A stretch of DNA of 49,682 nucleotides from Clostridiales bacterium. GTDB lineage: Bacteria; Bacillota; Clostridia; Oscillospirales; CAG-272. The position numbers and the translations under genes were made by a program. The stretch spans positions 1 through 49,682 of the forward strand of contig JAEEKG010000037.1 of assembly GCA_016282315.1 (NCBI GenBank), given 5' to 3'. The first letter of the stretch is position 1, and every line of letters begins with the position of its first letter. The notes beneath the pieces are model-generated. The model was not told the DNA's origin. It was given only the letters and a program-made list of their open reading frames with translations, and made no database searches. Shown in pieces: positions 1-49,682 of this stretch.

Positions 1-237
1 CACGACAATGACGGTCTTCACGACGAGCACCTGCTGCCTTTTACAGGCATTGCCAACTGGGACCTTGTGACAAGAGCGTTCAGCGAAGTTGGCTATGACA
101 AAGAAGATCAGAATCTGAGCCTTGAAGTATTTGCTCTTCCGAGCAAACTTCCAGATGCCCTGATTCAGCCTTACTACAACTTGTCTAACGCTGTCGGAAG
201 ATCACTGATAGACAAGATAGTAAACAAGGATTTCTGA
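1..237 (+). CDS. Sugar phosphate isomerase/epimerase-like TIM-barrel protein, C-terminal part
   Basis: The frame is open from the left edge and stops with TGA at 235-237, so only the last 78 residues are present. The opening residues HDNDGLHDEHLLPF followed by GIANWDLV match the pattern (HxxDNxGxxDxHLxPGxGxxxW) of xylose-isomerase-like/AP-endonuclease-2-type TIM barrels, where the His and Asp residues bind the catalytic metal. Such enzymes isomerise or epimerise sugars or sugar phosphates in the cytosol. The substrate cannot be told from the tail alone. A hairpin follows at 247-278 and trmO starts 62 bases downstream, so this is the last gene of its unit or is weakly linked to trmO. The family call is fairly secure, the reaction is not. 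Confidence 0.7.
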   Translation, partial: HDNDGLHDEHLLPFTGIANWDLVTRAFSEVGYDKEDQNLSLEVFALPSKLPDALIQPYYNLSNAVGRSLIDKIVNKDF

Positions 238-246
238 TTTTTACAA

Positions 247-278
247 AAACTACTCGGTCAACTATCACCGGGTAGTTT
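247..278 (+). terminator. Hairpin after the sugar isomerase-like gene
   Basis: AAACTACTCGGT (247-258) pairs with ACCGGGTAGTTT (267-278) apart from one T-G wobble, with an 8-base loop. Only a short TTT lies at the 3' edge, so it could be a weak intrinsic terminator or a processing hairpin before trmO. Confidence 0.45.
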
Positions 279-299
279 GTGCTATAGAAAGGACAACAT

Positions 300-962
300 A
301 TGGAAATACTGCCCATCGCACATATAGAGAATGGTTTTGAAGAGCTGTTCGGGATTCCCAGACAAAGCGGAATAGCCGAGAGTGTAGTTTCAAGAATAGT
401 TTTCGAAAAAGAATACAGCGATATTAACGCATTCAGAGAATTGGATTCTTTTTCTCATATATGGCTGATCTGGGAGTTCAACCTTGCTGACAAAAAAGAG
501 TGGTCTCCTACGGTCAGACCCCCAAAACTCGGCGGAAACAAAAGGGTCGGCGTATTTGCCAGCAGATCTCCATACAGACCTAACAAATTGGGTCTCTCAT
601 CTGTAAAAATCCTTAAGACGGCGATGGAAGAAAACAACTTTGTAATCTATGTAACAGGGGCAGATCTGGCTGACAAAACCCCAATATTTGACATCAAGCC
701 CTATGTTGTGTATTCTGACTGCCATCCGGATGCCATGACAGGCTTTTCCCTTGACCCTAAAAATGCTGAATATTCTGTTGTTTTCAGTTCAGACGCAAAA
801 GCGGATGAAGAATTGAAAAAAGAGCTGACCGAATTGCTGCAACTCGACCCAAGACCAGGGTACAAAGGCGAAGACAACAACGAGTATAAAATGAAGTACA
901 AGGGGCACGACATAAGCTTTTCAGTTAATGGAAAAGTAATAAATGTATTAACAATTTGTTAA
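300..962 (+). CDS. trmO: tRNA (N6-threonylcarbamoyladenosine37-N6)-methyltransferase TrmO
   Basis: TrmO (YaeB/TsaA family) uses S-adenosylmethionine to methylate N6 of t6A37 in tRNAs reading ACN codons, which helps decoding. The 220-aa protein has the family landmarks: FGIPRQSG near residue 18, SHIWLIWEFN around 52-61, the SAM-binding stretch VFASRSPYRPNKLGLS around residues 85-100, and PIFDIKPYV around 128-136. Length fits the family, which is usually 200-240 aa including a C-terminal extension. The ATG at 300 has AAAGGA nine bases upstream. The stop codon lies inside a short TTAACAA/TTGTTAA palindrome followed by T-rich sequence. Neighbouring genes are not functionally linked to tRNA modification. 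Confidence 0.9.
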   Translation: MEILPIAHIENGFEELFGIPRQSGIAESVVSRIVFEKEYSDINAFRELDSFSHIWLIWEFNLADKKEWSPTVRPPKLGGNKRVGVFASRSPYRPNKLGLSSVKILKTAMEENNFVIYVTGADLADKTPIFDIKPYVVYSDCHPDAMTGFSLDPKNAEYSVVFSSDAKADEELKKELTELLQLDPRPGYKGEDNNEYKMKYKGHDISFSVNGKVINVLTIC

Positions 963-999
963 TTTTACGTTTTTTATATATTTTTATGAAACTTTGTTG

Positions 1000-1005
1000 T
1001 ATAAT
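1000..1005 (+). promoter_or_regulatory. -10 box of the tldD-tldE promoter
   Basis: A perfect TATAAT sits 31 bases before the tldD ATG in a very AT-rich gap. No convincing -35 box is present at 16-18 bp spacing (the sequence there is TATATT), so the promoter call rests on the -10 box alone. Confidence 0.5.
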
Positions 1006-1036
1006 TATGCAGCAATAAAATTGAAAGGAAACAATT

Positions 1037-2431
1037 ATGATAGTATCTAAAACACTGGCTGCAGCAGTTATGAAAGAAGCACTCATGACAGGTGCTGACT
1101 TTGCTGAATTGTATGCACAGGACAAAAAGTCACACGCTATATCTATCTCACATAAAAGAGTTGACACTCTCAAGACAAATGTAACTTATGGCGCAGGAAT
1201 CAGAATAATCCAGGGAGACAAAGTCATTTACGGATACACTTCAGATCTTTCCAAGTCTTCCCTATTGAAACTTGCAAATGAGCTCGCTCAGTCATTTGAC
1301 GGCAAAACTCCGACTGAGCCCAAACCTCTTGTAAAAGTGAGAAATCCCGGAAAGAACAAACCAAAGATTTATCACGACCAGATGACAGATGAAGAAAAAA
1401 TAGCCCAGCTCAGAAAAGCTGAAAAAGTGATGTACGAATACTCTGAATATATTGTAAACGCATCATGCAGCCTGAGCGAAACCGATGAGGTTGTTGAAAT
1501 CTACAACTCCAAGGGCAGATTCGTAACTGACACAAGAATCAGAACCAGACTCGGCATTGCTGCATATGCAGGAAAAGACGGACAGTTCCAGACCGGTTCT
1601 GAAAGACCGGGCGGTCAGTACGGCGATGAAATTTTCCAGATGCACGATGTTGAAAAGCTCGGCAAGAAGGCAGCTAAGTGTGCTGTTGACCTGCTCGATG
1701 CACCTGAATGCCCATCAGGCAAAATGACCGTTATAATAGGCAACGAATTCGGCGGAGTTTTGTTCCACGAAGCATGCGGACACCCGCTTGAAGCAAACGG
1801 TATTTCACACGATGAATCAGTCTTCTGCGGCAAACTCGGTCAGAAGATAGCATCTGACATAGTTTCAGCTGTCGATGACGGAACAATCGAAAACGGTTGG
1901 GGATCATCCAACTTTGATGATGAAGGCAATCCTACAACAAGGAATCAGCTCATCAAAGACGGCGTACTCGTAGGATACATGGTAGATGACTACAACGGCA
2001 AGAGAATAAACATGCCCTCTACAGGCGCCTGCAGACGTCAGTCATACAAATACTGCCCTACTACAAGAATGACAAACACATTCATTGAAAACGGCAAGAG
2101 CACTCCGGAAGAAATAATCAAAGCTACAAAGTTCGGTTTGTACTGCGTTTCATTCAACGGCGGTTCCGTTGATCCAACTACAGACAAATTCAACTTCACA
2201 GCTTCAGAAGCATACATTGTCAAGGACGGCAAGATAGACCATATGGTAAAAGGTGCGTCCCTCATAGGATTCGGTTACGAAGTACTGATGAACATTGATA
2301 TGGTCGGCAACGACTCAGCAAGAGGCCAGGGCATGTGCGGTTCTTCTTCAGGCTCAATTGAAGCAGATGTCGGCCAGCCAACACTGAGAGTTCAGAACAT
2401 GACAGTCGGCGGAAAAGGAGAAAGAATATGA
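1037..2431 (+). CDS. tldD: TldD-type metalloprotease subunit
   Basis: TldD and TldE form a heterodimeric zinc protease that trims unfolded peptides and in some bacteria matures peptide antibiotics or degrades antitoxins. The 464-aa protein has the TldD active-site motif HEACGH at residues 244-249, within EFGGVLFHEACGHPLEA, and the late MCGSSSG stretch near the C terminus that corresponds to the conserved metal-binding Cys region. Length is typical. GAAAGGA lies nine bases before the ATG. The gene overlaps tldE by four bases (ATGA), which indicates translational coupling. No precursor peptide or toxin-antitoxin pair is visible next to it, so a housekeeping peptidase role is the simplest reading. 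Confidence 0.92.
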   Translation: MIVSKTLAAAVMKEALMTGADFAELYAQDKKSHAISISHKRVDTLKTNVTYGAGIRIIQGDKVIYGYTSDLSKSSLLKLANELAQSFDGKTPTEPKPLVKVRNPGKNKPKIYHDQMTDEEKIAQLRKAEKVMYEYSEYIVNASCSLSETDEVVEIYNSKGRFVTDTRIRTRLGIAAYAGKDGQFQTGSERPGGQYGDEIFQMHDVEKLGKKAAKCAVDLLDAPECPSGKMTVIIGNEFGGVLFHEACGHPLEANGISHDESVFCGKLGQKIASDIVSAVDDGTIENGWGSSNFDDEGNPTTRNQLIKDGVLVGYMVDDYNGKRINMPSTGACRRQSYKYCPTTRMTNTFIENGKSTPEEIIKATKFGLYCVSFNGGSVDPTTDKFNFTASEAYIVKDGKIDHMVKGASLIGFGYEVLMNIDMVGNDSARGQGMCGSSSGSIEADVGQPTLRVQNMTVGGKGERI

Positions 2432-3747
2432 ACTTAAACAAATTATTCGAAGCAGCTAAAAAAGCAGGAATTGATCCTTTTGAGATTTCTTACGGTTCAT
2501 CAAAATCCCTGTCTGCAGATATATACAATGACACTCTTGAGCAATATGCATCAAGTAATGACTGCAGCTTCACAGCCAGAGGAATATATCAGGGCAAACT
2601 CGGTTCCTTCTCTTCTGACAAAGTTGACCCAAGCGTAGCTGATGTAATGGTAGAATCCATCATTCAGTCAGCTAAATACGGTCTTGACGGAAATCCTGAA
2701 TTCTTTATTGAAAAAGGTCAGAAATATAAAAAAGTAAACACATATTCCAAATCAGCTGATGAATATCCGGGCAAATGCATGATTGATGTTTCTTTGGATA
2801 TATCCAAAAAAATCCGTGCTTATGACAAGAGAATCCAGATAGCTGAAGTAGGAATGTCCAAGTCTGTTTCAGAGGGCATATTTGCAAACTCCAAAGGTCT
2901 GAAACTCAAAGACAAATCAAGTTATATGGTTATATGGGCATCAACAAAGATTGTTGACGGACAAGATGTTGAAACAGAATTCGAAGTAAAACTTCTTTCG
3001 AACCCTGAAGAACTCAATGCCGATGCATTCGCAAAAGAATTAGCTGAGAAAACAGTTTCAAAACTCGGAGCTGCTCCTATAAAATCCGGAAAATACAATG
3101 TGGTATTTGCTCAGTCATGTGTTGCAAATCTTTTGAGACCTCTTCTCGGACAATTATCTTCATTCTCAGTAAGCCAGCACTTGTCTCTGTTTGAAAACAA
3201 ACTCGGACAGCAGCTTCTCTCTTCAAAGCTTACAATCACGGAAAATCCTTATACAAAGACTCCGTTTGCAAGCAGCTACGACAGAGAGGGTATGCCCAGA
3301 CAAAAGAAAGTTCTTGTCAACAAGGGCAAAGTATCTACATATCTGTACGATCTCGAAATGGCAAAGAAAGACGGAACAGCCTCAACAGGTAACGCTTCAT
3401 TCATCGGTGGTTCAATAAGACCGGGTCTTGGCTTTGTCGAAGTAAAACCGGGAAAGAAATCTTTTGATGAACTTGTAAGTCTTGTCGGAAACGGTGTTTA
3501 TATAGACTCACTTGAAGGTATAGGAACAGGTTACAACACTCAATCGGGTGACTATTCCCTTCAGGCTAACGGATATCTCATCGAGAACGGAAAAATTACA
3601 AAACCCGTTACGCTTATAACCGTAGCAGGAAATGTATTAAAAGACTTTGGCAAGATAATTGCAGTAGGCTCAGATGTAAAACTCCTTACAGGAGCTATTC
3701 AGACTCCTTCAATTGCAATTAAAAAGCTTTCAGTTTCAGGAATCTGA
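2428..3747 (+). CDS. tldE: TldE/PmbA-type metalloprotease partner subunit
   Basis: TldE (PmbA) is the partner of TldD. It shares the fold but lacks the zinc-binding HExxxH motif, and no such motif is seen here. Family features include the TARGIYQGKLGSFSSD region near residue 50, the C-terminal glycine-rich part YIDSLEGIGTGYNTQSGDYS, which resembles the ending of PmbA proteins, and the matching length of 439 aa. Its start overlaps the tldD stop as ATGA and the AAAAGGAG ribosome binding site lies within the end of tldD, so the two subunits should be made in equal amounts. A strong terminator follows at 3764-3800. Confidence 0.9.
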   Translation: MNLNKLFEAAKKAGIDPFEISYGSSKSLSADIYNDTLEQYASSNDCSFTARGIYQGKLGSFSSDKVDPSVADVMVESIIQSAKYGLDGNPEFFIEKGQKYKKVNTYSKSADEYPGKCMIDVSLDISKKIRAYDKRIQIAEVGMSKSVSEGIFANSKGLKLKDKSSYMVIWASTKIVDGQDVETEFEVKLLSNPEELNADAFAKELAEKTVSKLGAAPIKSGKYNVVFAQSCVANLLRPLLGQLSSFSVSQHLSLFENKLGQQLLSSKLTITENPYTKTPFASSYDREGMPRQKKVLVNKGKVSTYLYDLEMAKKDGTASTGNASFIGGSIRPGLGFVEVKPGKKSFDELVSLVGNGVYIDSLEGIGTGYNTQSGDYSLQANGYLIENGKITKPVTLITVAGNVLKDFGKIIAVGSDVKLLTGAIQTPSIAIKKLSVSGI

Positions 3748-3763
3748 TTTCACAAAAAATATA

Positions 3764-3800
3764 ACGAGTAGATGTGTATTGCGTCTACTCGTTTTGTTTT
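3764..3800 (+). terminator. Intrinsic terminator of tldD-tldE
   Basis: ACGAGTAGA (3764-3772) pairs perfectly with TCTACTCGT (3784-3792), and TTTTGTTTT follows. The convergent sirtuin gene ends at 3832, so the hairpin may also protect that side, although the left arm is preceded by A-rich rather than strongly T-rich complement. Confidence 0.85.
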
Positions 3801-3831
3801 ATCTAGGCAAAAATTTGTATAAAAAGAAGAA

Positions 3832-4575
3832 TTACACGTGAAGTTGTGAAAAGACTTGTCCAATAGGCATATTTATCTCAAGATCATTATTTGGATCAAG
3901 ATTATATCTTATGTGCTCTTTGTTGATTATGACTATATGCTTACCTCTGAAATATCCCACATACGAAGCAGCTGGATATACTGTAAGTGATGTTCCTCCG
4001 ATTATGAGGACTTCGGCTTCACTTATTGCATATATGGACTTTTCTACTGCTTTGTACGGCAATTGCTCTTCGTATAGCGTGACATCGCACCTTACCATTC
4101 CTCCGCAAGTGCATCTTGGAATCGGCTCTTTTGAATCGAATATGTAGTCTGAGCCATATTCTTTTCCGCATTTAGAGCAATAGTTTCTCAGGGTAGTTCC
4201 ATGTATTTCATATACCCTTTTACTACCCGCTTTCTGATGCAGCCCATCTATGTTCTGAGTAACAATGGCTCTCAACTTCCCTTTTTCTTCCAATTTGGCA
4301 AGAAACTTGTGGGCATTATTCGGCTCGATGTTTCTTGTGTCCATTTTTTGTCTGTAGAATTCGAAAAAAACTTTAGGTTCATTCACAAGACAGCTGTGGC
4401 TCAGCAAATACTCGGGCCTGTATTGATCAAATCTCACATCGTGCTGATTGTACAGTCCATCCTTGCTCCGAAAGTCCGGAACACCGCTTTCGGTTGAAAC
4501 ACCCGCACCACCGAAAAAGACTATGTCATCTGAAGAGTCTATTATTTCCTGTAATCTTTTGATTGAGTCCTGCAT
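3832..4575 (-). CDS. cobB: NAD-dependent protein deacylase, sirtuin (Sir2/CobB family)
   Basis: Sirtuins remove acetyl or other acyl groups from lysines using NAD+. In this 247-aa protein the NAD-binding motif GAGVSTESGVPDFRS spans about 23-37, QNIDGLH is at 107-113, the catalytic histidine is H125 in HGT, and GTSLTVYPA near 195 closes the NAD pocket. Four cysteines for zinc are C133, C136, C155 and C157. The second pair is C-x-C instead of the more common C-x2-C, a variant also known in other Gram-positive sirtuins. The ATG is preceded by AGAGGGG. The gene is divergent from the lyase-like gene at 4739. Whether it is a deacetylase or a desuccinylase cannot be seen. Confidence 0.9.
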   Translation of the reverse strand: MQDSIKRLQEIIDSSDDIVFFGGAGVSTESGVPDFRSKDGLYNQHDVRFDQYRPEYLLSHSCLVNEPKVFFEFYRQKMDTRNIEPNNAHKFLAKLEEKGKLRAIVTQNIDGLHQKAGSKRVYEIHGTTLRNYCSKCGKEYGSDYIFDSKEPIPRCTCGGMVRCDVTLYEEQLPYKAVEKSIYAISEAEVLIIGGTSLTVYPAASYVGYFRGKHIVIINKEHIRYNLDPNNDLEINMPIGQVFSQLHV

Positions 4576-4676
4576 ATTCTTCCCCTCTGTTCATTCATTC
4601 CAAGGATATTTTACACCCTTTTTCGGGCAAAAGATAGAATTGGTTGAAAATATGTTAAATAAATCTAAAATCAATG

Positions 4677-4705
4677 TTGAATAAAAATTTTTCTTATGCT
4701 ATAAT
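4677..4705 (+). promoter_or_regulatory. Sigma-70-type promoter of the lyase-like gene
   Basis: TTGAAT (4677-4682) and TATAAT (4700-4705) are separated by exactly 17 bp. Transcription would start near 4712, which rules out the upstream GTG at 4709 as a start codon and supports the ATG at 4739. Confidence 0.8.
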
Positions 4706-4738
4706 TCCGTGAATTTTGACAAAGGTGGATTTAATATC

Positions 4739-6457
4739 ATGTTAGATCACTATGAAGCAGCCAGAAAGTGCCTTGACAGTTGCGTAAAAGGATTCGTAAG
4801 CGAAATGAATTATGACAATCCAAACGCATATAATTATCTGACTTTTTCTCCTCTGGTTGCAATTACACATGACAGTCACATAGACAAGAACATCATCACA
4901 AACAGTGCAGCTATTCTTTGGAGTTTGTACTATATAGAAGACTTAGAGTACTACAAAAATGAAGACTGCCTCAAGAAAGCATTGCAGGTTTTTAAAGAAG
5001 TATATGGTGCAATGTATTCCGATGGTACATTTGATAACTATATAACAAACTTCCATGATCCGGCGCATTCAGGTTTTGTCATAGAAGGAGCCGCTGAAAT
5101 ACTCGAATTCTGCTACAGCAGGATGGGTAACACTCCAATCGAGCTTGAACTCAAGGAATTAACGCTGGACTATGTCAATAAACTAGCTCATGCAATATGT
5201 AATTTTGGCTTCCACACGCCAAACCACAGATGGGTACAATGTGCTGCTCTTTCGTTTGCTTACAAGTATCTTAAATGCCCTGAGTTCTTAGAGAGAATCA
5301 ACAAATTCTTTGCTGAGGGCATAGATTGTGATGAAAACGGCGAATACACTGAGAGATCAGCCGGAAACTACAGCAGGATCTGCGACTGTTCATTCATGAT
5401 GTATTCTCATTTTTCAAACACAACAGATAAATATGAATATGTCAGAAGAAACTTAAATCTCGTCCTCAGTTATATCGAACCGGATAATACAATCATGTCT
5501 TTGAATTCAACAAGACAGGATGTGGGCTTCAACTCAAACATAAGCATATACTACAAGGAATTCCTTGAACTCGCAATAATAGATGAAAATCCTTACTATG
5601 CCTGGATGTGCGATGAAATTGTGAGAAACAACAATGGTCTGTCGTCAACCTATCTTTCTTATTATATGCTCGCAAACTCGCCTGAATATATTGAAAAAAT
5701 GCGCAGGATTGATTCTAAACCTATACCTAAAGACAGATCAAGATTCTTGCCCGAAAGCCTCATATACAGAAAATACATTCCAAAGTGGAATGCAACATGT
5801 TCTGTGATTGGCGGACCATTGACACCATACTTTTTCAAGCTCCAGTTCGGAAAGCACAGAGTGTTCGGAAGAATTGCAAGTTCTTTCTTTGGTGAACCTC
5901 ACAGCAAATTCCGTCCGCAAACATTAGAGGAAAACCCTGATGGCTCATTTACTCTTACTTCAGTGGAATCACAAGGATACAGAACCCCACTAGAAGAGCC
6001 TCAAGGAACCCCTTATTGGAGACATATGGACCATTCCAAACGTGAATGGACAAATATACAAACATTAATCCGTAAAACCACCTTCCGTTTCGAAGAAGAT
6101 GAAATAGTCATAGATGTATCTGCTGAAAAAACAGATAATGTTCCATGCAAATTGGAATTTGTGTTTGTTCCTGAACCAAATGCATTCTTTTTGTCAGACG
6201 ATATAGACATAGGATTAAAAGCAGGATACTATATTGTGGGAACACACGAGTTCAAGGTTATTTACGGAATAAGCGAGCCCTGCATTTCCATTTCAGGATG
6301 CAAATACGAGCACAGATATGCAGAAACAATGAAAGGGTCAGAACCTTATGACGGAAAAACTTTTGTTGTTGCATCAACTTTCCTCTCTCCTTCTCAATAT
6401 CAGGTGAGAATTAAATTCCACAAAGTACCTCTTCACGACTGGTCAAAAGAAAATTAA
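4739..6457 (+). CDS. Putative alpha/alpha-toroid polysaccharide lyase-like or heparinase-like protein
   Basis: I do not recognise a precise family. The start is taken at ATG 4739 (572 aa) because AAAGGTGG lies ten bases upstream and a promoter -10 box ends at 4705. There is no signal peptide, so the protein is probably cytosolic. The N-terminal two thirds are helical and rich in aromatic residues, with motifs such as FHTPNHRWVQ near 165 and TERSAGNYSRICD near 210. This Asn-His-Arg and Tyr-Arg pattern is what alpha/alpha-toroid uronate lyases and heparinase II/III relatives show. The last third looks like a beta-sandwich. A cytosolic enzyme acting on imported uronate-containing oligosaccharides is an inference; an unsaturated glucuronyl hydrolase-like role is also possible. 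Confidence 0.45.
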   Translation: MLDHYEAARKCLDSCVKGFVSEMNYDNPNAYNYLTFSPLVAITHDSHIDKNIITNSAAILWSLYYIEDLEYYKNEDCLKKALQVFKEVYGAMYSDGTFDNYITNFHDPAHSGFVIEGAAEILEFCYSRMGNTPIELELKELTLDYVNKLAHAICNFGFHTPNHRWVQCAALSFAYKYLKCPEFLERINKFFAEGIDCDENGEYTERSAGNYSRICDCSFMMYSHFSNTTDKYEYVRRNLNLVLSYIEPDNTIMSLNSTRQDVGFNSNISIYYKEFLELAIIDENPYYAWMCDEIVRNNNGLSSTYLSYYMLANSPEYIEKMRRIDSKPIPKDRSRFLPESLIYRKYIPKWNATCSVIGGPLTPYFFKLQFGKHRVFGRIASSFFGEPHSKFRPQTLEENPDGSFTLTSVESQGYRTPLEEPQGTPYWRHMDHSKREWTNIQTLIRKTTFRFEEDEIVIDVSAEKTDNVPCKLEFVFVPEPNAFFLSDDIDIGLKAGYYIVGTHEFKVIYGISEPCISISGCKYEHRYAETMKGSEPYDGKTFVVASTFLSPSQYQVRIKFHKVPLHDWSKEN

Positions 6458-6470
6458 AAAAATTAACTAT

Positions 6471-6517
6471 CGAGTGTGACATTAACTGCAATAGTGCCAC
6501 ACTCGATTTTGTTTTAC
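6471..6517 (+). terminator. Intrinsic terminator of the lyase-like gene
   Basis: ATCGAGTGTG (6471-6480) pairs perfectly with CACACTCGAT (6500-6509), followed by TTTGTTTT. It ends the lyase-like transcription unit 14 bases after the stop codon. Confidence 0.85.
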
Positions 6518-6541
6518 CCTAAAAAAACACGGTATATTGCC

Positions 6542-6609
6542 CCGTTTTGTTTGCGTTTTTCACATAAAATGCCCGTTTTGTTGATTTTCACCGTTTTGAG
6601 AGTTAATAT
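6542..6609 (+). promoter_or_regulatory. Promoter with three CCGTTTTG repeats upstream of the lipoprotein gene
   Basis: A promoter is suggested by TTGATT (6581-6586) and TAATAT (6604-6609) with 17 bp between them. CCGTTTTG occurs at 6542-6549, 6573-6580 and 6591-6598. The third copy lies inside the promoter spacer and the second abuts the -35 box, as expected for a regulator binding site. The repeat sites are seen directly; an operator function is inferred. Confidence 0.45.
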
Positions 6610-6641
6610 GTGATCAATGAATACGAAGGAGGTTTTTACGA

Positions 6642-7118
6642 ATGAAACGAATTATCTGTTTATTTTTTGTTTTCTGTCTTTCATTGTGCTTAATTTCCTG
6701 TACGGGACAGAATGCAGAAAACCATTACTACCAAAATGGCTATCTCAAGTGTAATGAGATGCAACTTTACACTGATGTCGAACAGTTTTACATGTCTTCA
6801 TCCATGCTTTCTTCTATAAGGGCAAACATACAAAATAAGGAGTATGGAAATAGGATTCTCTCTGCTATTGGAAATGTTAGGGCTGTAAAAATTGATTGGA
6901 ATGATGAATTGATAGACAACGACAAACTACAACAAGTATTTGTCAATGGAATACAGATTAATTTTTCTGAATTTGCTCTTTTCATCGGGACCGATGGAAC
7001 AGTCGTTTTGCGGGATTCAGATTGCGCATATATAACTGAGAGTTTTGCTGTCGATTACAATGCGATTAAAAATATGTGCAAAGAAATTGCAACAAAATCT
7101 GATCAATTGTTTTACTGA
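6642..7118 (+). CDS. Hypothetical lipoprotein
   Basis: The 158-aa product begins with a typical lipoprotein signal: basic MKR, a hydrophobic stretch and the lipobox LISC with Cys20, so the mature protein of about 139 aa should be lipid-anchored on the outer face of the membrane. AAGGAGG lies nine bases before the ATG. The mature part has no motif that I recognise. It contains a stretch with a single FIGTDGTVVLRDSD beta-like segment near residue 115. It has its own promoter and a strong terminator at 7140-7190, so it is monocistronic. Function unknown. Confidence 0.75.
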   Translation: MKRIICLFFVFCLSLCLISCTGQNAENHYYQNGYLKCNEMQLYTDVEQFYMSSSMLSSIRANIQNKEYGNRILSAIGNVRAVKIDWNDELIDNDKLQQVFVNGIQINFSEFALFIGTDGTVVLRDSDCAYITESFAVDYNAIKNMCKEIATKSDQLFY

Positions 7119-7139
7119 AAAACTTACAACAAAAAAATC

Positions 7140-7190
7140 GAGTATGATATCACAAACCATTCTTGTGGCATCATACTCTTTCTTTTTTCT
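7140..7190 (+). terminator. Intrinsic terminator of the lipoprotein gene
   Basis: GAGTATGAT (7140-7148) pairs with ATCATACTC (7170-7178). An inner stem CACAA/TTGTG extends the hairpin, and TTTCTTTTTTCTTC follows. Because the 5' side is preceded by AAAAAAA, it could also work in the reverse direction. Confidence 0.85.
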
Positions 7191-7209
7191 TCATTTTATG
7201 TAAAAAAAT

Positions 7210-7278
7210 AATTTGTTCATCAATTTGTTCATTAATTTGTTCATTTCCTTTGAAAACGTGAACAAATCGTGATACACT
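7210..7278 (+). promoter_or_regulatory. Promoter with iteron-like operator (three direct plus one inverted repeat)
   Basis: AATTTGTTCAT occurs three times with a 12-bp period (7210-7220, 7222-7232, 7234-7244). An inverted copy, GTGAACAAAT, lies at 7258-7267. A promoter is formed by TTGAAA (7250-7255) and TACACT (7273-7278) with a 17-bp spacer, and the inverted copy lies inside that spacer. Binding at these repeats would block RNA polymerase, so autorepression by the downstream AlbA_2 protein is the likely but unproven reading. Transcription would start near 7285, downstream of the GTG at 7269. Confidence 0.65.
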
Positions 7279-7352
7279 ATCTGCAGCAAACAATTCTTTA
7301 CAGATACAAGTGGCGTTTCCAACCACTATACTATCTGAGAACCGAGGCTTCA

Positions 7353-8666
7353 ATGAATTTCAATAAAAGTGAATTTGTCGAATTGAAATCCATGTATGTT
7401 GACGAAATCAAAAAAGAGATTGTAGCGTTCGCAAATACACATGGCGGAACAATATACATTGGTGTGGAAGATAACGGAAACATTTGCGGTGTAGAAGATG
7501 CAGATGATGTGGTTTTGCGCGTCATGAATACCGCAAGTGATTCCATAAAGCCTGATGTAACTCTTTTCATTCATGTAAAAACTATAGTGGTAGACAAAAA
7601 AGATGTGGTTGAAGTTGAAGTACAATGTGGTACACATCGCCCTTATTATATAGGAACAAAAGGCCTCCGTCCGGAAGGGGTATTCGTTCGACAAGGAACA
7701 TCATCTGTTCCAGCGTCTGATACTGCAATTCGCCAGATGATAAAGGAAACCGATGGAGACAATTACGAAGACATGCGTTCGCTCGAACAGGATTTAACTT
7801 TTGAAAAATTCACTGCTGAATTTGCAAAACGGGGATTATCTGTTGGCAAATTTCAAATGAAAACACTCGGTATGATTAATCATGATGGACAATTCTCCAA
7901 TCTGGCACTATTACTCTCAGATCAGTGTCCGCAAATTATTAAAGCAGCAACCTTCGCTTCAATAGATCAGGAGAACTTTCAAGACCGTAGGGAGTTCACA
8001 GGATCTATACTCAAACAATTGGAGGATGCCTATTCTTATCTGGATATGCGAAATAACAATTCCGCAGAATTTGAAGGTCTTTTGCGTATTGATCACAAAG
8101 ATTATCCGGATATTGCAATTCGTGAGTCTCTTCTGAATGCAATCATTCACCGCGACTATTCCATTTCGGCAAGCACTTTGATCAGTGTATATTCAGATCG
8201 TATTGAACTATTATCTGTCGGAGGCCTTGCCAGCGGAATATCCTATGACGACATTATGCTGGGTGTCTCTTTATGCAGAAATGCAAAACTTGCCAATGTT
8301 TTCTATCGAATGGACTTGATCGAGGCATATGGAACAGGAATAAAGAAGATCATGTCTTCTTATTCCGGTCATGATGAAAAACCGGAAGTGCTGGTTTCTT
8401 CCGGAGCGTTCAAAATAGTACTTCCAAAACAAGATTTTTCCTCAAAACCTTCGTCAAAAAATGAAACCAAATCCAATGAGACAGAAAAACGAGAAAATAT
8501 TGTTTTCTCCATTCTCAAAGACCATAAACCACATTCCCGCAAAGAAATTGAAACAGAACTTGGTGTCTCTATATCCACAACACGAAGACTTTTGCAACAA
8601 TTGTTGGATAGTAAACAAATAATTGCTACCGGATCAAGAAAAAACGTCCGTTATCTTTTGGCTTAA
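7353..8666 (+). CDS. AlbA_2 (Schlafen-type) ATP-binding putative transcriptional regulator
   Basis: The start is set at ATG 7353 (437 aa), not the GTG at 7269, because the promoter -10 box ends at 7278 and GAGG lies five bases upstream of 7353. Residues 1-120 form an AlbA_2 domain with the hallmark ANTHGGTIYIGVEDNG and GVFVRQGTSS. The middle part, around RESLLNAIIHRDYS and EAYGTGIKKI, is the GHKL-like ATPase region of the COG2865 family. The C terminus (from about 388) reads as a winged helix: SRKEIETELGVSISTTRRLL. These proteins are usually annotated as transcriptional regulators or putative ATP-dependent helicases, although no helicase motif is visible. It is monocistronic. Some relatives take part in phage defence or stress responses. 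Confidence 0.8.
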   Translation: MNFNKSEFVELKSMYVDEIKKEIVAFANTHGGTIYIGVEDNGNICGVEDADDVVLRVMNTASDSIKPDVTLFIHVKTIVVDKKDVVEVEVQCGTHRPYYIGTKGLRPEGVFVRQGTSSVPASDTAIRQMIKETDGDNYEDMRSLEQDLTFEKFTAEFAKRGLSVGKFQMKTLGMINHDGQFSNLALLLSDQCPQIIKAATFASIDQENFQDRREFTGSILKQLEDAYSYLDMRNNNSAEFEGLLRIDHKDYPDIAIRESLLNAIIHRDYSISASTLISVYSDRIELLSVGGLASGISYDDIMLGVSLCRNAKLANVFYRMDLIEAYGTGIKKIMSSYSGHDEKPEVLVSSGAFKIVLPKQDFSSKPSSKNETKSNETEKRENIVFSILKDHKPHSRKEIETELGVSISTTRRLLQQLLDSKQIIATGSRKNVRYLLA

Positions 8667-8711
8667 TTAAAGAATTGAAAGTTATTTATGTTGCACAAAT
8701 ATTTCAAAAAA

Positions 8712-8728
8712 TCGCAATTTTATTGCGA
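8712..8728. terminator. Short perfect hairpin downstream of the first AlbA_2 gene
   Basis: TCGCAAT (8712-8718) pairs perfectly with ATTGCGA (8722-8728) around a 3-base TTT loop. A-tract precedes it and AAAAAACTTTTTAT follows, so it may be a weak terminator for the gene ending at 8666. It may instead be a palindromic protein site. Confidence 0.4.
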
Positions 8729-8772
8729 AAAAACTTTTTATAAGCTTTGCAATACGAAATATATGTTTTCGA

Positions 8773-8853
8773 TTTATCTTGCATTTATCTTGCAATTTAT
8801 CTTGCAATTTATCTTGCATTTATCTTGCAATTTATCTTGTATTTGTCTTGCAA
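8773..8853 (+). repeat. Seven tandem 11-12 bp repeats upstream of the second AlbA_2 gene
   Basis: The unit TTTATCTTGCA(A) is repeated at 8773-8783, 8784-8795, 8796-8807, 8808-8818, 8819-8830, 8831-8841 (ending GTA) and 8842-8853 (starting TTTGTC). Unit length switches between 11 and 12 bp. The last two units are the diverged ones and overlap the promoter -35 box and spacer. The arrangement is that of iterons or a multi-site operator rather than CRISPR, since there are no spacers. Confidence 0.9.
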
Positions 8854-8865
8854 AGAGAGTATGAT
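8837..8865 (+). promoter_or_regulatory. Promoter of the second AlbA_2 gene, overlapping the repeats
   Basis: TTGTAT (8837-8842) and TATGAT (8860-8865) are 17 bp apart. An alternative pair is TTGTCT (8843-8848) and TATAGT (8865-8870) at 16 bp. In both cases the last iteron units cover the -35 element, so a protein bound there would compete with RNA polymerase. Confidence 0.6.
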
Positions 8866-8890
8866 ATAGTCGATTATGGAGGTTATGAGA

Positions 8891-10207
8891 ATGAATTTGG
8901 GTAGAGAAAATGAAACATTGGAATTTAAGGAATCAACAGCAGAATTTGATAGAGCATGTAAAGCTATTGTAGGTATGCTTAATAAATCAGGATATGGAAC
9001 TGTTTATTTCGGAGTTAAAGATAGTGGTGATGTTATAGGTGTAATTATAGGAAAAGATACACTATCAACATTAACAGATCGAATTAAAGATTCAATTAAA
9101 CCAAGTATTTATCCTTTAGTGTTAGAAGAAAAATATGGTGATAAATCAGTCATTAAAGTTACTTTTAAAGGAAATAATAAACCATATGCATATAAAGGTT
9201 CATTTTATATTAGAGTTGAACAGCAAAATTTACCAATTGATCCTCTTGTGATTAGAGAACTTATAAAATCTAGTCAAGAATATAATGATAATTGGGAAAA
9301 AGAACCATCAATATATGGTTTAGAATATGTTGATGAGGAAGCTCTTGATTTATATTATAGACAAGCTGTAGCAATGGGAAGAATTAATAAATATGATCAT
9401 ACTTCTGAGGAATTATTAACGCAGCTTGGCTTATTAATTGATGGAAAGTTAACAAATGCAGGATATTATTTATTTGGCAAAAACGCTTCCCTAGTGTATA
9501 AAGCTGTTGTTTATCCAACTACTGATAGAATTAATCCAATAGATTTGAAAAGATTTGAAAATAATATTTTTAATTTGATAAATCAAGTAATTGGTTTTAT
9601 TAATGAAAAAATGAGTTGGAGAGTTGAAATCAATAAATTGCAAAGAACAGAGATTCCAGAAATACCAGTAGTTGCTATAAGAGAAATAGTTATTAATTCT
9701 CTTGTTCATTCTGATTTTTATGGAGACTCAGAGCATCAAGTGACTTTTGATCCTGAATGTGTTGAAATTTATAATCCGGGAGATTTCGGAGAATACACAC
9801 CTCTTGATTATGTTAATAGTACACTACCATCAAGAACTAGACATAAAATCATTCAAGGCATACTATATAAAGCTTTTGATATCGAAACTCTCGGCAGAGG
9901 ATTAAAAAGGACAGATTTGTTTTGTAAAAAAGCTGATGTTAAATGGAGTTTTACAAAATATTCTTTTGGTTTTTCTTTCAAGTTCTATAGAAAAAAACAA
10001 GATTTTGATGATGACTTATCATCAAATGCAAAGACAATATTGAATTATATGAATCATAATGATGGTATATTACATAGTATCATTGAAGCATCAAAAATAT
10101 TAGGACAAAAAGAAAGAAGTGCATATAGTTATCTAGATGAACTGACAAAAAAAGGCAAAATTATAAGAATAGGGTCAAGAAAAAAAGGATATTGGAAAGT
10201 ATTGTAG
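8891..10207 (+). CDS. AlbA_2 (Schlafen-type) ATP-binding putative transcriptional regulator, AT-rich
   Basis: The longest frame begins at ATG 8876, but the GGAGG at 8878-8882 lies inside it and fits the ATG at 8891 (8-base spacing), giving 438 aa. The N terminus has the AlbA_2 pattern: ENETLEFKES, then GTVYFGVKDSGDVIGV, then FYIRVEQQNLPI. The central part carries the ATPase-like AIREIVINSLVHSDFYGD and ETLGRGLKRTD, and the end is a winged-helix-like stretch finishing SRKKGYW. It is a distant paralogue of the 7353 gene. Its codons (TTA, ATA, AGA, GAT, AAT) are far more AT-rich than the neighbours, which suggests recent transfer. The seven-unit repeat just upstream is probably its operator. Confidence 0.8.
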   Translation: MNLGRENETLEFKESTAEFDRACKAIVGMLNKSGYGTVYFGVKDSGDVIGVIIGKDTLSTLTDRIKDSIKPSIYPLVLEEKYGDKSVIKVTFKGNNKPYAYKGSFYIRVEQQNLPIDPLVIRELIKSSQEYNDNWEKEPSIYGLEYVDEEALDLYYRQAVAMGRINKYDHTSEELLTQLGLLIDGKLTNAGYYLFGKNASLVYKAVVYPTTDRINPIDLKRFENNIFNLINQVIGFINEKMSWRVEINKLQRTEIPEIPVVAIREIVINSLVHSDFYGDSEHQVTFDPECVEIYNPGDFGEYTPLDYVNSTLPSRTRHKIIQGILYKAFDIETLGRGLKRTDLFCKKADVKWSFTKYSFGFSFKFYRKKQDFDDDLSSNAKTILNYMNHNDGILHSIIEASKILGQKERSAYSYLDELTKKGKIIRIGSRKKGYWKVL

Positions 10208-10256
10208 TAAAACAATGAAAAATTAGAAGGGCAATTATTATAAATATAAATCGCTT

Positions 10257-10508
10257 ATGTTAAACAAATATATTGGAGATGGTACAATATCGAAGAATTA
10301 CACTAGCAATGAATGTTCAATAGTTCTTCGTTCTACGGAATGTTCAAACTATGATTTCATTAGAAATGATCCTCAATTCATAGATATAAAGAAAGAACTC
10401 GAACAGAATTCAATTTGATTAACTTTTTAAAAACGAATAAATGATAAATATATTGCAAGTATGTGTGATGTTGATGATATGTTAGAATTGCTGAATTCGA
10501 AAAAATAG
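10257..10508 (+). pseudogene. Possible decayed ORF (53-aa ORF plus in-frame downstream remnant)
   Basis: ATG 10257 opens a 53-aa frame ending at TGA 10416-10418 (peptide ends IKKELEQNSI). In the same frame, after one further stop at 10428-10430, a second open segment runs from 10431 to a TAG at 10506-10508 and includes DVDDMLELLNSKK. The continuity of frame and the protein-like composition suggest one gene broken by two stops. The AT-rich codon use matches the preceding AlbA_2 gene. I do not recognise the family and no good ribosome binding site is seen, so an intact 53-aa gene is the alternative. Confidence 0.35.
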
Positions 10509-10533
10509 AAAAAGTGATCACCAAAGCGATCAC
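10500..10533 (-). terminator. Minus-strand hairpin with T-tract
   Basis: Read on the minus strand, GTGATC (10533-10528) pairs with GATCAC (10519-10514), and TTTTTCTATTTTTT follows. It would stop transcripts coming from the right that pass the first terminator at 10625-10667. On the plus strand there is no T-tract. Confidence 0.6.
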
Positions 10534-10565
10534 CTAATTGCATTATAAAGTAAATTGATTAAGAT

Positions 10566-10624
10566 CCTACTGCCAAGTCTGTAGCGGACTTTCACCGCCT
10601 AGTAATCGCTCATGCCGAGCGCAC
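10566..10624 (-). mobile_element. Group IIC intron remnant (5' end of domain I)
   Basis: On the minus strand the sequence starts GTGCGCTCGGCATGAGCG, continues with the motif GGCGGTGAAAGTCCGC and then GGCAGTAGGA. This follows the 5' end of bacterial group IIC introns: the GUGYG start, CGGCAUG-G, and the GUGA-AGUCC element of domain I. It breaks off after about 60 bases into unrelated AT-rich sequence, with no maturase or domain V/VI visible. The intron's first base lies directly after the ATTTTT tail of the terminator at 10625-10667, which is the classical class C insertion site. It is a deletion remnant. Confidence 0.75.
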
Positions 10625-10667
10625 AAAAATGGGTCTGTTAAGAAACAGAAAAATTCTTAACAGACCC
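10625..10667 (-). terminator. Intrinsic terminator of the fucose-isomerase-like gene
   Basis: GGGTCTGTTAAGAA (10631-10644) and TTCTTAACAGACCC (10654-10667) form a perfect 14-bp stem with a 9-base loop. On the minus strand the stem is followed by ATTTTT and then directly by the intron remnant. It ends the long minus-strand run 70 bases after the stop at 10738. Confidence 0.9.
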
Positions 10668-10737
10668 TTACTTCTCATATTTGAATGATAATTGTAACAA
10701 ATAATATGTCACGCTCTATATTTTCTATTGTTAACTA

Positions 10738-12183
10738 TTACCCTTTGAAAACAATTGTTTCAAATCCCATTATTTTTCCGAGTTCTTTTACTTGTTTTGT
10801 GTAGTCTCCGTAAATCATCGCAAGATGATGTCCAAAACATCCGTCAGCCAATGCATGTCTGAATTCTCTTACGTCGCCTTCAAGCTTTAAATATACAGCA
10901 GGGCTGCACTCATCGTCTCTGAAACAACAACCTACTATTGTTCCCTTTGCGACGATCATCTTTTCACCATGTCTGTCAAATCTGCCTATCGTGACTTCTC
11001 TTGTCTTGTTTTCACCGAGATTTACCTGTACCTTTGTTCCCCATCCTTCATGTGTGAAACTGCCGAGTTCATAAGGCATCTGCTCTTCCTTGATACCATT
11101 CATCCTGGTTCCCGGAACGGCATGTCTTATCTCAAGTACTTCCTCTTCAAACTTTCTTGGTCCGTACATAACTCTTGACATACCTATGTCATCAATTAAG
11201 TCCATACCCTTGAGTATGAGCATTGGATTGCCCATGAAAACGGATTTTTCAGACAAGTACATCAAAACCATTATTGCCATCCATACGTTGAGATCCTCTT
11301 CGCATGCAGAAGGCATTCCCTGGTCTTTAAGCAAAGCATGAGTCAGACAAGGTGTACATTTGTTCTTTGCCGGGAATCTTGATGCACAGAGTTCTTTACA
11401 AGGAGTTGTAAAGCCGTTGCAATCAAATCTCTCCATCATCTTCCTGACAGCCAAATAATACCTTACATCCTGCTTTATCCATTCAGGCTTGTCATTGTTT
11501 TTATATGCGCCTTTTATGAGTGTTTCAGTGATTTTGTCTATTTCATTCTGATCAATGTCTTCCATGTATGAAAAAACATCTCTGAATGGCATTCTTGTGT
11601 TTCTTATTCCGTATTTTGTAAATAAACCGTAAGCATTTGAATTACTTGTGTTGACGCTGACCGGGAATTCATTTGATGAAGACAAAATAAGGATTTTTGT
11701 GTTTCTTACTGCTTTTCTGACCCAGAGTTTGTGAATGAGTTCATTGAACTCAGGGAAATCATGAGCCATATAACCTTCTAGACCATTGTCTTTATAGAAA
11801 CCGACCAGGTCTATGGGTGTAGGACCTCTGTTGATCATTGCAACAGGTACCCCGAGTGATTCTATCTCAGGCACTCTGTATGTAATCAGAAACAAATCCG
11901 TTTCGGAAATGTTCTCACGGAGTTTATCCAGTTCAGAATCTTTTACGACAAAACTCTCATCATATTCAATGTAGACAGTAGGCATAAGATTAACATGCCC
12001 TTTAATGTTCTCTTCCAGTGTTTTTGTCCATACTTTGCACTGTTCGCGACCTGTTCTGATCTCGTAAGAAGGTTGAAGTTCTTCAGGAGTTCCTACTCGA
12101 CATGGTCCTTCCCAAGCATCGGTATGCACCATGTTACTGAACACCGGCCTTATATTGATTTTGACATCCATTGCATTTTTCAT
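10738..12183 (-). CDS. L-fucose/L-arabinose isomerase-fold protein
   Basis: The 481-aa protein resembles the L-fucose isomerase-like family of ketol isomerases, which interconvert aldoses and ketoses with a divalent metal. The supporting segments are AMINRGPTPIDLVGFY near 120, the central EEDLNVWMAIMVLMYLS around 300, and the C-terminal DGCFGHHLAMIYGD near 450, whose histidines fit the metal-binding end of the fold. It may equally be a non-canonical member of unknown substrate. AGGGGTG lies about eight bases before the ATG. It starts ten bases after the sufE stop, so it may share that transcript, though it has no role in Fe-S assembly that I know of. A strong terminator follows. Confidence 0.7.
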   Translation of the reverse strand: MKNAMDVKINIRPVFSNMVHTDAWEGPCRVGTPEELQPSYEIRTGREQCKVWTKTLEENIKGHVNLMPTVYIEYDESFVVKDSELDKLRENISETDLFLITYRVPEIESLGVPVAMINRGPTPIDLVGFYKDNGLEGYMAHDFPEFNELIHKLWVRKAVRNTKILILSSSNEFPVSVNTSNSNAYGLFTKYGIRNTRMPFRDVFSYMEDIDQNEIDKITETLIKGAYKNNDKPEWIKQDVRYYLAVRKMMERFDCNGFTTPCKELCASRFPAKNKCTPCLTHALLKDQGMPSACEEDLNVWMAIMVLMYLSEKSVFMGNPMLILKGMDLIDDIGMSRVMYGPRKFEEEVLEIRHAVPGTRMNGIKEEQMPYELGSFTHEGWGTKVQVNLGENKTREVTIGRFDRHGEKMIVAKGTIVGCCFRDDECSPAVYLKLEGDVREFRHALADGCFGHHLAMIYGDYTKQVKELGKIMGFETIVFKG

Positions 12184-12192
12184 AAAACACCC

Positions 12193-12585
12193 CTAAATAT
12201 ATTTTTCCAAGGACAATACCCTGTCCTTAATTTTACTTAATCCGATTCTTCTTCTCTCATCAAGTTCCCCTGACAAATCTGTGTGGTTCAGAAAATCTAT
12301 TTCCGTATTTCTGACCTGTTCAATCGTCATGTTAGAAAAGATTTCGCATATGCAAAGAGCTATGCCTTTTATGAGGAGTGAATCGGAGTCTGCATTAACT
12401 GTTACGACTCCGTTTTCGAGCTCCGCTTTGACCCAAAGGCCTGATACACAGCCCGGTATTTTGTTTTCTTTGCATCTTATATTCTTGTTTTCGGAGGACA
12501 TGGCTTTTTTGACAAAGAAGTCAAAAAGATCAAGTTCGTCCATCCCCTGTATTTCTTTTTTTAGTAATTCCTGCGTGTCTATCAT
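12193..12585 (-). CDS. sufE: SufE-like sulfur acceptor protein
   Basis: SufE takes the persulfide sulfur from the cysteine desulfurase SufS and passes it to the Fe-S scaffold. The 130-aa protein fits the family length, with the active Cys46 in NKIPGCVSGLWV. It also has the conserved helix LIKGIALCICEIFSNMT and the C-terminal RRRIGLSKIKDRV that corresponds to SRxxGLxxM in other SufE proteins. Its ATG overlaps the sufS stop as ATGA, so donor and acceptor are translationally coupled. No sufBCD scaffold genes are in the window, so sulfur is handed to a partner encoded elsewhere. Confidence 0.85.
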   Translation of the reverse strand: MIDTQELLKKEIQGMDELDLFDFFVKKAMSSENKNIRCKENKIPGCVSGLWVKAELENGVVTVNADSDSLLIKGIALCICEIFSNMTIEQVRNTEIDFLNHTDLSGELDERRRIGLSKIKDRVLSLEKYI

Positions 12586-13778
12586 AACTTAAAATATGTA
12601 AATGCGTTGTTCAATTCATCAAAAAACGCATCAATTTCTTCTCTTGTATTATATACACCAAGCGATACTCTTACACAAGGACTGTTTGATGTTTTGTCAA
12701 AAAAGATATGTGCACACATTTCTCCTGATCTGACACAAATCTTATGCACAGCTAAATATGCAGCCAAGTCATATGATGAAATTTTACTGCAAGTAAAAGA
12801 TACAAGAGGAATGCTTGATGACATGTCCCCTATGACATTCACTTTGTCACTGATTTTTTCAAAGCCTGAAAACAGCCTTTGTCTCAATTCTTTTTCAGTG
12901 CTTTCAATTAATTCTCTGTTTCGGGTGAAAAAGTCTATTGCTTGACCCAAAGCAAGGATTGACCCTACATCTGGTGAGCCTGCTTCAAACTTTCCGGGGC
13001 CTCTTAGCAATTTCAAAGGAGAGACCGATTCAATTGTTCCTCCGCCGTAGATGTGAGGGCGCATTGCCTTTATGTGTTTACTCTTAGCATACAGGACTCC
13101 ACACCCTGATGTTGAATACATCTTGTGCGCAGAAAAATACAAAAAGTCACATCCCAGTTTTTTCACATCTATTCTTTCATGCGGCAAAAGCTGAGTTGCA
13201 TCAAGAACAGATATGACTCCTTTTCTTTTACAGATGCGGGTCAAAGCCGAATAGTCTATACGAGTGCTGGATATGTTGGAAGCGCATGTAAAAACAGCTG
13301 CTTTAGTGTTCTTATCTATTCTCTTTTCGAATTCATCAACAGATATTCCGCCGTTAGAGTCGGTCATGACCATTCTTATACCGGCTTTTTTTGCTTTTGA
13401 GGCCATTTTCAGGGGCAAGAATGAGGAATCATGTTCAAGTACAGTTGTTACCACATTGCTTTTTTCATCCAAAAAATGGGCCAAAAAAGAGCCACATACA
13501 AGATTAGAAGACTCAGTTGCAGATTTTGTGAAGATTATTTCATCTTCTTTGCAACCTAAATACTCAGCTGTCTTCTTTCTTACATCTTCTGTGGCTGACT
13601 GGGCTTTTGAAGCCAAGTTGTATGATGATCTCCCTATATTCGAACATTCGCTTGAATAAAAATGGTAAAGTCTATCCAGCGCTGACTTCAGTTTCTGAGA
13701 AGTTGAAGCGCTGTCTAAATATATAGTATCAGGATTTTCTTTAAAAAACGGGAAACTGTCTCGCAGCTCGTTTGTCAT
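12582..13778 (-). CDS. sufS: Cysteine desulfurase, SufS type
   Basis: SufS is a PLP enzyme that takes sulfur from cysteine as a persulfide for Fe-S cluster building. The start is set at ATG 13778 (398 aa) because it shares its A with the TAA of the upstream gene and has GGGAG about eight bases before it; an upstream GTG at 13802 would add eight residues. The PLP lysine is K219 in SAHKMYSTSGCG. The conserved H in LEHDS (about 116) and the active Cys355 in RSGEMCAH are in place. It is group II-like (short active loop), fitting its SufE partner. Alternative: a selenocysteine lyase. Confidence 0.88.
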   Translation of the reverse strand: MTNELRDSFPFFKENPDTIYLDSASTSQKLKSALDRLYHFYSSECSNIGRSSYNLASKAQSATEDVRKKTAEYLGCKEDEIIFTKSATESSNLVCGSFLAHFLDEKSNVVTTVLEHDSSFLPLKMASKAKKAGIRMVMTDSNGGISVDEFEKRIDKNTKAAVFTCASNISSTRIDYSALTRICKRKGVISVLDATQLLPHERIDVKKLGCDFLYFSAHKMYSTSGCGVLYAKSKHIKAMRPHIYGGGTIESVSPLKLLRGPGKFEAGSPDVGSILALGQAIDFFTRNRELIESTEKELRQRLFSGFEKISDKVNVIGDMSSSIPLVSFTCSKISSYDLAAYLAVHKICVRSGEMCAHIFFDKTSNSPCVRVSLGVYNTREEIDAFFDELNNAFTYFKL

Positions 13779-14143
13779 TACTTTTCTCCCAAAAGCGACC
13801 ACAATACATCCGTCAGATCATCTGTTGTATCTATTGACGGATAAGTGTCATCGTCTATCTTTACACCCAATTTATTCTCTATGTTCATTATGAGCAAAGT
13901 CTTTTTCTTTACTATCGAATTTGTGCCTCTGCAATCGGTTTTCGAAAATGAATTGGACAACTGCTCATCTGTGTAATGAGAATACTCAGTCATCTTTTTC
14001 AAACTAAGCTTGGCCAAAGCCAATATATCTTTTTCTTCTTCATTTTCGCTTAACATGAATCGCTCAAGGATATATTGTCTTATGTTTAATCCGAACTCTT
14101 CTTTTGTTCCGGAAGATTTTGCTCTTGAGATATACTCTTCCAT
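13778..14143 (-). CDS. Acyl-carrier-protein-like small protein in the suf operon
   Basis: The 121-aa protein is acidic and helical. Its last 50 residues follow the helix layout of acyl carrier proteins: a Ser in GTNSIVKKKTLL (S76), then NIENKLGVKIDDDTYPSI, then TTDDLTDVLWSLL. This corresponds to the DSL-helix II, FGVEIPDE and TVGDLVxxI parts of ACP, although DSL itself is replaced by NSI, so whether S76 carries phosphopantetheine is uncertain. The N-terminal 60 residues are an extra helical part. It lies between recR (3-base gap) and sufS (TAATG overlap), implying a role linked to the desulfurase. I do not know a named family. Confidence 0.5.
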   Translation of the reverse strand: MEEYISRAKSSGTKEEFGLNIRQYILERFMLSENEEEKDILALAKLSLKKMTEYSHYTDEQLSNSFSKTDCRGTNSIVKKKTLLIMNIENKLGVKIDDDTYPSIDTTDDLTDVLWSLLGEK

Positions 14144-14146
14144 TAA

Positions 14147-14743
14147 TTAGATTTCTCTTCTTCCGTCAAGAGCTCTCATAAGCGTTGCCTGATCGGCATA
14201 TTCAAGGCTTGCGCCGACCGGAACACCATAAGCAAGTCTGGTTGTCTTAACCCCGAAAGGCTGAGCAAGTCTTGATATATACAGAGCTGTAGTCTCTCCG
14301 TCAACGTCAGGGTTAGTTGCTATTATGAGCTCTTTGATTGTCTTTTGTCTGAGTCTTTCAACAAGCTCATTGAGTCTTATCTGGTCAGGCCCCATACCGT
14401 TTGAAGGGGACAAAACACCTCCCAAAACGTGGTATAGCCCGTTGAACTCTCTTGTCTTTTCAATAGCAAGAACTGCTTTTGTGTCTTCTACAACACAAAC
14501 TACACTGCTGTCTCTTTGATCATCCGAACAAATGGGACACAGATCCGAGTCCGTGTAGTTGCCGCAGACTTTGCATGGTTTTACTTTTTCTTTTGCTTCC
14601 CTTATAGCGTCAGCAAATTCGCCTGCCTGTTCTTCTGACATTGCCATCAGATTGAAGGCATACCTCTCTGCTGTCTTTTTGCCGACTCCCTTAAGCGAAG
14701 CAAACTGTTCGATTAATCTTTGAAGCGGATAAATGTACTCCAT
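14147..14743 (-). CDS. recR: Recombination mediator RecR
   Basis: RecR works with RecF and RecO to load RecA on gapped DNA. The 198-aa protein has all family parts: the helix-hairpin-helix LKGVGKKTAERYAF (17-30), a Cys4 zinc finger (C57, C60, C69, C72), and a Toprim domain starting VVCVVEDTKAVLAIE with NPDVDGETTALY further on. It ends with RALDGRREI as usual for RecR. It starts a few bases after the ybaB stop and follows dnaX and ybaB in the order conserved across Gram-positive bacteria. Confidence 0.95.
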   Translation of the reverse strand: MEYIYPLQRLIEQFASLKGVGKKTAERYAFNLMAMSEEQAGEFADAIREAKEKVKPCKVCGNYTDSDLCPICSDDQRDSSVVCVVEDTKAVLAIEKTREFNGLYHVLGGVLSPSNGMGPDQIRLNELVERLRQKTIKELIIATNPDVDGETTALYISRLAQPFGVKTTRLAYGVPVGASLEYADQATLMRALDGRREI

Positions 14744-14745
14744 TA

Positions 14746-15090
14746 TCAGAAGAGTCCTCCCGGAAGTCCCATTGAACCCATGGAACCTGTAATCTTTTGC
14801 ATCTCTTTTTCGCTTGTTTCTTCAACTGTTTTGATTGCTTCGTTAACAGCTGCGATTATAATGTCGGACAATGTTTCGATGTCATCCGGATCAACTATTC
14901 CAGGATTTATGTCAAGTGAAACTATTTCATTTTTTCCGTTGATTTTCACTTTGACCATGCCGCCACCTGCAGCTACTTCGTATTCTGCCTGCTCAAGCTC
15001 TGCCTGTTTGTTGGCCATGTCTTCCTGCATCTTCTGAACTTGTCTCAACATGTCACTTCTTGATGGTCCCTGTGGTATTCTAGCTTTCAT
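14746..15090 (-). CDS. ybaB: YbaB/EbfC family nucleoid-associated protein
   Basis: YbaB/EbfC proteins are small dimeric DNA-binding proteins placed between dnaX and recR in most bacteria. The 114-aa product has the typical MLRQVQKMQEDM start, the AGGGMVKVKINGKNE beta-hairpin, the SLDINPGIVDPDD segment and a glycine-rich end. The ATG overlaps the dnaX stop as ATGA. An N-terminal extension of about 13 residues (KARIPQGPSRSD) precedes the conserved part. Confidence 0.92.
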   Translation of the reverse strand: MKARIPQGPSRSDMLRQVQKMQEDMANKQAELEQAEYEVAAGGGMVKVKINGKNEIVSLDINPGIVDPDDIETLSDIIIAAVNEAIKTVEETSEKEMQKITGSMGSMGLPGGLF

Positions 15091-16685
15091 TGATTGTCTT
15101 CCTTTCCGATTCTGTCTATAAGGTTATCCAGTGGAGTTTTTTCCGTTTCATCCTTGACGCATCTAAGCACAACACTCTTGTCGTTGTAAGTGGTGTTGCA
15201 CACCTGGTTTATTGCCAATATGACTATAGGCAATCTCTTTATGTCTTTTGCATAATCGACTGCAAAATCGTTGTCGCAATTGACATAAAACTTTCCGTCT
15301 GAACCGGTGTAGCCTTGAGCGCCTCTTATGAATGTGGCAAGCATTGTATCTTGTCTTTGAACTTTTTTTATGATTTCAGGCCAGTATTTGCAGCTTGTCA
15401 AGGTCAATTTGCCTTCGGTCTTTTCAACTGTGGGATATCTCTCGAATGGCTTGAACAAATCACTGACATCATCAGTTTTTTTGTCTTTTTCTTCTTTTTC
15501 TGTCGTTTTTACTGCTTCGGCTTTTTCGGCAGGTGCACTAACTGCTTTCTTAAAATTTCCCGACGCGAGTTTTTCTTCAAGATCAGCTATCCTGTTGACA
15601 AGTGCAATAGGATCTGTATCAAGTGTCGGGTCGCAGACTTTGACAACAGCCATTTCCGCATAAAGCTTAGAGTTGGAAGGAAGCCTGTTCATGTCGCTCT
15701 CGGTCTTTGTGAATTCTTCAAGAATTCTCATCACCTTCATTACGGTAAACTTGTCTGCAGTGTGCTTTATGACTGAGTCTGACGAATATGTTCCTCTTGT
15801 CGCAATTGTCATCATAACATCTCTTAAAAACGCTATGAGCTCTCTCCAGAAAACTATTATGTCTCTGGATGACAAATATACGTTATCTATAATCTTAAGC
15901 GCATCAGCTGTTCTCTTTTCCGCTATGCACTCGCAAATGTTTGCAAGTAGATCAACAGGACTTGCTCCGAGAAGGTCTGATGCTTTGTCTAAAGTAATCG
16001 TGTCTCCGCTTCCCGCGCAGAACTCAAGCATGTTGAGAGCATCTCTGAACGATCCCTGCGCCATTCTCGCTATGAGATCAAGCGCTGCTGTTTCTGCGTC
16101 AATCTTTTCCCCTTCACAAACTGTCTTAAGTCTTTTTATGATATCCATAGGAGTTACTCTGTGGAAATCGAATCTCTGACATCTAGACATTATTGTGGCA
16201 GGAATCTTTTGAAGTTCTGTTGTTGCAAGAACAAAAATGACGTGAGCCGGCGGCTCTTCGAGAGTTTTGAGCAATGCGTTGAAAGCGCTTATTGAGAGCA
16301 TGTGAACTTCGTCTATTATGAAGACTCTGTACTTCAGTTCAGCCGGTGTGTACACAACAGCATCCCTTATGTCTCTGATGTCGTCAACACCATTGTTTGA
16401 TGCTGCATCCATTTCGACTATATCAGTTGCTGTTCCGTCAAGAATTGACTTGCATGACTTGCACACTCCGCAAGGGCTTCCGTTTACCGGATTTTCACAG
16501 TTGACGGCTCTTGCAAGGATTTTAGCGCAAGTGGTTTTTCCTGTGCCTCTCGGCCCGCAGAACAAATATGCGTGGGAAATCTTACCCGAAGATATTTCGC
16601 TCTTCAGGACTTCTGTTATATGATTCTGTCCAATGACATCTTCGTAGTTCTGAGGACGCCATTTTCTGTATAAAGCCTGGTACAT
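15087..16685 (-). CDS. dnaX: DNA polymerase III gamma/tau subunit
   Basis: DnaX is the motor of the clamp loader. The 532-aa protein has Walker A GPRGTGKT (44-51), a zinc knuckle of C63, C72, C75 and C78, Walker B with DEVHML near 125, and the SRC sensor-1 motif in TIMSRCQRF near 172. Domain III follows. Residues 370-420 are a charged, low-complexity linker, and the C-terminal part (about 420-532) is a tau-like extension. GGAGGTGGGAG precedes the ATG. It lies directly behind the SRP RNA, the same order as scr-dnaX-yaaK-recR in Bacillus. Confidence 0.95.
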   Translation of the reverse strand: MYQALYRKWRPQNYEDVIGQNHITEVLKSEISSGKISHAYLFCGPRGTGKTTCAKILARAVNCENPVNGSPCGVCKSCKSILDGTATDIVEMDAASNNGVDDIRDIRDAVVYTPAELKYRVFIIDEVHMLSISAFNALLKTLEEPPAHVIFVLATTELQKIPATIMSRCQRFDFHRVTPMDIIKRLKTVCEGEKIDAETAALDLIARMAQGSFRDALNMLEFCAGSGDTITLDKASDLLGASPVDLLANICECIAEKRTADALKIIDNVYLSSRDIIVFWRELIAFLRDVMMTIATRGTYSSDSVIKHTADKFTVMKVMRILEEFTKTESDMNRLPSNSKLYAEMAVVKVCDPTLDTDPIALVNRIADLEEKLASGNFKKAVSAPAEKAEAVKTTEKEEKDKKTDDVSDLFKPFERYPTVEKTEGKLTLTSCKYWPEIIKKVQRQDTMLATFIRGAQGYTGSDGKFYVNCDNDFAVDYAKDIKRLPIVILAINQVCNTTYNDKSVVLRCVKDETEKTPLDNLIDRIGKEDNQ

Positions 16686-16706
16686 CTCCCACCTCCGTAA
16701 TACTAG

Positions 16707-17012
16707 AAATAGGATACAAAATCAGACCATGCAGCGCCAATCGACAAAGCGAATATACGCGTTATCGCAGTTCTTGCTCCAGACAGGCACGCCTGCGGCA
16801 CATCCAAAAATCCACTTAATGCTGCTCTGTCCCCAGCCTGACATGGTTCATGGCATTGAATTGCGCAGGACCCATCCTTCAACACAAAAAGCATACGACA
16901 CAGGCCGCACATTCGTGAGCCTCAAGAGTGCATTCACCCCTGCTGTAGCGGATTGCAGGTTCAGGGCACCGCTATCTCCCCAGTTAGCATGGCCTGATTT
17001 TGTATCCTATTT
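16707..17012 (-). ncRNA. ffs: Signal recognition particle RNA, large Gram-positive type
   Basis: Read on the minus strand, the two ends form a long stem in which about 25 bases at 16988-17012 pair with 16707-16732 (core GGATACAAAATCAG and its complement). Inside are hallmarks of large bacterial SRP RNAs: GCGGTGCCC and CAATCCGC of the Alu domain, GGGTCCTGCGCAA, CATGAACCATGTCAGG and AGCAGCATTAAGTG of helix 8, then GATGTGCCGCAGG. The helix 8 tip reads CTG-GGGA-CAG, a GNRA tetraloop flanked by the symmetric and asymmetric loops that bind Ffh. The exact ends are uncertain by some bases. Short frames seen across this stretch are not genes. Its protein partner Ffh is encoded at 23264. Confidence 0.93.
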
Positions 17013-17047
17013 GAGTAAAGTGTGTTCCACTTAATTTAAGCTTAGTT

Positions 17048-17076
17048 ATTATATCATAGATAAAGATTCAATACAA
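17048..17076 (-). promoter_or_regulatory. Promoter of the SRP RNA
   Basis: On the minus strand TTGTAT (17076-17071) and TATAAT (17053-17048) are exactly 17 bp apart. Transcription would begin near 17041, about 30 bases before the stem, so 5' processing of the RNA is likely. The -35 box lies directly behind the stop codon of the acyltransferase gene at 17078. Confidence 0.75.
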
Positions 17077-17077
17077 T

Positions 17078-17821
17078 CTAATCTGTATTTTTTGGGTAAT
17101 CTTTCTTTTTCATGTTGATGTACGGAATAACTCTGTGTTCGGGCAGGGATTTAGCCAATTCTGTTATCTCATCCATGAGATAATTGCAAATCCTCTCTCT
17201 TTCAAACTCGAGTTTGTTGTCCGGATTGAATTCAACAGGTTTTCCGTACACAATTGTTTTGAGTTTTGGGCAAAGATACATCGGAACAAAAGACAATTTC
17301 TGCTTTGTTTTCACATAGTACATTTTTGCTATGTCCACGAATTTGTCCTGAAACTCGTTTACAACATTGTTATGTCTTTCAATTTTTTCGGGGAAAATGT
17401 GTATGTTTTCCCCTTCTTCCAGTTTCTCAATTGAACCCTTTATTGTCTTTATGAGCCTTATATCCTTGTACACGGGCACAATATCTGCGTATTTGAATAC
17501 GTAAACAGCCAGAGGCGCAATAATATATGACAATATCTTGTATAGCCACTTGATCCACTTTGGTTTAGCCCACCAGAAGTCTTTATATGCATATGCCGGA
17601 ACTTCTTTTAATTCAGTCATCTCATATGTGCACCACACTGCTGTTGGTCTTTCAAAGTAGAACTGAAGTGCAACGGGCCCGTATACCTGGCAGTGATTGG
17701 ATATGACCATACATGGTTCTTTAGGCAAATTCTCGGTTCCACTGGATACATACTTAGGCGACACAGCCTTTACTATGCTCTTTACGAACCTGTAGTGCCA
17801 AGGTATCTTTTTGTTAGACAT
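17078..17821 (-). CDS. PlsC-like lysophospholipid acyltransferase family protein
   Basis: The 247-aa protein resembles the PlsC/LPLAT family, which transfers acyl chains to lysophospholipids at the membrane. Motif I is present as SNHCQVYGP (41-49) and motif III as IFPEKIERH (142-150). The usual motif I is NHx4D, but the Asp position is Gly48 here, so the catalytic His-Asp pair is incomplete. Two hydrophobic stretches near 90-110 (KWLYKILSYIIAPLAVYVFK) suggest membrane contact. AAGGA lies nine bases before the ATG and the gene follows gdh by 24 bases. It may use another acceptor or be a non-enzymatic relative. Confidence 0.6.
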   Translation of the reverse strand: MSNKKIPWHYRFVKSIVKAVSPKYVSSGTENLPKEPCMVISNHCQVYGPVALQFYFERPTAVWCTYEMTELKEVPAYAYKDFWWAKPKWIKWLYKILSYIIAPLAVYVFKYADIVPVYKDIRLIKTIKGSIEKLEEGENIHIFPEKIERHNNVVNEFQDKFVDIAKMYYVKTKQKLSFVPMYLCPKLKTIVYGKPVEFNPDNKLEFERERICNYLMDEITELAKSLPEHRVIPYINMKKKDYPKNTD

Positions 17822-17845
17822 CTATTGTTTCCTTAAGTTATTTTA

Positions 17846-19099
17846 TCAAAGGAACAGACCTCTGAGATTCTGTGCTTTTGTTATTCTCTGAATAGCAACT
17901 ACGTAAGCTGCGAGTCTATAATTTATGTTCCACTTAGCAGCTACTGCATCAAGATCATTCCAGGCGTTTACCATGATTCTTTCAAGGTTCTTGTTAACTT
18001 CTTCAAGTTCCCATGAGTATGACTGAAGATTCTGTACCCATTCAAAATATGAGACAGTTACGCCGCCTGCATTTGCAAGTATATCCGGAACAAGAATAAT
18101 ACCCTTTTTGGCAATTATATCATCAGCTTCAACTGTTGTAGGACCATTTGCCGCCTCAACAATATATTTGCACTTGAGATCATTTGCATTTTCTTTTGTG
18201 ATCTGGTTTTCAAGTGCAGCTGGAATGAGCATGTCGCACTTTGTCAAAAGAAGTTCGGAATTTGTAATGTGTTCTACACCGTCTTCATCGTAGTCTTTTA
18301 GCAAATTCTTTTTATTTCCAACATATGCCAAAACTTTGTCTATATCTAGGCCTTTTTCGCATCTTATTCCGCCTGAGACATCGGATACTGCTACTATTTT
18401 ACAGCCGTTGGCATAAAGGAATTTAGCTGCGTTTGATCCTACATTTCCAAATCCCTGAATAGCTACTGTAGTGTCTTTCGGGCTAACTTTGAGCTTCTTT
18501 AACAGTTCAAGAGCTATGATTGTAACTCCTCTGCCGGTTGCTTCCGGTCTGCCTAGTGAACCGCCTACGTCAAGGTCTTTTCCTGTAACAACACCTTTTA
18601 CAGTGTAGCCCTTGAGAGCAGAATATGTGTCCATGAACCAGTCCATTATCTGGGCATTTGTGTTTACATCAGGAGCCGGAATATCTTTTTCAGGTCCGAC
18701 AATCGGGAATATTTTAGCTGTATAGCCTCTTGTCAGTCTTTCAAGTTCTCCAAGTGACAATTCTTTAGGATTAACCTTGATTCCGCCTTTAGCTCCGCCG
18801 TAAGGAATGTTGACTACGGCGCACTTGAAACTCATCCAAGCAGCAAGCGCTCTTACTTCATTTATGTCTGAATCCTGATGATATCTTATTCCGCCTTTGC
18901 AGGGGCCTCTTGATGAATTGTGCTGAACTCTGTATCCTTCAAATACTTTTACTGTACCGTCATCCATCTTTACAGGGATGGAAACGGTGAGTTCTCTCTC
19001 AGGATATTTGACAAGAAGGTATTCCTGTTCGCTCATGTTTACTGCTTTTGCGGCCTTGTCCACAACCGCTTTGAAGTTTTCAAATGCATTATATGCCAT
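17846..19099 (-). CDS. gdhA: Glutamate dehydrogenase, hexameric NAD(P)-type
   Basis: The enzyme interconverts glutamate with 2-oxoglutarate and ammonia. The start is taken at ATG 19099 (417 aa) since AAGGAG lies seven bases upstream; a longer frame from 19123 lacks a site. Conserved parts are GPCKGGIRYH, the substrate lysines in MSFKCAVVNIPYGGAKGGI (about K92 and K104), PAPDVNTN and the Rossmann motif GFGNVGSNAAKF. The sequence class (Glu/Leu/Phe/Val dehydrogenase) and the PYGGAKGG motif favour glutamate; the coenzyme preference cannot be fixed by eye. A small CGGGC/GCCCG hairpin just upstream of the ribosome binding site could modulate translation. Confidence 0.88.
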   Translation of the reverse strand: MAYNAFENFKAVVDKAAKAVNMSEQEYLLVKYPERELTVSIPVKMDDGTVKVFEGYRVQHNSSRGPCKGGIRYHQDSDINEVRALAAWMSFKCAVVNIPYGGAKGGIKVNPKELSLGELERLTRGYTAKIFPIVGPEKDIPAPDVNTNAQIMDWFMDTYSALKGYTVKGVVTGKDLDVGGSLGRPEATGRGVTIIALELLKKLKVSPKDTTVAIQGFGNVGSNAAKFLYANGCKIVAVSDVSGGIRCEKGLDIDKVLAYVGNKKNLLKDYDEDGVEHITNSELLLTKCDMLIPAALENQITKENANDLKCKYIVEAANGPTTVEADDIIAKKGIILVPDILANAGGVTVSYFEWVQNLQSYSWELEEVNKNLERIMVNAWNDLDAVAAKWNINYRLAAYVVAIQRITKAQNLRGLFL

Positions 19100-19152
19100 A
19101 TCTATTCTCCTTTTCGGGCCCATGCCCGTTAATTACTCATGTTTTTTTGCTT

Positions 19153-20118
19153 TTATTCTGCTATTTCAAATCCGAAAATCTGTTTCAGCTTTTCGTCATA
19201 AAAGTCTTCGATTATAATGTCAGCTCCGCACTCGAGCAATATTTCCCTTTGTCTCTCTGCCCCTTTGCCAAGCCTTCCTATGTTGTATGCCCCGAGCTCT
19301 TTGCCTGCCGTTATCTCGGATCTTCCGTCGCCCAACACAAGGATCTCATCGCCTTTTGCTCCGAGTTTTTCAGCAAGTTCCTTCATGATGTCAACTTTGG
19401 GAAGTTTGTGATTCCAGCTGGACCCTATAAGGCCTTCCATCTGCTGTCCTGCTCCCAACTTGTAGCCCAAAGTTACAACTTCTTCAAACATTCCTTTTCC
19501 TTCTTCGACAACAGCACCCGTGACGAAATAGTTCTTTACGCCTCTGTTGTGAAGAAAGTCAATGAACTGCATTGATCCTCTGACCATGAAGCTTTCAGGA
19601 TCCTTTTTTGCCTTTTCAAGATTAATGTCACGGCAATAAGCATTCAATACTTTTTCATACAACTTGAACAATTTCGGGGTATTCTCACTGAGATACTCCT
19701 CCATTTGTTCAGTATCCCTTTGTTCAAATGTTTCTTTGCCAAGCCATATTTGTTTGATCTTGTATGAGTTGAGCTCATAATCGCAATCTATGTCTATCTT
19801 TTTTTCTTCAATGGCGCGTCTTATTGCCCATTCCATCTGAGTCAGACCGGATAGACCTGCTGACTCAACACAGAACTTATCTGTTTCTGCATATTTCTGT
19901 TTTCCGGCTTTGTCTGTGAGTCTTTTTACATTGTCGGTTGAGTCATAATCTTCCGGCAAGCCGTTTTCAATCACATCATTTAAGACAACACTCATGACTG
20001 GAGGCCAGTTTCTTATGAGGGAATGCGTGCCGTCAACGTCGTGAAAAGCATATTTAATTGTTCTTTTTCCGCATCTTGAATTTTTGTCTTCAATTACCAA
20101 TGCTTTTTTATCTTCCAT
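19153..20118 (-). CDS. HAD-superfamily hydrolase
   Basis: HAD hydrolases are mostly phosphatases using an aspartyl-phosphate intermediate. The start is placed at ATG 20118 (321 aa), which has GGAG nine bases upstream; a frame from 20178 without a good site is longer. Motif I is FHDVDGTHS with D27 and D29, motif II is FVTGA, motif III is likely the Lys of HKLPKVD, and motif IV is GDGRSEI. A large helical insertion (about 40-190) between motifs I and II acts as a cap. The substrate is unknown; sugar phosphate or phosphoglycolate-like compounds are possible. Confidence 0.7.
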   Translation of the reverse strand: MEDKKALVIEDKNSRCGKRTIKYAFHDVDGTHSLIRNWPPVMSVVLNDVIENGLPEDYDSTDNVKRLTDKAGKQKYAETDKFCVESAGLSGLTQMEWAIRRAIEEKKIDIDCDYELNSYKIKQIWLGKETFEQRDTEQMEEYLSENTPKLFKLYEKVLNAYCRDINLEKAKKDPESFMVRGSMQFIDFLHNRGVKNYFVTGAVVEEGKGMFEEVVTLGYKLGAGQQMEGLIGSSWNHKLPKVDIMKELAEKLGAKGDEILVLGDGRSEITAGKELGAYNIGRLGKGAERQREILLECGADIIIEDFYDEKLKQIFGFEIAE

Positions 20119-20166
20119 AAGACTTTTCTCCAAAAAAACAATTATGTTTTGCATTATCGTCACAAA

Positions 20167-20190
20167 TCCCAATAGCATTGGCTACTGGGA
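20167..20190 (-). other. RNA hairpin between the 50-aa gene and the HAD gene
   Basis: On the minus strand TCCCAGTAG (20190-20182) pairs with CTATTGGGA (20175-20167) with one G-U wobble and a 6-base loop, followed by TTTGTGA. It lies between the stop at 20197 and the HAD start at 20118. Partial termination or mRNA processing is possible; the short T-run makes it a weak terminator. Confidence 0.4.
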
Positions 20191-20196
20191 CAATGT

Positions 20197-20349
20197 TTAA
20201 TCGTCATCTATTGTGTCATAAAATACAATTTCTTCATTGGTTAATGAAGAATCTTCTTTATCGCAATCGACTGTTCTTTTTCGGAACAGGAATGAGACAA
20301 TCTTAGAGAAAAACGCCTTGAACCAGCTTTCCTTTTTGTTCTCAGCCAT
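20197..20349 (-). CDS. Small 50-aa protein coupled to a diguanylate cyclase
   Basis: ATG 20349 overlaps the end of the upstream cyclase gene by eight bases in another frame, and GAGG lies nine bases upstream. The 50-aa product begins MAENKKESWFKAFFSKIV, where a basic amphipathic helix rich in Phe (residues 9-23) is followed by RKRT and then by an acidic tail ending DTIDDD. Such a helix could lie on the membrane surface. It shows no family I know. Coupling to the cyclase and the opposite charge of its two halves argue for a real gene, but conservation has not been tested. Confidence 0.5.
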   Translation of the reverse strand: MAENKKESWFKAFFSKIVSFLFRKRTVDCDKEDSSLTNEEIVFYDTIDDD

Positions 20350-21460
20350 TTATTTTGACCTCGATTTCCTGAGTCTGCGCTGTCATCTGGGCTTTTCTCT
20401 TCTCTTTGAATTCATACATGTTCTTGTCAGCAATATAGAATGTCTCTTCGCCGAATTTATCGTTTTCGACTACAGCCATGCCATATGATACGGTCGGGAA
20501 ATTTGGATCAAGTTTTCTCTCCTTTTCCACCATGTCGTCTATCCTTTGAACCATTGACTTTAAGAATTCCTTGTTTTTAGTCAGAATTATGGAAAACTCA
20601 TCTCCGCCTATTCTGTAGCACTTTCCACTCGAAGAATATACTTTCAAAAAAATCTCTCCTATTTTTTCAAGGACATGATCGCCGTATTCATGACCGTTGT
20701 CATCATTCACAACCTTGAAAAAGTCTATGTCATAAACCATTATGATGGAGTCTTTCTGAATATGTCTCAAATTGACTGTAAACGCATCTCTGTTGAGCAA
20801 TTTAGTTATTTCATCATACTCTTTTGTTCGGTTGGCCAGGAATATGATGTATAGGAGCACTGTAAGGGTGAATGACAAAAGGAATACCTTGACTTCCGTG
20901 AAATATAGCTGAAGTACTCTTCCCGTGAGCAAAACCAAAGACATAAGACCATAAATGTAATACGAAGTATTCTGGCTCTTTTTGTTTACGGTAATAACCA
21001 TTATTTGCTGAACAATGAAGAACGCTATATTTAACACTGTGATTACATACAGCATGGGTCCGGCTGAAACCTCATATTCTTCACTGACTGTTGCCCCACC
21101 CCAGAACCAGAATGAAATTGCGACCAAAACAAATTCAAGCGCAGGAATAATGCCAGTAAGGTATATGGTCTTTTTCCTGGTTGCCATAAGGTTTGCAACC
21201 AAAAACAATTGTATTGAAAAGAAAATCTGAGTTGCTGGATACAGATACGCTATAGCCTGAGGAGAAACCAGTCTTTGCAAATATAAGAATTCGAATACAA
21301 ATTCGTATATAACGGCGACAATCTGAACTATGCAAATGTATACAAGTTTGTGAGACTGCTTTTTTGTAAGCATGTTGTTGTTTGTCAAAAACAAAATAAT
21401 AGCAACAATAAGCATAATGTGTGAAAACGTTATGATACCAAACAATTGCAAATCCGTCAT
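20342..21460 (-). CDS. Membrane diguanylate cyclase (GGDEF), second of a tandem pair
   Basis: The 372-aa protein has an N-terminal membrane part of about seven helices (residues 1-215), then a GGDEF domain that makes cyclic di-GMP from two GTP. The domain starts with DEITKLLNRDAF, has DIDFFKVVND for metal and nucleotide binding, the intact active site RIGGDEF, and the end motif ADKNMYEFK. No RxxD inhibitory site is seen before GGDEF (SSSG is there instead), so feedback inhibition may be absent. GGAGGAG precedes the ATG. It follows a paralogue by 38 bases. The membrane part may sense an external signal. Confidence 0.85.
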   Translation of the reverse strand: MTDLQLFGIITFSHIMLIVAIILFLTNNNMLTKKQSHKLVYICIVQIVAVIYEFVFEFLYLQRLVSPQAIAYLYPATQIFFSIQLFLVANLMATRKKTIYLTGIIPALEFVLVAISFWFWGGATVSEEYEVSAGPMLYVITVLNIAFFIVQQIMVITVNKKSQNTSYYIYGLMSLVLLTGRVLQLYFTEVKVFLLSFTLTVLLYIIFLANRTKEYDEITKLLNRDAFTVNLRHIQKDSIIMVYDIDFFKVVNDDNGHEYGDHVLEKIGEIFLKVYSSSGKCYRIGGDEFSIILTKNKEFLKSMVQRIDDMVEKERKLDPNFPTVSYGMAVVENDKFGEETFYIADKNMYEFKEKRKAQMTAQTQEIEVKING

Positions 21461-21498
21461 GCTTTCTCCTCCCTTCCTTACGTATTATCTTGCTCAAA

Positions 21499-22581
21499 TT
21501 ATTGTGTAATGTTTTCTTTTTTATCCGCTTTGATTTTGTACATATTTATGTCAGCTTCCTGAAGTTTGTCAGCTTTTTCATCTATGTTGCGAATAATTGA
21601 ATAACCGACCGAAACCGATTCTATAGGTTCAAATAAAGATTTAACTTTTTCTATTTCAGTATTGAACTGTTCTATGAGAGAATCAACCTTGTCGAGTTTC
21701 TTTGTTAATATGACGACAAACTCATCTCCGCCTATCCTGTAACAAGTACCATACTTGCCGAATGCATTATGAATTGCATCACCAACTGCTCTTAAGCATT
21801 CGTCTCCGTATTGATGTCCCATTGTATCATTTAATTTTTTAAAGCCATCAATATCCATCATGAGATATGCGCATGGGAAACCCAATTTTTCAACTGCCAG
21901 CGCATAACTACGCCTGTTCATTAGTCCAGACACATGATCGCGCTGCAATACAAGGTCCATGTAGTACAACACAAACAATCCGGAAGCTATGATTGCACCA
22001 ATCCATGTCGAGTGAATATCCGGGTTCATGATGTGCAAAAAGAATCCGAAAAGGAATATGACGAGCAGCGAAGCCAGCGTCGGAAGATTAGGCCTTTGGA
22101 AACGTACTGCAGCCTTGTACACTCTTATAATTACATAAACCACAAGGGCCACAATAATTCCAATGAACAATATGTACATCGGTTCTCTGTGATATACGTT
22201 ATTCTCATCATAACTGAACGTCAGGCGAGTGAATATTGAGGAAATACAAACTATTGAGTTCAGGATCATCGCCGGAATCGTGATGTATTTGTATGTCTTT
22301 CCGAGTCTGCTTGTTGCGCTTGCGATAAAGAACAGCGGAACCGGAGCAAGAGAATGCTCTATGGCTTTTCCTATGTACAGGACAATACTCAGATCGTTCA
22401 TATTCCAGTGAACAGCATGCGATGTCACAAACTCTGCAATCTGACATATACCGAGACATATGAAAGATAATACAAAGCCTCTCTTGACACGAGGGGATAT
22501 TGAATTTGTATTCATAAGCGTGATGATACAGGAAATCATAAAGACTTCCAGTACTATTACTATTCCTGCAAGTATAGACAC
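21499..22581 (-). CDS. Membrane diguanylate cyclase (GGDEF), first of a tandem pair
   Basis: The start is placed at GTG 22581 (360 aa). The longer frame from ATG 22602 has AAGGAGGGG inside its own first codons, which is the ribosome binding site for the GTG, and the promoter -10 box ends at 22611. The N-terminal part holds about seven membrane helices, like its neighbour. The catalytic domain has SGLMNRRSYA, DIDGFKKLND, HQYGDECLRA, RIGGDEF and EADINMYKIK. No RxxD inhibitory site is present upstream of GGDEF. Together with the next gene it is likely a duplication that diverged in the sensor part. Confidence 0.85.
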   Translation of the reverse strand: MSILAGIVIVLEVFMISCIITLMNTNSISPRVKRGFVLSFICLGICQIAEFVTSHAVHWNMNDLSIVLYIGKAIEHSLAPVPLFFIASATSRLGKTYKYITIPAMILNSIVCISSIFTRLTFSYDENNVYHREPMYILFIGIIVALVVYVIIRVYKAAVRFQRPNLPTLASLLVIFLFGFFLHIMNPDIHSTWIGAIIASGLFVLYYMDLVLQRDHVSGLMNRRSYALAVEKLGFPCAYLMMDIDGFKKLNDTMGHQYGDECLRAVGDAIHNAFGKYGTCYRIGGDEFVVILTKKLDKVDSLIEQFNTEIEKVKSLFEPIESVSVGYSIIRNIDEKADKLQEADINMYKIKADKKENITQ

Positions 22582-22610
22582 AACTATCCCCTCCTTATAC
22601 ATAGTAATAC

Positions 22611-22639
22611 ATAATATATTATATACCTATTTATGACAA
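22611..22639 (-). promoter_or_regulatory. Promoter of the diguanylate cyclase operon
   Basis: On the minus strand TTGTCA (22639-22634) and TATTAT (22616-22611) are 17 bp apart. Transcription would start near 22604, which makes the GTG at 22581 the usable start codon. Confidence 0.7.
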
Positions 22640-22682
22640 AAGTAAATTGTTTTTGAACTCAATGTGGTTGTAGCACAATTCT

Positions 22683-22819
22683 GAACCGAGCTTTCATTAC
22701 CATGCAGTCATGAGTAGTTCACTTATACCGACATTTATACCGACATTTATACCGACATTTTAATGCTGTGAGCAGTTGTGAACCTATCTTTCATTGCCAT
22801 GCAGTCATGAGTAGCTCAC
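22683..22819. repeat. Direct 40-bp repeat pair flanking a 12-bp triplet repeat
   Basis: A 40-bp block at 22683-22722 recurs at 22780-22819 with about five differences; both contain CATGCAGTCATGAGTAG. Between them TTATACCGACAT is repeated three times (22723-22734, 22735-22746, 22747-22758). Sequence just before each 40-bp block is also similar, suggesting a duplication of roughly 60 bp. The second copy is enclosed by GTGAGC (22768-22773) and GCTCAC (22814-22819). The block lies in the divergent gap between the cyclase promoter and the ylxM promoter. Function unknown. Confidence 0.85.
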
Positions 22820-22860
22820 AATATTATAACAAAAAAGATGCCTCTTTTTATAAAAAGCAG

Positions 22861-22889
22861 TTGACATTTGCATATATGAGTGATAACAT
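22861..22889 (+). promoter_or_regulatory. Promoter of ylxM-ffh-rpsP-khpA
   Basis: A consensus TTGACA (22861-22866) is followed after 17 bp by TAACAT (22884-22889). Transcription would start near 22896, leaving a leader of about 35 bases before the ylxM start at 22931. A perfect palindrome, CTTTTTATAAAAAG (22844-22857), lies just upstream. Confidence 0.75.
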
Positions 22890-22930
22890 GTGTAAAGCAA
22901 TTTTGCTTTACACCAAAAGGAGTGCTCTAT

Positions 22931-23251
22931 ATGACAGGAAAAGACTTGTCTTTGGTTATCCTTTACGATATATACTCAAATCTTTTGTCGGAAAAGGAAA
23001 AAGAGTCTTTTGAGTATTATTACCTCGATGATTTATCTTTGTCCGAGATTGCCGAAATAATGCACACATCAAGACAAGGAGCACGTGACAACATAGTCAG
23101 AGCCGAAAAGAGTCTGCTCAATTATGAAGAAAAGCTTGGTTTAAAGAAAAAAAACGAAGAAAACGACAAAAACATCTCTCTTGCAATTTCACTTCTGGAC
23201 GAAGGAAAGAATGAAGAGGCAAAGAGAGTTTTGGAAAATACAAAGTTCTGA
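22931..23251 (+). CDS. ylxM: YlxM-family SRP-operon protein with sigma-like HTH
   Basis: YlxM (UPF0122) is a small helix-turn-helix protein encoded before ffh in Gram-positive bacteria and reported to affect SRP function. The start is ATG 22931 (106 aa), with AAAGGAG about nine bases upstream and the promoter downstream of the longer frame's start at 22880. The core is LSLVILYDIYSNLLSEKEKE, then EYYYLDDLSLSEIAEI, then a recognition-helix-like SRQGARDNIVRAEKSL. The last 40 residues are Lys/Glu rich. ffh follows after 12 bases. Confidence 0.88.
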   Translation: MTGKDLSLVILYDIYSNLLSEKEKESFEYYYLDDLSLSEIAEIMHTSRQGARDNIVRAEKSLLNYEEKLGLKKKNEENDKNISLAISLLDEGKNEEAKRVLENTKF

Positions 23252-23263
23252 CGGAGGTTACTG

Positions 23264-24598
23264 ATGTTTGGCGGATTATCCGAAAAATTGAGTCAAGCGC
23301 TCAAACTGTTCAAAAACAAAGGCCGTGTAACCGAAAAAGACGTAAAAGAAGGCATGAGAGCAGTCAAGATGGCTCTGCTTGAAGCCGATGTCAACTACAC
23401 AGTAGTTAAAGAATTCACAAACAAGGTCAGCGAAAGAGCTGTTGGATCAGAAGTACTTGAAAGTCTTGTTCCTTTCCAACAGATTATAAAGATAGTAAAT
23501 GAAGAGCTCACTGCAATCATGGGTTCTACAAACTCTAAACTGACAGTTGCTTCAAACCCGCCTACAGTCATCATGGCATGCGGTCTTCAAGGCGCAGGAA
23601 AAACAACCAACTGCGCTAAGCTCGCTTCCCTTTTGAAAAAACAGGGAAAGAATCCTCTTTTGGTTGCTTGTGACGTATACAGACCGGCAGCAGTTGACCA
23701 ATTGAAAATAGTGGGAGAAAAAGTAGGCATCCCCGTTTATTCTGAAGACGGAAACAAAAAGACAGTTGAAATTGCAAAACATGCAATGGCTTATGCAAAA
23801 AAGAATTTGCTCGACACAGTGATTGTGGACACTGCAGGACGACTTCACATTGATGAAGAAATGATGAACGAACTGAAGAATATAAAAAAAGAGGTCAGTC
23901 CTCATGAAATTCTTCTCTTTGTCGACGCTATGACAGGTCAGGATGCTGTAACCGTAGCAAAGACTTTTGATGAGTTGTTGGATATAACCGGTGTTGTAAT
24001 GACAAAGATGGACGGCGACACAAGAGGCGGTGCTGCTCTTTCAGTCAAATACATAACAGGTAAGCCAATCAAATTCGTAGGCACCGGTGAAAAACTCGAT
24101 GAAATCGAGCCTTTCCACCCAGACAGAATGGCCAACAGAATTCTCGGAATGGGCGACATGCTCACTCTGATTGAAAAGGCTCAGCAAAGCTTTGACGAAA
24201 AGAAAGCGGCTGAGCTGGAAGAAAAAATCAGAAAACAGAGATTCACTCTTGATGACTATCTGGAACAGATGCAGCAATTAAAAAACATGGGATCTCTTGA
24301 ATCAATGGTCGGAATGATTCCCGGAATGAGCGCGGGTCAGCTCAAAGACGCAAAAGTCGATGAGAAGATGATGGCAAGAAACGAAGCTATCATAAAGAGT
24401 ATGACAGTACGTGAGAGAACGTATCCTGATGTACTCAATTATTCAAGAAGAAAAAGAATTGCCGCAGGCAGCGGCACAAAAGTTGAAGATGTAAATAAAC
24501 TCATAAAGCAATATGAGGCGATTTGCAAGATGATGAAGCAGTTCTCAAAGAACGGCGGAAAAGGATTCGGCCGAGGCGGAATGCCTTTCAGAATCTGA
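23264..24598 (+). CDS. ffh: Signal recognition particle protein Ffh
   Basis: Ffh (SRP54) binds signal sequences of nascent membrane proteins and SRP RNA and delivers ribosomes to FtsY. The 444-aa protein has the N domain, the G domain with P-loop CGLQGAGKTTNCAKLA near residue 106, DTAGRLHIDEEM near 190, TKMDGDTRGGAALS near 245 and GTGEK near 270, and the methionine-rich M domain with SMVGMIPGM near 345 and a C-terminal glycine-rich tail. GGAGG lies just before the ATG. Its RNA partner is encoded at 16707-17012 on the other strand. Confidence 0.96.
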   Translation: MFGGLSEKLSQALKLFKNKGRVTEKDVKEGMRAVKMALLEADVNYTVVKEFTNKVSERAVGSEVLESLVPFQQIIKIVNEELTAIMGSTNSKLTVASNPPTVIMACGLQGAGKTTNCAKLASLLKKQGKNPLLVACDVYRPAAVDQLKIVGEKVGIPVYSEDGNKKTVEIAKHAMAYAKKNLLDTVIVDTAGRLHIDEEMMNELKNIKKEVSPHEILLFVDAMTGQDAVTVAKTFDELLDITGVVMTKMDGDTRGGAALSVKYITGKPIKFVGTGEKLDEIEPFHPDRMANRILGMGDMLTLIEKAQQSFDEKKAAELEEKIRKQRFTLDDYLEQMQQLKNMGSLESMVGMIPGMSAGQLKDAKVDEKMMARNEAIIKSMTVRERTYPDVLNYSRRKRIAAGSGTKVEDVNKLIKQYEAICKMMKQFSKNGGKGFGRGGMPFRI

Positions 24599-24686
24599 TA
24601 AAACAGTAAATATTTCCTGTAATTGCTCAGCAAAAATCAAGGAATAAAATAAAAAATACAATATACATTTTTCGGAGGAAAAGAAA

Positions 24687-24932
24687 ATGGCAGTTAAAAT
24701 CAGACTTAGAAGAATCGGAGCTAAAAAAGCACCAGTTTATCGTGTTGTAGTTGCAGATTCACGTTCACCACGTGACGGCAGATTCGTTGAAGAACTCGGA
24801 TACTACAATCCAATGACAGATCCAGCTGAAATTAAAATCGATGTAGAAAAAGCTAAAGTTTGGATCAAGAACGGCGCTCAGCCAACCGAGACAGTTAAAG
24901 CCCTTCTCAAAAAAGCTGGAATGACAGAATAA
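24687..24932 (+). CDS. rpsP: 30S ribosomal protein S16
   Basis: S16 is needed for 30S subunit assembly. The 81-aa protein starts [19 protein letters not shown] and continues [20 protein letters not shown], both diagnostic. Length is normal. CGGAGG lies nine bases before the ATG. It follows ffh by 88 bases, an AT-rich gap with no clear terminator, and precedes khpA by ten bases. Confidence 0.97.
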
Positions 24933-24942
24933 GAGGCGCGTC

Positions 24943-25182
24943 ATGACAGACCTTTCAAAGACATTAAAAGATATCGTCTCAGCAATAGTAGATGATCCAA
25001 GTCAAATTAATGTCACAGAATCTGTTGACGAAGACAATCACGTCACTCTTACACTTTCAGTAGCACCGGATGACATGGGAAAAGTAATAGGAAAGCATGG
25101 TAGAATTGCACAGGCCATCCGTACCATAATGAGAACAGCAGCCGCTGAAAATGGTCAGAAAGTCACAGTAGACATTGAGTAA
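24943..25182 (+). CDS. khpA: KH-domain RNA-binding protein KhpA
   Basis: KhpA (YlqC) is a small KH-domain protein that pairs with KhpB and affects cell division and RNA regulation in Gram-positive bacteria. The 79-aa protein carries the GxxG-type loop in VIGKHGRIAQAIRTIMR. GAGGCG lies before the ATG. It is the last gene before a strong terminator; rimM and trmD, which usually follow in this order, are not present here. Confidence 0.93.
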   Translation: MTDLSKTLKDIVSAIVDDPSQINVTESVDEDNHVTLTLSVAPDDMGKVIGKHGRIAQAIRTIMRTAAAENGQKVTVDIE

Positions 25183-25200
25183 CTAACCAGAAAATCAAAG

Positions 25201-25237
25201 CACCATCGGATAGATTTCCGGTGGTGTTTTTGTTTAT
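25201..25237 (+). terminator. Intrinsic terminator after khpA
   Basis: CACCATCGGA (25201-25210) pairs with TCCGGTGGTG (25217-25226) with one T-G wobble and a 6-base loop, followed by TTTTTGTTT. It lies 19 bases after the khpA stop and ends the SRP/ribosomal operon. Confidence 0.88.
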
Positions 25238-25270
25238 TACGTCGATTGTCGAGATATGAGAAACTATTAT

Positions 25271-25654
25271 TTATTTACTCAGCATAGTTTCGACTTTACC
25301 CAGAGTCTTGAAAAATCTGTGAGTTGCTATCATTGGCCCAAAGCAACAGCATCCGAGCATGTTCCACCAGAACATGTGTTTAAATGATGTGTGTTTGCCT
25401 TCTATCCCAAGAACTTCAGCTTTTTGTCGAATTTCTTTACAAACTCTGGCCATCCAGACAAGTGTGTATATGAATAGTGTTGGTATTCCCAACAAATACG
25501 CTTTCCAGTATGGCATTAGTCTATGTCCTAATATGTTTTCTAGTTCTTTCTGTAAACCGCTGAACGGCATGTAAAACAAAAAGAACAATCCCGCTGTAAA
25601 AAAATCTATAAAGCCGAGTAAAAAGCCCGGACTATTTTTGTGCTTATATTCCAT
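25271..25654 (-). CDS. Small membrane protein of unknown function (DUF4234-like)
   Basis: The 127-aa protein has two or three hydrophobic helices, at about 10-30 (GFLLGFIDFFTAGLFFLFYM), 52-70 and 92-110. It shows motifs such as LMPYWKAYLLGIPTLFIYTL that recall the DUF4234 family. No enzymatic motif is seen. It starts 12 bases after the stop of the sialidase-like gene, so the two form one unit. The ribosome binding site is weak (AGAAAAAAT). Confidence 0.5.
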   Translation of the reverse strand: MEYKHKNSPGFLLGFIDFFTAGLFFLFYMPFSGLQKELENILGHRLMPYWKAYLLGIPTLFIYTLVWMARVCKEIRQKAEVLGIEGKHTSFKHMFWWNMLGCCCFGPMIATHRFFKTLGKVETMLSK

Positions 25655-25666
25655 ATTTTTTCTATT

Positions 25667-27079
25667 TCAGATGAGAGAACGGAAGTTCTTGATTCTTGTA
25701 AAAGAAATACAATTAGAGTTGTGGTGTGAATCTGCCTGATTGAATCCGAGTCTCAATAGCATCACTATATCGTCTCCGTCATAATCCCAGTCAGGATACT
25801 GCAAACCGACCATGGTGCGATCCATTTCGTGATAATCAAACAATTTCTTGACCACTCGCCATTCGTGCAAATCCTTTGAGACAGCCATGGAAATAACAGT
25901 TCTGTGCCATGCCTGTTCAAGCGACTGCTCCGTACCTATCATGATATACATTTTGCTCTTTGGATCATATTTGACACAGAACTTTGAGTTGCATCCGACT
26001 GGACAATCAGGAATAGAATTGAAAGTATAGGACTTGTCCGGTGTTGAAGGGTCAATATTCAGAACAATTGTTTTTCCTGTATGCGGCACACCTTTTGCAA
26101 TATCCATGCGGTAAAGTGCATGCATATTTCCGTTATCATCACAGACGATATTTCCTTCAATATCTGCTCCCTGATCATCTAAACCTGGTCCAACATTCTT
26201 AGGGGAACCCGGCCAATTTGGATCGTGAGAAATAAACTCAGACATTTCCCAGTTCTGAGGATTCAACAAATCCGAATCACTAGGCGCAGATATATATCCC
26301 ATACCAAAGCCTATCTGATCCCATTTTCCCATAGAAATAGGAATCCACAATCTGCCGTGTGCACTAACTACTGATCCCGGTGCGCTGTGATAAGCTCCCT
26401 TATAGCAAGCATAGAAAAGCGTGGAAGGAGCAGACCAAGTGTTTCCCTCATCTTCCGAACAGCTGATTACTGCGGCTCCCTGTCCGTTTGTTCCGGAGAA
26501 CATATATATTTTTCCGTTGTGCAAGAAGAGTCTTCCCCAATAACAAGGGAACAAATCTCCCCTCCAATGCCAGCTGACACCGCCGTCATCAGAATAATAA
26601 AGGTGGCTGAGACATGCATACTCTTCTCTTCTGCTGAATACATCCATCGAAGCAAGCAATCTTCCGGACGGGCATCTCACTATAGAAGGACCTGCGACAA
26701 ATATTCCTGAGAAGTCGAAGACCGTGTCATCCGGGTGAAGATAACACACAGGAGTGTCACCAGGCATTTGCCCTGTTCGAACGCGCCTGGTTATACTTTT
26801 ATCTGAGCCATTTCTTGACAATGTCACTTCATAATCCGCAAGATTTTCAAGATCAGAGATTTTTACACTGTATGGAGCAGGATTAATTGTTCTGACTACT
26901 GTTTCTTCTCCCATTTTGCGGACAGTAATTGAATGCTCTCCATCACTTCCGTTATCTATCCACTCAACCTCAATTGAACCGTCAAACGGAATAATCTTTG
27001 TTATGTGTGGATTTTGTGTTTCTCCAATAAACCTGTATGGCTTAAACGGCCTGTATAACAAACTGGTCATTGCTTTCAT
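25667..27079 (-). CDS. Sialidase-like beta-propeller protein with N-terminal Fn3-like domain
   Basis: Start ATG 27079 has GGAGG seven bases upstream and gives 470 aa; the longer frame from 27139 has no site and runs through a terminator. Residues 25-105 look like a fibronectin type III domain. The rest shows Asp-box repeats typical of sialidase propellers: YYSDDGGVSWHW near 180 and SCSEDEGNTWSA near 225, with further weak repeats. Enzymes of this fold cleave terminal sialic acids or other sugars. No signal peptide is seen, and the catalytic Arg triad cannot be confirmed by eye, so the activity is uncertain. It is expressed together with the small membrane protein downstream. Confidence 0.6.
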   Translation of the reverse strand: MKAMTSLLYRPFKPYRFIGETQNPHITKIIPFDGSIEVEWIDNGSDGEHSITVRKMGEETVVRTINPAPYSVKISDLENLADYEVTLSRNGSDKSITRRVRTGQMPGDTPVCYLHPDDTVFDFSGIFVAGPSIVRCPSGRLLASMDVFSRREEYACLSHLYYSDDGGVSWHWRGDLFPCYWGRLFLHNGKIYMFSGTNGQGAAVISCSEDEGNTWSAPSTLFYACYKGAYHSAPGSVVSAHGRLWIPISMGKWDQIGFGMGYISAPSDSDLLNPQNWEMSEFISHDPNWPGSPKNVGPGLDDQGADIEGNIVCDDNGNMHALYRMDIAKGVPHTGKTIVLNIDPSTPDKSYTFNSIPDCPVGCNSKFCVKYDPKSKMYIMIGTEQSLEQAWHRTVISMAVSKDLHEWRVVKKLFDYHEMDRTMVGLQYPDWDYDGDDIVMLLRLGFNQADSHHNSNCISFTRIKNFRSLI

Positions 27080-27106
27080 AATCTTTCCTCCGAATTTTTG
27101 AAAATT

Positions 27107-27137
27107 GCCTCCTGTTTTTGTTATGGAAACAGGAGGC
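27107..27137 (-). terminator. Terminator hairpin downstream of the CDF transporter
   Basis: GCCTCCTGTTT (27107-27117) and AAACAGGAGGC (27127-27137) form a perfect 11-bp stem. On the minus strand the T-rich AATTTTCAAAAATT follows. It separates the transporter operon from the sialidase-like gene. Confidence 0.75.
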
Positions 27138-27146
27138 ATAACTGTG

Positions 27147-28274
27147 TCATGAAACGCTGAAATCCTGGTCGTAATTTATGATTACGTCATAACCCGGATT
27201 ATTGTTTTTAACTTCATCTTTTATCTGAGCAATAGTTTCATGAGGATCCGAGTCATCAAAAGAAATGACAAGATCGAATATGATTATCTTCTGCTCTTTA
27301 TATACGTAAAAACCATGTATCTGAAGTGCATGAGGATATTTAGGCAATATATCAACAACTTTGCTGTAAATTTCTTTGGTCAGAGGATCTTCTAAGTTTT
27401 CTGCATACACACCTACAGTCATAAGTGTATTGTACTTAGTGTACATCAAAAGAGATATCTCTCTTTCAATCGTCTGAATTTCAGCAGCTGTGACATCGTC
27501 TTTGACACCTACATGTACTGACCCGATGTTTGTGTTGTGACCATAACTGTTAAGAATCAGGTCATAACATCCATGAACGCCGTCTATGGCACAAATCTCT
27601 TTTTTGATTTCAGTGATGTATTCTCTGTCAAACCTGTCGCCTATCATAGAGGACAGTGAATCTTTGAGAACTTCAAAACCTGTCTTGATAATGAACAAAC
27701 CGATTATGATACCCAAGTAACCTTCAACATAGAAATTGGCAAATTTAGCAAGCAAAATGCCTATAAGGGTTGAAGTTGAGAGTATTGAGTCAAACAAAGC
27801 ATCCATTCCTGACGCTTTAAGGGCATCGCTGTCAAGCTTAGCTCCTCTTTTCTTGAAGAACAAACCTATAAGCACCTTGCCTACAACAGCAGCTGCGATG
27901 ATGACAATTGAATATATTTCAAATGTTGGCATCGTGCCGAATTTGAAATAGTCAATTATAGATTTTATTGACTCATATATAGCCATAGCACCCGCAAAAA
28001 GAATGAGCATGGCAATCATTGTAGATGTTATATACTCTATGCGCCCATATCCATATGGGTGTTTTTTGTTAGGCTTTTTTGCTGCCAGTTTAGTACCGAT
28101 TATAGTGATGATACTTGACAAAGCGTCTGTGAAGTTGTTGATTGCATCCAAAATGATTGATACTGATCCTGCAAGCACACCGACAAATGCTTTGAAAAGA
28201 ACCAAGAAGAAGTTTCCTATAATACCAACAAAACTGGTCTTAATTATCTCTTTTTCTCTGATTCTTTCATTCAT
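27147..28274 (-). CDS. Cation diffusion facilitator (CDF) metal transporter
   Basis: CDF proteins export divalent metals such as zinc, manganese or iron using the proton gradient. The 375-aa protein has the six-helix membrane part with the metal-site helices LDAINNFTDALSS near 45 and ASGMDALFDSIL near 158, the KHPYGYGRIEYI loop near 72, and a C-terminal cytosolic domain with repeated metal-type residues. The first site has DxxxD (LDAINNFTD) instead of a common HxxxD, which suggests manganese or iron rather than zinc, but this is an inference. It follows the FtsX-type permease by 25 bases and may share its transcript. Confidence 0.85.
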   Translation of the reverse strand: MNERIREKEIIKTSFVGIIGNFFLVLFKAFVGVLAGSVSIILDAINNFTDALSSIITIIGTKLAAKKPNKKHPYGYGRIEYITSTMIAMLILFAGAMAIYESIKSIIDYFKFGTMPTFEIYSIVIIAAAVVGKVLIGLFFKKRGAKLDSDALKASGMDALFDSILSTSTLIGILLAKFANFYVEGYLGIIIGLFIIKTGFEVLKDSLSSMIGDRFDREYITEIKKEICAIDGVHGCYDLILNSYGHNTNIGSVHVGVKDDVTAAEIQTIEREISLLMYTKYNTLMTVGVYAENLEDPLTKEIYSKVVDILPKYPHALQIHGFYVYKEQKIIIFDLVISFDDSDPHETIAQIKDEVKNNNPGYDVIINYDQDFSVS

Positions 28275-28299
28275 AAAAAACCACTTCTTTTCTTAATAT

Positions 28300-30768
28300 T
28301 TACTCTCTGCTTCTGGTGTTGTCGGCAATGTTCCACTTTCTTATAGTGTTCATCGCAAACAGATGACAGAGTACAATTACAACTGTTATGAACAGAATTG
28401 CAAGCCACAGGTACGGCCATGAGAATACGAACGGATATTTTTGAGTATTGCTTGATGCCATATTAAACAGCATATTTGAGAAAAAGCATCCTGCAGGAAC
28501 GGCAATTACTGCGCCGCTCAGTGTCTGGAGTACAGTCTGCAGTGTCCAGAATGCGGATATATCTGATACTTTGAATCCTATGGCTCTCATGACGGACAAT
28601 TGTCTCTGCATTTCCATCAATGCGTTCTGATTCATGATGGAAAGGATTGCAAATGAAATTGCAAGCGAGAAAATAATCATTATGTAGATGAATATATCTA
28701 TCGAGTTGAATATACTTCTCAAATCGCGTTCAAGGGATCTTGTAAACACAATCAAGCACTGGTTTTCGTTTTCGCTTATATAGTTCAAAAATGCATTCTC
28801 ATCGCTGATGTTCAACAGGAATGAAGATACATATTCTATTCCCAACTCATCCATCTGAGCTTTTGACAAATATGTAATAGGGTGGAAGTATTGATTTGAT
28901 TCTTCACTTACCAAAACCTGTTTACCGTTGATAGTAACATTTCCGCCTTTGCCAACTCCGAGATTGTTGACATTGTTTGTTGTAAGGACAATTCCCTTGT
29001 CAGATATCTTAGTTGTTTTCAAACCATCTTTTGAAGGGATGCTTACAAGGCCCAGGTTTGAATTGTAGTCATATGCAAGACACTCAAGGTAAACCGACTT
29101 ATCTCCGACTTCAGCTTTTGTATAGGTGTAATAGCAGTCTTCAAACATCGGATTGCCATTTGAATCCTTTTTGATAAATGACTGACTTTTCAGTCCTTCC
29201 ACAAATGTAGGATCTGCCTTAGCAGTAAGATATACCTGGCAGTCATAATTCAATCTTCTGTTAACGGATTGGTCTACCATCTCAGTCTTTGAAACATAGA
29301 AGAAGGACGACAATATGATGAGGGTGAGCGATGCAAATATTGAAAACGCAGAAGCAAATGCTCTTCTCGGGTTCTGAGCTATTGAGTTTACGCCGAGTTT
29401 GATGCTCATAGGAGCTCCCTCGATCCATTTTTCAATCCATTTCGGAATAGGTTTTCTCTTTGCTTCGTTTGAAATTGTTGCATCCTTAGGTGTAATTCTC
29501 AAAATGCTCTTACACGAAATGAGGGTTGCAATCACTGAGAACAATAGCAATCCGAAAATTGCCAAAAATTCAATACCCACATGCAAATCCGCATTCAATA
29601 CAGGTAGTGAATATGTTCTCTTCATGATTTCAGTGAGCATTGTGTTCATCCAATACCCTATAGGTACACCTATAATAGCCGAACTGATTGACATAAGTAC
29701 TGCAAATATGACGTAAAGCGACATGATTTCTTTGGAATCAATACCTATAGACATCAATACGCCTATTTGTGATGTCATTGCCTTAATCATCTGGTTCATG
29801 AACAATCCTACGACTATCATCGTGATTGCGTAGAAGAATACCGTCAGGAAAACGCTGGCAATTGTGACCTGTCTCATCGCACTGTTCATATACACTTTAA
29901 ATGGGAATTGAGAAGATGTCTGAGTCTTGCTGACTTTTACGTCAGTGTTGCTTTCAAGTTTTTCCTGAACACGTTTCACAACTTCTTCTTCATTTGTTCC
30001 AGGTGCACTCTTTATGACTATCTGGTTAGCGTGATCAAACACATATTCTTTTGCAAAATTAGTTATTATAGGGAAAACTATTCCCGGAATTGAAACTATT
30101 GAGTCATATTTTTCTTTGAAATCCGGGTCATTGTCCAGTAGTTCCCTGACCTCTTTTGCGAGCAAATCCAAGCCGTCGCCAAGTGACTGCTCAGACAAAT
30201 ACATGTACCCAAAGTCGGTGTTGTCAGACCAGATGTAGTCGTTTGCTCTTGGGTAAATACCTTCTATCGTTTCAACTATTTCGTTTACATAAAAGTCCAG
30301 AAACAATCCGAAGTATCCGATTTTTACCACATCTCCGACTTTAATTGAATTGTTGTTTGCAAATTTCTGAGCAATACCGATGTTTATATAGTTTGGATTC
30401 TTATCAACCGAAGAGACAACATATCTCTTCAGAATTTTGTCGTTTTCGTTATACGAGAAAATTCTCGTGATTATTGTACGACCATCAGCCTTTTTGAAAT
30501 ATGCGTCAATAGTAAATCTCGATTCAACGCCGTCAACTCCTTCAAGATTCTTCAGATCATTTATGTGTTTTCTGTCTATGAAGTTTGTTGATACCTGAAT
30601 GTTGAAATTTCCGTAATCTATTTCATATTGATCATATTTTTCTCTCAAATTGACCACAGATGAACCAAATGCGGAAAGCATTGACACGGCAAGTGTTCCG
30701 ACCACAATCATCGACAAGAAGAGACCGAAGAACCTCTTGAAGAATGGTTTTAACATGTACTTTAACAT
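28300..30768 (-). CDS. FtsX-like ABC transporter permease, two-module
   Basis: The start is ATG 30768 (822 aa), sharing an A with the TAA of the ATPase gene; a GTG at 30774 is less likely. The protein has one N-terminal membrane helix, a large extracellular domain (about 45-290), a first FtsX membrane module (about 295-440), a second helix and extracellular domain (about 490-690), and a last FtsX module (about 700-815). This layout is that of two-module MacB/LolE-like or Bce-like permeases. These exporters move lipids or peptides, or transduce force across the envelope, rather than import nutrients. The substrate is unknown. It acts with the ATPase directly upstream. Confidence 0.85.
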   Translation of the reverse strand: MLKYMLKPFFKRFFGLFLSMIVVGTLAVSMLSAFGSSVVNLREKYDQYEIDYGNFNIQVSTNFIDRKHINDLKNLEGVDGVESRFTIDAYFKKADGRTIITRIFSYNENDKILKRYVVSSVDKNPNYINIGIAQKFANNNSIKVGDVVKIGYFGLFLDFYVNEIVETIEGIYPRANDYIWSDNTDFGYMYLSEQSLGDGLDLLAKEVRELLDNDPDFKEKYDSIVSIPGIVFPIITNFAKEYVFDHANQIVIKSAPGTNEEEVVKRVQEKLESNTDVKVSKTQTSSQFPFKVYMNSAMRQVTIASVFLTVFFYAITMIVVGLFMNQMIKAMTSQIGVLMSIGIDSKEIMSLYVIFAVLMSISSAIIGVPIGYWMNTMLTEIMKRTYSLPVLNADLHVGIEFLAIFGLLLFSVIATLISCKSILRITPKDATISNEAKRKPIPKWIEKWIEGAPMSIKLGVNSIAQNPRRAFASAFSIFASLTLIILSSFFYVSKTEMVDQSVNRRLNYDCQVYLTAKADPTFVEGLKSQSFIKKDSNGNPMFEDCYYTYTKAEVGDKSVYLECLAYDYNSNLGLVSIPSKDGLKTTKISDKGIVLTTNNVNNLGVGKGGNVTINGKQVLVSEESNQYFHPITYLSKAQMDELGIEYVSSFLLNISDENAFLNYISENENQCLIVFTRSLERDLRSIFNSIDIFIYIMIIFSLAISFAILSIMNQNALMEMQRQLSVMRAIGFKVSDISAFWTLQTVLQTLSGAVIAVPAGCFFSNMLFNMASSNTQKYPFVFSWPYLWLAILFITVVIVLCHLFAMNTIRKWNIADNTRSRE

Positions 30769-31481
30769 TACCACTCTACCTCTTCTGCTTTGACTATGTG
30801 TTCGTTAATGACGTCTGACACAACCATTCCGTTTTTCATTGTGACAACGCGGTTTGCCATCTGAGCTATTTCTCTTGTATGAGTTACAAGAACGATTGTC
30901 TTGCCCTCTTCGTGGATTTCTTCAAGCAATTTCAACACCGCTTTACCTGAAGTATCATCAAGGGCGCCTGTTGGCTCGTCGCACAGCAATATCTCACTGT
31001 CTTTGTTAAGAGCTCTTGCTATAGCAACTCTCTGCTGCTGACCGCCTGACAATTGTCTTGGGAATTTATCCTTCTTTTCAAGCAGGCCTACTCTGTCAAG
31101 CAAAGACAATGCTCTTTCCTTGTTACGGCTGCCAGGAGCCAGTGTTACGTTCTGATATACCGTAACATCATTAATCAGATTGAAGAACTGATAAACGAAA
31201 CCTATCTCGTTTCTTCTGTAGAGAGTAAGACCGCTATCTTTCAGTTTGCATATATCTCTTCCGTTGACTATAATCTCGCCTGAATCTACTTTATCTATGG
31301 CACCTATCATGTTGAGGAATGTGGATTTTCCGCTTCCTGATCCTCCCAGGATGACTAGGAAATCATGTTCATAAACCTTCATGGACACGTCGTTCAACGC
31401 ATACATCAAGGCTTCCCCTTCACCATATTTCTTTACCAGATTCCTGGCTTCAATTAGTACTTTCTTTTCTTCTTGGCTCAT
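30768..31481 (-). CDS. ABC transporter ATP-binding protein (MacB/LolD-like)
   Basis: The start is ATG 31481 (237 aa), six bases after GGAG; the frame from 31493 is longer but contains that site. The ATPase has Walker A GGSGSGKST (46-54), the Q-loop in VYQFFNLI, the signature LSGGQQQRVAIARAL, Walker B LLCDEPTGALD and the switch His in VLVTHTREIA. The family pairs with FtsX-type permeases, which is the gene that overlaps it by one base. A promoter lies just upstream, at 31513-31541. Confidence 0.93.
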   Translation of the reverse strand: MSQEEKKVLIEARNLVKKYGEGEALMYALNDVSMKVYEHDFLVILGGSGSGKSTFLNMIGAIDKVDSGEIIVNGRDICKLKDSGLTLYRRNEIGFVYQFFNLINDVTVYQNVTLAPGSRNKERALSLLDRVGLLEKKDKFPRQLSGGQQQRVAIARALNKDSEILLCDEPTGALDDTSGKAVLKLLEEIHEEGKTIVLVTHTREIAQMANRVVTMKNGMVVSDVINEHIVKAEEVEW

Positions 31482-31493
31482 GACAAACTCCAT

Positions 31494-31804
31494 TTAATTA
31501 AAATATGTTTATATAATATTTATTTTTTGACCTTTTTTCAAGATATATGATAAATATTATTACAATCCAGTACAGAAAATATATTGTTTAAAACAGATAG
31601 TTCTTTCTATATTGTTGTTTTATCTTCTGAATTCTCCAGTGTTGTAATCGAAAAAAGTGCGTATTTACGCAAAAAAAGTGAAAATACGATTAATAGACAT
31701 AGATAATGATTCCCACAAAACACTCAAATAGCCGATGAACTGTTCGATCACCGGCCATGATTGTATTGAATTGTCATCTTTTTTTAACAAACTCAAGTTG
31801 AACT
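31494..31804. other. AT-rich intergenic stretch between the ABC operon and the FGGY kinase
   Basis: It holds the promoter at 31513-31541 and, further right, an inverted repeat CGTATTT (31660-31666) with AAATACG (31682-31688) with direct repeats AAAAAAGTG inside. No reading frame with a ribosome binding site and no clear terminator for the kinase are seen. Confidence 0.5.
31513..31541 (-). promoter_or_regulatory. Promoter of the ABC exporter operon
   Basis: On the minus strand TTGAAA (31541-31536) and TATTAT (31518-31513) are 17 bp apart, about 30 bases before the start at 31481. Confidence 0.7.
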
Positions 31805-33400
31805 TTAGACCCTGTTCAAAGATTTGAAGTTCTTTGCGTTGCTCTTATACAGCCTGCGGAAGACCTGATAATTTCGGTCATATACTTCTCTGTTATCCGG
31901 ATTCGGATGATAAACCGCTTTGATAGGTATTAGATTCTGTGCAGTTTCCGGTGAGTCTATGATTTTCATTCCGAGTGCAATCATAAGAGCTGCGCCAATT
32001 GCTCCTGCTTCTTGTGGTTCATCAATTGTTTCTATATCTCTGCCTGTTATGTCCGCAAGCATCTGAGATGTTACAGGCGAAAGCGCTCCGCCGCCAACAA
32101 ACCGGATGGTATCGGATGTTTTTATTTTTGCCGACTCACATTCAAGCAACCAACGCAGATGATAACAAATCCCTTCAAGCACGGATCGAATCATATCACG
32201 CTTCCCTGTTTCAAGCTTTAAATTGAAGAACATTCCGGCAGCACAGGAATCTTCAAACGGACTCCTGTTTCCATGCATCCACGGAGTAAATATAACGCCA
32301 TGTGCTCCAGGTGGCACTTTGCTCACTTCTTCCGACAGATAATCATACAAGCTCTTGTATTTACTCTCATGATCTTCCGAAACATTTTTATTCTTCAAAT
32401 ACAACCCCACTTCATCGAGCGCAATGTGATCCTTGACCCATTCAAAACATTTTCCTGCTGTCTCAAGCTCAGCGTAGTAATGATAACACCCTTTGAGCCC
32501 TGCAATTACACCTGTCATGCTATTCATCGGATCTACTGCCTGATGATCCATGAGTGTGATGACCCATCCCGATGTACCGATATAGATATGCGTCTGGCCA
32601 ACTTTTGTACAACCTGCACCGATGCCAGTCAGAGTTGCATCTCCTCCGCCTCCGAACACAGGTATTCCTTCGGGTAGTCCCAAGTCTGACGCTGCCTCTG
32701 CAGTCAGCTTCCCGGCTTTATCTGAGCATTCTATAAGATCCGGAAGATGTGCAGGATTCACACCGTACATTTTGGCTAGTCCCACATTCCATCCCTCTTT
32801 ACCTTTTCGTGTGTCGTAAAGAAATGTTGCAAAAGCAGAATCCACCGTCCTCACGATATTTCCGGTGCAACGAGCGATTAGATAGTCATTTACATCGAGC
32901 CACTTATATACTTGCTCAAAGATCTCGGGTTCATTCTTCTCGACCCATTTGTACTTATATACTGGGTCTTTTACGCTCATTGATGCTGTTTTATTGACTA
33001 AAAGATTCCGCAGGAGCTTGAATAAATTACAGCCGGAAAACTTGATTAGACCTTTTCCGATCCCGTCTTCAAATTCATTGACCGCTCTATTATCAAGAAA
33101 ATTCATAGGACGGCGTAATGCTTTTCCATTCTTATCTACCAGCACCACGCTCTGCATCTGAGTGCAGAATGAAATCCCTGCAATTTCTGAAGGCTTTACA
33201 TCAGTCTTTGTAAAAAGATCTTTTGTGGTCGATGTTATAGCCTTCCACCATTCTTCTGTATCTTGTTCAACACCGCCGTTTTCAAGTACGTAAAGACCAT
33301 ATCCTGCACTTGAGTCACACACAAGTTTTATTGAGGTGGTAATATCAAACAGACATGTCTTTACTGCGCTTGTTCCGAAATCATATACGATTACGTACAT
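31805..33400 (-). CDS. FGGY-family carbohydrate kinase (xylulokinase-like)
   Basis: FGGY kinases phosphorylate pentuloses, gluconate, glycerol and similar sugars with ATP. The 531-aa protein begins VIVYDFGTSAVKTCLFD, has SFCTQMQSVVLVDKNG near 82, IPVFGGGGDATLTGIGAG near 248 and the ATP-binding VGGGALSPVTSQMLADITGR near 438. The overall layout is closest to xylulokinase, but the substrate cannot be assigned. GGAG lies eight bases before the ATG. It follows the HAD-IB gene by 26 bases and the MATE gene, so sugar phosphorylation, phosphatase and transport may share a unit. Confidence 0.85.
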   Translation of the reverse strand: MYVIVYDFGTSAVKTCLFDITTSIKLVCDSSAGYGLYVLENGGVEQDTEEWWKAITSTTKDLFTKTDVKPSEIAGISFCTQMQSVVLVDKNGKALRRPMNFLDNRAVNEFEDGIGKGLIKFSGCNLFKLLRNLLVNKTASMSVKDPVYKYKWVEKNEPEIFEQVYKWLDVNDYLIARCTGNIVRTVDSAFATFLYDTRKGKEGWNVGLAKMYGVNPAHLPDLIECSDKAGKLTAEAASDLGLPEGIPVFGGGGDATLTGIGAGCTKVGQTHIYIGTSGWVITLMDHQAVDPMNSMTGVIAGLKGCYHYYAELETAGKCFEWVKDHIALDEVGLYLKNKNVSEDHESKYKSLYDYLSEEVSKVPPGAHGVIFTPWMHGNRSPFEDSCAAGMFFNLKLETGKRDMIRSVLEGICYHLRWLLECESAKIKTSDTIRFVGGGALSPVTSQMLADITGRDIETIDEPQEAGAIGAALMIALGMKIIDSPETAQNLIPIKAVYHPNPDNREVYDRNYQVFRRLYKSNAKNFKSLNRV

Positions 33401-33426
33401 TTATTTTTCTCCAATTAAGTTTAAAA

Positions 33427-34059
33427 TCATTGGTCTATATGAACATTTGTTCCAGTATCTACTTTGCTGTGGACCTTTTTCAACGTTTCTTCATCCAATT
33501 CAGGCCAGTCGTTAACTTTCTGTGCTTTGTTTGTGATAAGATGTGCTTTTTCTGCACAAAGTGCTAAAGGTGTATCAGAAAGCGAATCAGAGTAGAAATT
33601 GTCTATCTTCGGAAAGCCGTTTTCGATCATATATAGTGCCTTTTCTGTTGCAAACATAAGGTTGTTGGTGAAAACACCATATTTCCTATTATATTCAGTA
33701 GCCATATACTTGACACCAAGCCTCTTTGCTATCGGTGCGATGATACATTCCGGAGATGCGCTTATAATAAGATCGTCCGGTTTTTTCTGAGCAAGATACC
33801 ACGCAGATATCCTTTTCTCGTGCTTGTCCCAGAATTTTTCTATCTGAATATCGAAATCGTCAATCATTCCGAGAAAACTGAAAAACTGACGTTCAAATAT
33901 GTATCTTGGTAGCTTTCCTTTGTTGTATAGAATAAGGTCTTTCACCGCCTTCGGAACAAATGTGAACCATAGTTTCGGATGGCGTCTGGCGCACCAGAAT
34001 GCAAAGCTTATAGTGCAGTCGGGATAGTAGATTGTCCCATCAAAATCATAAACATTCAT
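33427..34059 (-). CDS. HAD-IB family phosphatase (phosphoserine phosphatase-like)
   Basis: The 210-aa protein carries motif I VYDFDGTIYYPD (D5 and D7), motif II in LIISASPE, motif III as the Lys of ATEKAL and motif IV FYSDSLSDTPL with the acidic residues. The cap is a helical insertion (20-90). The family removes phosphate from serine phosphate, lipid-linked sugar phosphates or related compounds. A basic and aromatic-rich segment (HPKLWFTFVPKAV) could touch the membrane. GGAGG lies seven bases before the ATG. It is between the MATE transporter and the FGGY kinase. Confidence 0.75.
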   Translation of the reverse strand: MNVYDFDGTIYYPDCTISFAFWCARRHPKLWFTFVPKAVKDLILYNKGKLPRYIFERQFFSFLGMIDDFDIQIEKFWDKHEKRISAWYLAQKKPDDLIISASPECIIAPIAKRLGVKYMATEYNRKYGVFTNNLMFATEKALYMIENGFPKIDNFYSDSLSDTPLALCAEKAHLITNKAQKVNDWPELDEETLKKVHSKVDTGTNVHIDQ

Positions 34060-34077
34060 TTCTAATCCTCCGAAAGT

Positions 34078-35793
34078 TCAAGATTTGGAAAAGCGTAACA
34101 TATTCCGGTTATATCCTGTAGTTACAAGATAAGATTTATCTTCGTGTTCTTCCATAAGGCCGCTGAGGACAAATCCGCTGAGACCCTTTACATTATTCAA
34201 GTCGGAGTCGGATATGTCAAACAATTCGCCCGAGTCTCTTTCTACAATAAGCACAGAATTTTCCTCAAAGAAGAGAGAAAGTTCAAATAAGATCTGCTTT
34301 TTGGATTTCTTGTTCCTTTCGAGTATGGTCAGACCTATCTCTTCCACCATAAGTGATGCTTGATTAACTGTTTCATCCGAATAGCCGTGATGAGCCAGTC
34401 TTTCACCAACACGAGCTGACAATGCTGCAGCATGCTCAGGCGTTAGTACATCATCCATCACTTCGATATCCGAATCTATATTCTTAAGCAGGAACGGGAA
34501 ATTGTCCTTTCCGAATCTCAGATATACATATCCGTATGCAATTATTAATGTCAACAGTGGTGCAATTATGAAGCCTGCCCACAGTCCGTTGATGCCGAAA
34601 ATCAATGAGCCCAATATAGGCAATAGGATATATAACGCCAAGTTCTGAATCATAGCAAATATAAGCGCCATGGGGATATGGTCTATAAGCATATAGTAGG
34701 AAGTCGTAAGCGAAACTACACTGCACAGCGTAAATCCGCAACACACTATCCTTATCGCCGCGATTGAAGGCGCAAGCGTCTCGCCTTCCCCGATTCCGAA
34801 AAGGCCGCAGAATTGTTTTGCAAAAATAAATATGAGTACTGAGGCTATGAGGCCTTCAAAGACCGCAGCCTTGAATCCGGACTTCATAACCCTTTTTATG
34901 AGAACATGGTTCTTCTCTCCGAAATATGTGCCGATAAGCGGCTGCATCGCCATTCCGACGCCGTCAAGCACAACGCTGAACTCAATAAGGTTAACAACTA
35001 CGGCAAGCGTTACAAGTGCAGGCGCACCGTAATTTGCTGACACAAAACCTATCATCACGTAATCCATCAGCGCCCAGCTGAGATATACAGATGAGTCAAC
35101 TATGCTGTAGCGTGAAGTCATCAAAAAGTCTTTGAAGGAAAAATGCCATACGAAACGGAGCGAATTACCTTTGCGGAAATAATGCCATACGCAAGTAAGA
35201 ATTCCAAGACCATTTCCGATGATAGAACCCAATATGATACCGGTCATTCCCATGAAACTTGTCAATATGATCGAGAAGATTATATTGCCGCCTATCTGGA
35301 AACCATAGCAGATGTTGTTGCACAGCTCGTCTCCGTCGCTGTAGACCATCTGTTCAAGATAGAATACAACTATTGTCAGAAATGCATTGATGGGAGTAAG
35401 ACGGTAGTACTTAAGTGCCTGCTCCAGCATTTCTCCCGAGATGCCATTCAATCTGAAATACTCATTCTGAATAATCAATATAGTCAACGCGGATATGATA
35501 CCGATAGAGATGCTTATTATAAGTCCCTGACTGTATATCTGATCCGCGCGCTTTTTCCTCATCGCGCCTATTTCTCTTGTGTAAACGATACCTACGCCTG
35601 TTGACACAAGATCTCCGAAAAATGTTACTATACCTGTTACAGGTGTGATTGCATTTATTGCGGCAACACCTGTTTGTCCTATGAAATATCCGGCGATAAT
35701 ACTGTCACTTAAAAGCATAAAGTACATTACAGCTTTGGTGAATGTTCCGGATATGAACATTGAACTGAATTTTCGCTCACAAAACCCTTTCAT
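34078..35793 (-). CDS. MATE-family transporter fused to a histidine-kinase-like ATPase domain
   Basis: MATE proteins export drugs or metabolites with sodium or protons. The 571-aa protein is longer than the usual 440-460 aa. Residues 1-440 are the twelve-helix MATE part. From about 445 the sequence changes to a soluble domain with ASLMVEEIGLTILERNK (an N-box-like ExxxxxxxxN), VERDSGELFDISDSD and GLSGFVLSGLMEE, followed by TTGYNRNMLRF. This resembles the anti-sigma-factor/HATPase_c_2 fold. The domain could couple transport to ATP or to a regulator, but no partner is known. AAGG precedes the ATG. The CotH gene ends 45 bases upstream. Confidence 0.8.
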   Translation of the reverse strand: MKGFCERKFSSMFISGTFTKAVMYFMLLSDSIIAGYFIGQTGVAAINAITPVTGIVTFFGDLVSTGVGIVYTREIGAMRKKRADQIYSQGLIISISIGIISALTILIIQNEYFRLNGISGEMLEQALKYYRLTPINAFLTIVVFYLEQMVYSDGDELCNNICYGFQIGGNIIFSIILTSFMGMTGIILGSIIGNGLGILTCVWHYFRKGNSLRFVWHFSFKDFLMTSRYSIVDSSVYLSWALMDYVMIGFVSANYGAPALVTLAVVVNLIEFSVVLDGVGMAMQPLIGTYFGEKNHVLIKRVMKSGFKAAVFEGLIASVLIFIFAKQFCGLFGIGEGETLAPSIAAIRIVCCGFTLCSVVSLTTSYYMLIDHIPMALIFAMIQNLALYILLPILGSLIFGINGLWAGFIIAPLLTLIIAYGYVYLRFGKDNFPFLLKNIDSDIEVMDDVLTPEHAAALSARVGERLAHHGYSDETVNQASLMVEEIGLTILERNKKSKKQILFELSLFFEENSVLIVERDSGELFDISDSDLNNVKGLSGFVLSGLMEEHEDKSYLVTTGYNRNMLRFSKS

Positions 35794-35838
35794 TTTCCTT
35801 TTCCGTTTCTCCTATTTACCAATTACACTTAATGTTTT

Positions 35839-38058
35839 CTATTTTTGTTTTTTCTTTCTGATTATAGTGACAACCAATACTGCGAATATCACAAATATGC
35901 CCACTATAACCAAAATCCAGATAACAAGGGATGTTTGATCAGTTTTTGTTACATCGGCATTTGTTGTTTCTACAGTCTCTGTATTATCCACGCTGGTTGA
36001 TACTGTGGTTTGTTCAGATGTATTGCTCTCAGTAACAACACTTGTTGTTTCTATCGTTTCTGTTACGGTTGTCTGCTTTTCTTTTTTAGGTATTGTTCTT
36101 GTTTCAAAGTGATTTGGGTCTCTTTTGCAAACTCTTTGTTCAAGACCTTCGTTTTCATAATCTGCTTCTCTGACTACAACCCAATCTCCCCAGTCATGAC
36201 CCAATTTTGGAATCAGTTGTGGATTTGAAATAGGATGTTCTCCATCAGGATCCGAGAACAATCTACCGCAGATTTTACACTTCCAATATTCTTTACAACC
36301 ATCTATGTCGCATGTTGGCTCAACACAAGGTATTTCTTCCAGTTCATGTTCATGAGGATTCTTTTCAGCGTTGAAATATTCGTAAAGAGCTTCGGTTCTC
36401 ACAGTTATGAAGTTTGTCAGGTATCCAACACAAGAATCAATTGTGCCGTCTGAATAAGAAGTATAATACTTAAACGCCTGATTTCTCCTCTCAACAGGCC
36501 ATCTTGCCATGTCCATGCTTGCAGAAGCTCTCAATGATTCAGTCAGTTCTTCAATGTATCCACCGGGATTCAATGCTGCTTCAAAGAATGATGCTGCTAT
36601 AGGATACAATTCACTAGCCAAAAGTTTGGCATCTTCATGTTGCATAAGTGCTCCGCCGAATGTTGAACCATATCCGAATCCGTGGTCAGCGTTTGCCCAT
36701 GGTTCTTCAAGATCTGTATCAAATGTTTTTCTTCCGCGGATATTTCCCCATGTGTTATCAAAATCCCAAACCGGACCTGCGTGAAGCATTCCGTCAACAT
36801 CGGTATAAAAGAATATACTGCCTACATATGCGTCCCAGTTCTTTGTGATCTCTTCAACAATGTAAACCTTAACGAGAGAATCCAGATCACAATATTCTGT
36901 GTAATACTTTCCGTTCTGATCTTTTCCGTCTTTTGCATAAAGCGCTTGCTCAAAAGCACTGAAGAGGTTGGAAATATATTTCATTTCTTCTTTTGAAGCA
37001 ACTTCAGGAGACTTAACTGTGTACGTGTTGTTATTCTTTGTTTCGAAAATACACTTCTCTCTGTGTGAGTAGAGATTGTCCAGTTCAACAAGATATCCAC
37101 CTGTAATGACATCGGGATTAAGCATGCCTGTTGCATATGTGTACGACACCAAGTTCTTGTTGTCTTGACTGGAACTTGAGTTTTGCCTGCTTATACCCAA
37201 TGAATCAAGATCTATATCCTCATTTGCTTTTTCATTGAGTTCTTCAAGGTCAGTTATTTCGATTCTGTTTGTACCGATCTGAGTCTTTTCGCTCAGCTGA
37301 TAAAGTCCCTGATACTCGTTGTCTATGTATAGCTCAACAAACACAGAATTTGGAGTGTATGGCAATTCAAGAGCATTTGCTACTTTGAAAGCCAATGTGT
37401 TTCTGATATATGAAGAGTCGTTGTAGTTAGCAAGAAGAATCCATGTTTTAGCTTTGCCCATTCCGAACAGATCCGTTTTCTTTCCAAGCTTAATCTGGAA
37501 TGGTTTCTTTTCGTTTGAAAATGAAGCATTGCCACGGCCTTTGATCTCTGACATGGTGGCATTAACTATGTCGTTATATATGACTTTGCCTTCATAATCC
37601 GTTATTACTATTGTTGACTGTTTGTCTTTGTAATTCCTATCGCTTCTCAGCATTTTAATTCCGTTGCTTGTCGATACGTAAACTGCGCCTATTGCACTTC
37701 CCCAGTAGAAAGTGAATGTGTCGCTTGAGTCAAAAGTCACAACATAACAAGTATTACCATATTTGTCTGTTGTAATACCTTTTGAAATATCTATTGTTTT
37801 ATCCTCAGGAATCGCTTGAGAAGATCCTCCCTTGCAAGAATATGTCTTGGCACTGGTTTCAATTTGTACCTTTGTAATGTCAATATTCGATGGGAGATAG
37901 AATATTCTGTTATATGCATTTATATCTGTTGTTGTACCTGTGTTTTCAAGTCCGCTGTTCTTTACAACAGGAGCAGATGCTCCTATAGCTTCAATTGAAA
38001 AAGCACTGATCAAAACGCATGTTATAATGAGAAGAGACAATACTTTTTTAAACATTTT
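35839..38058 (-). CDS. CotH-family surface-anchored protein with Cys-rich and Thr-rich tail
   Basis: Start ATG 38058 (739 aa) has AGGAGG six bases upstream; the longer frame from 38085 lacks this. A signal peptide covers about residues 1-25. A CotH kinase-like domain follows (about 150-470): KGRGNASFSNEKKPFQIKL, LLANYNDSSYIRNTLAF, FVELYIDNEYQGLYQLSEK and a later WDFDNTWGN. Spore-coat CotH proteins phosphorylate other coat proteins. Next come a Cys-rich extracellular repeat (about 570-650, CVEPTCDIDGCKEYWKC), a Thr/Ser-rich linker and one C-terminal membrane helix (about 709-732) with KKKQK. So the domain is displayed outside the membrane. It starts eight bases after the GH2 stop. Confidence 0.85.
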   Translation of the reverse strand, partial: KMFKKVLSLLIITCVLISAFSIEAIGASAPVVKNSGLENTGTTTDINAYNRIFYLPSNIDITKVQIETSAKTYSCKGGSSQAIPEDKTIDISKGITTDKYGNTCYVVTFDSSDTFTFYWGSAIGAVYVSTSNGIKMLRSDRNYKDKQSTIVITDYEGKVIYNDIVNATMSEIKGRGNASFSNEKKPFQIKLGKKTDLFGMGKAKTWILLANYNDSSYIRNTLAFKVANALELPYTPNSVFVELYIDNEYQGLYQLSEKTQIGTNRIEITDLEELNEKANEDIDLDSLGISRQNSSSSQDNKNLVSYTYATGMLNPDVITGGYLVELDNLYSHREKCIFETKNNNTYTVKSPEVASKEEMKYISNLFSAFEQALYAKDGKDQNGKYYTEYCDLDSLVKVYIVEEITKNWDAYVGSIFFYTDVDGMLHAGPVWDFDNTWGNIRGRKTFDTDLEEPWANADHGFGYGSTFGGALMQHEDAKLLASELYPIAASFFEAALNPGGYIEELTESLRASASMDMARWPVERRNQAFKYYTSYSDGTIDSCVGYLTNFITVRTEALYEYFNAEKNPHEHELEEIPCVEPTCDIDGCKEYWKCKICGRLFSDPDGEHPISNPQLIPKLGHDWGDWVVVREADYENEGLEQRVCKRDPNHFETRTIPKKEKQTTVTETIETTSVVTESNTSEQTTVSTSVDNTETVETTNADVTKTDQTSLVIWILVIVGIFVIFAVLVVTIIRKKKQK

Positions 38059-38066
38059 TTTCCTCC

Positions 38067-40373
38067 TCAGTTTGTTTCTCTGCAAGTTTTAAGTAAATCC
38101 ATGTATTTATCCATTGTGATTCTGGATATTTCCTTTATGTAATGGGAACAACTCTTTTCACCATCAAATTCCCACTCTGTTTTTACATAATCGCAATAGT
38201 CCGGAATTTCTATTTTTCCGACACAAGTTGATGTATTTGCCTTGATGTCTATTGTGCCTGAAACAATATGTGCTTCAGTATATACATCTGAAATAGTGTA
38301 TCTGACAGTTCCCTCTTTTAAAGAGTTGTTTGAGATAACTAAATAGCGGCCGTCTTCTTTTTCATTTATGAATGCATATACAGGTTCATATGCTCTCTTC
38401 ATGATTCCGTAAGCTATCTTTTTGTCTCCGTAACAATCTACGACTGCTTCGCTTGAAATCGGCCAGCCATCAGCTAAATTCCAGTATATGATACCTGTTC
38501 TCCAGTTTTCGGATCTGAAAATCTCTATGAAGTGTTTTACAGCCTCAGCCATAACAACCTGGCTCATCTTTGAAAACTCATTATAGTTGTCCGGTAAATA
38601 TCCCCAATAGTCTTTGACTCTGTTTACAATGAGCTTCATTCTGTACTTATATGGTGTCTCCATGTCAGTTATCTGAGTTTCTGTTGAATGTGCCATCCAA
38701 TGCGGATTTGCTTCTCCGTTTTCCATCAACAGCGGGTAGAGGTACTCTTTACCAATAAACTGCTCTGCGCTCTTCAGACTGACTGCGCCCGGATACCCTA
38801 TTTCGCTCACAAATCTGCAATCGGACTTAGAGTAATAGTCGCTCTTATATGGAGGCCTGTCAGCCCACAAATGCGCTTCAGGCGTTCCGAGATTATTAAC
38901 GTAACAATCATCTGAAATATATGGAGAACTCGGCAGATATGGGCGTGAGAAATCATGGATTCTGCACAAATCCGGAAGAAGGTGTCTTGTAATAGTGTTC
39001 TCGTTAGGATTGCGTATTACTCCTCCCCATGTGTTATATGTGCAGTCGCACTCGTTGTCGCCTGACCAAAGCGTCAGGGATGGGTGTTTTCTCAATCTTT
39101 TAATCTCATAAACAACTTCTTTTTCAAGTTTTTCAGCAAATGTCTTGTCCTGCGGATAGACAGCGCAGGCCATCATGAAATCCTGCCATACCATTATTCC
39201 GTGGCTGTCGCAGAAATCAAAGAATGAGTCGTCTTCATATATTCCGCCGCCCCACATTCTCACACAGTTAGATCCTGTTTCCCACAGGTGATTGAGTCCG
39301 AATGGCAATTTCTTTTCATTTTCGGACGGGAACGGAGACAAAGGTGACCAGTTTACGCCTTTCCAGAACACAGGCACTCCGTTAATTTTAAACAGGAATT
39401 GCCCTTCTCCGTCCTTTATGCTCTCAGTGCGCTCAAGCTCTACAGTTCTCAAGCCCACATTGAGATTGTATGTATCCACAACTTTGCCTTCATAAATGAG
39501 CTCGGCTTTGCACTCGTACAGATTTGGTTCACCGTAGCCTCTAGGCCACCACAATTGTGCATTTTCTATTATAAAAGCAAGTCTTCCGTACTGATTTCCC
39601 CACGGCACGATTTCTTCACAGAATTCGCTTTCTTTACACTTTCCCGAAAAGCGGAATTTGTAATTCTGGATCATGTCGTCTTGTGTTGTGATATCAAAAT
39701 ATATACGGATTTTTGCTCTGTTCTTATCCGGTTCAGTAAATAATGTGTAAACAAAAACATCATTTATGCTGTCTTCTTTTTTTCTGACCACGTATACAGG
39801 TTTCCATATGCCGCCTGAAGCTACTCTTGGCAATATATCCCATCCGAATGAAAAAGCAGGTTTTCTTATATACAGCCCCTGATAATTGTACCATAGAGCA
39901 TTTGAAGAAGCGGGAGCAACATACTTTTTAGCTTCTATTACAGCCGGCGTTATATGTACTACCAGTTCATGTTTTCCTTTGCCTTCTACTTTCGCGCTGT
40001 GAGGAATGAACATGTTCTCGGTTCTGAGAATATGTTTTCCGTCTAAGTATATATCTGCTATTGTATCTATTCCTTCAAAAAGGAGTTCGTCACTTTCTGA
40101 AAATTCCATTTCAAAAGTAGTCACATACCACAGATGCATTGTTTCAAGATATTGAAGCTTTATGAGGTTGTCACCGTAAAACGGATCCGGAATCTTATTT
40201 GCTTTGTACATGTCCAGCACAAAACAACCCGGAACTTCTGCTGGGATACTCTCCAAGTTTTTAGCTTTCAGTTCTTTTTCGCTTGTGATACTATCTGACC
40301 ATTTTTTGCACTCAGAGTTTTTGCAATAATATGTTTTCCAGCCCTTGTTGATATTAAAAATCTTGTTTTCCAT
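38067..40373 (-). CDS. GH2-family glycoside hydrolase, beta-mannosidase-like
   Basis: The start is ATG 40373 (768 aa), six bases after GGAG; the frame from 40385 is longer but contains that site. The order is the GH2 jelly-roll domain (to about 190), the Ig-like domains, the TIM barrel and a C-terminal beta part. The acid/base glutamate is E441 in WSGDNECD and the nucleophile is E524 in FVSEIGYPG, both at the family positions. The motif VRMWGGGIYEDDSFFDFC is typical of beta-mannosidases. It has no signal peptide, so it acts in the cytosol on short oligosaccharides. Its partner CotH gene follows directly. Confidence 0.85.
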   Translation of the reverse strand: MENKIFNINKGWKTYYCKNSECKKWSDSITSEKELKAKNLESIPAEVPGCFVLDMYKANKIPDPFYGDNLIKLQYLETMHLWYVTTFEMEFSESDELLFEGIDTIADIYLDGKHILRTENMFIPHSAKVEGKGKHELVVHITPAVIEAKKYVAPASSNALWYNYQGLYIRKPAFSFGWDILPRVASGGIWKPVYVVRKKEDSINDVFVYTLFTEPDKNRAKIRIYFDITTQDDMIQNYKFRFSGKCKESEFCEEIVPWGNQYGRLAFIIENAQLWWPRGYGEPNLYECKAELIYEGKVVDTYNLNVGLRTVELERTESIKDGEGQFLFKINGVPVFWKGVNWSPLSPFPSENEKKLPFGLNHLWETGSNCVRMWGGGIYEDDSFFDFCDSHGIMVWQDFMMACAVYPQDKTFAEKLEKEVVYEIKRLRKHPSLTLWSGDNECDCTYNTWGGVIRNPNENTITRHLLPDLCRIHDFSRPYLPSSPYISDDCYVNNLGTPEAHLWADRPPYKSDYYSKSDCRFVSEIGYPGAVSLKSAEQFIGKEYLYPLLMENGEANPHWMAHSTETQITDMETPYKYRMKLIVNRVKDYWGYLPDNYNEFSKMSQVVMAEAVKHFIEIFRSENWRTGIIYWNLADGWPISSEAVVDCYGDKKIAYGIMKRAYEPVYAFINEKEDGRYLVISNNSLKEGTVRYTISDVYTEAHIVSGTIDIKANTSTCVGKIEIPDYCDYVKTEWEFDGEKSCSHYIKEISRITMDKYMDLLKTCRETN

Positions 40374-40445
40374 ATGAATCTCCATGAAATTGATGAAAAT
40401 TGTCTAAATAATGGGAACAAATTGTTTGTCTTTGTTTACTCTAGT

Positions 40446-41507
40446 TCAATTCAAAACTGTTTTCAAGAATTCATTAAAACTATTTACTACAGTATTAATC
40501 TGCTCATTCAATTCAATTAACACAAGCTGTGAGTCTAACTCTCCGTCATTCCTTGAATAAAAACTGGAAATATAAATGCTATTATCATTTTTAGTTGCAT
40601 CAAATGAGAAGCCAAATATGGAATGAGAACCGGAATCCGTGTAAATTTCATAAGTTCCAAAGGCTTTATCAAACTCAAAGTGTTCTGTCTGTATTTGTAG
40701 AGAAGATAAACCAGATTTGTTAAACTTTGTGTTTGTTGTTTGCGTGTATATAATTGTTTCAGATGTATTAAATAATAAAGCACTCTTTTCGCTATCTATA
40801 ATAACTTCAAGATAATAGTCAACTCCAGTTGTAGAAGAATGAAAATCATGCTTATACACATCCCCAGGTCGATTTTTATACTTTTCGTTCACTAATTTTT
40901 CAAAATCAAGCTTCACTTCTACAACTTCACTATACGTACAGGAATTGTTAGATTCGTCAGTTAGCACTATTCTAATGTCGAATAATCCGGGTTTAGAAAA
41001 AGAATAAGAATCACCAGAGACAGATATATTATCGTTTGAACTGCAATTGTCATAATAGTGTATGAAATCGGAGGCGGAATATGTGAAACCAACATAATAC
41101 TCACGTTCTATTTTTTCGTATTTAGGGGGTGTAGAATCTACTACATACACAAATCTAGATAATTCTTTTTTTAATTCTCCATTTTTGTTGTATATCCTAT
41201 AAGTCAATTGATATCTCCCAAGGTTGTTAACATCAACTCTTCCATCTGTTATTAAAACACAATCCTCTGGATAATTAACACCACTCTCAATGTACTCAGA
41301 GCCTATTTCTACATATTTCTCGTAATCTCCAATAATAGATATTTCTTCTATATTTGTCTCTATGTTTGTCTCCGTATTCAATTGGTTGGTTTCTACGCTT
41401 GTTTCCGTATTTTCGTTTTTTTCTTTTTCATTTTTTGAAGAAGCACATGATGCCAATACAAAAGAAGCCAGTACTATAGAAAATATTAAAAATATAAGTT
41501 TTTTCAT
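40446..41507 (-). CDS. Lipoprotein with Ig-like (DUF5011-type) domains
   Basis: A lipoprotein signal with lipobox LASC (Cys21) precedes a Lys/Asn/Glu/Thr-rich linker with repeated ETNIET. Two Ig-like repeats follow: the first carries VEIGSEYIESGVNYPEDC and NNLGRYQLTYRIYNKNG, the second YSFSKPGLFDIRIVLTDES. Such domains are found on many surface proteins. The C-terminal 150 residues are unassigned. The gene is AT-rich compared with GH2. Its own promoter lies upstream at 41544-41572, and the GH2 gene starts 72 bases beyond its stop. Confidence 0.7.
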   Translation of the reverse strand: MKKLIFLIFSIVLASFVLASCASSKNEKEKNENTETSVETNQLNTETNIETNIEEISIIGDYEKYVEIGSEYIESGVNYPEDCVLITDGRVDVNNLGRYQLTYRIYNKNGELKKELSRFVYVVDSTPPKYEKIEREYYVGFTYSASDFIHYYDNCSSNDNISVSGDSYSFSKPGLFDIRIVLTDESNNSCTYSEVVEVKLDFEKLVNEKYKNRPGDVYKHDFHSSTTGVDYYLEVIIDSEKSALLFNTSETIIYTQTTNTKFNKSGLSSLQIQTEHFEFDKAFGTYEIYTDSGSHSIFGFSFDATKNDNSIYISSFYSRNDGELDSQLVLIELNEQINTVVNSFNEFLKTVLN

Positions 41508-41543
41508 TTAATTTCCCCGTTCAAAAGAGTGTTCCCGTTCAAT

Positions 41544-41572
41544 ATTATATAAGTGTAATCATGGTCATTCAA
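41544..41572 (-). promoter_or_regulatory. Promoter of the Ig-like lipoprotein gene
   Basis: On the minus strand TTGAAT (41572-41567) and TATAAT (41549-41544) are 17 bp apart. The leader contains GAACGGG twice before the ATG at 41507. Confidence 0.75.
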
Positions 41573-41706
41573 GAAGAATACCAAAATGTATTGTACCAAT
41601 AACATGGTCTATTTATCTGTAAAAACCATATGCCATGATTAAGAGATATGTTAGTGTTTGGGTTGTTTGAACCTATCCAATTACGGCAGGGGTTAAACAT
41701 CCCGTT

Positions 41707-42267
41707 TTATTTATTTTTTGATGATTTCTGCTGTTTTATGTCCCCAAGCCACTTCTCTTTTGTAAGCAAATTTACGTATCCGACCCTTATTTCATTCAAT
41801 GCTGAGACGCGAACATTATCCATCCTCATTTGAAAAACAAATCCGAGTTTTTCCTGAACTCTTTTGGATTTGGTGTTGCCTTCGTAATATGCGCACCATA
41901 CTTTGTTCAGCTCAAGGTCTTCAAAAGCATGCCTCAGCATTTCCCGTGAAGCTTCAGTAACAAGTCCCTGTCCCCAGTACGGAACTCCTATCCAATATCC
42001 AAGTTCCATTTCATCAGGATCTTTGGCCAGACCTCCATGGTAAAGACCAACACTGCCTATAGGCAACCCCGACTCTTTCAAAACGATTGCATAAATCTCT
42101 TTGTCTGAGAGTGTAGTTTGGATAATTTCTCTGCTGTTTTCAACGCTAGTGTGAACAGGCCAGCCTGCTATGGGGCCAACTTGCGGGTCTTTAGCGTATT
42201 TATATAATTCTTCTGCATCGTCTACAGACCAGGGGCGAATTATTAACCTTTGTGTTTGTAAACTCAT
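41707..42267 (-). CDS. GNAT-family N-acetyltransferase, RimJ/RimL-like
   Basis: GNAT enzymes transfer acetyl groups from acetyl-CoA to amines. The 186-aa protein begins LQTQRLIIRPWSVDDAEELYKY, has IGSVGLYHGG in the middle and the acetyl-CoA loop YWGQGLVTEASREML, then GNTKSKRVQEKLGF. This is the RimJ/RimL layout; substrates can be ribosomal proteins, antibiotics or small amines. The ATG overlaps the preceding gene's stop as ATGA. A Lys-rich end (KQQKSSKNK) is unusual. Confidence 0.85.
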   Translation of the reverse strand: MSLQTQRLIIRPWSVDDAEELYKYAKDPQVGPIAGWPVHTSVENSREIIQTTLSDKEIYAIVLKESGLPIGSVGLYHGGLAKDPDEMELGYWIGVPYWGQGLVTEASREMLRHAFEDLELNKVWCAYYEGNTKSKRVQEKLGFVFQMRMDNVRVSALNEIRVGYVNLLTKEKWLGDIKQQKSSKNK

Positions 42268-42668
42268 ATTTCAAAAGACTCCGCTGGACTTGTAAATGAA
42301 GAAAATACGACTTTAGCACACTTAAAGTAAAGCATCTGCATGTTGCCGTCGTCTTCGTTGTACATGCCCCTCAGAGAAGGCATTTTGTCAAGCATTGCTG
42401 TTTTAACTTCTCTGTTGTCGTCTTCTACAAGTTCGCCTGAAATTCTAACCCATGTTCCGTCTTTGTATGCACAAATTTCGGCCTTGGGATTAGCTTTCAG
42501 TTGTTTTGATACCGGTTTGATTTTTCCGGTCTGAATGTAAAGTTTTCCGTTGCATGATAGAACCGTTCCGAACGGTCTTACTCTAGGCTGATTACCTTCT
42601 ACTGTTGCCAGATAATATGTTCCGGCATCTTCCAAGAATTTAACTACTTTTTCCAAATTGCTGCTCAT
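42264..42668 (-). CDS. Pyridoxamine 5'-phosphate oxidase-like flavoprotein
   Basis: The 134-aa protein has the split-barrel pattern of the PNPOx-like family: YYLATVEGNQPRVRPFGTVLS, LYIQTGKIKPVSKQLKANPKA and TWVRISGELVEDD. Relatives bind FMN or heme and include nitroimidazole reductases and general FMN-binding proteins. AGGAGGG lies just before the ATG. The GNAT gene follows with an ATGA overlap. Confidence 0.82.
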   Translation of the reverse strand: MSSNLEKVVKFLEDAGTYYLATVEGNQPRVRPFGTVLSCNGKLYIQTGKIKPVSKQLKANPKAEICAYKDGTWVRISGELVEDDNREVKTAMLDKMPSLRGMYNEDDGNMQMLYFKCAKVVFSSFTSPAESFEI

Positions 42669-42985
42669 AATGCCCTCCTATTTTTTAATTTTTTTCTTCG
42701 CAATCTAGTCACTGACTATTTTGTTATATGTACCATCCACACGTAGTTCATTAACGCTTACATGGTAATCCAAATGTATAGAATTCCCCTTAATTATCTG
42801 CAGGCGTAAGGAAAAGCCTACAAAACTATTCCGATTAGTGGAATAAATGCAATAATGTCTCTTTTCATAATGGTTACTATGAATCAGTATCAATTATATC
42901 AAAAAAATGGTTGTTGTGTTTTCATTTGTATTGTTGGCTGTATTTTTTTTAACTTTACTTTAAATAGTTTTGATTACAAAAAGTC
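42669..42985. other. Intergenic stretch, possible remnant of a solute-binding protein gene
   Basis: A 62-aa minus-strand frame at 42705-42893 lacks a ribosome binding site. Its end, SVNELRVDGTYNKIVSD, resembles the C terminus of ABC solute-binding proteins (LxADGTYxKI), so it may be the tail of a deleted gene. Otherwise the stretch is AT-rich with no clear terminator or promoter. Confidence 0.3.
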
Positions 42986-45900
42986 TCAGTCATGCTTTTT
43001 CAAGTGAATATCAGGCAATATTATCGCACTTTCTGATTCATCGTTTTCGCCCTTCCAAGCGACTATGAATCTAATTTCGGCATAAGAAACAATGTAATGA
43101 TTCTCTTTTAATTCTTCAATTTGTTCAATTGCCTTTTTTGATAACTTTGCAACGACTATATTCCTTCCGTTAATACACGCAAAGAAACTACCTTCTTTAT
43201 AATCAAGACTTGAGCCACTGCGAAGCTGCAAAACTTCTTTTGTAATATTCTTAAAAAAGCCCAAATTTACGTCTCGATGGGATAGTTGAAGAGTAATCTC
43301 ATTAGGTTCTTGATACTCATTTTCATCTGTATGGTAAACGGCGCCGGTAAGCCTGAATCTGTCGAAAAAAGCATTTACATAATGGACGTACAAGGCATGT
43401 TTAGCACGTGTAAATCCCACATAAACAGCTCTCTTCGTCTTTTCATCATAGAGATTCATATTATTTGACAGAATCATATAGACCGAATCAAATTCTCTTC
43501 CTTTTGATTTGTGGATAGTTGATACAATAATTGCGGAGTTTTCTATGTCATAAAAATCTTCAAGTTTAGATTCGTTAATGAATTCTTCAAAATCTGTGCG
43601 GTATTTTTTTGTGTTCAATGCTGAAAAAGTATTAATCATCTTCAAAACCAAAGGAAGACATTTACTATCAGCGTAATATTCTTTTAGTTTATCAACCGAA
43701 TTATTCCACACTTGATCTGAAACAATTGGTGTAAATTGTTCTTTCTTAATTGCAGTTATAAAGAATCGTATTTCAGCAAGATTATACAAATTGAAATCAT
43801 CATTTGATTGAATCAATTTTGCCTGCATCCCATTTTCAATCAACAACCCCATTACCATCAGAGCCTCTTCGTTCGTTGATGTAAGAATGCACGTTTTTTC
43901 TCCATGATAATTATCTTTGACTTGATTGACTACTGATATTTCAAAGTTGCCCTTAGCGTGTTTTGTTAGTTCAACAATTCCATCTTCTCTAGATACCGCA
44001 ATAATTGGATTGTGTTTCATCCTATTGGGAATGTATTCTGCAAAGGAATTAGAAAATCTAACCAATTTTTCATCACTTCTATAATTGTCCAACAATTCAT
44101 ATTGTTTTGCGTCAAAATTGGTAATCAGAGCCTTAAGATTTCCAGAATTAGAACCTCTAAACTCATATATATTCTGGTCGTCATCACCAACGGCGATAAC
44201 TCTCATGTCCTCATTTTTGGACATAAGTGAACAAACAAGATTGAATTCATTCTGATCCATATCTTGTGCTTCATCAATAACTAAAACAGTTTTTGTTATT
44301 CTGCCAATTTCAACTTCGCCGTTATAAATCATCTCTGCTGCTTTTTGCACCACCTCATTGGATTCCAGTAAATTACCTATTTTCCCCAAAAGATCAAAAC
44401 AATACGAGTGAAATGTTTTGATTTCAACAAAATGAGCTGCATTCCCAATTAGATTAATCAGACGACTTTTAAATTCAGTTGCTGCAGCTCTTGAAAAAGT
44501 CAACATTAGCAATTGCTCGCTTTTGACGTCTTCAAGTAAAAGTAGAGAGGCTAATTTGTGGACAAGAACTCTCGTTTTGCCACTGCCAGGACCTGCGATA
44601 ACAGCTATATATTTTGAAGTGTCATCTCTTATTATTTCAGCTTGTGTTTCTGACAAACTTCCAAATAATTTGTCGTATTTTTCCGGAGTTATGTTTCTAT
44701 TTATTTCACCTGCTCGGTTTCCCTTAAAATACTTTGCAATAAAAGGCCTGTATTCCATAACAAAGTAGTCGTTTACGAACTGGAGTGCTTCGTTATAATC
44801 CTTCAGCATCATGTTTGCATATTGACCCACAATATGAATCTGCTGAATTCTGTTTTGATAGAAATCATTTAGTTGTTTGTAATCTTCAACTTTGTATCTG
44901 ATTTTGTTATCAAGCACTTTTCTGTCAATTGACAATCCGTTATAGAGAACAAGAAAACCTCCTTCAATGTTCAGTGCACCGATTTTAGACAAATACAATA
45001 ATGCATCTTCAATTTCTTTTGTTGAACAATCCGAATAATCGTTGAACATAGAAATCCTCGATTTGTAATTATCTTTTAATTCAAGAAGCGAAAATTCAAC
45101 CAATACCTCTTCTTTGGCATTAGGAGATGAGCCGTTCGATTTGTCGAACAGATATTGAACTATAAATGAAGCGATTTCGCACCTTTTGTTTATGCGAGCC
45201 TCCATTTTCTTTTTTTCCAAAGATGGAAAAACCATTGTCTGTTTTTCATTTGCATCCGTGTTCTTTTTTATGTAATTCTTTATTGTCCAGTAATACAGAA
45301 TAGTCTTAATGTTTCTGACCGTTGGATTCTTCACTCCAATTTTAATAGCACTGTCATTTATTTCTTTATAGTTAATGTCCTGAACTTCGCCTGTAAGCTT
45401 TGATGCCAGGTATTTTTCCAATTCACAGAAATTCGTAAGAATCTGAATTGATTTATTCTGAGTCTCAGTTCGTTTTATATATGCTGACATATCCATAGAA
45501 TCTGACAAAATGCCTTCTTCTCGCATGAGATTTACTGATGTAATGACATCCTCTTTATCAATTCCGAGAATATCAGCAAGATAATCAACTCTTGACTCTG
45601 CTTCCGCATTTCCAGCTTGAGCTATGCTTCTTGCGGAAATCAATGATTTTACTATACGCTTTGAATCTGTTTTTTGTTTTTCATCGAATCTCGGTGATGC
45701 TTCAATAGCGCGAGCAGCTTCTTCCATGTTGCGGGCCATAATACTGTTGGCATAAACCTTGGGAACATTTCTGCCTCTTTCCACATAGCCAGCATTTTCA
45801 AGAGCAGCAATCGCTGTTCTTACACGTGTTTCAACATCTACTGTTCCTTCATCCCATCCCGCAAGTTTGGCTATTTCCAGTGCCGATCGGCATACACTTG

Positions 45901-47788
45901 AATGAGTTTTGGTTAAATCTTTTATCGCCTTCCATACTTGTTGTATTTCACTGATACTCAGTTTGGTCTGGTTCAAAAGCATAAAGTGTTTGTTAAGGTC
46001 ATCTTCATTGAACAAAACATAACAGTCAGCTTGAATATTCTGATCTCTGCCTGCCCTTCCTGCCTCCTGCACATAATTCTCAAGTGAGTCAGATATTTCA
46101 TAATGAACAACAAGTCCAACGTCCTTTTTATCTACACCCATACCAAAAGCTGATGTGGCTACTATTACCTTTATTCTGTTAGCAATAAAGGCATCCTGAT
46201 TCTCTATTTTTTCCGAGCTGTCCATTTTGCCATTAAAAGGTTTGGCAGGATATCCGTCAATTGTCAATTTTTCTGCAAGATCTCTTGTCATCTTTGTTCT
46301 TGAAACATATACAATTGTTGGGCAATCCTTTTGTTCGATAAGAGACCTCAATGTTGTATACTTTTCTTCATCGTTTTCTTTGTGCAAAACTACATAGTGA
46401 AGATTAGTTCTTGTGGCATTTGTCGTATATAAATCGAGTTCAATATTCAGTTTTTGTCTAAAATAATCCCGAATATCGCTAATTACTTTTTGTTTAGCTG
46501 TCGCAGTGAAACACGAAACGGGTATTCCATGCTCAAGGTTCTTTTCTTTGATATAATTTCGTATAAAGTCCCCAATATACATGTAATCAACTCTAAAATC
46601 CTGTCCCCATGCAGAGAAACAGTGTGCTTCATCGATGACAAAACGAACGACATTTCTTGACAATAGCAGTCTTTCAATCGTTCTCGATCTAAGTGATTCA
46701 GGAGATATATACAAAATAGATGCCATGCCGCTGGCAACACGTTCAATTGCCTCTGCGCGCTCGATTTGACTAAGAAGTCCATTTATTGTTACTGCATCAA
46801 CAATTCCTTTTTGAGCCAAATTATCAACCTGGTCTTTCATCAGCGACTGCAATGGAGAAACAACAACTGTAAGTCCCCTAGACGTCTCTCCTGCCATTAA
46901 TGCCGGAAGCTGGAATGTTATAGACTTCCCTCCTCCTGTTGGGAATATAGCAAGCAAGGACTTTCCGCTAACCGCTGCCTTTGCTGCCATCTCCTGAAGT
47001 GGCTCTCCATTATATGTTCGGAATGAATCATAACTAAAGTAATCCTTCAGCTTTTTTTGAACATCTAAACTCTTGTTACAATACTCGCATCCTTCTGAAC
47101 ATGGAGTCTCCCTCAATTGTCTAATCACATTTTCAACGTATGGGTAGTTACGATAAACCCATGGAGGAGTCATAGAATACTTTTCAGTTGCTGATATGAT
47201 GGCCAAAGCATATGCCAATTCAACAGGATGTTTATATATTATGGAAGATATATCCGCATTCTTGCATATTTTTCCCGAAAACGTGTTTCGTATTTCACTC
47301 TCAAGGCTGCTCATTGAGAAAAAGAACCCAACATAGTCGAAAAACCCATGAAAATACTCATTTTTGTGGAGCAAATCATAGAAGATATGCTTCATTGATG
47401 AAGGAAGCTTTTGATAAGCGTTAACTTCATCATAAAATAGTTCCATGGCTTTAATAGCATCGTTGACCGGGTTATTCAATTGTTCTGATATAATCTTGTC
47501 ATCTTTTACAAGGTTATGGTATGGTTTGTTCGGAAACAATAGTGGAGAAAGATACAGTGTATCTACCGGAAGACAGTTTTTTTCGCCAAAAACGTTACCA
47601 CAATACTTAAGATCATGGTTTATGATATTGTGCCCACATACATATCGTACTCCTTGAGCAAACAATGAAAACTGTGCCTTTGATTTTGTATGCATGACAA
47701 TATTACGGTCCTTCACAGCACCATAATCTATTATTCTCGGTTCGCTTTCACTCACTTCTAAATCAATAAAAACTATCTCTTTGCCCAT
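42986..47788 (-). CDS. Exonuclease-like/RecQ/UvrD fusion helicase
   Basis: The 1600-aa protein joins three DNA-acting parts. Residues 1-125 resemble a DEDD 3'-5' exonuclease: FIDLEV (D9, E11), GHNIINHD (53-59) and a D near 110. A Cys trio C230-x3-C234-x2-C237 precedes the RecQ part. RecQ (about 250-610) has Walker A TGGGKS (284-289), DEAH (386-389), SFTAT-like CFTAT and the motif VI segment QEAGRAGRDQ. A long helical middle follows. The UvrD-type helicase (about 1040-1480) has GPGSGKT (about 1060), VIDEAQDMDQ, VGDDDQNIYEFRGS and the end motif YVGFTRAKHAL. The start has no strong ribosome binding site. It is the last of three genes and AT-rich. Confidence 0.88.
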   Translation of the reverse strand: MGKEIVFIDLEVSESEPRIIDYGAVKDRNIVMHTKSKAQFSLFAQGVRYVCGHNIINHDLKYCGNVFGEKNCLPVDTLYLSPLLFPNKPYHNLVKDDKIISEQLNNPVNDAIKAMELFYDEVNAYQKLPSSMKHIFYDLLHKNEYFHGFFDYVGFFFSMSSLESEIRNTFSGKICKNADISSIIYKHPVELAYALAIISATEKYSMTPPWVYRNYPYVENVIRQLRETPCSEGCEYCNKSLDVQKKLKDYFSYDSFRTYNGEPLQEMAAKAAVSGKSLLAIFPTGGGKSITFQLPALMAGETSRGLTVVVSPLQSLMKDQVDNLAQKGIVDAVTINGLLSQIERAEAIERVASGMASILYISPESLRSRTIERLLLSRNVVRFVIDEAHCFSAWGQDFRVDYMYIGDFIRNYIKEKNLEHGIPVSCFTATAKQKVISDIRDYFRQKLNIELDLYTTNATRTNLHYVVLHKENDEEKYTTLRSLIEQKDCPTIVYVSRTKMTRDLAEKLTIDGYPAKPFNGKMDSSEKIENQDAFIANRIKVIVATSAFGMGVDKKDVGLVVHYEISDSLENYVQEAGRAGRDQNIQADCYVLFNEDDLNKHFMLLNQTKLSISEIQQVWKAIKDLTKTHSSVCRSALEIAKLAGWDEGTVDVETRVRTAIAALENAGYVERGRNVPKVYANSIMARNMEEAARAIEASPRFDEKQKTDSKRIVKSLISARSIAQAGNAEAESRVDYLADILGIDKEDVITSVNLMREEGILSDSMDMSAYIKRTETQNKSIQILTNFCELEKYLASKLTGEVQDINYKEINDSAIKIGVKNPTVRNIKTILYYWTIKNYIKKNTDANEKQTMVFPSLEKKKMEARINKRCEIASFIVQYLFDKSNGSSPNAKEEVLVEFSLLELKDNYKSRISMFNDYSDCSTKEIEDALLYLSKIGALNIEGGFLVLYNGLSIDRKVLDNKIRYKVEDYKQLNDFYQNRIQQIHIVGQYANMMLKDYNEALQFVNDYFVMEYRPFIAKYFKGNRAGEINRNITPEKYDKLFGSLSETQAEIIRDDTSKYIAVIAGPGSGKTRVLVHKLASLLLLEDVKSEQLLMLTFSRAAATEFKSRLINLIGNAAHFVEIKTFHSYCFDLLGKIGNLLESNEVVQKAAEMIYNGEVEIGRITKTVLVIDEAQDMDQNEFNLVCSLMSKNEDMRVIAVGDDDQNIYEFRGSNSGNLKALITNFDAKQYELLDNYRSDEKLVRFSNSFAEYIPNRMKHNPIIAVSREDGIVELTKHAKGNFEISVVNQVKDNYHGEKTCILTSTNEEALMVMGLLIENGMQAKLIQSNDDFNLYNLAEIRFFITAIKKEQFTPIVSDQVWNNSVDKLKEYYADSKCLPLVLKMINTFSALNTKKYRTDFEEFINESKLEDFYDIENSAIIVSTIHKSKGREFDSVYMILSNNMNLYDEKTKRAVYVGFTRAKHALYVHYVNAFFDRFRLTGAVYHTDENEYQEPNEITLQLSHRDVNLGFFKNITKEVLQLRSGSSLDYKEGSFFACINGRNIVVAKLSKKAIEQIEELKENHYIVSYAEIRFIVAWKGENDESESAIILPDIHLKKHD

Positions 47789-47853
47789 TTTTTATCCAAT
47801 CATATACCAATAATGCTACCAACAACTGTTTCGTGATAGCTTAATGTGTTACT

Positions 47854-48390
47854 TTATACTGAGTTATAAAGATCTTTTAAATATTGCTTTATTCTCTTCC
47901 ATAATGAAGGCTTTTTAATTGTATCGGATTTATTATAATTGTTTTTTTCAACCACGGGTTTTACACCTAGTTGCGTTTGATTATTCATTTTTTTATCAGA
48001 GAGATTATTCTTTTCAGCCTCTTCACGTTTTTTTCTTCGTTCATCTGCAAGGCGTTGCTTTTCCAATTCCTCTTGTTTTCTCAGAATTGAAAGTGGATCT
48101 TCCGAAGAAAACAATCTGTTATAAAACTCATTTAGACAATCATAATCACTTTCTTCACATATATCTGAATCATATCCAACTTCATGGGCAAGTTGATTCC
48201 GTACCCATCGCATATGTTTCAGCCTTTCATAATCAATTTGCCATGAGTCAACATACCTAACGCCTTTTATGTTGTTGGATTCCATCATGCGAATATATGC
48301 AGATACTCCTTCACTTACCAAATAAGCATCTTTTATGAATTTATCTACTTTTTTATACAGATCCAAAAAATCAATGTTCAATTCTCTCAT
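47854..48390 (-). CDS. HEPN-like protein with RNxxxH motif and basic amphipathic tail
   Basis: The 178-aa protein has RWVRNQLAHEVGYD, where R64-N65-x3-H69 fits the Rx4-6H active motif of HEPN RNases, followed by a conserved-looking acidic segment and LNEFYNRLFSSEDPLSILRK. Residues 105-135 form a charged coiled coil, and the end KKPSLWKRIKQYLKDLYNSV is a basic amphipathic helix that could touch membrane or nucleic acid. HEPN proteins often act as RNases in toxin-antitoxin and defence systems, but many such small proteins are uncharacterised. It lies between the 255-aa gene and the fusion helicase (65-base gap). Confidence 0.6.
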   Translation of the reverse strand: MRELNIDFLDLYKKVDKFIKDAYLVSEGVSAYIRMMESNNIKGVRYVDSWQIDYERLKHMRWVRNQLAHEVGYDSDICEESDYDCLNEFYNRLFSSEDPLSILRKQEELEKQRLADERRKKREEAEKNNLSDKKMNNQTQLGVKPVVEKNNYNKSDTIKKPSLWKRIKQYLKDLYNSV

Positions 48391-48514
48391 TGTTATATCT
48401 CTTTAATTCCAAATACAATCTAATACTAATTGTTATTTCACATTTCTCTGCAAAGAACCAATTTCTTATCAAAGGCATGTAGGTGTCTCACGGACACCTT
48501 TATGTTGCGTAGTT

Positions 48515-49282
48515 TCAATCATTAATTAATCCAAGCTTTTTTAGTCTAGCTCGTATCCCACCATAAGATCTTTTAAGTAATGCTGCAATTTCGGATATTG
48601 ACGTTTTATTGTTAAACAAATCCACCAATAATACTTCTTGTTCTCTCGTCCACGGAGCTCCTTGCATATCTTCAATAACAACACTTGGTTCTATAGGTGT
48701 GTTTTCACTTTTTAACTCTTTTGTTGAATTGTTTATTACTATTATTTCGTCCATATGGTCAATGATAAATTGTTGAGAATACTGGTTAAACAAATTAACA
48801 AAATACGTTCCGTATTGTCCACTTCTCTCTTTTCGAGTTATTCCCAATAATGATCCTTGCATTGTAGGTGTCTTATACTTTTTGTCATCAGAAGATGATA
48901 CTTCTTCTAATAATTCTTTGCTTACAAGGAATGCATTGATACTTGCACTTTTAAGTTTCGAACGATTTGTCATATCAACAAGCATATTTATCTTATTGGC
49001 AATTTCACTTACTGGAATTGGAGCGATGTCAAATACATATTTTGACAACTGTTCTTTGGTGATAGAAAAAGGCTCTTTAACCGTCCTTTTCTGATACCCT
49101 ACCATACCATTGTTATCAATAACTTTTCCTATTATGTTTGCAGAATACAAAAGACATCTGGATATTCTAACTTGGTTAATACATTCGGAATCCGGAACCA
49201 GTTCATTCGTTAATGGATTAATTCCGTTTGCCAGTTTTTCCAAATACAATTTTGCATATTTCATTGTTTCCAAATCAGTCAT
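48515..49282 (-). CDS. Uncharacterised 255-aa protein with SANT/HTH-like C terminus
   Basis: I cannot assign a named family. The N-terminal half has a distinctive block, YLEKLANGINPLTNELVPD, then INQVRISRCLLYSANII, which looks like a helical domain recurring next to helicase-type genes. The last 45 residues, WTREQEVLLVDLFNNKTSIS and ALLKRSYGGIRARLKKLG, look like a SANT/GcrA-type DNA-binding helix-turn-helix. A middle segment has a serine-rich loop. AGGGGAAA lies before the ATG. It is the first gene of the three-gene module, so it may target or regulate the module. Confidence 0.55.
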   Translation of the reverse strand: MTDLETMKYAKLYLEKLANGINPLTNELVPDSECINQVRISRCLLYSANIIGKVIDNNGMVGYQKRTVKEPFSITKEQLSKYVFDIAPIPVSEIANKINMLVDMTNRSKLKSASINAFLVSKELLEEVSSSDDKKYKTPTMQGSLLGITRKERSGQYGTYFVNLFNQYSQQFIIDHMDEIIVINNSTKELKSENTPIEPSVVIEDMQGAPWTREQEVLLVDLFNNKTSISEIAALLKRSYGGIRARLKKLGLIND

Positions 49283-49682
49283 TTTGTCTATTTCCCCTTT
49301 AAAATCTTGATTTCAACTCATTAGATTAATAAAGTGTTTAGATGTAATCATGTACTTTATTGTCTTATTGTCCATGTTTTTTATATCACAAAGCAAGTCA
49401 GAATGTTATTGATTTGTCAAATTATAATAATTTTGCAGATATCTCTAGCTTCTTTTATTGTAATAATCATCTCGGTTAAGTTTTAGCTTAACATGCGGTT
49501 CCGTCTCACCGGAACATTCACCCAAGTACTCATGATATCTAGGCTCGGACACCCGTGACTTCAGTCGTGGGAGGAGAGCCTTACCTCCTGTGTTAATGTT
49601 GTGTTTGTGTGTTCCAACAAACGTATGTTTTTCCACGATACAAATGGATGCACTTTTGTTCCATCTATCAATCTGAGGTCAA
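49283..49682. other. AT-rich gap and right window edge
   Basis: From 49283 to about 49440 the sequence is very AT-rich, with no convincing promoter for the minus-strand module (TTGACA on the minus strand near 49420 lacks a matching -10 box). From 49445 the composition changes to a transposon-end-like segment described separately. Confidence 0.5.
49445..49682 (-). mobile_element. Possible end of an IS200/IS605-type element with structured hairpin
   Basis: A nested hairpin occupies about 49541-49580: GGCTC and GAGCC form the outer stem and CCCGTGACT with AGTCGTGGG the inner one around a GACTTCAGTC core. Such ACTTCAGT/ACTGAAGT hairpins mark IS605-family ends and their TnpB guide RNAs. On the minus strand a frame is open from the window edge (49680) to a TGA at 49561-49563 inside the hairpin, reading DLRLIDGTKVHPFVSWKN; another frame from 49678 or GTG 49636 runs to 49445. 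Neither can be assigned. The plus-strand RNA folds better because two mismatches become G-U pairs. The element extends off the window. Confidence 0.35.

Follow-up and report, generated by a model that had tools for sequence, protein, structure and literature searches.

In animals, the single chain of the Werner helicase (WRN) combines a RecQ helicase with a DEDD exonuclease on its N-terminal side; the exonuclease is of the DEDDy class and the protein has RQC and HRDC domains. The same arrangement is found in W1600, a protein encoded in the DNA described here, and WRN belongs to the RecQ relatives with solved structures. The two differ in that W1600 has an Asn in exonuclease motif III, no RQC or HRDC domain found by Pfam, and a second helicase, a complete UvrD, after the RecQ. 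Bacillus DinG, like W1600, is an exonuclease fused to a helicase (PMC12525004), but the DinG helicase is XPD-type, whereas the second helicase of W1600 is a UvrD. In Thermus HB27 a DnaQ-DinG-RecQ fusion combines an exonuclease with RecQ (PMC1274311); this is the nearest published relative of the W1600 architecture.

The gene next to that of W1600 encodes W178, a member of Pfam family DUF6548. The HEPN superfamily is defined by an Rx4-6H motif with a polar residue after the arginine, and HEPN fusions with SF1 and SF2 helicases are known (PMC3710099). With named members of this superfamily (HepT, RiboL-PSP-HEPN, DUF4145) DUF6548 shares an RNxxxH motif, an all-helical prediction (of low confidence) and a profile chain through a HEPN-CBS family, but its matches to them fall below the Pfam cut-offs and it has a C-terminal membrane or amphipathic helix of its own.

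Among defence systems, PsyrTA/RqlHI and Dpd come into view, as W1600 strongly hits the PADLOC models of DpdF and PsyrT with its RecQ core. Membership in either was rejected because only the helicase core matches, and neither a phosphoribosyltransferase partner nor Dpd genes are present among the neighbours. No complete named PADLOC gene set is found at the locus: W1600 matches with its helicase cores only, and W178 and the third gene, W255, match no model. The sequence-only reading had known of no named system with this composition, and we likewise found no publication; a search that reached only a minority of subscription papers returned no description of an exonuclease-RecQ-UvrD protein.

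The locus and its edges

The window, i.e. the whole 49,682-nucleotide stretch that was analysed, is the entire contig C61 of a 1.9 Mb genome in 110 contigs. The features discussed below are as follows.

42986-47788, minus strand: W1600, 1600-aa exonuclease-RecQ-UvrD protein (ORF, Pfam, TIGR00614)
43364-44671, minus strand: UvrD/PcrA-like SF1 core of W1600, residues 1040-1475 (PF00580, PF13361)
45881-47053, minus strand: RecQ core of W1600, residues 247-636 (TIGR00614, alignments)
47078-47101, minus strand: likely zinc knuckle of W1600, Cx3Cx2C (C230, C234, C237; alignment)
47414-47788, minus strand: DEDD-like exonuclease domain of W1600 (D9, E11, D59, D110; motif III N105xPxxD110)
47854-48390, minus strand: W178, 178-aa HEPN-like protein, Pfam DUF6548 (ORF, PF20185)
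48184-48201, minus strand: R64-N65-Q-L-A-H69, predicted HEPN Rx4H active site of W178 (invariant columns)
48481-48499, no strand: inverted repeat AGGTGTC-GACACCT between W255 and W178
48515-49282, minus strand: W255, 255-aa protein (ORF), with an N-terminal domain (residues 1-60), a winged-helix-like region (about 70-183) and a SANT/Myb-like tail (about 207-252)
48527-48664, minus strand: SANT/Myb-like, putatively DNA-binding tail of W255, residues 207-252 (phrog_323, E 1.7e-9)
49530-49682, minus strand: 3' end of an IscB-type insertion element; the IscB C-terminus reaches to about 49561 and is followed by the end of the element

The three genes lie in the same direction as previously placed, with gaps of 124 bases between W255 and W178 and 65 bases between W178 and W1600. 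The cluster is also more AT-rich than its surroundings, as had been claimed (G+C 35.1%, compared with 39.6% for the other large genes in the window). The inverted repeat in the longer gap is not followed by a T-run on the minus strand and is therefore no obvious intrinsic terminator for the operon, which we infer the three genes to form. Elsewhere in the window, a Schlafen AlbA_2 protein (8876-10207) has a G+C content of 28.5%, far below that of its neighbours.

The window terminates at 49682 inside an insertion element that reads as IscB-type from its ORF sequence. The last 153 bases of the window are repeated at 97-100% identity on contigs C93 and C44 of the same genome (G000), the latter of which holds a complete 445-aa IscB-like ORF (L212, 1385-2722, plus strand) whose 3' end corresponds to the last bases of the window. 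The IscB stop codon is located about 280 bases upstream of the cluster start, and the element forms the upstream boundary of the cluster. An RNA at this edge was considered and dropped, as no Rfam match exceeded the gathering score and the repeat is the end of the IscB gene. A bacterial large SRP RNA gene lies at 16727-16992 (172 bits).

The exonuclease-RecQ-UvrD protein

As judged from its sequence, W1600 certainly contains both a RecQ and a UvrD helicase core, which bears out the double helicase described in the sequence-only reading. The RecQ part scores 267 bits with TIGR00614 (cut-off 219.8), with intact motifs PTGGGKS, DEAHC and QEAGRAGRD. The UvrD part matches PF00580 (5.9e-32) and PF13361 (1.7e-16), its motifs AGPGSGKT, DEAQD and VGDDDQ are intact and the core qualifies as SF1A. 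RQC and HRDC domains gave no Pfam match at E values up to 1.

The nuclease is a more graded case. In an alignment of 29 homologues from four phyla, D9xE11, GHN-x4-D59 and N105xPxxD110 are kept in at least 95% of the sequences, and all four DEDD acids are present in the N-terminus of W1600. Asn105 of motif III replaces the catalytic His (DEDDh) or Tyr (DEDDy) in nearly every aligned homologue. After this domain, the Cx3Cx2C motif is conserved in the family. Profile comparison of the exonuclease domain gives a weak match (E 0.065) to chains that carry DEDD-type motifs and are annotated as exodeoxyribonuclease III. A three-sequence AF2 model of the N-terminus (pLDDT 70, pTM 0.71) has the order beta-beta-beta-alpha-beta-alpha-beta-alpha, and its best solved Foldseek matches are mostly DEDD exonuclease domains, including the proofreading domains of DNA Pol II and phi29 polymerase, EXD2 and RNase AS (E 0.02-0.1). 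Motifs and model thus lend moderate support to a DEDD-type exonuclease fold. Hence, the proposal of a DEDD-like nuclease stands as regards the four acids and gains some support from the profile and fold matches, while motif III has neither the His nor the Tyr of the described classes. The W1600 family appears to be a WRN-like fusion of a nuclease with two helicases, widespread among bacteria and unusual in its active site.

The family occurs in 5 of 295 genomes of the host's order, without a homologue in any other sampled member of the taxonomic family to which the window belongs, and in 24 of 391 genomes of the class. The nearest homologue (77% identity) comes from a different order, homologues from the same order being only about 60% identical. 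More distant ones are found in Bacteroides plasmid records (54%), Aliarcobacter (35%) and alpha- and gammaproteobacterial plasmids (about 30%), which gives a patchy range over Clostridia, Bacteroides, Campylobacterota and Proteobacteria. A scan of the genome contigs revealed only two close relatives, and searches of viral contigs found relatives of neither W1600 nor DUF6548. In the tree of the family the Bacteroides copies nest within a clostridial clade. By these sequence comparisons, the W1600 gene is patchy and transferred across phyla.

By inspection of 34 loci, most contain a single W1600-family gene amid housekeeping genes, and its position is the same within two genera (G464/G524 and G603/G439). 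No PADLOC family had more than one match among the 115 proteins encoded up to two genes from the 34 homologues. From the housekeeping surroundings and the lack of PADLOC enrichment it follows that W1600 alone is not a typical defence-island gene.

The small partners: DUF6548 and W255

W178 is a DUF6548 protein (PF20185, E 4.8e-39), a family for which a literature search covering a minority of subscription papers returned no published description. None of the 14 members in one alignment deviates at R64, N65 or H69, nor does any sequence in an alignment of 18 rows, and R64-N65-x3-H69 satisfies the Rx4-6H definition (PMC3710099). A single-sequence AF2 model is all-helical at a confidence too low for a structure search (pLDDT 49, pTM 0.26), and direct matches of DUF6548 to named HEPN families are weak. 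Direct hhalign comparison with DUF4145 and RiboL-PSP-HEPN sets aligned only the surroundings of the motif and was not significant; the link runs through HEPN-CBS proteins. One of these is encoded directly downstream of an exonuclease-RecQ-UvrD gene in locus L165 (2236-2970) and has RNAIIH in its N-terminal domain, which the DUF6548 profile matches at 6.8e-5. Between DUF6548 and the HEPN-CBS domain family, hhalign gave a probability of 95.8% (E 6.6e-9, 83 columns). Of 11 members of the HEPN-CBS domain family, five in turn match HEPN_RiboL-PSP (best 0.002) and two match HepT; the top PDB matches of the family are HepT toxins (E 0.06-0.13). This profile chain supports the assignment of DUF6548 to the HEPN superfamily, with a predicted RNase activity, in line with the HEPN-like, possible RNase seen earlier in the RNxxxH motif of W178; a domain of unknown function would thereby gain a place among the HEPN RNases.

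In most DUF6548 proteins the C-terminus is a hydrophobic helix of membrane-like character. W178 has a charged linker and a basic C-terminal helix of clearly amphipathic character; its closest relative (L127_07, 49% identity) also has a basic C-terminal helix. The gene of this relative is the last in an operon (L127, 2214-8730) behind a UvrD-zinc-ribbon helicase and an SF2 helicase with PLD nuclease and DUF3427, which looks like another uncharacterised helicase/HEPN cluster of the defence type. Large ORFs with sub-cut-off DUF6548 matches aligned with the linker and C-terminal part of the model.

The Pfam matches of W255 itself are weak (F-93 winged helix, HTH_24, Myb); in its family, Myb (0.017) and Sigma70_r4 (0.0004) are each matched by one member. 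Only the N-terminal ca. 185 residues are common to most of about 30 aligned homologues. The SANT-like tail recurs in L085_05 (49% over the full length) and in MT838620, a faecal phage-like contig. The suggestion of a DNA-binding SANT tail is therefore backed by its recurrence in relatives, whereas Pfam gives it weak support.

In three further loci the helicase gene has a W255-like gene as its immediate upstream neighbour: L158 (gap of 64 bp), L083 and L040 (overlap). Including the window, the pair exists in four loci, which belong to one supported clade of 11 members in the W1600 tree. On this tree the adjacency requires three label changes, i.e. either several gains or a single gain followed by losses. 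As a W255 homologue is present somewhere in 38 of the order's 295 genomes, adjacency in 3 of about 22 other loci by chance is negligible, with ca. 0.01 or less expected by our own estimate. In L083 (G247; 812-6665) the pair lies behind a ResIII helicase whose N-terminus weakly matches an REase (MTES_1575), and the RecQ-UvrD gene is split into two frames in the assembly.

Other W255-like genes adjoin known defence systems. One is flanked by Septu PtuA/PtuB on one side and a UvrD helicase on the other (L215), one is found right behind Druantia type I DruE1 (L216) and two next to the type I restriction subunit HsdR (L086, L180). Further examples lie beside a cytosine methyltransferase and a GHKL ATPase (L085) and beside a UPF1-like helicase and Fic (L098); in L086 and L215, UvrD-zinc-ribbon helicases adjoin the W255 homologues. 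Yet W255 matches no PADLOC model and is hence no defined component of the systems that it adjoins. Many homologues, the more distant ones, have ordinary chromosomal surroundings. Altogether, this suggests that the W255 family is a DNA-binding accessory protein common to several defence-island systems; as it travels with several unrelated ones, it is a candidate for a common accessory factor or regulator.

Function and cohesion of the cluster

We tentatively favour, at somewhat less than an even chance, an accessory cluster that spreads horizontally and has at its core a WRN-like nuclease-helicase, which would act in antiviral defence or in the processing of foreign DNA and is accompanied by accessory genes. 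The two 3'-to-5' motors of W1600 would load on forked, gapped or end-exposed DNA, presumably that of replicating phages, plasmids or transposons; as they unwind it, the DEDD-like domain would cut back the 3' strand. W255 may assist as a DNA-binding partner or act as a regulator; genes of this type are also seen beside Septu, Druantia and type I restriction systems. The DUF6548 protein would be an add-on RNase, possibly membrane-peripheral, which might stop growth if the attack on DNA fails; a coupling to W1600 is assumed. For this mobile cluster we counted the intact helicase motifs, the four DEDD acids in 29 homologues and the exonuclease fold match, the patchy distribution across phyla, the AT-rich DNA and the neighbouring IscB element, the recurrent W255/helicase pair and the W255-like genes beside defence systems, and, finally, DUF6548 behind helicases in L127 and HEPN-CBS downstream of the helicase in L165. 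Against it we counted that the helicase is mostly single among housekeeping genes, that PADLOC families are not enriched, that neither DUF6548 (beyond the window) nor HEPN-CBS (beyond chance) tracks the helicase, that W255 homologues mostly have ordinary surroundings and that the exonuclease is missing its catalytic His or Tyr. An antiphage role is plausible and unproven. The more specific idea of an immune system not described before, in which W1600 attacks invading DNA, DUF6548 is the suicide effector and W255 a general accessory factor, appears rather unlikely.

Alternatively, W1600 may be the functional counterpart of WRN or DinG in bacteria, an accessory DNA-repair or anti-recombination enzyme acting alone on stalled forks and recombination intermediates, with the small genes incidental. 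Such a stand-alone repair enzyme, which is almost as likely as the mobile nuclease-helicase and equally tentative, would account for the single genes with housekeeping flanks in most of the 34 loci, their constant place in two genera, the missing PADLOC enrichment among the 115 flanking proteins and the parallels in architecture with WRN (exonuclease and RecQ) and DinG (DEDD and helicase; PMC12525004). The very patchy distribution, with transfer across phyla and plasmids, is however unusual for core repair, and the partner that recurs directly upstream within a clade is linked to defence elsewhere.

The sequence-only reading had proposed a three-gene module, from which the W255/helicase pair remains, with adjacency in four loci, but not the HEPN gene, as the DUF6548 and W1600 families occur together only in the window's genome among the 295 of the order. 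HEPN-CBS was rejected as a regular helicase partner, since this family (19 of the 391 genomes of the class) co-occurs with the W1600 family in one genome, compared with ca. 1.2 expected. A conserved three-gene system was dropped too, all three genes being found together in no other locus. Single-gene homologues at core positions, named earlier as evidence against a module, are what most genomes show for the helicase, but not what is seen for its W255 partner. The co-occurrence counts thus indicate that W255 and the helicase form a recurrent unit which the HEPN gene joins occasionally; the cluster is probably a loose, mobile assembly rather than a fixed three-gene system, and large helicases may draw on a pool of interchangeable small partners.

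In another reading, the locus would hold two unrelated units, the W255/helicase pair and an inserted stand-alone DUF6548 gene for a toxin-like or stress RNase that serves a separate function. The closest relative, L158, has the pair with its 64-bp gap and no HEPN gene, and many genomes of the order have DUF6548 but no helicase, the protein often ending in the C-terminal membrane helix. We nevertheless consider two units improbable, given the common strand and short gaps in the window, the closest DUF6548 homologue right behind the helicase operon of L127 and the second HEPN gene adjoining a W1600-family helicase in L165. Least probable is a role in the maintenance or transfer of mobile elements, such as element replication or plasmid stability, instead of immunity: most chromosomal copies lie outside recognisable elements, and integrase, relaxase and replication genes are absent from this part of the window. 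In its favour are the IscB element beside the cluster and the plasmid-borne homologues, which adjoin parA/parB in L044 or lie near mobile genes in L042.
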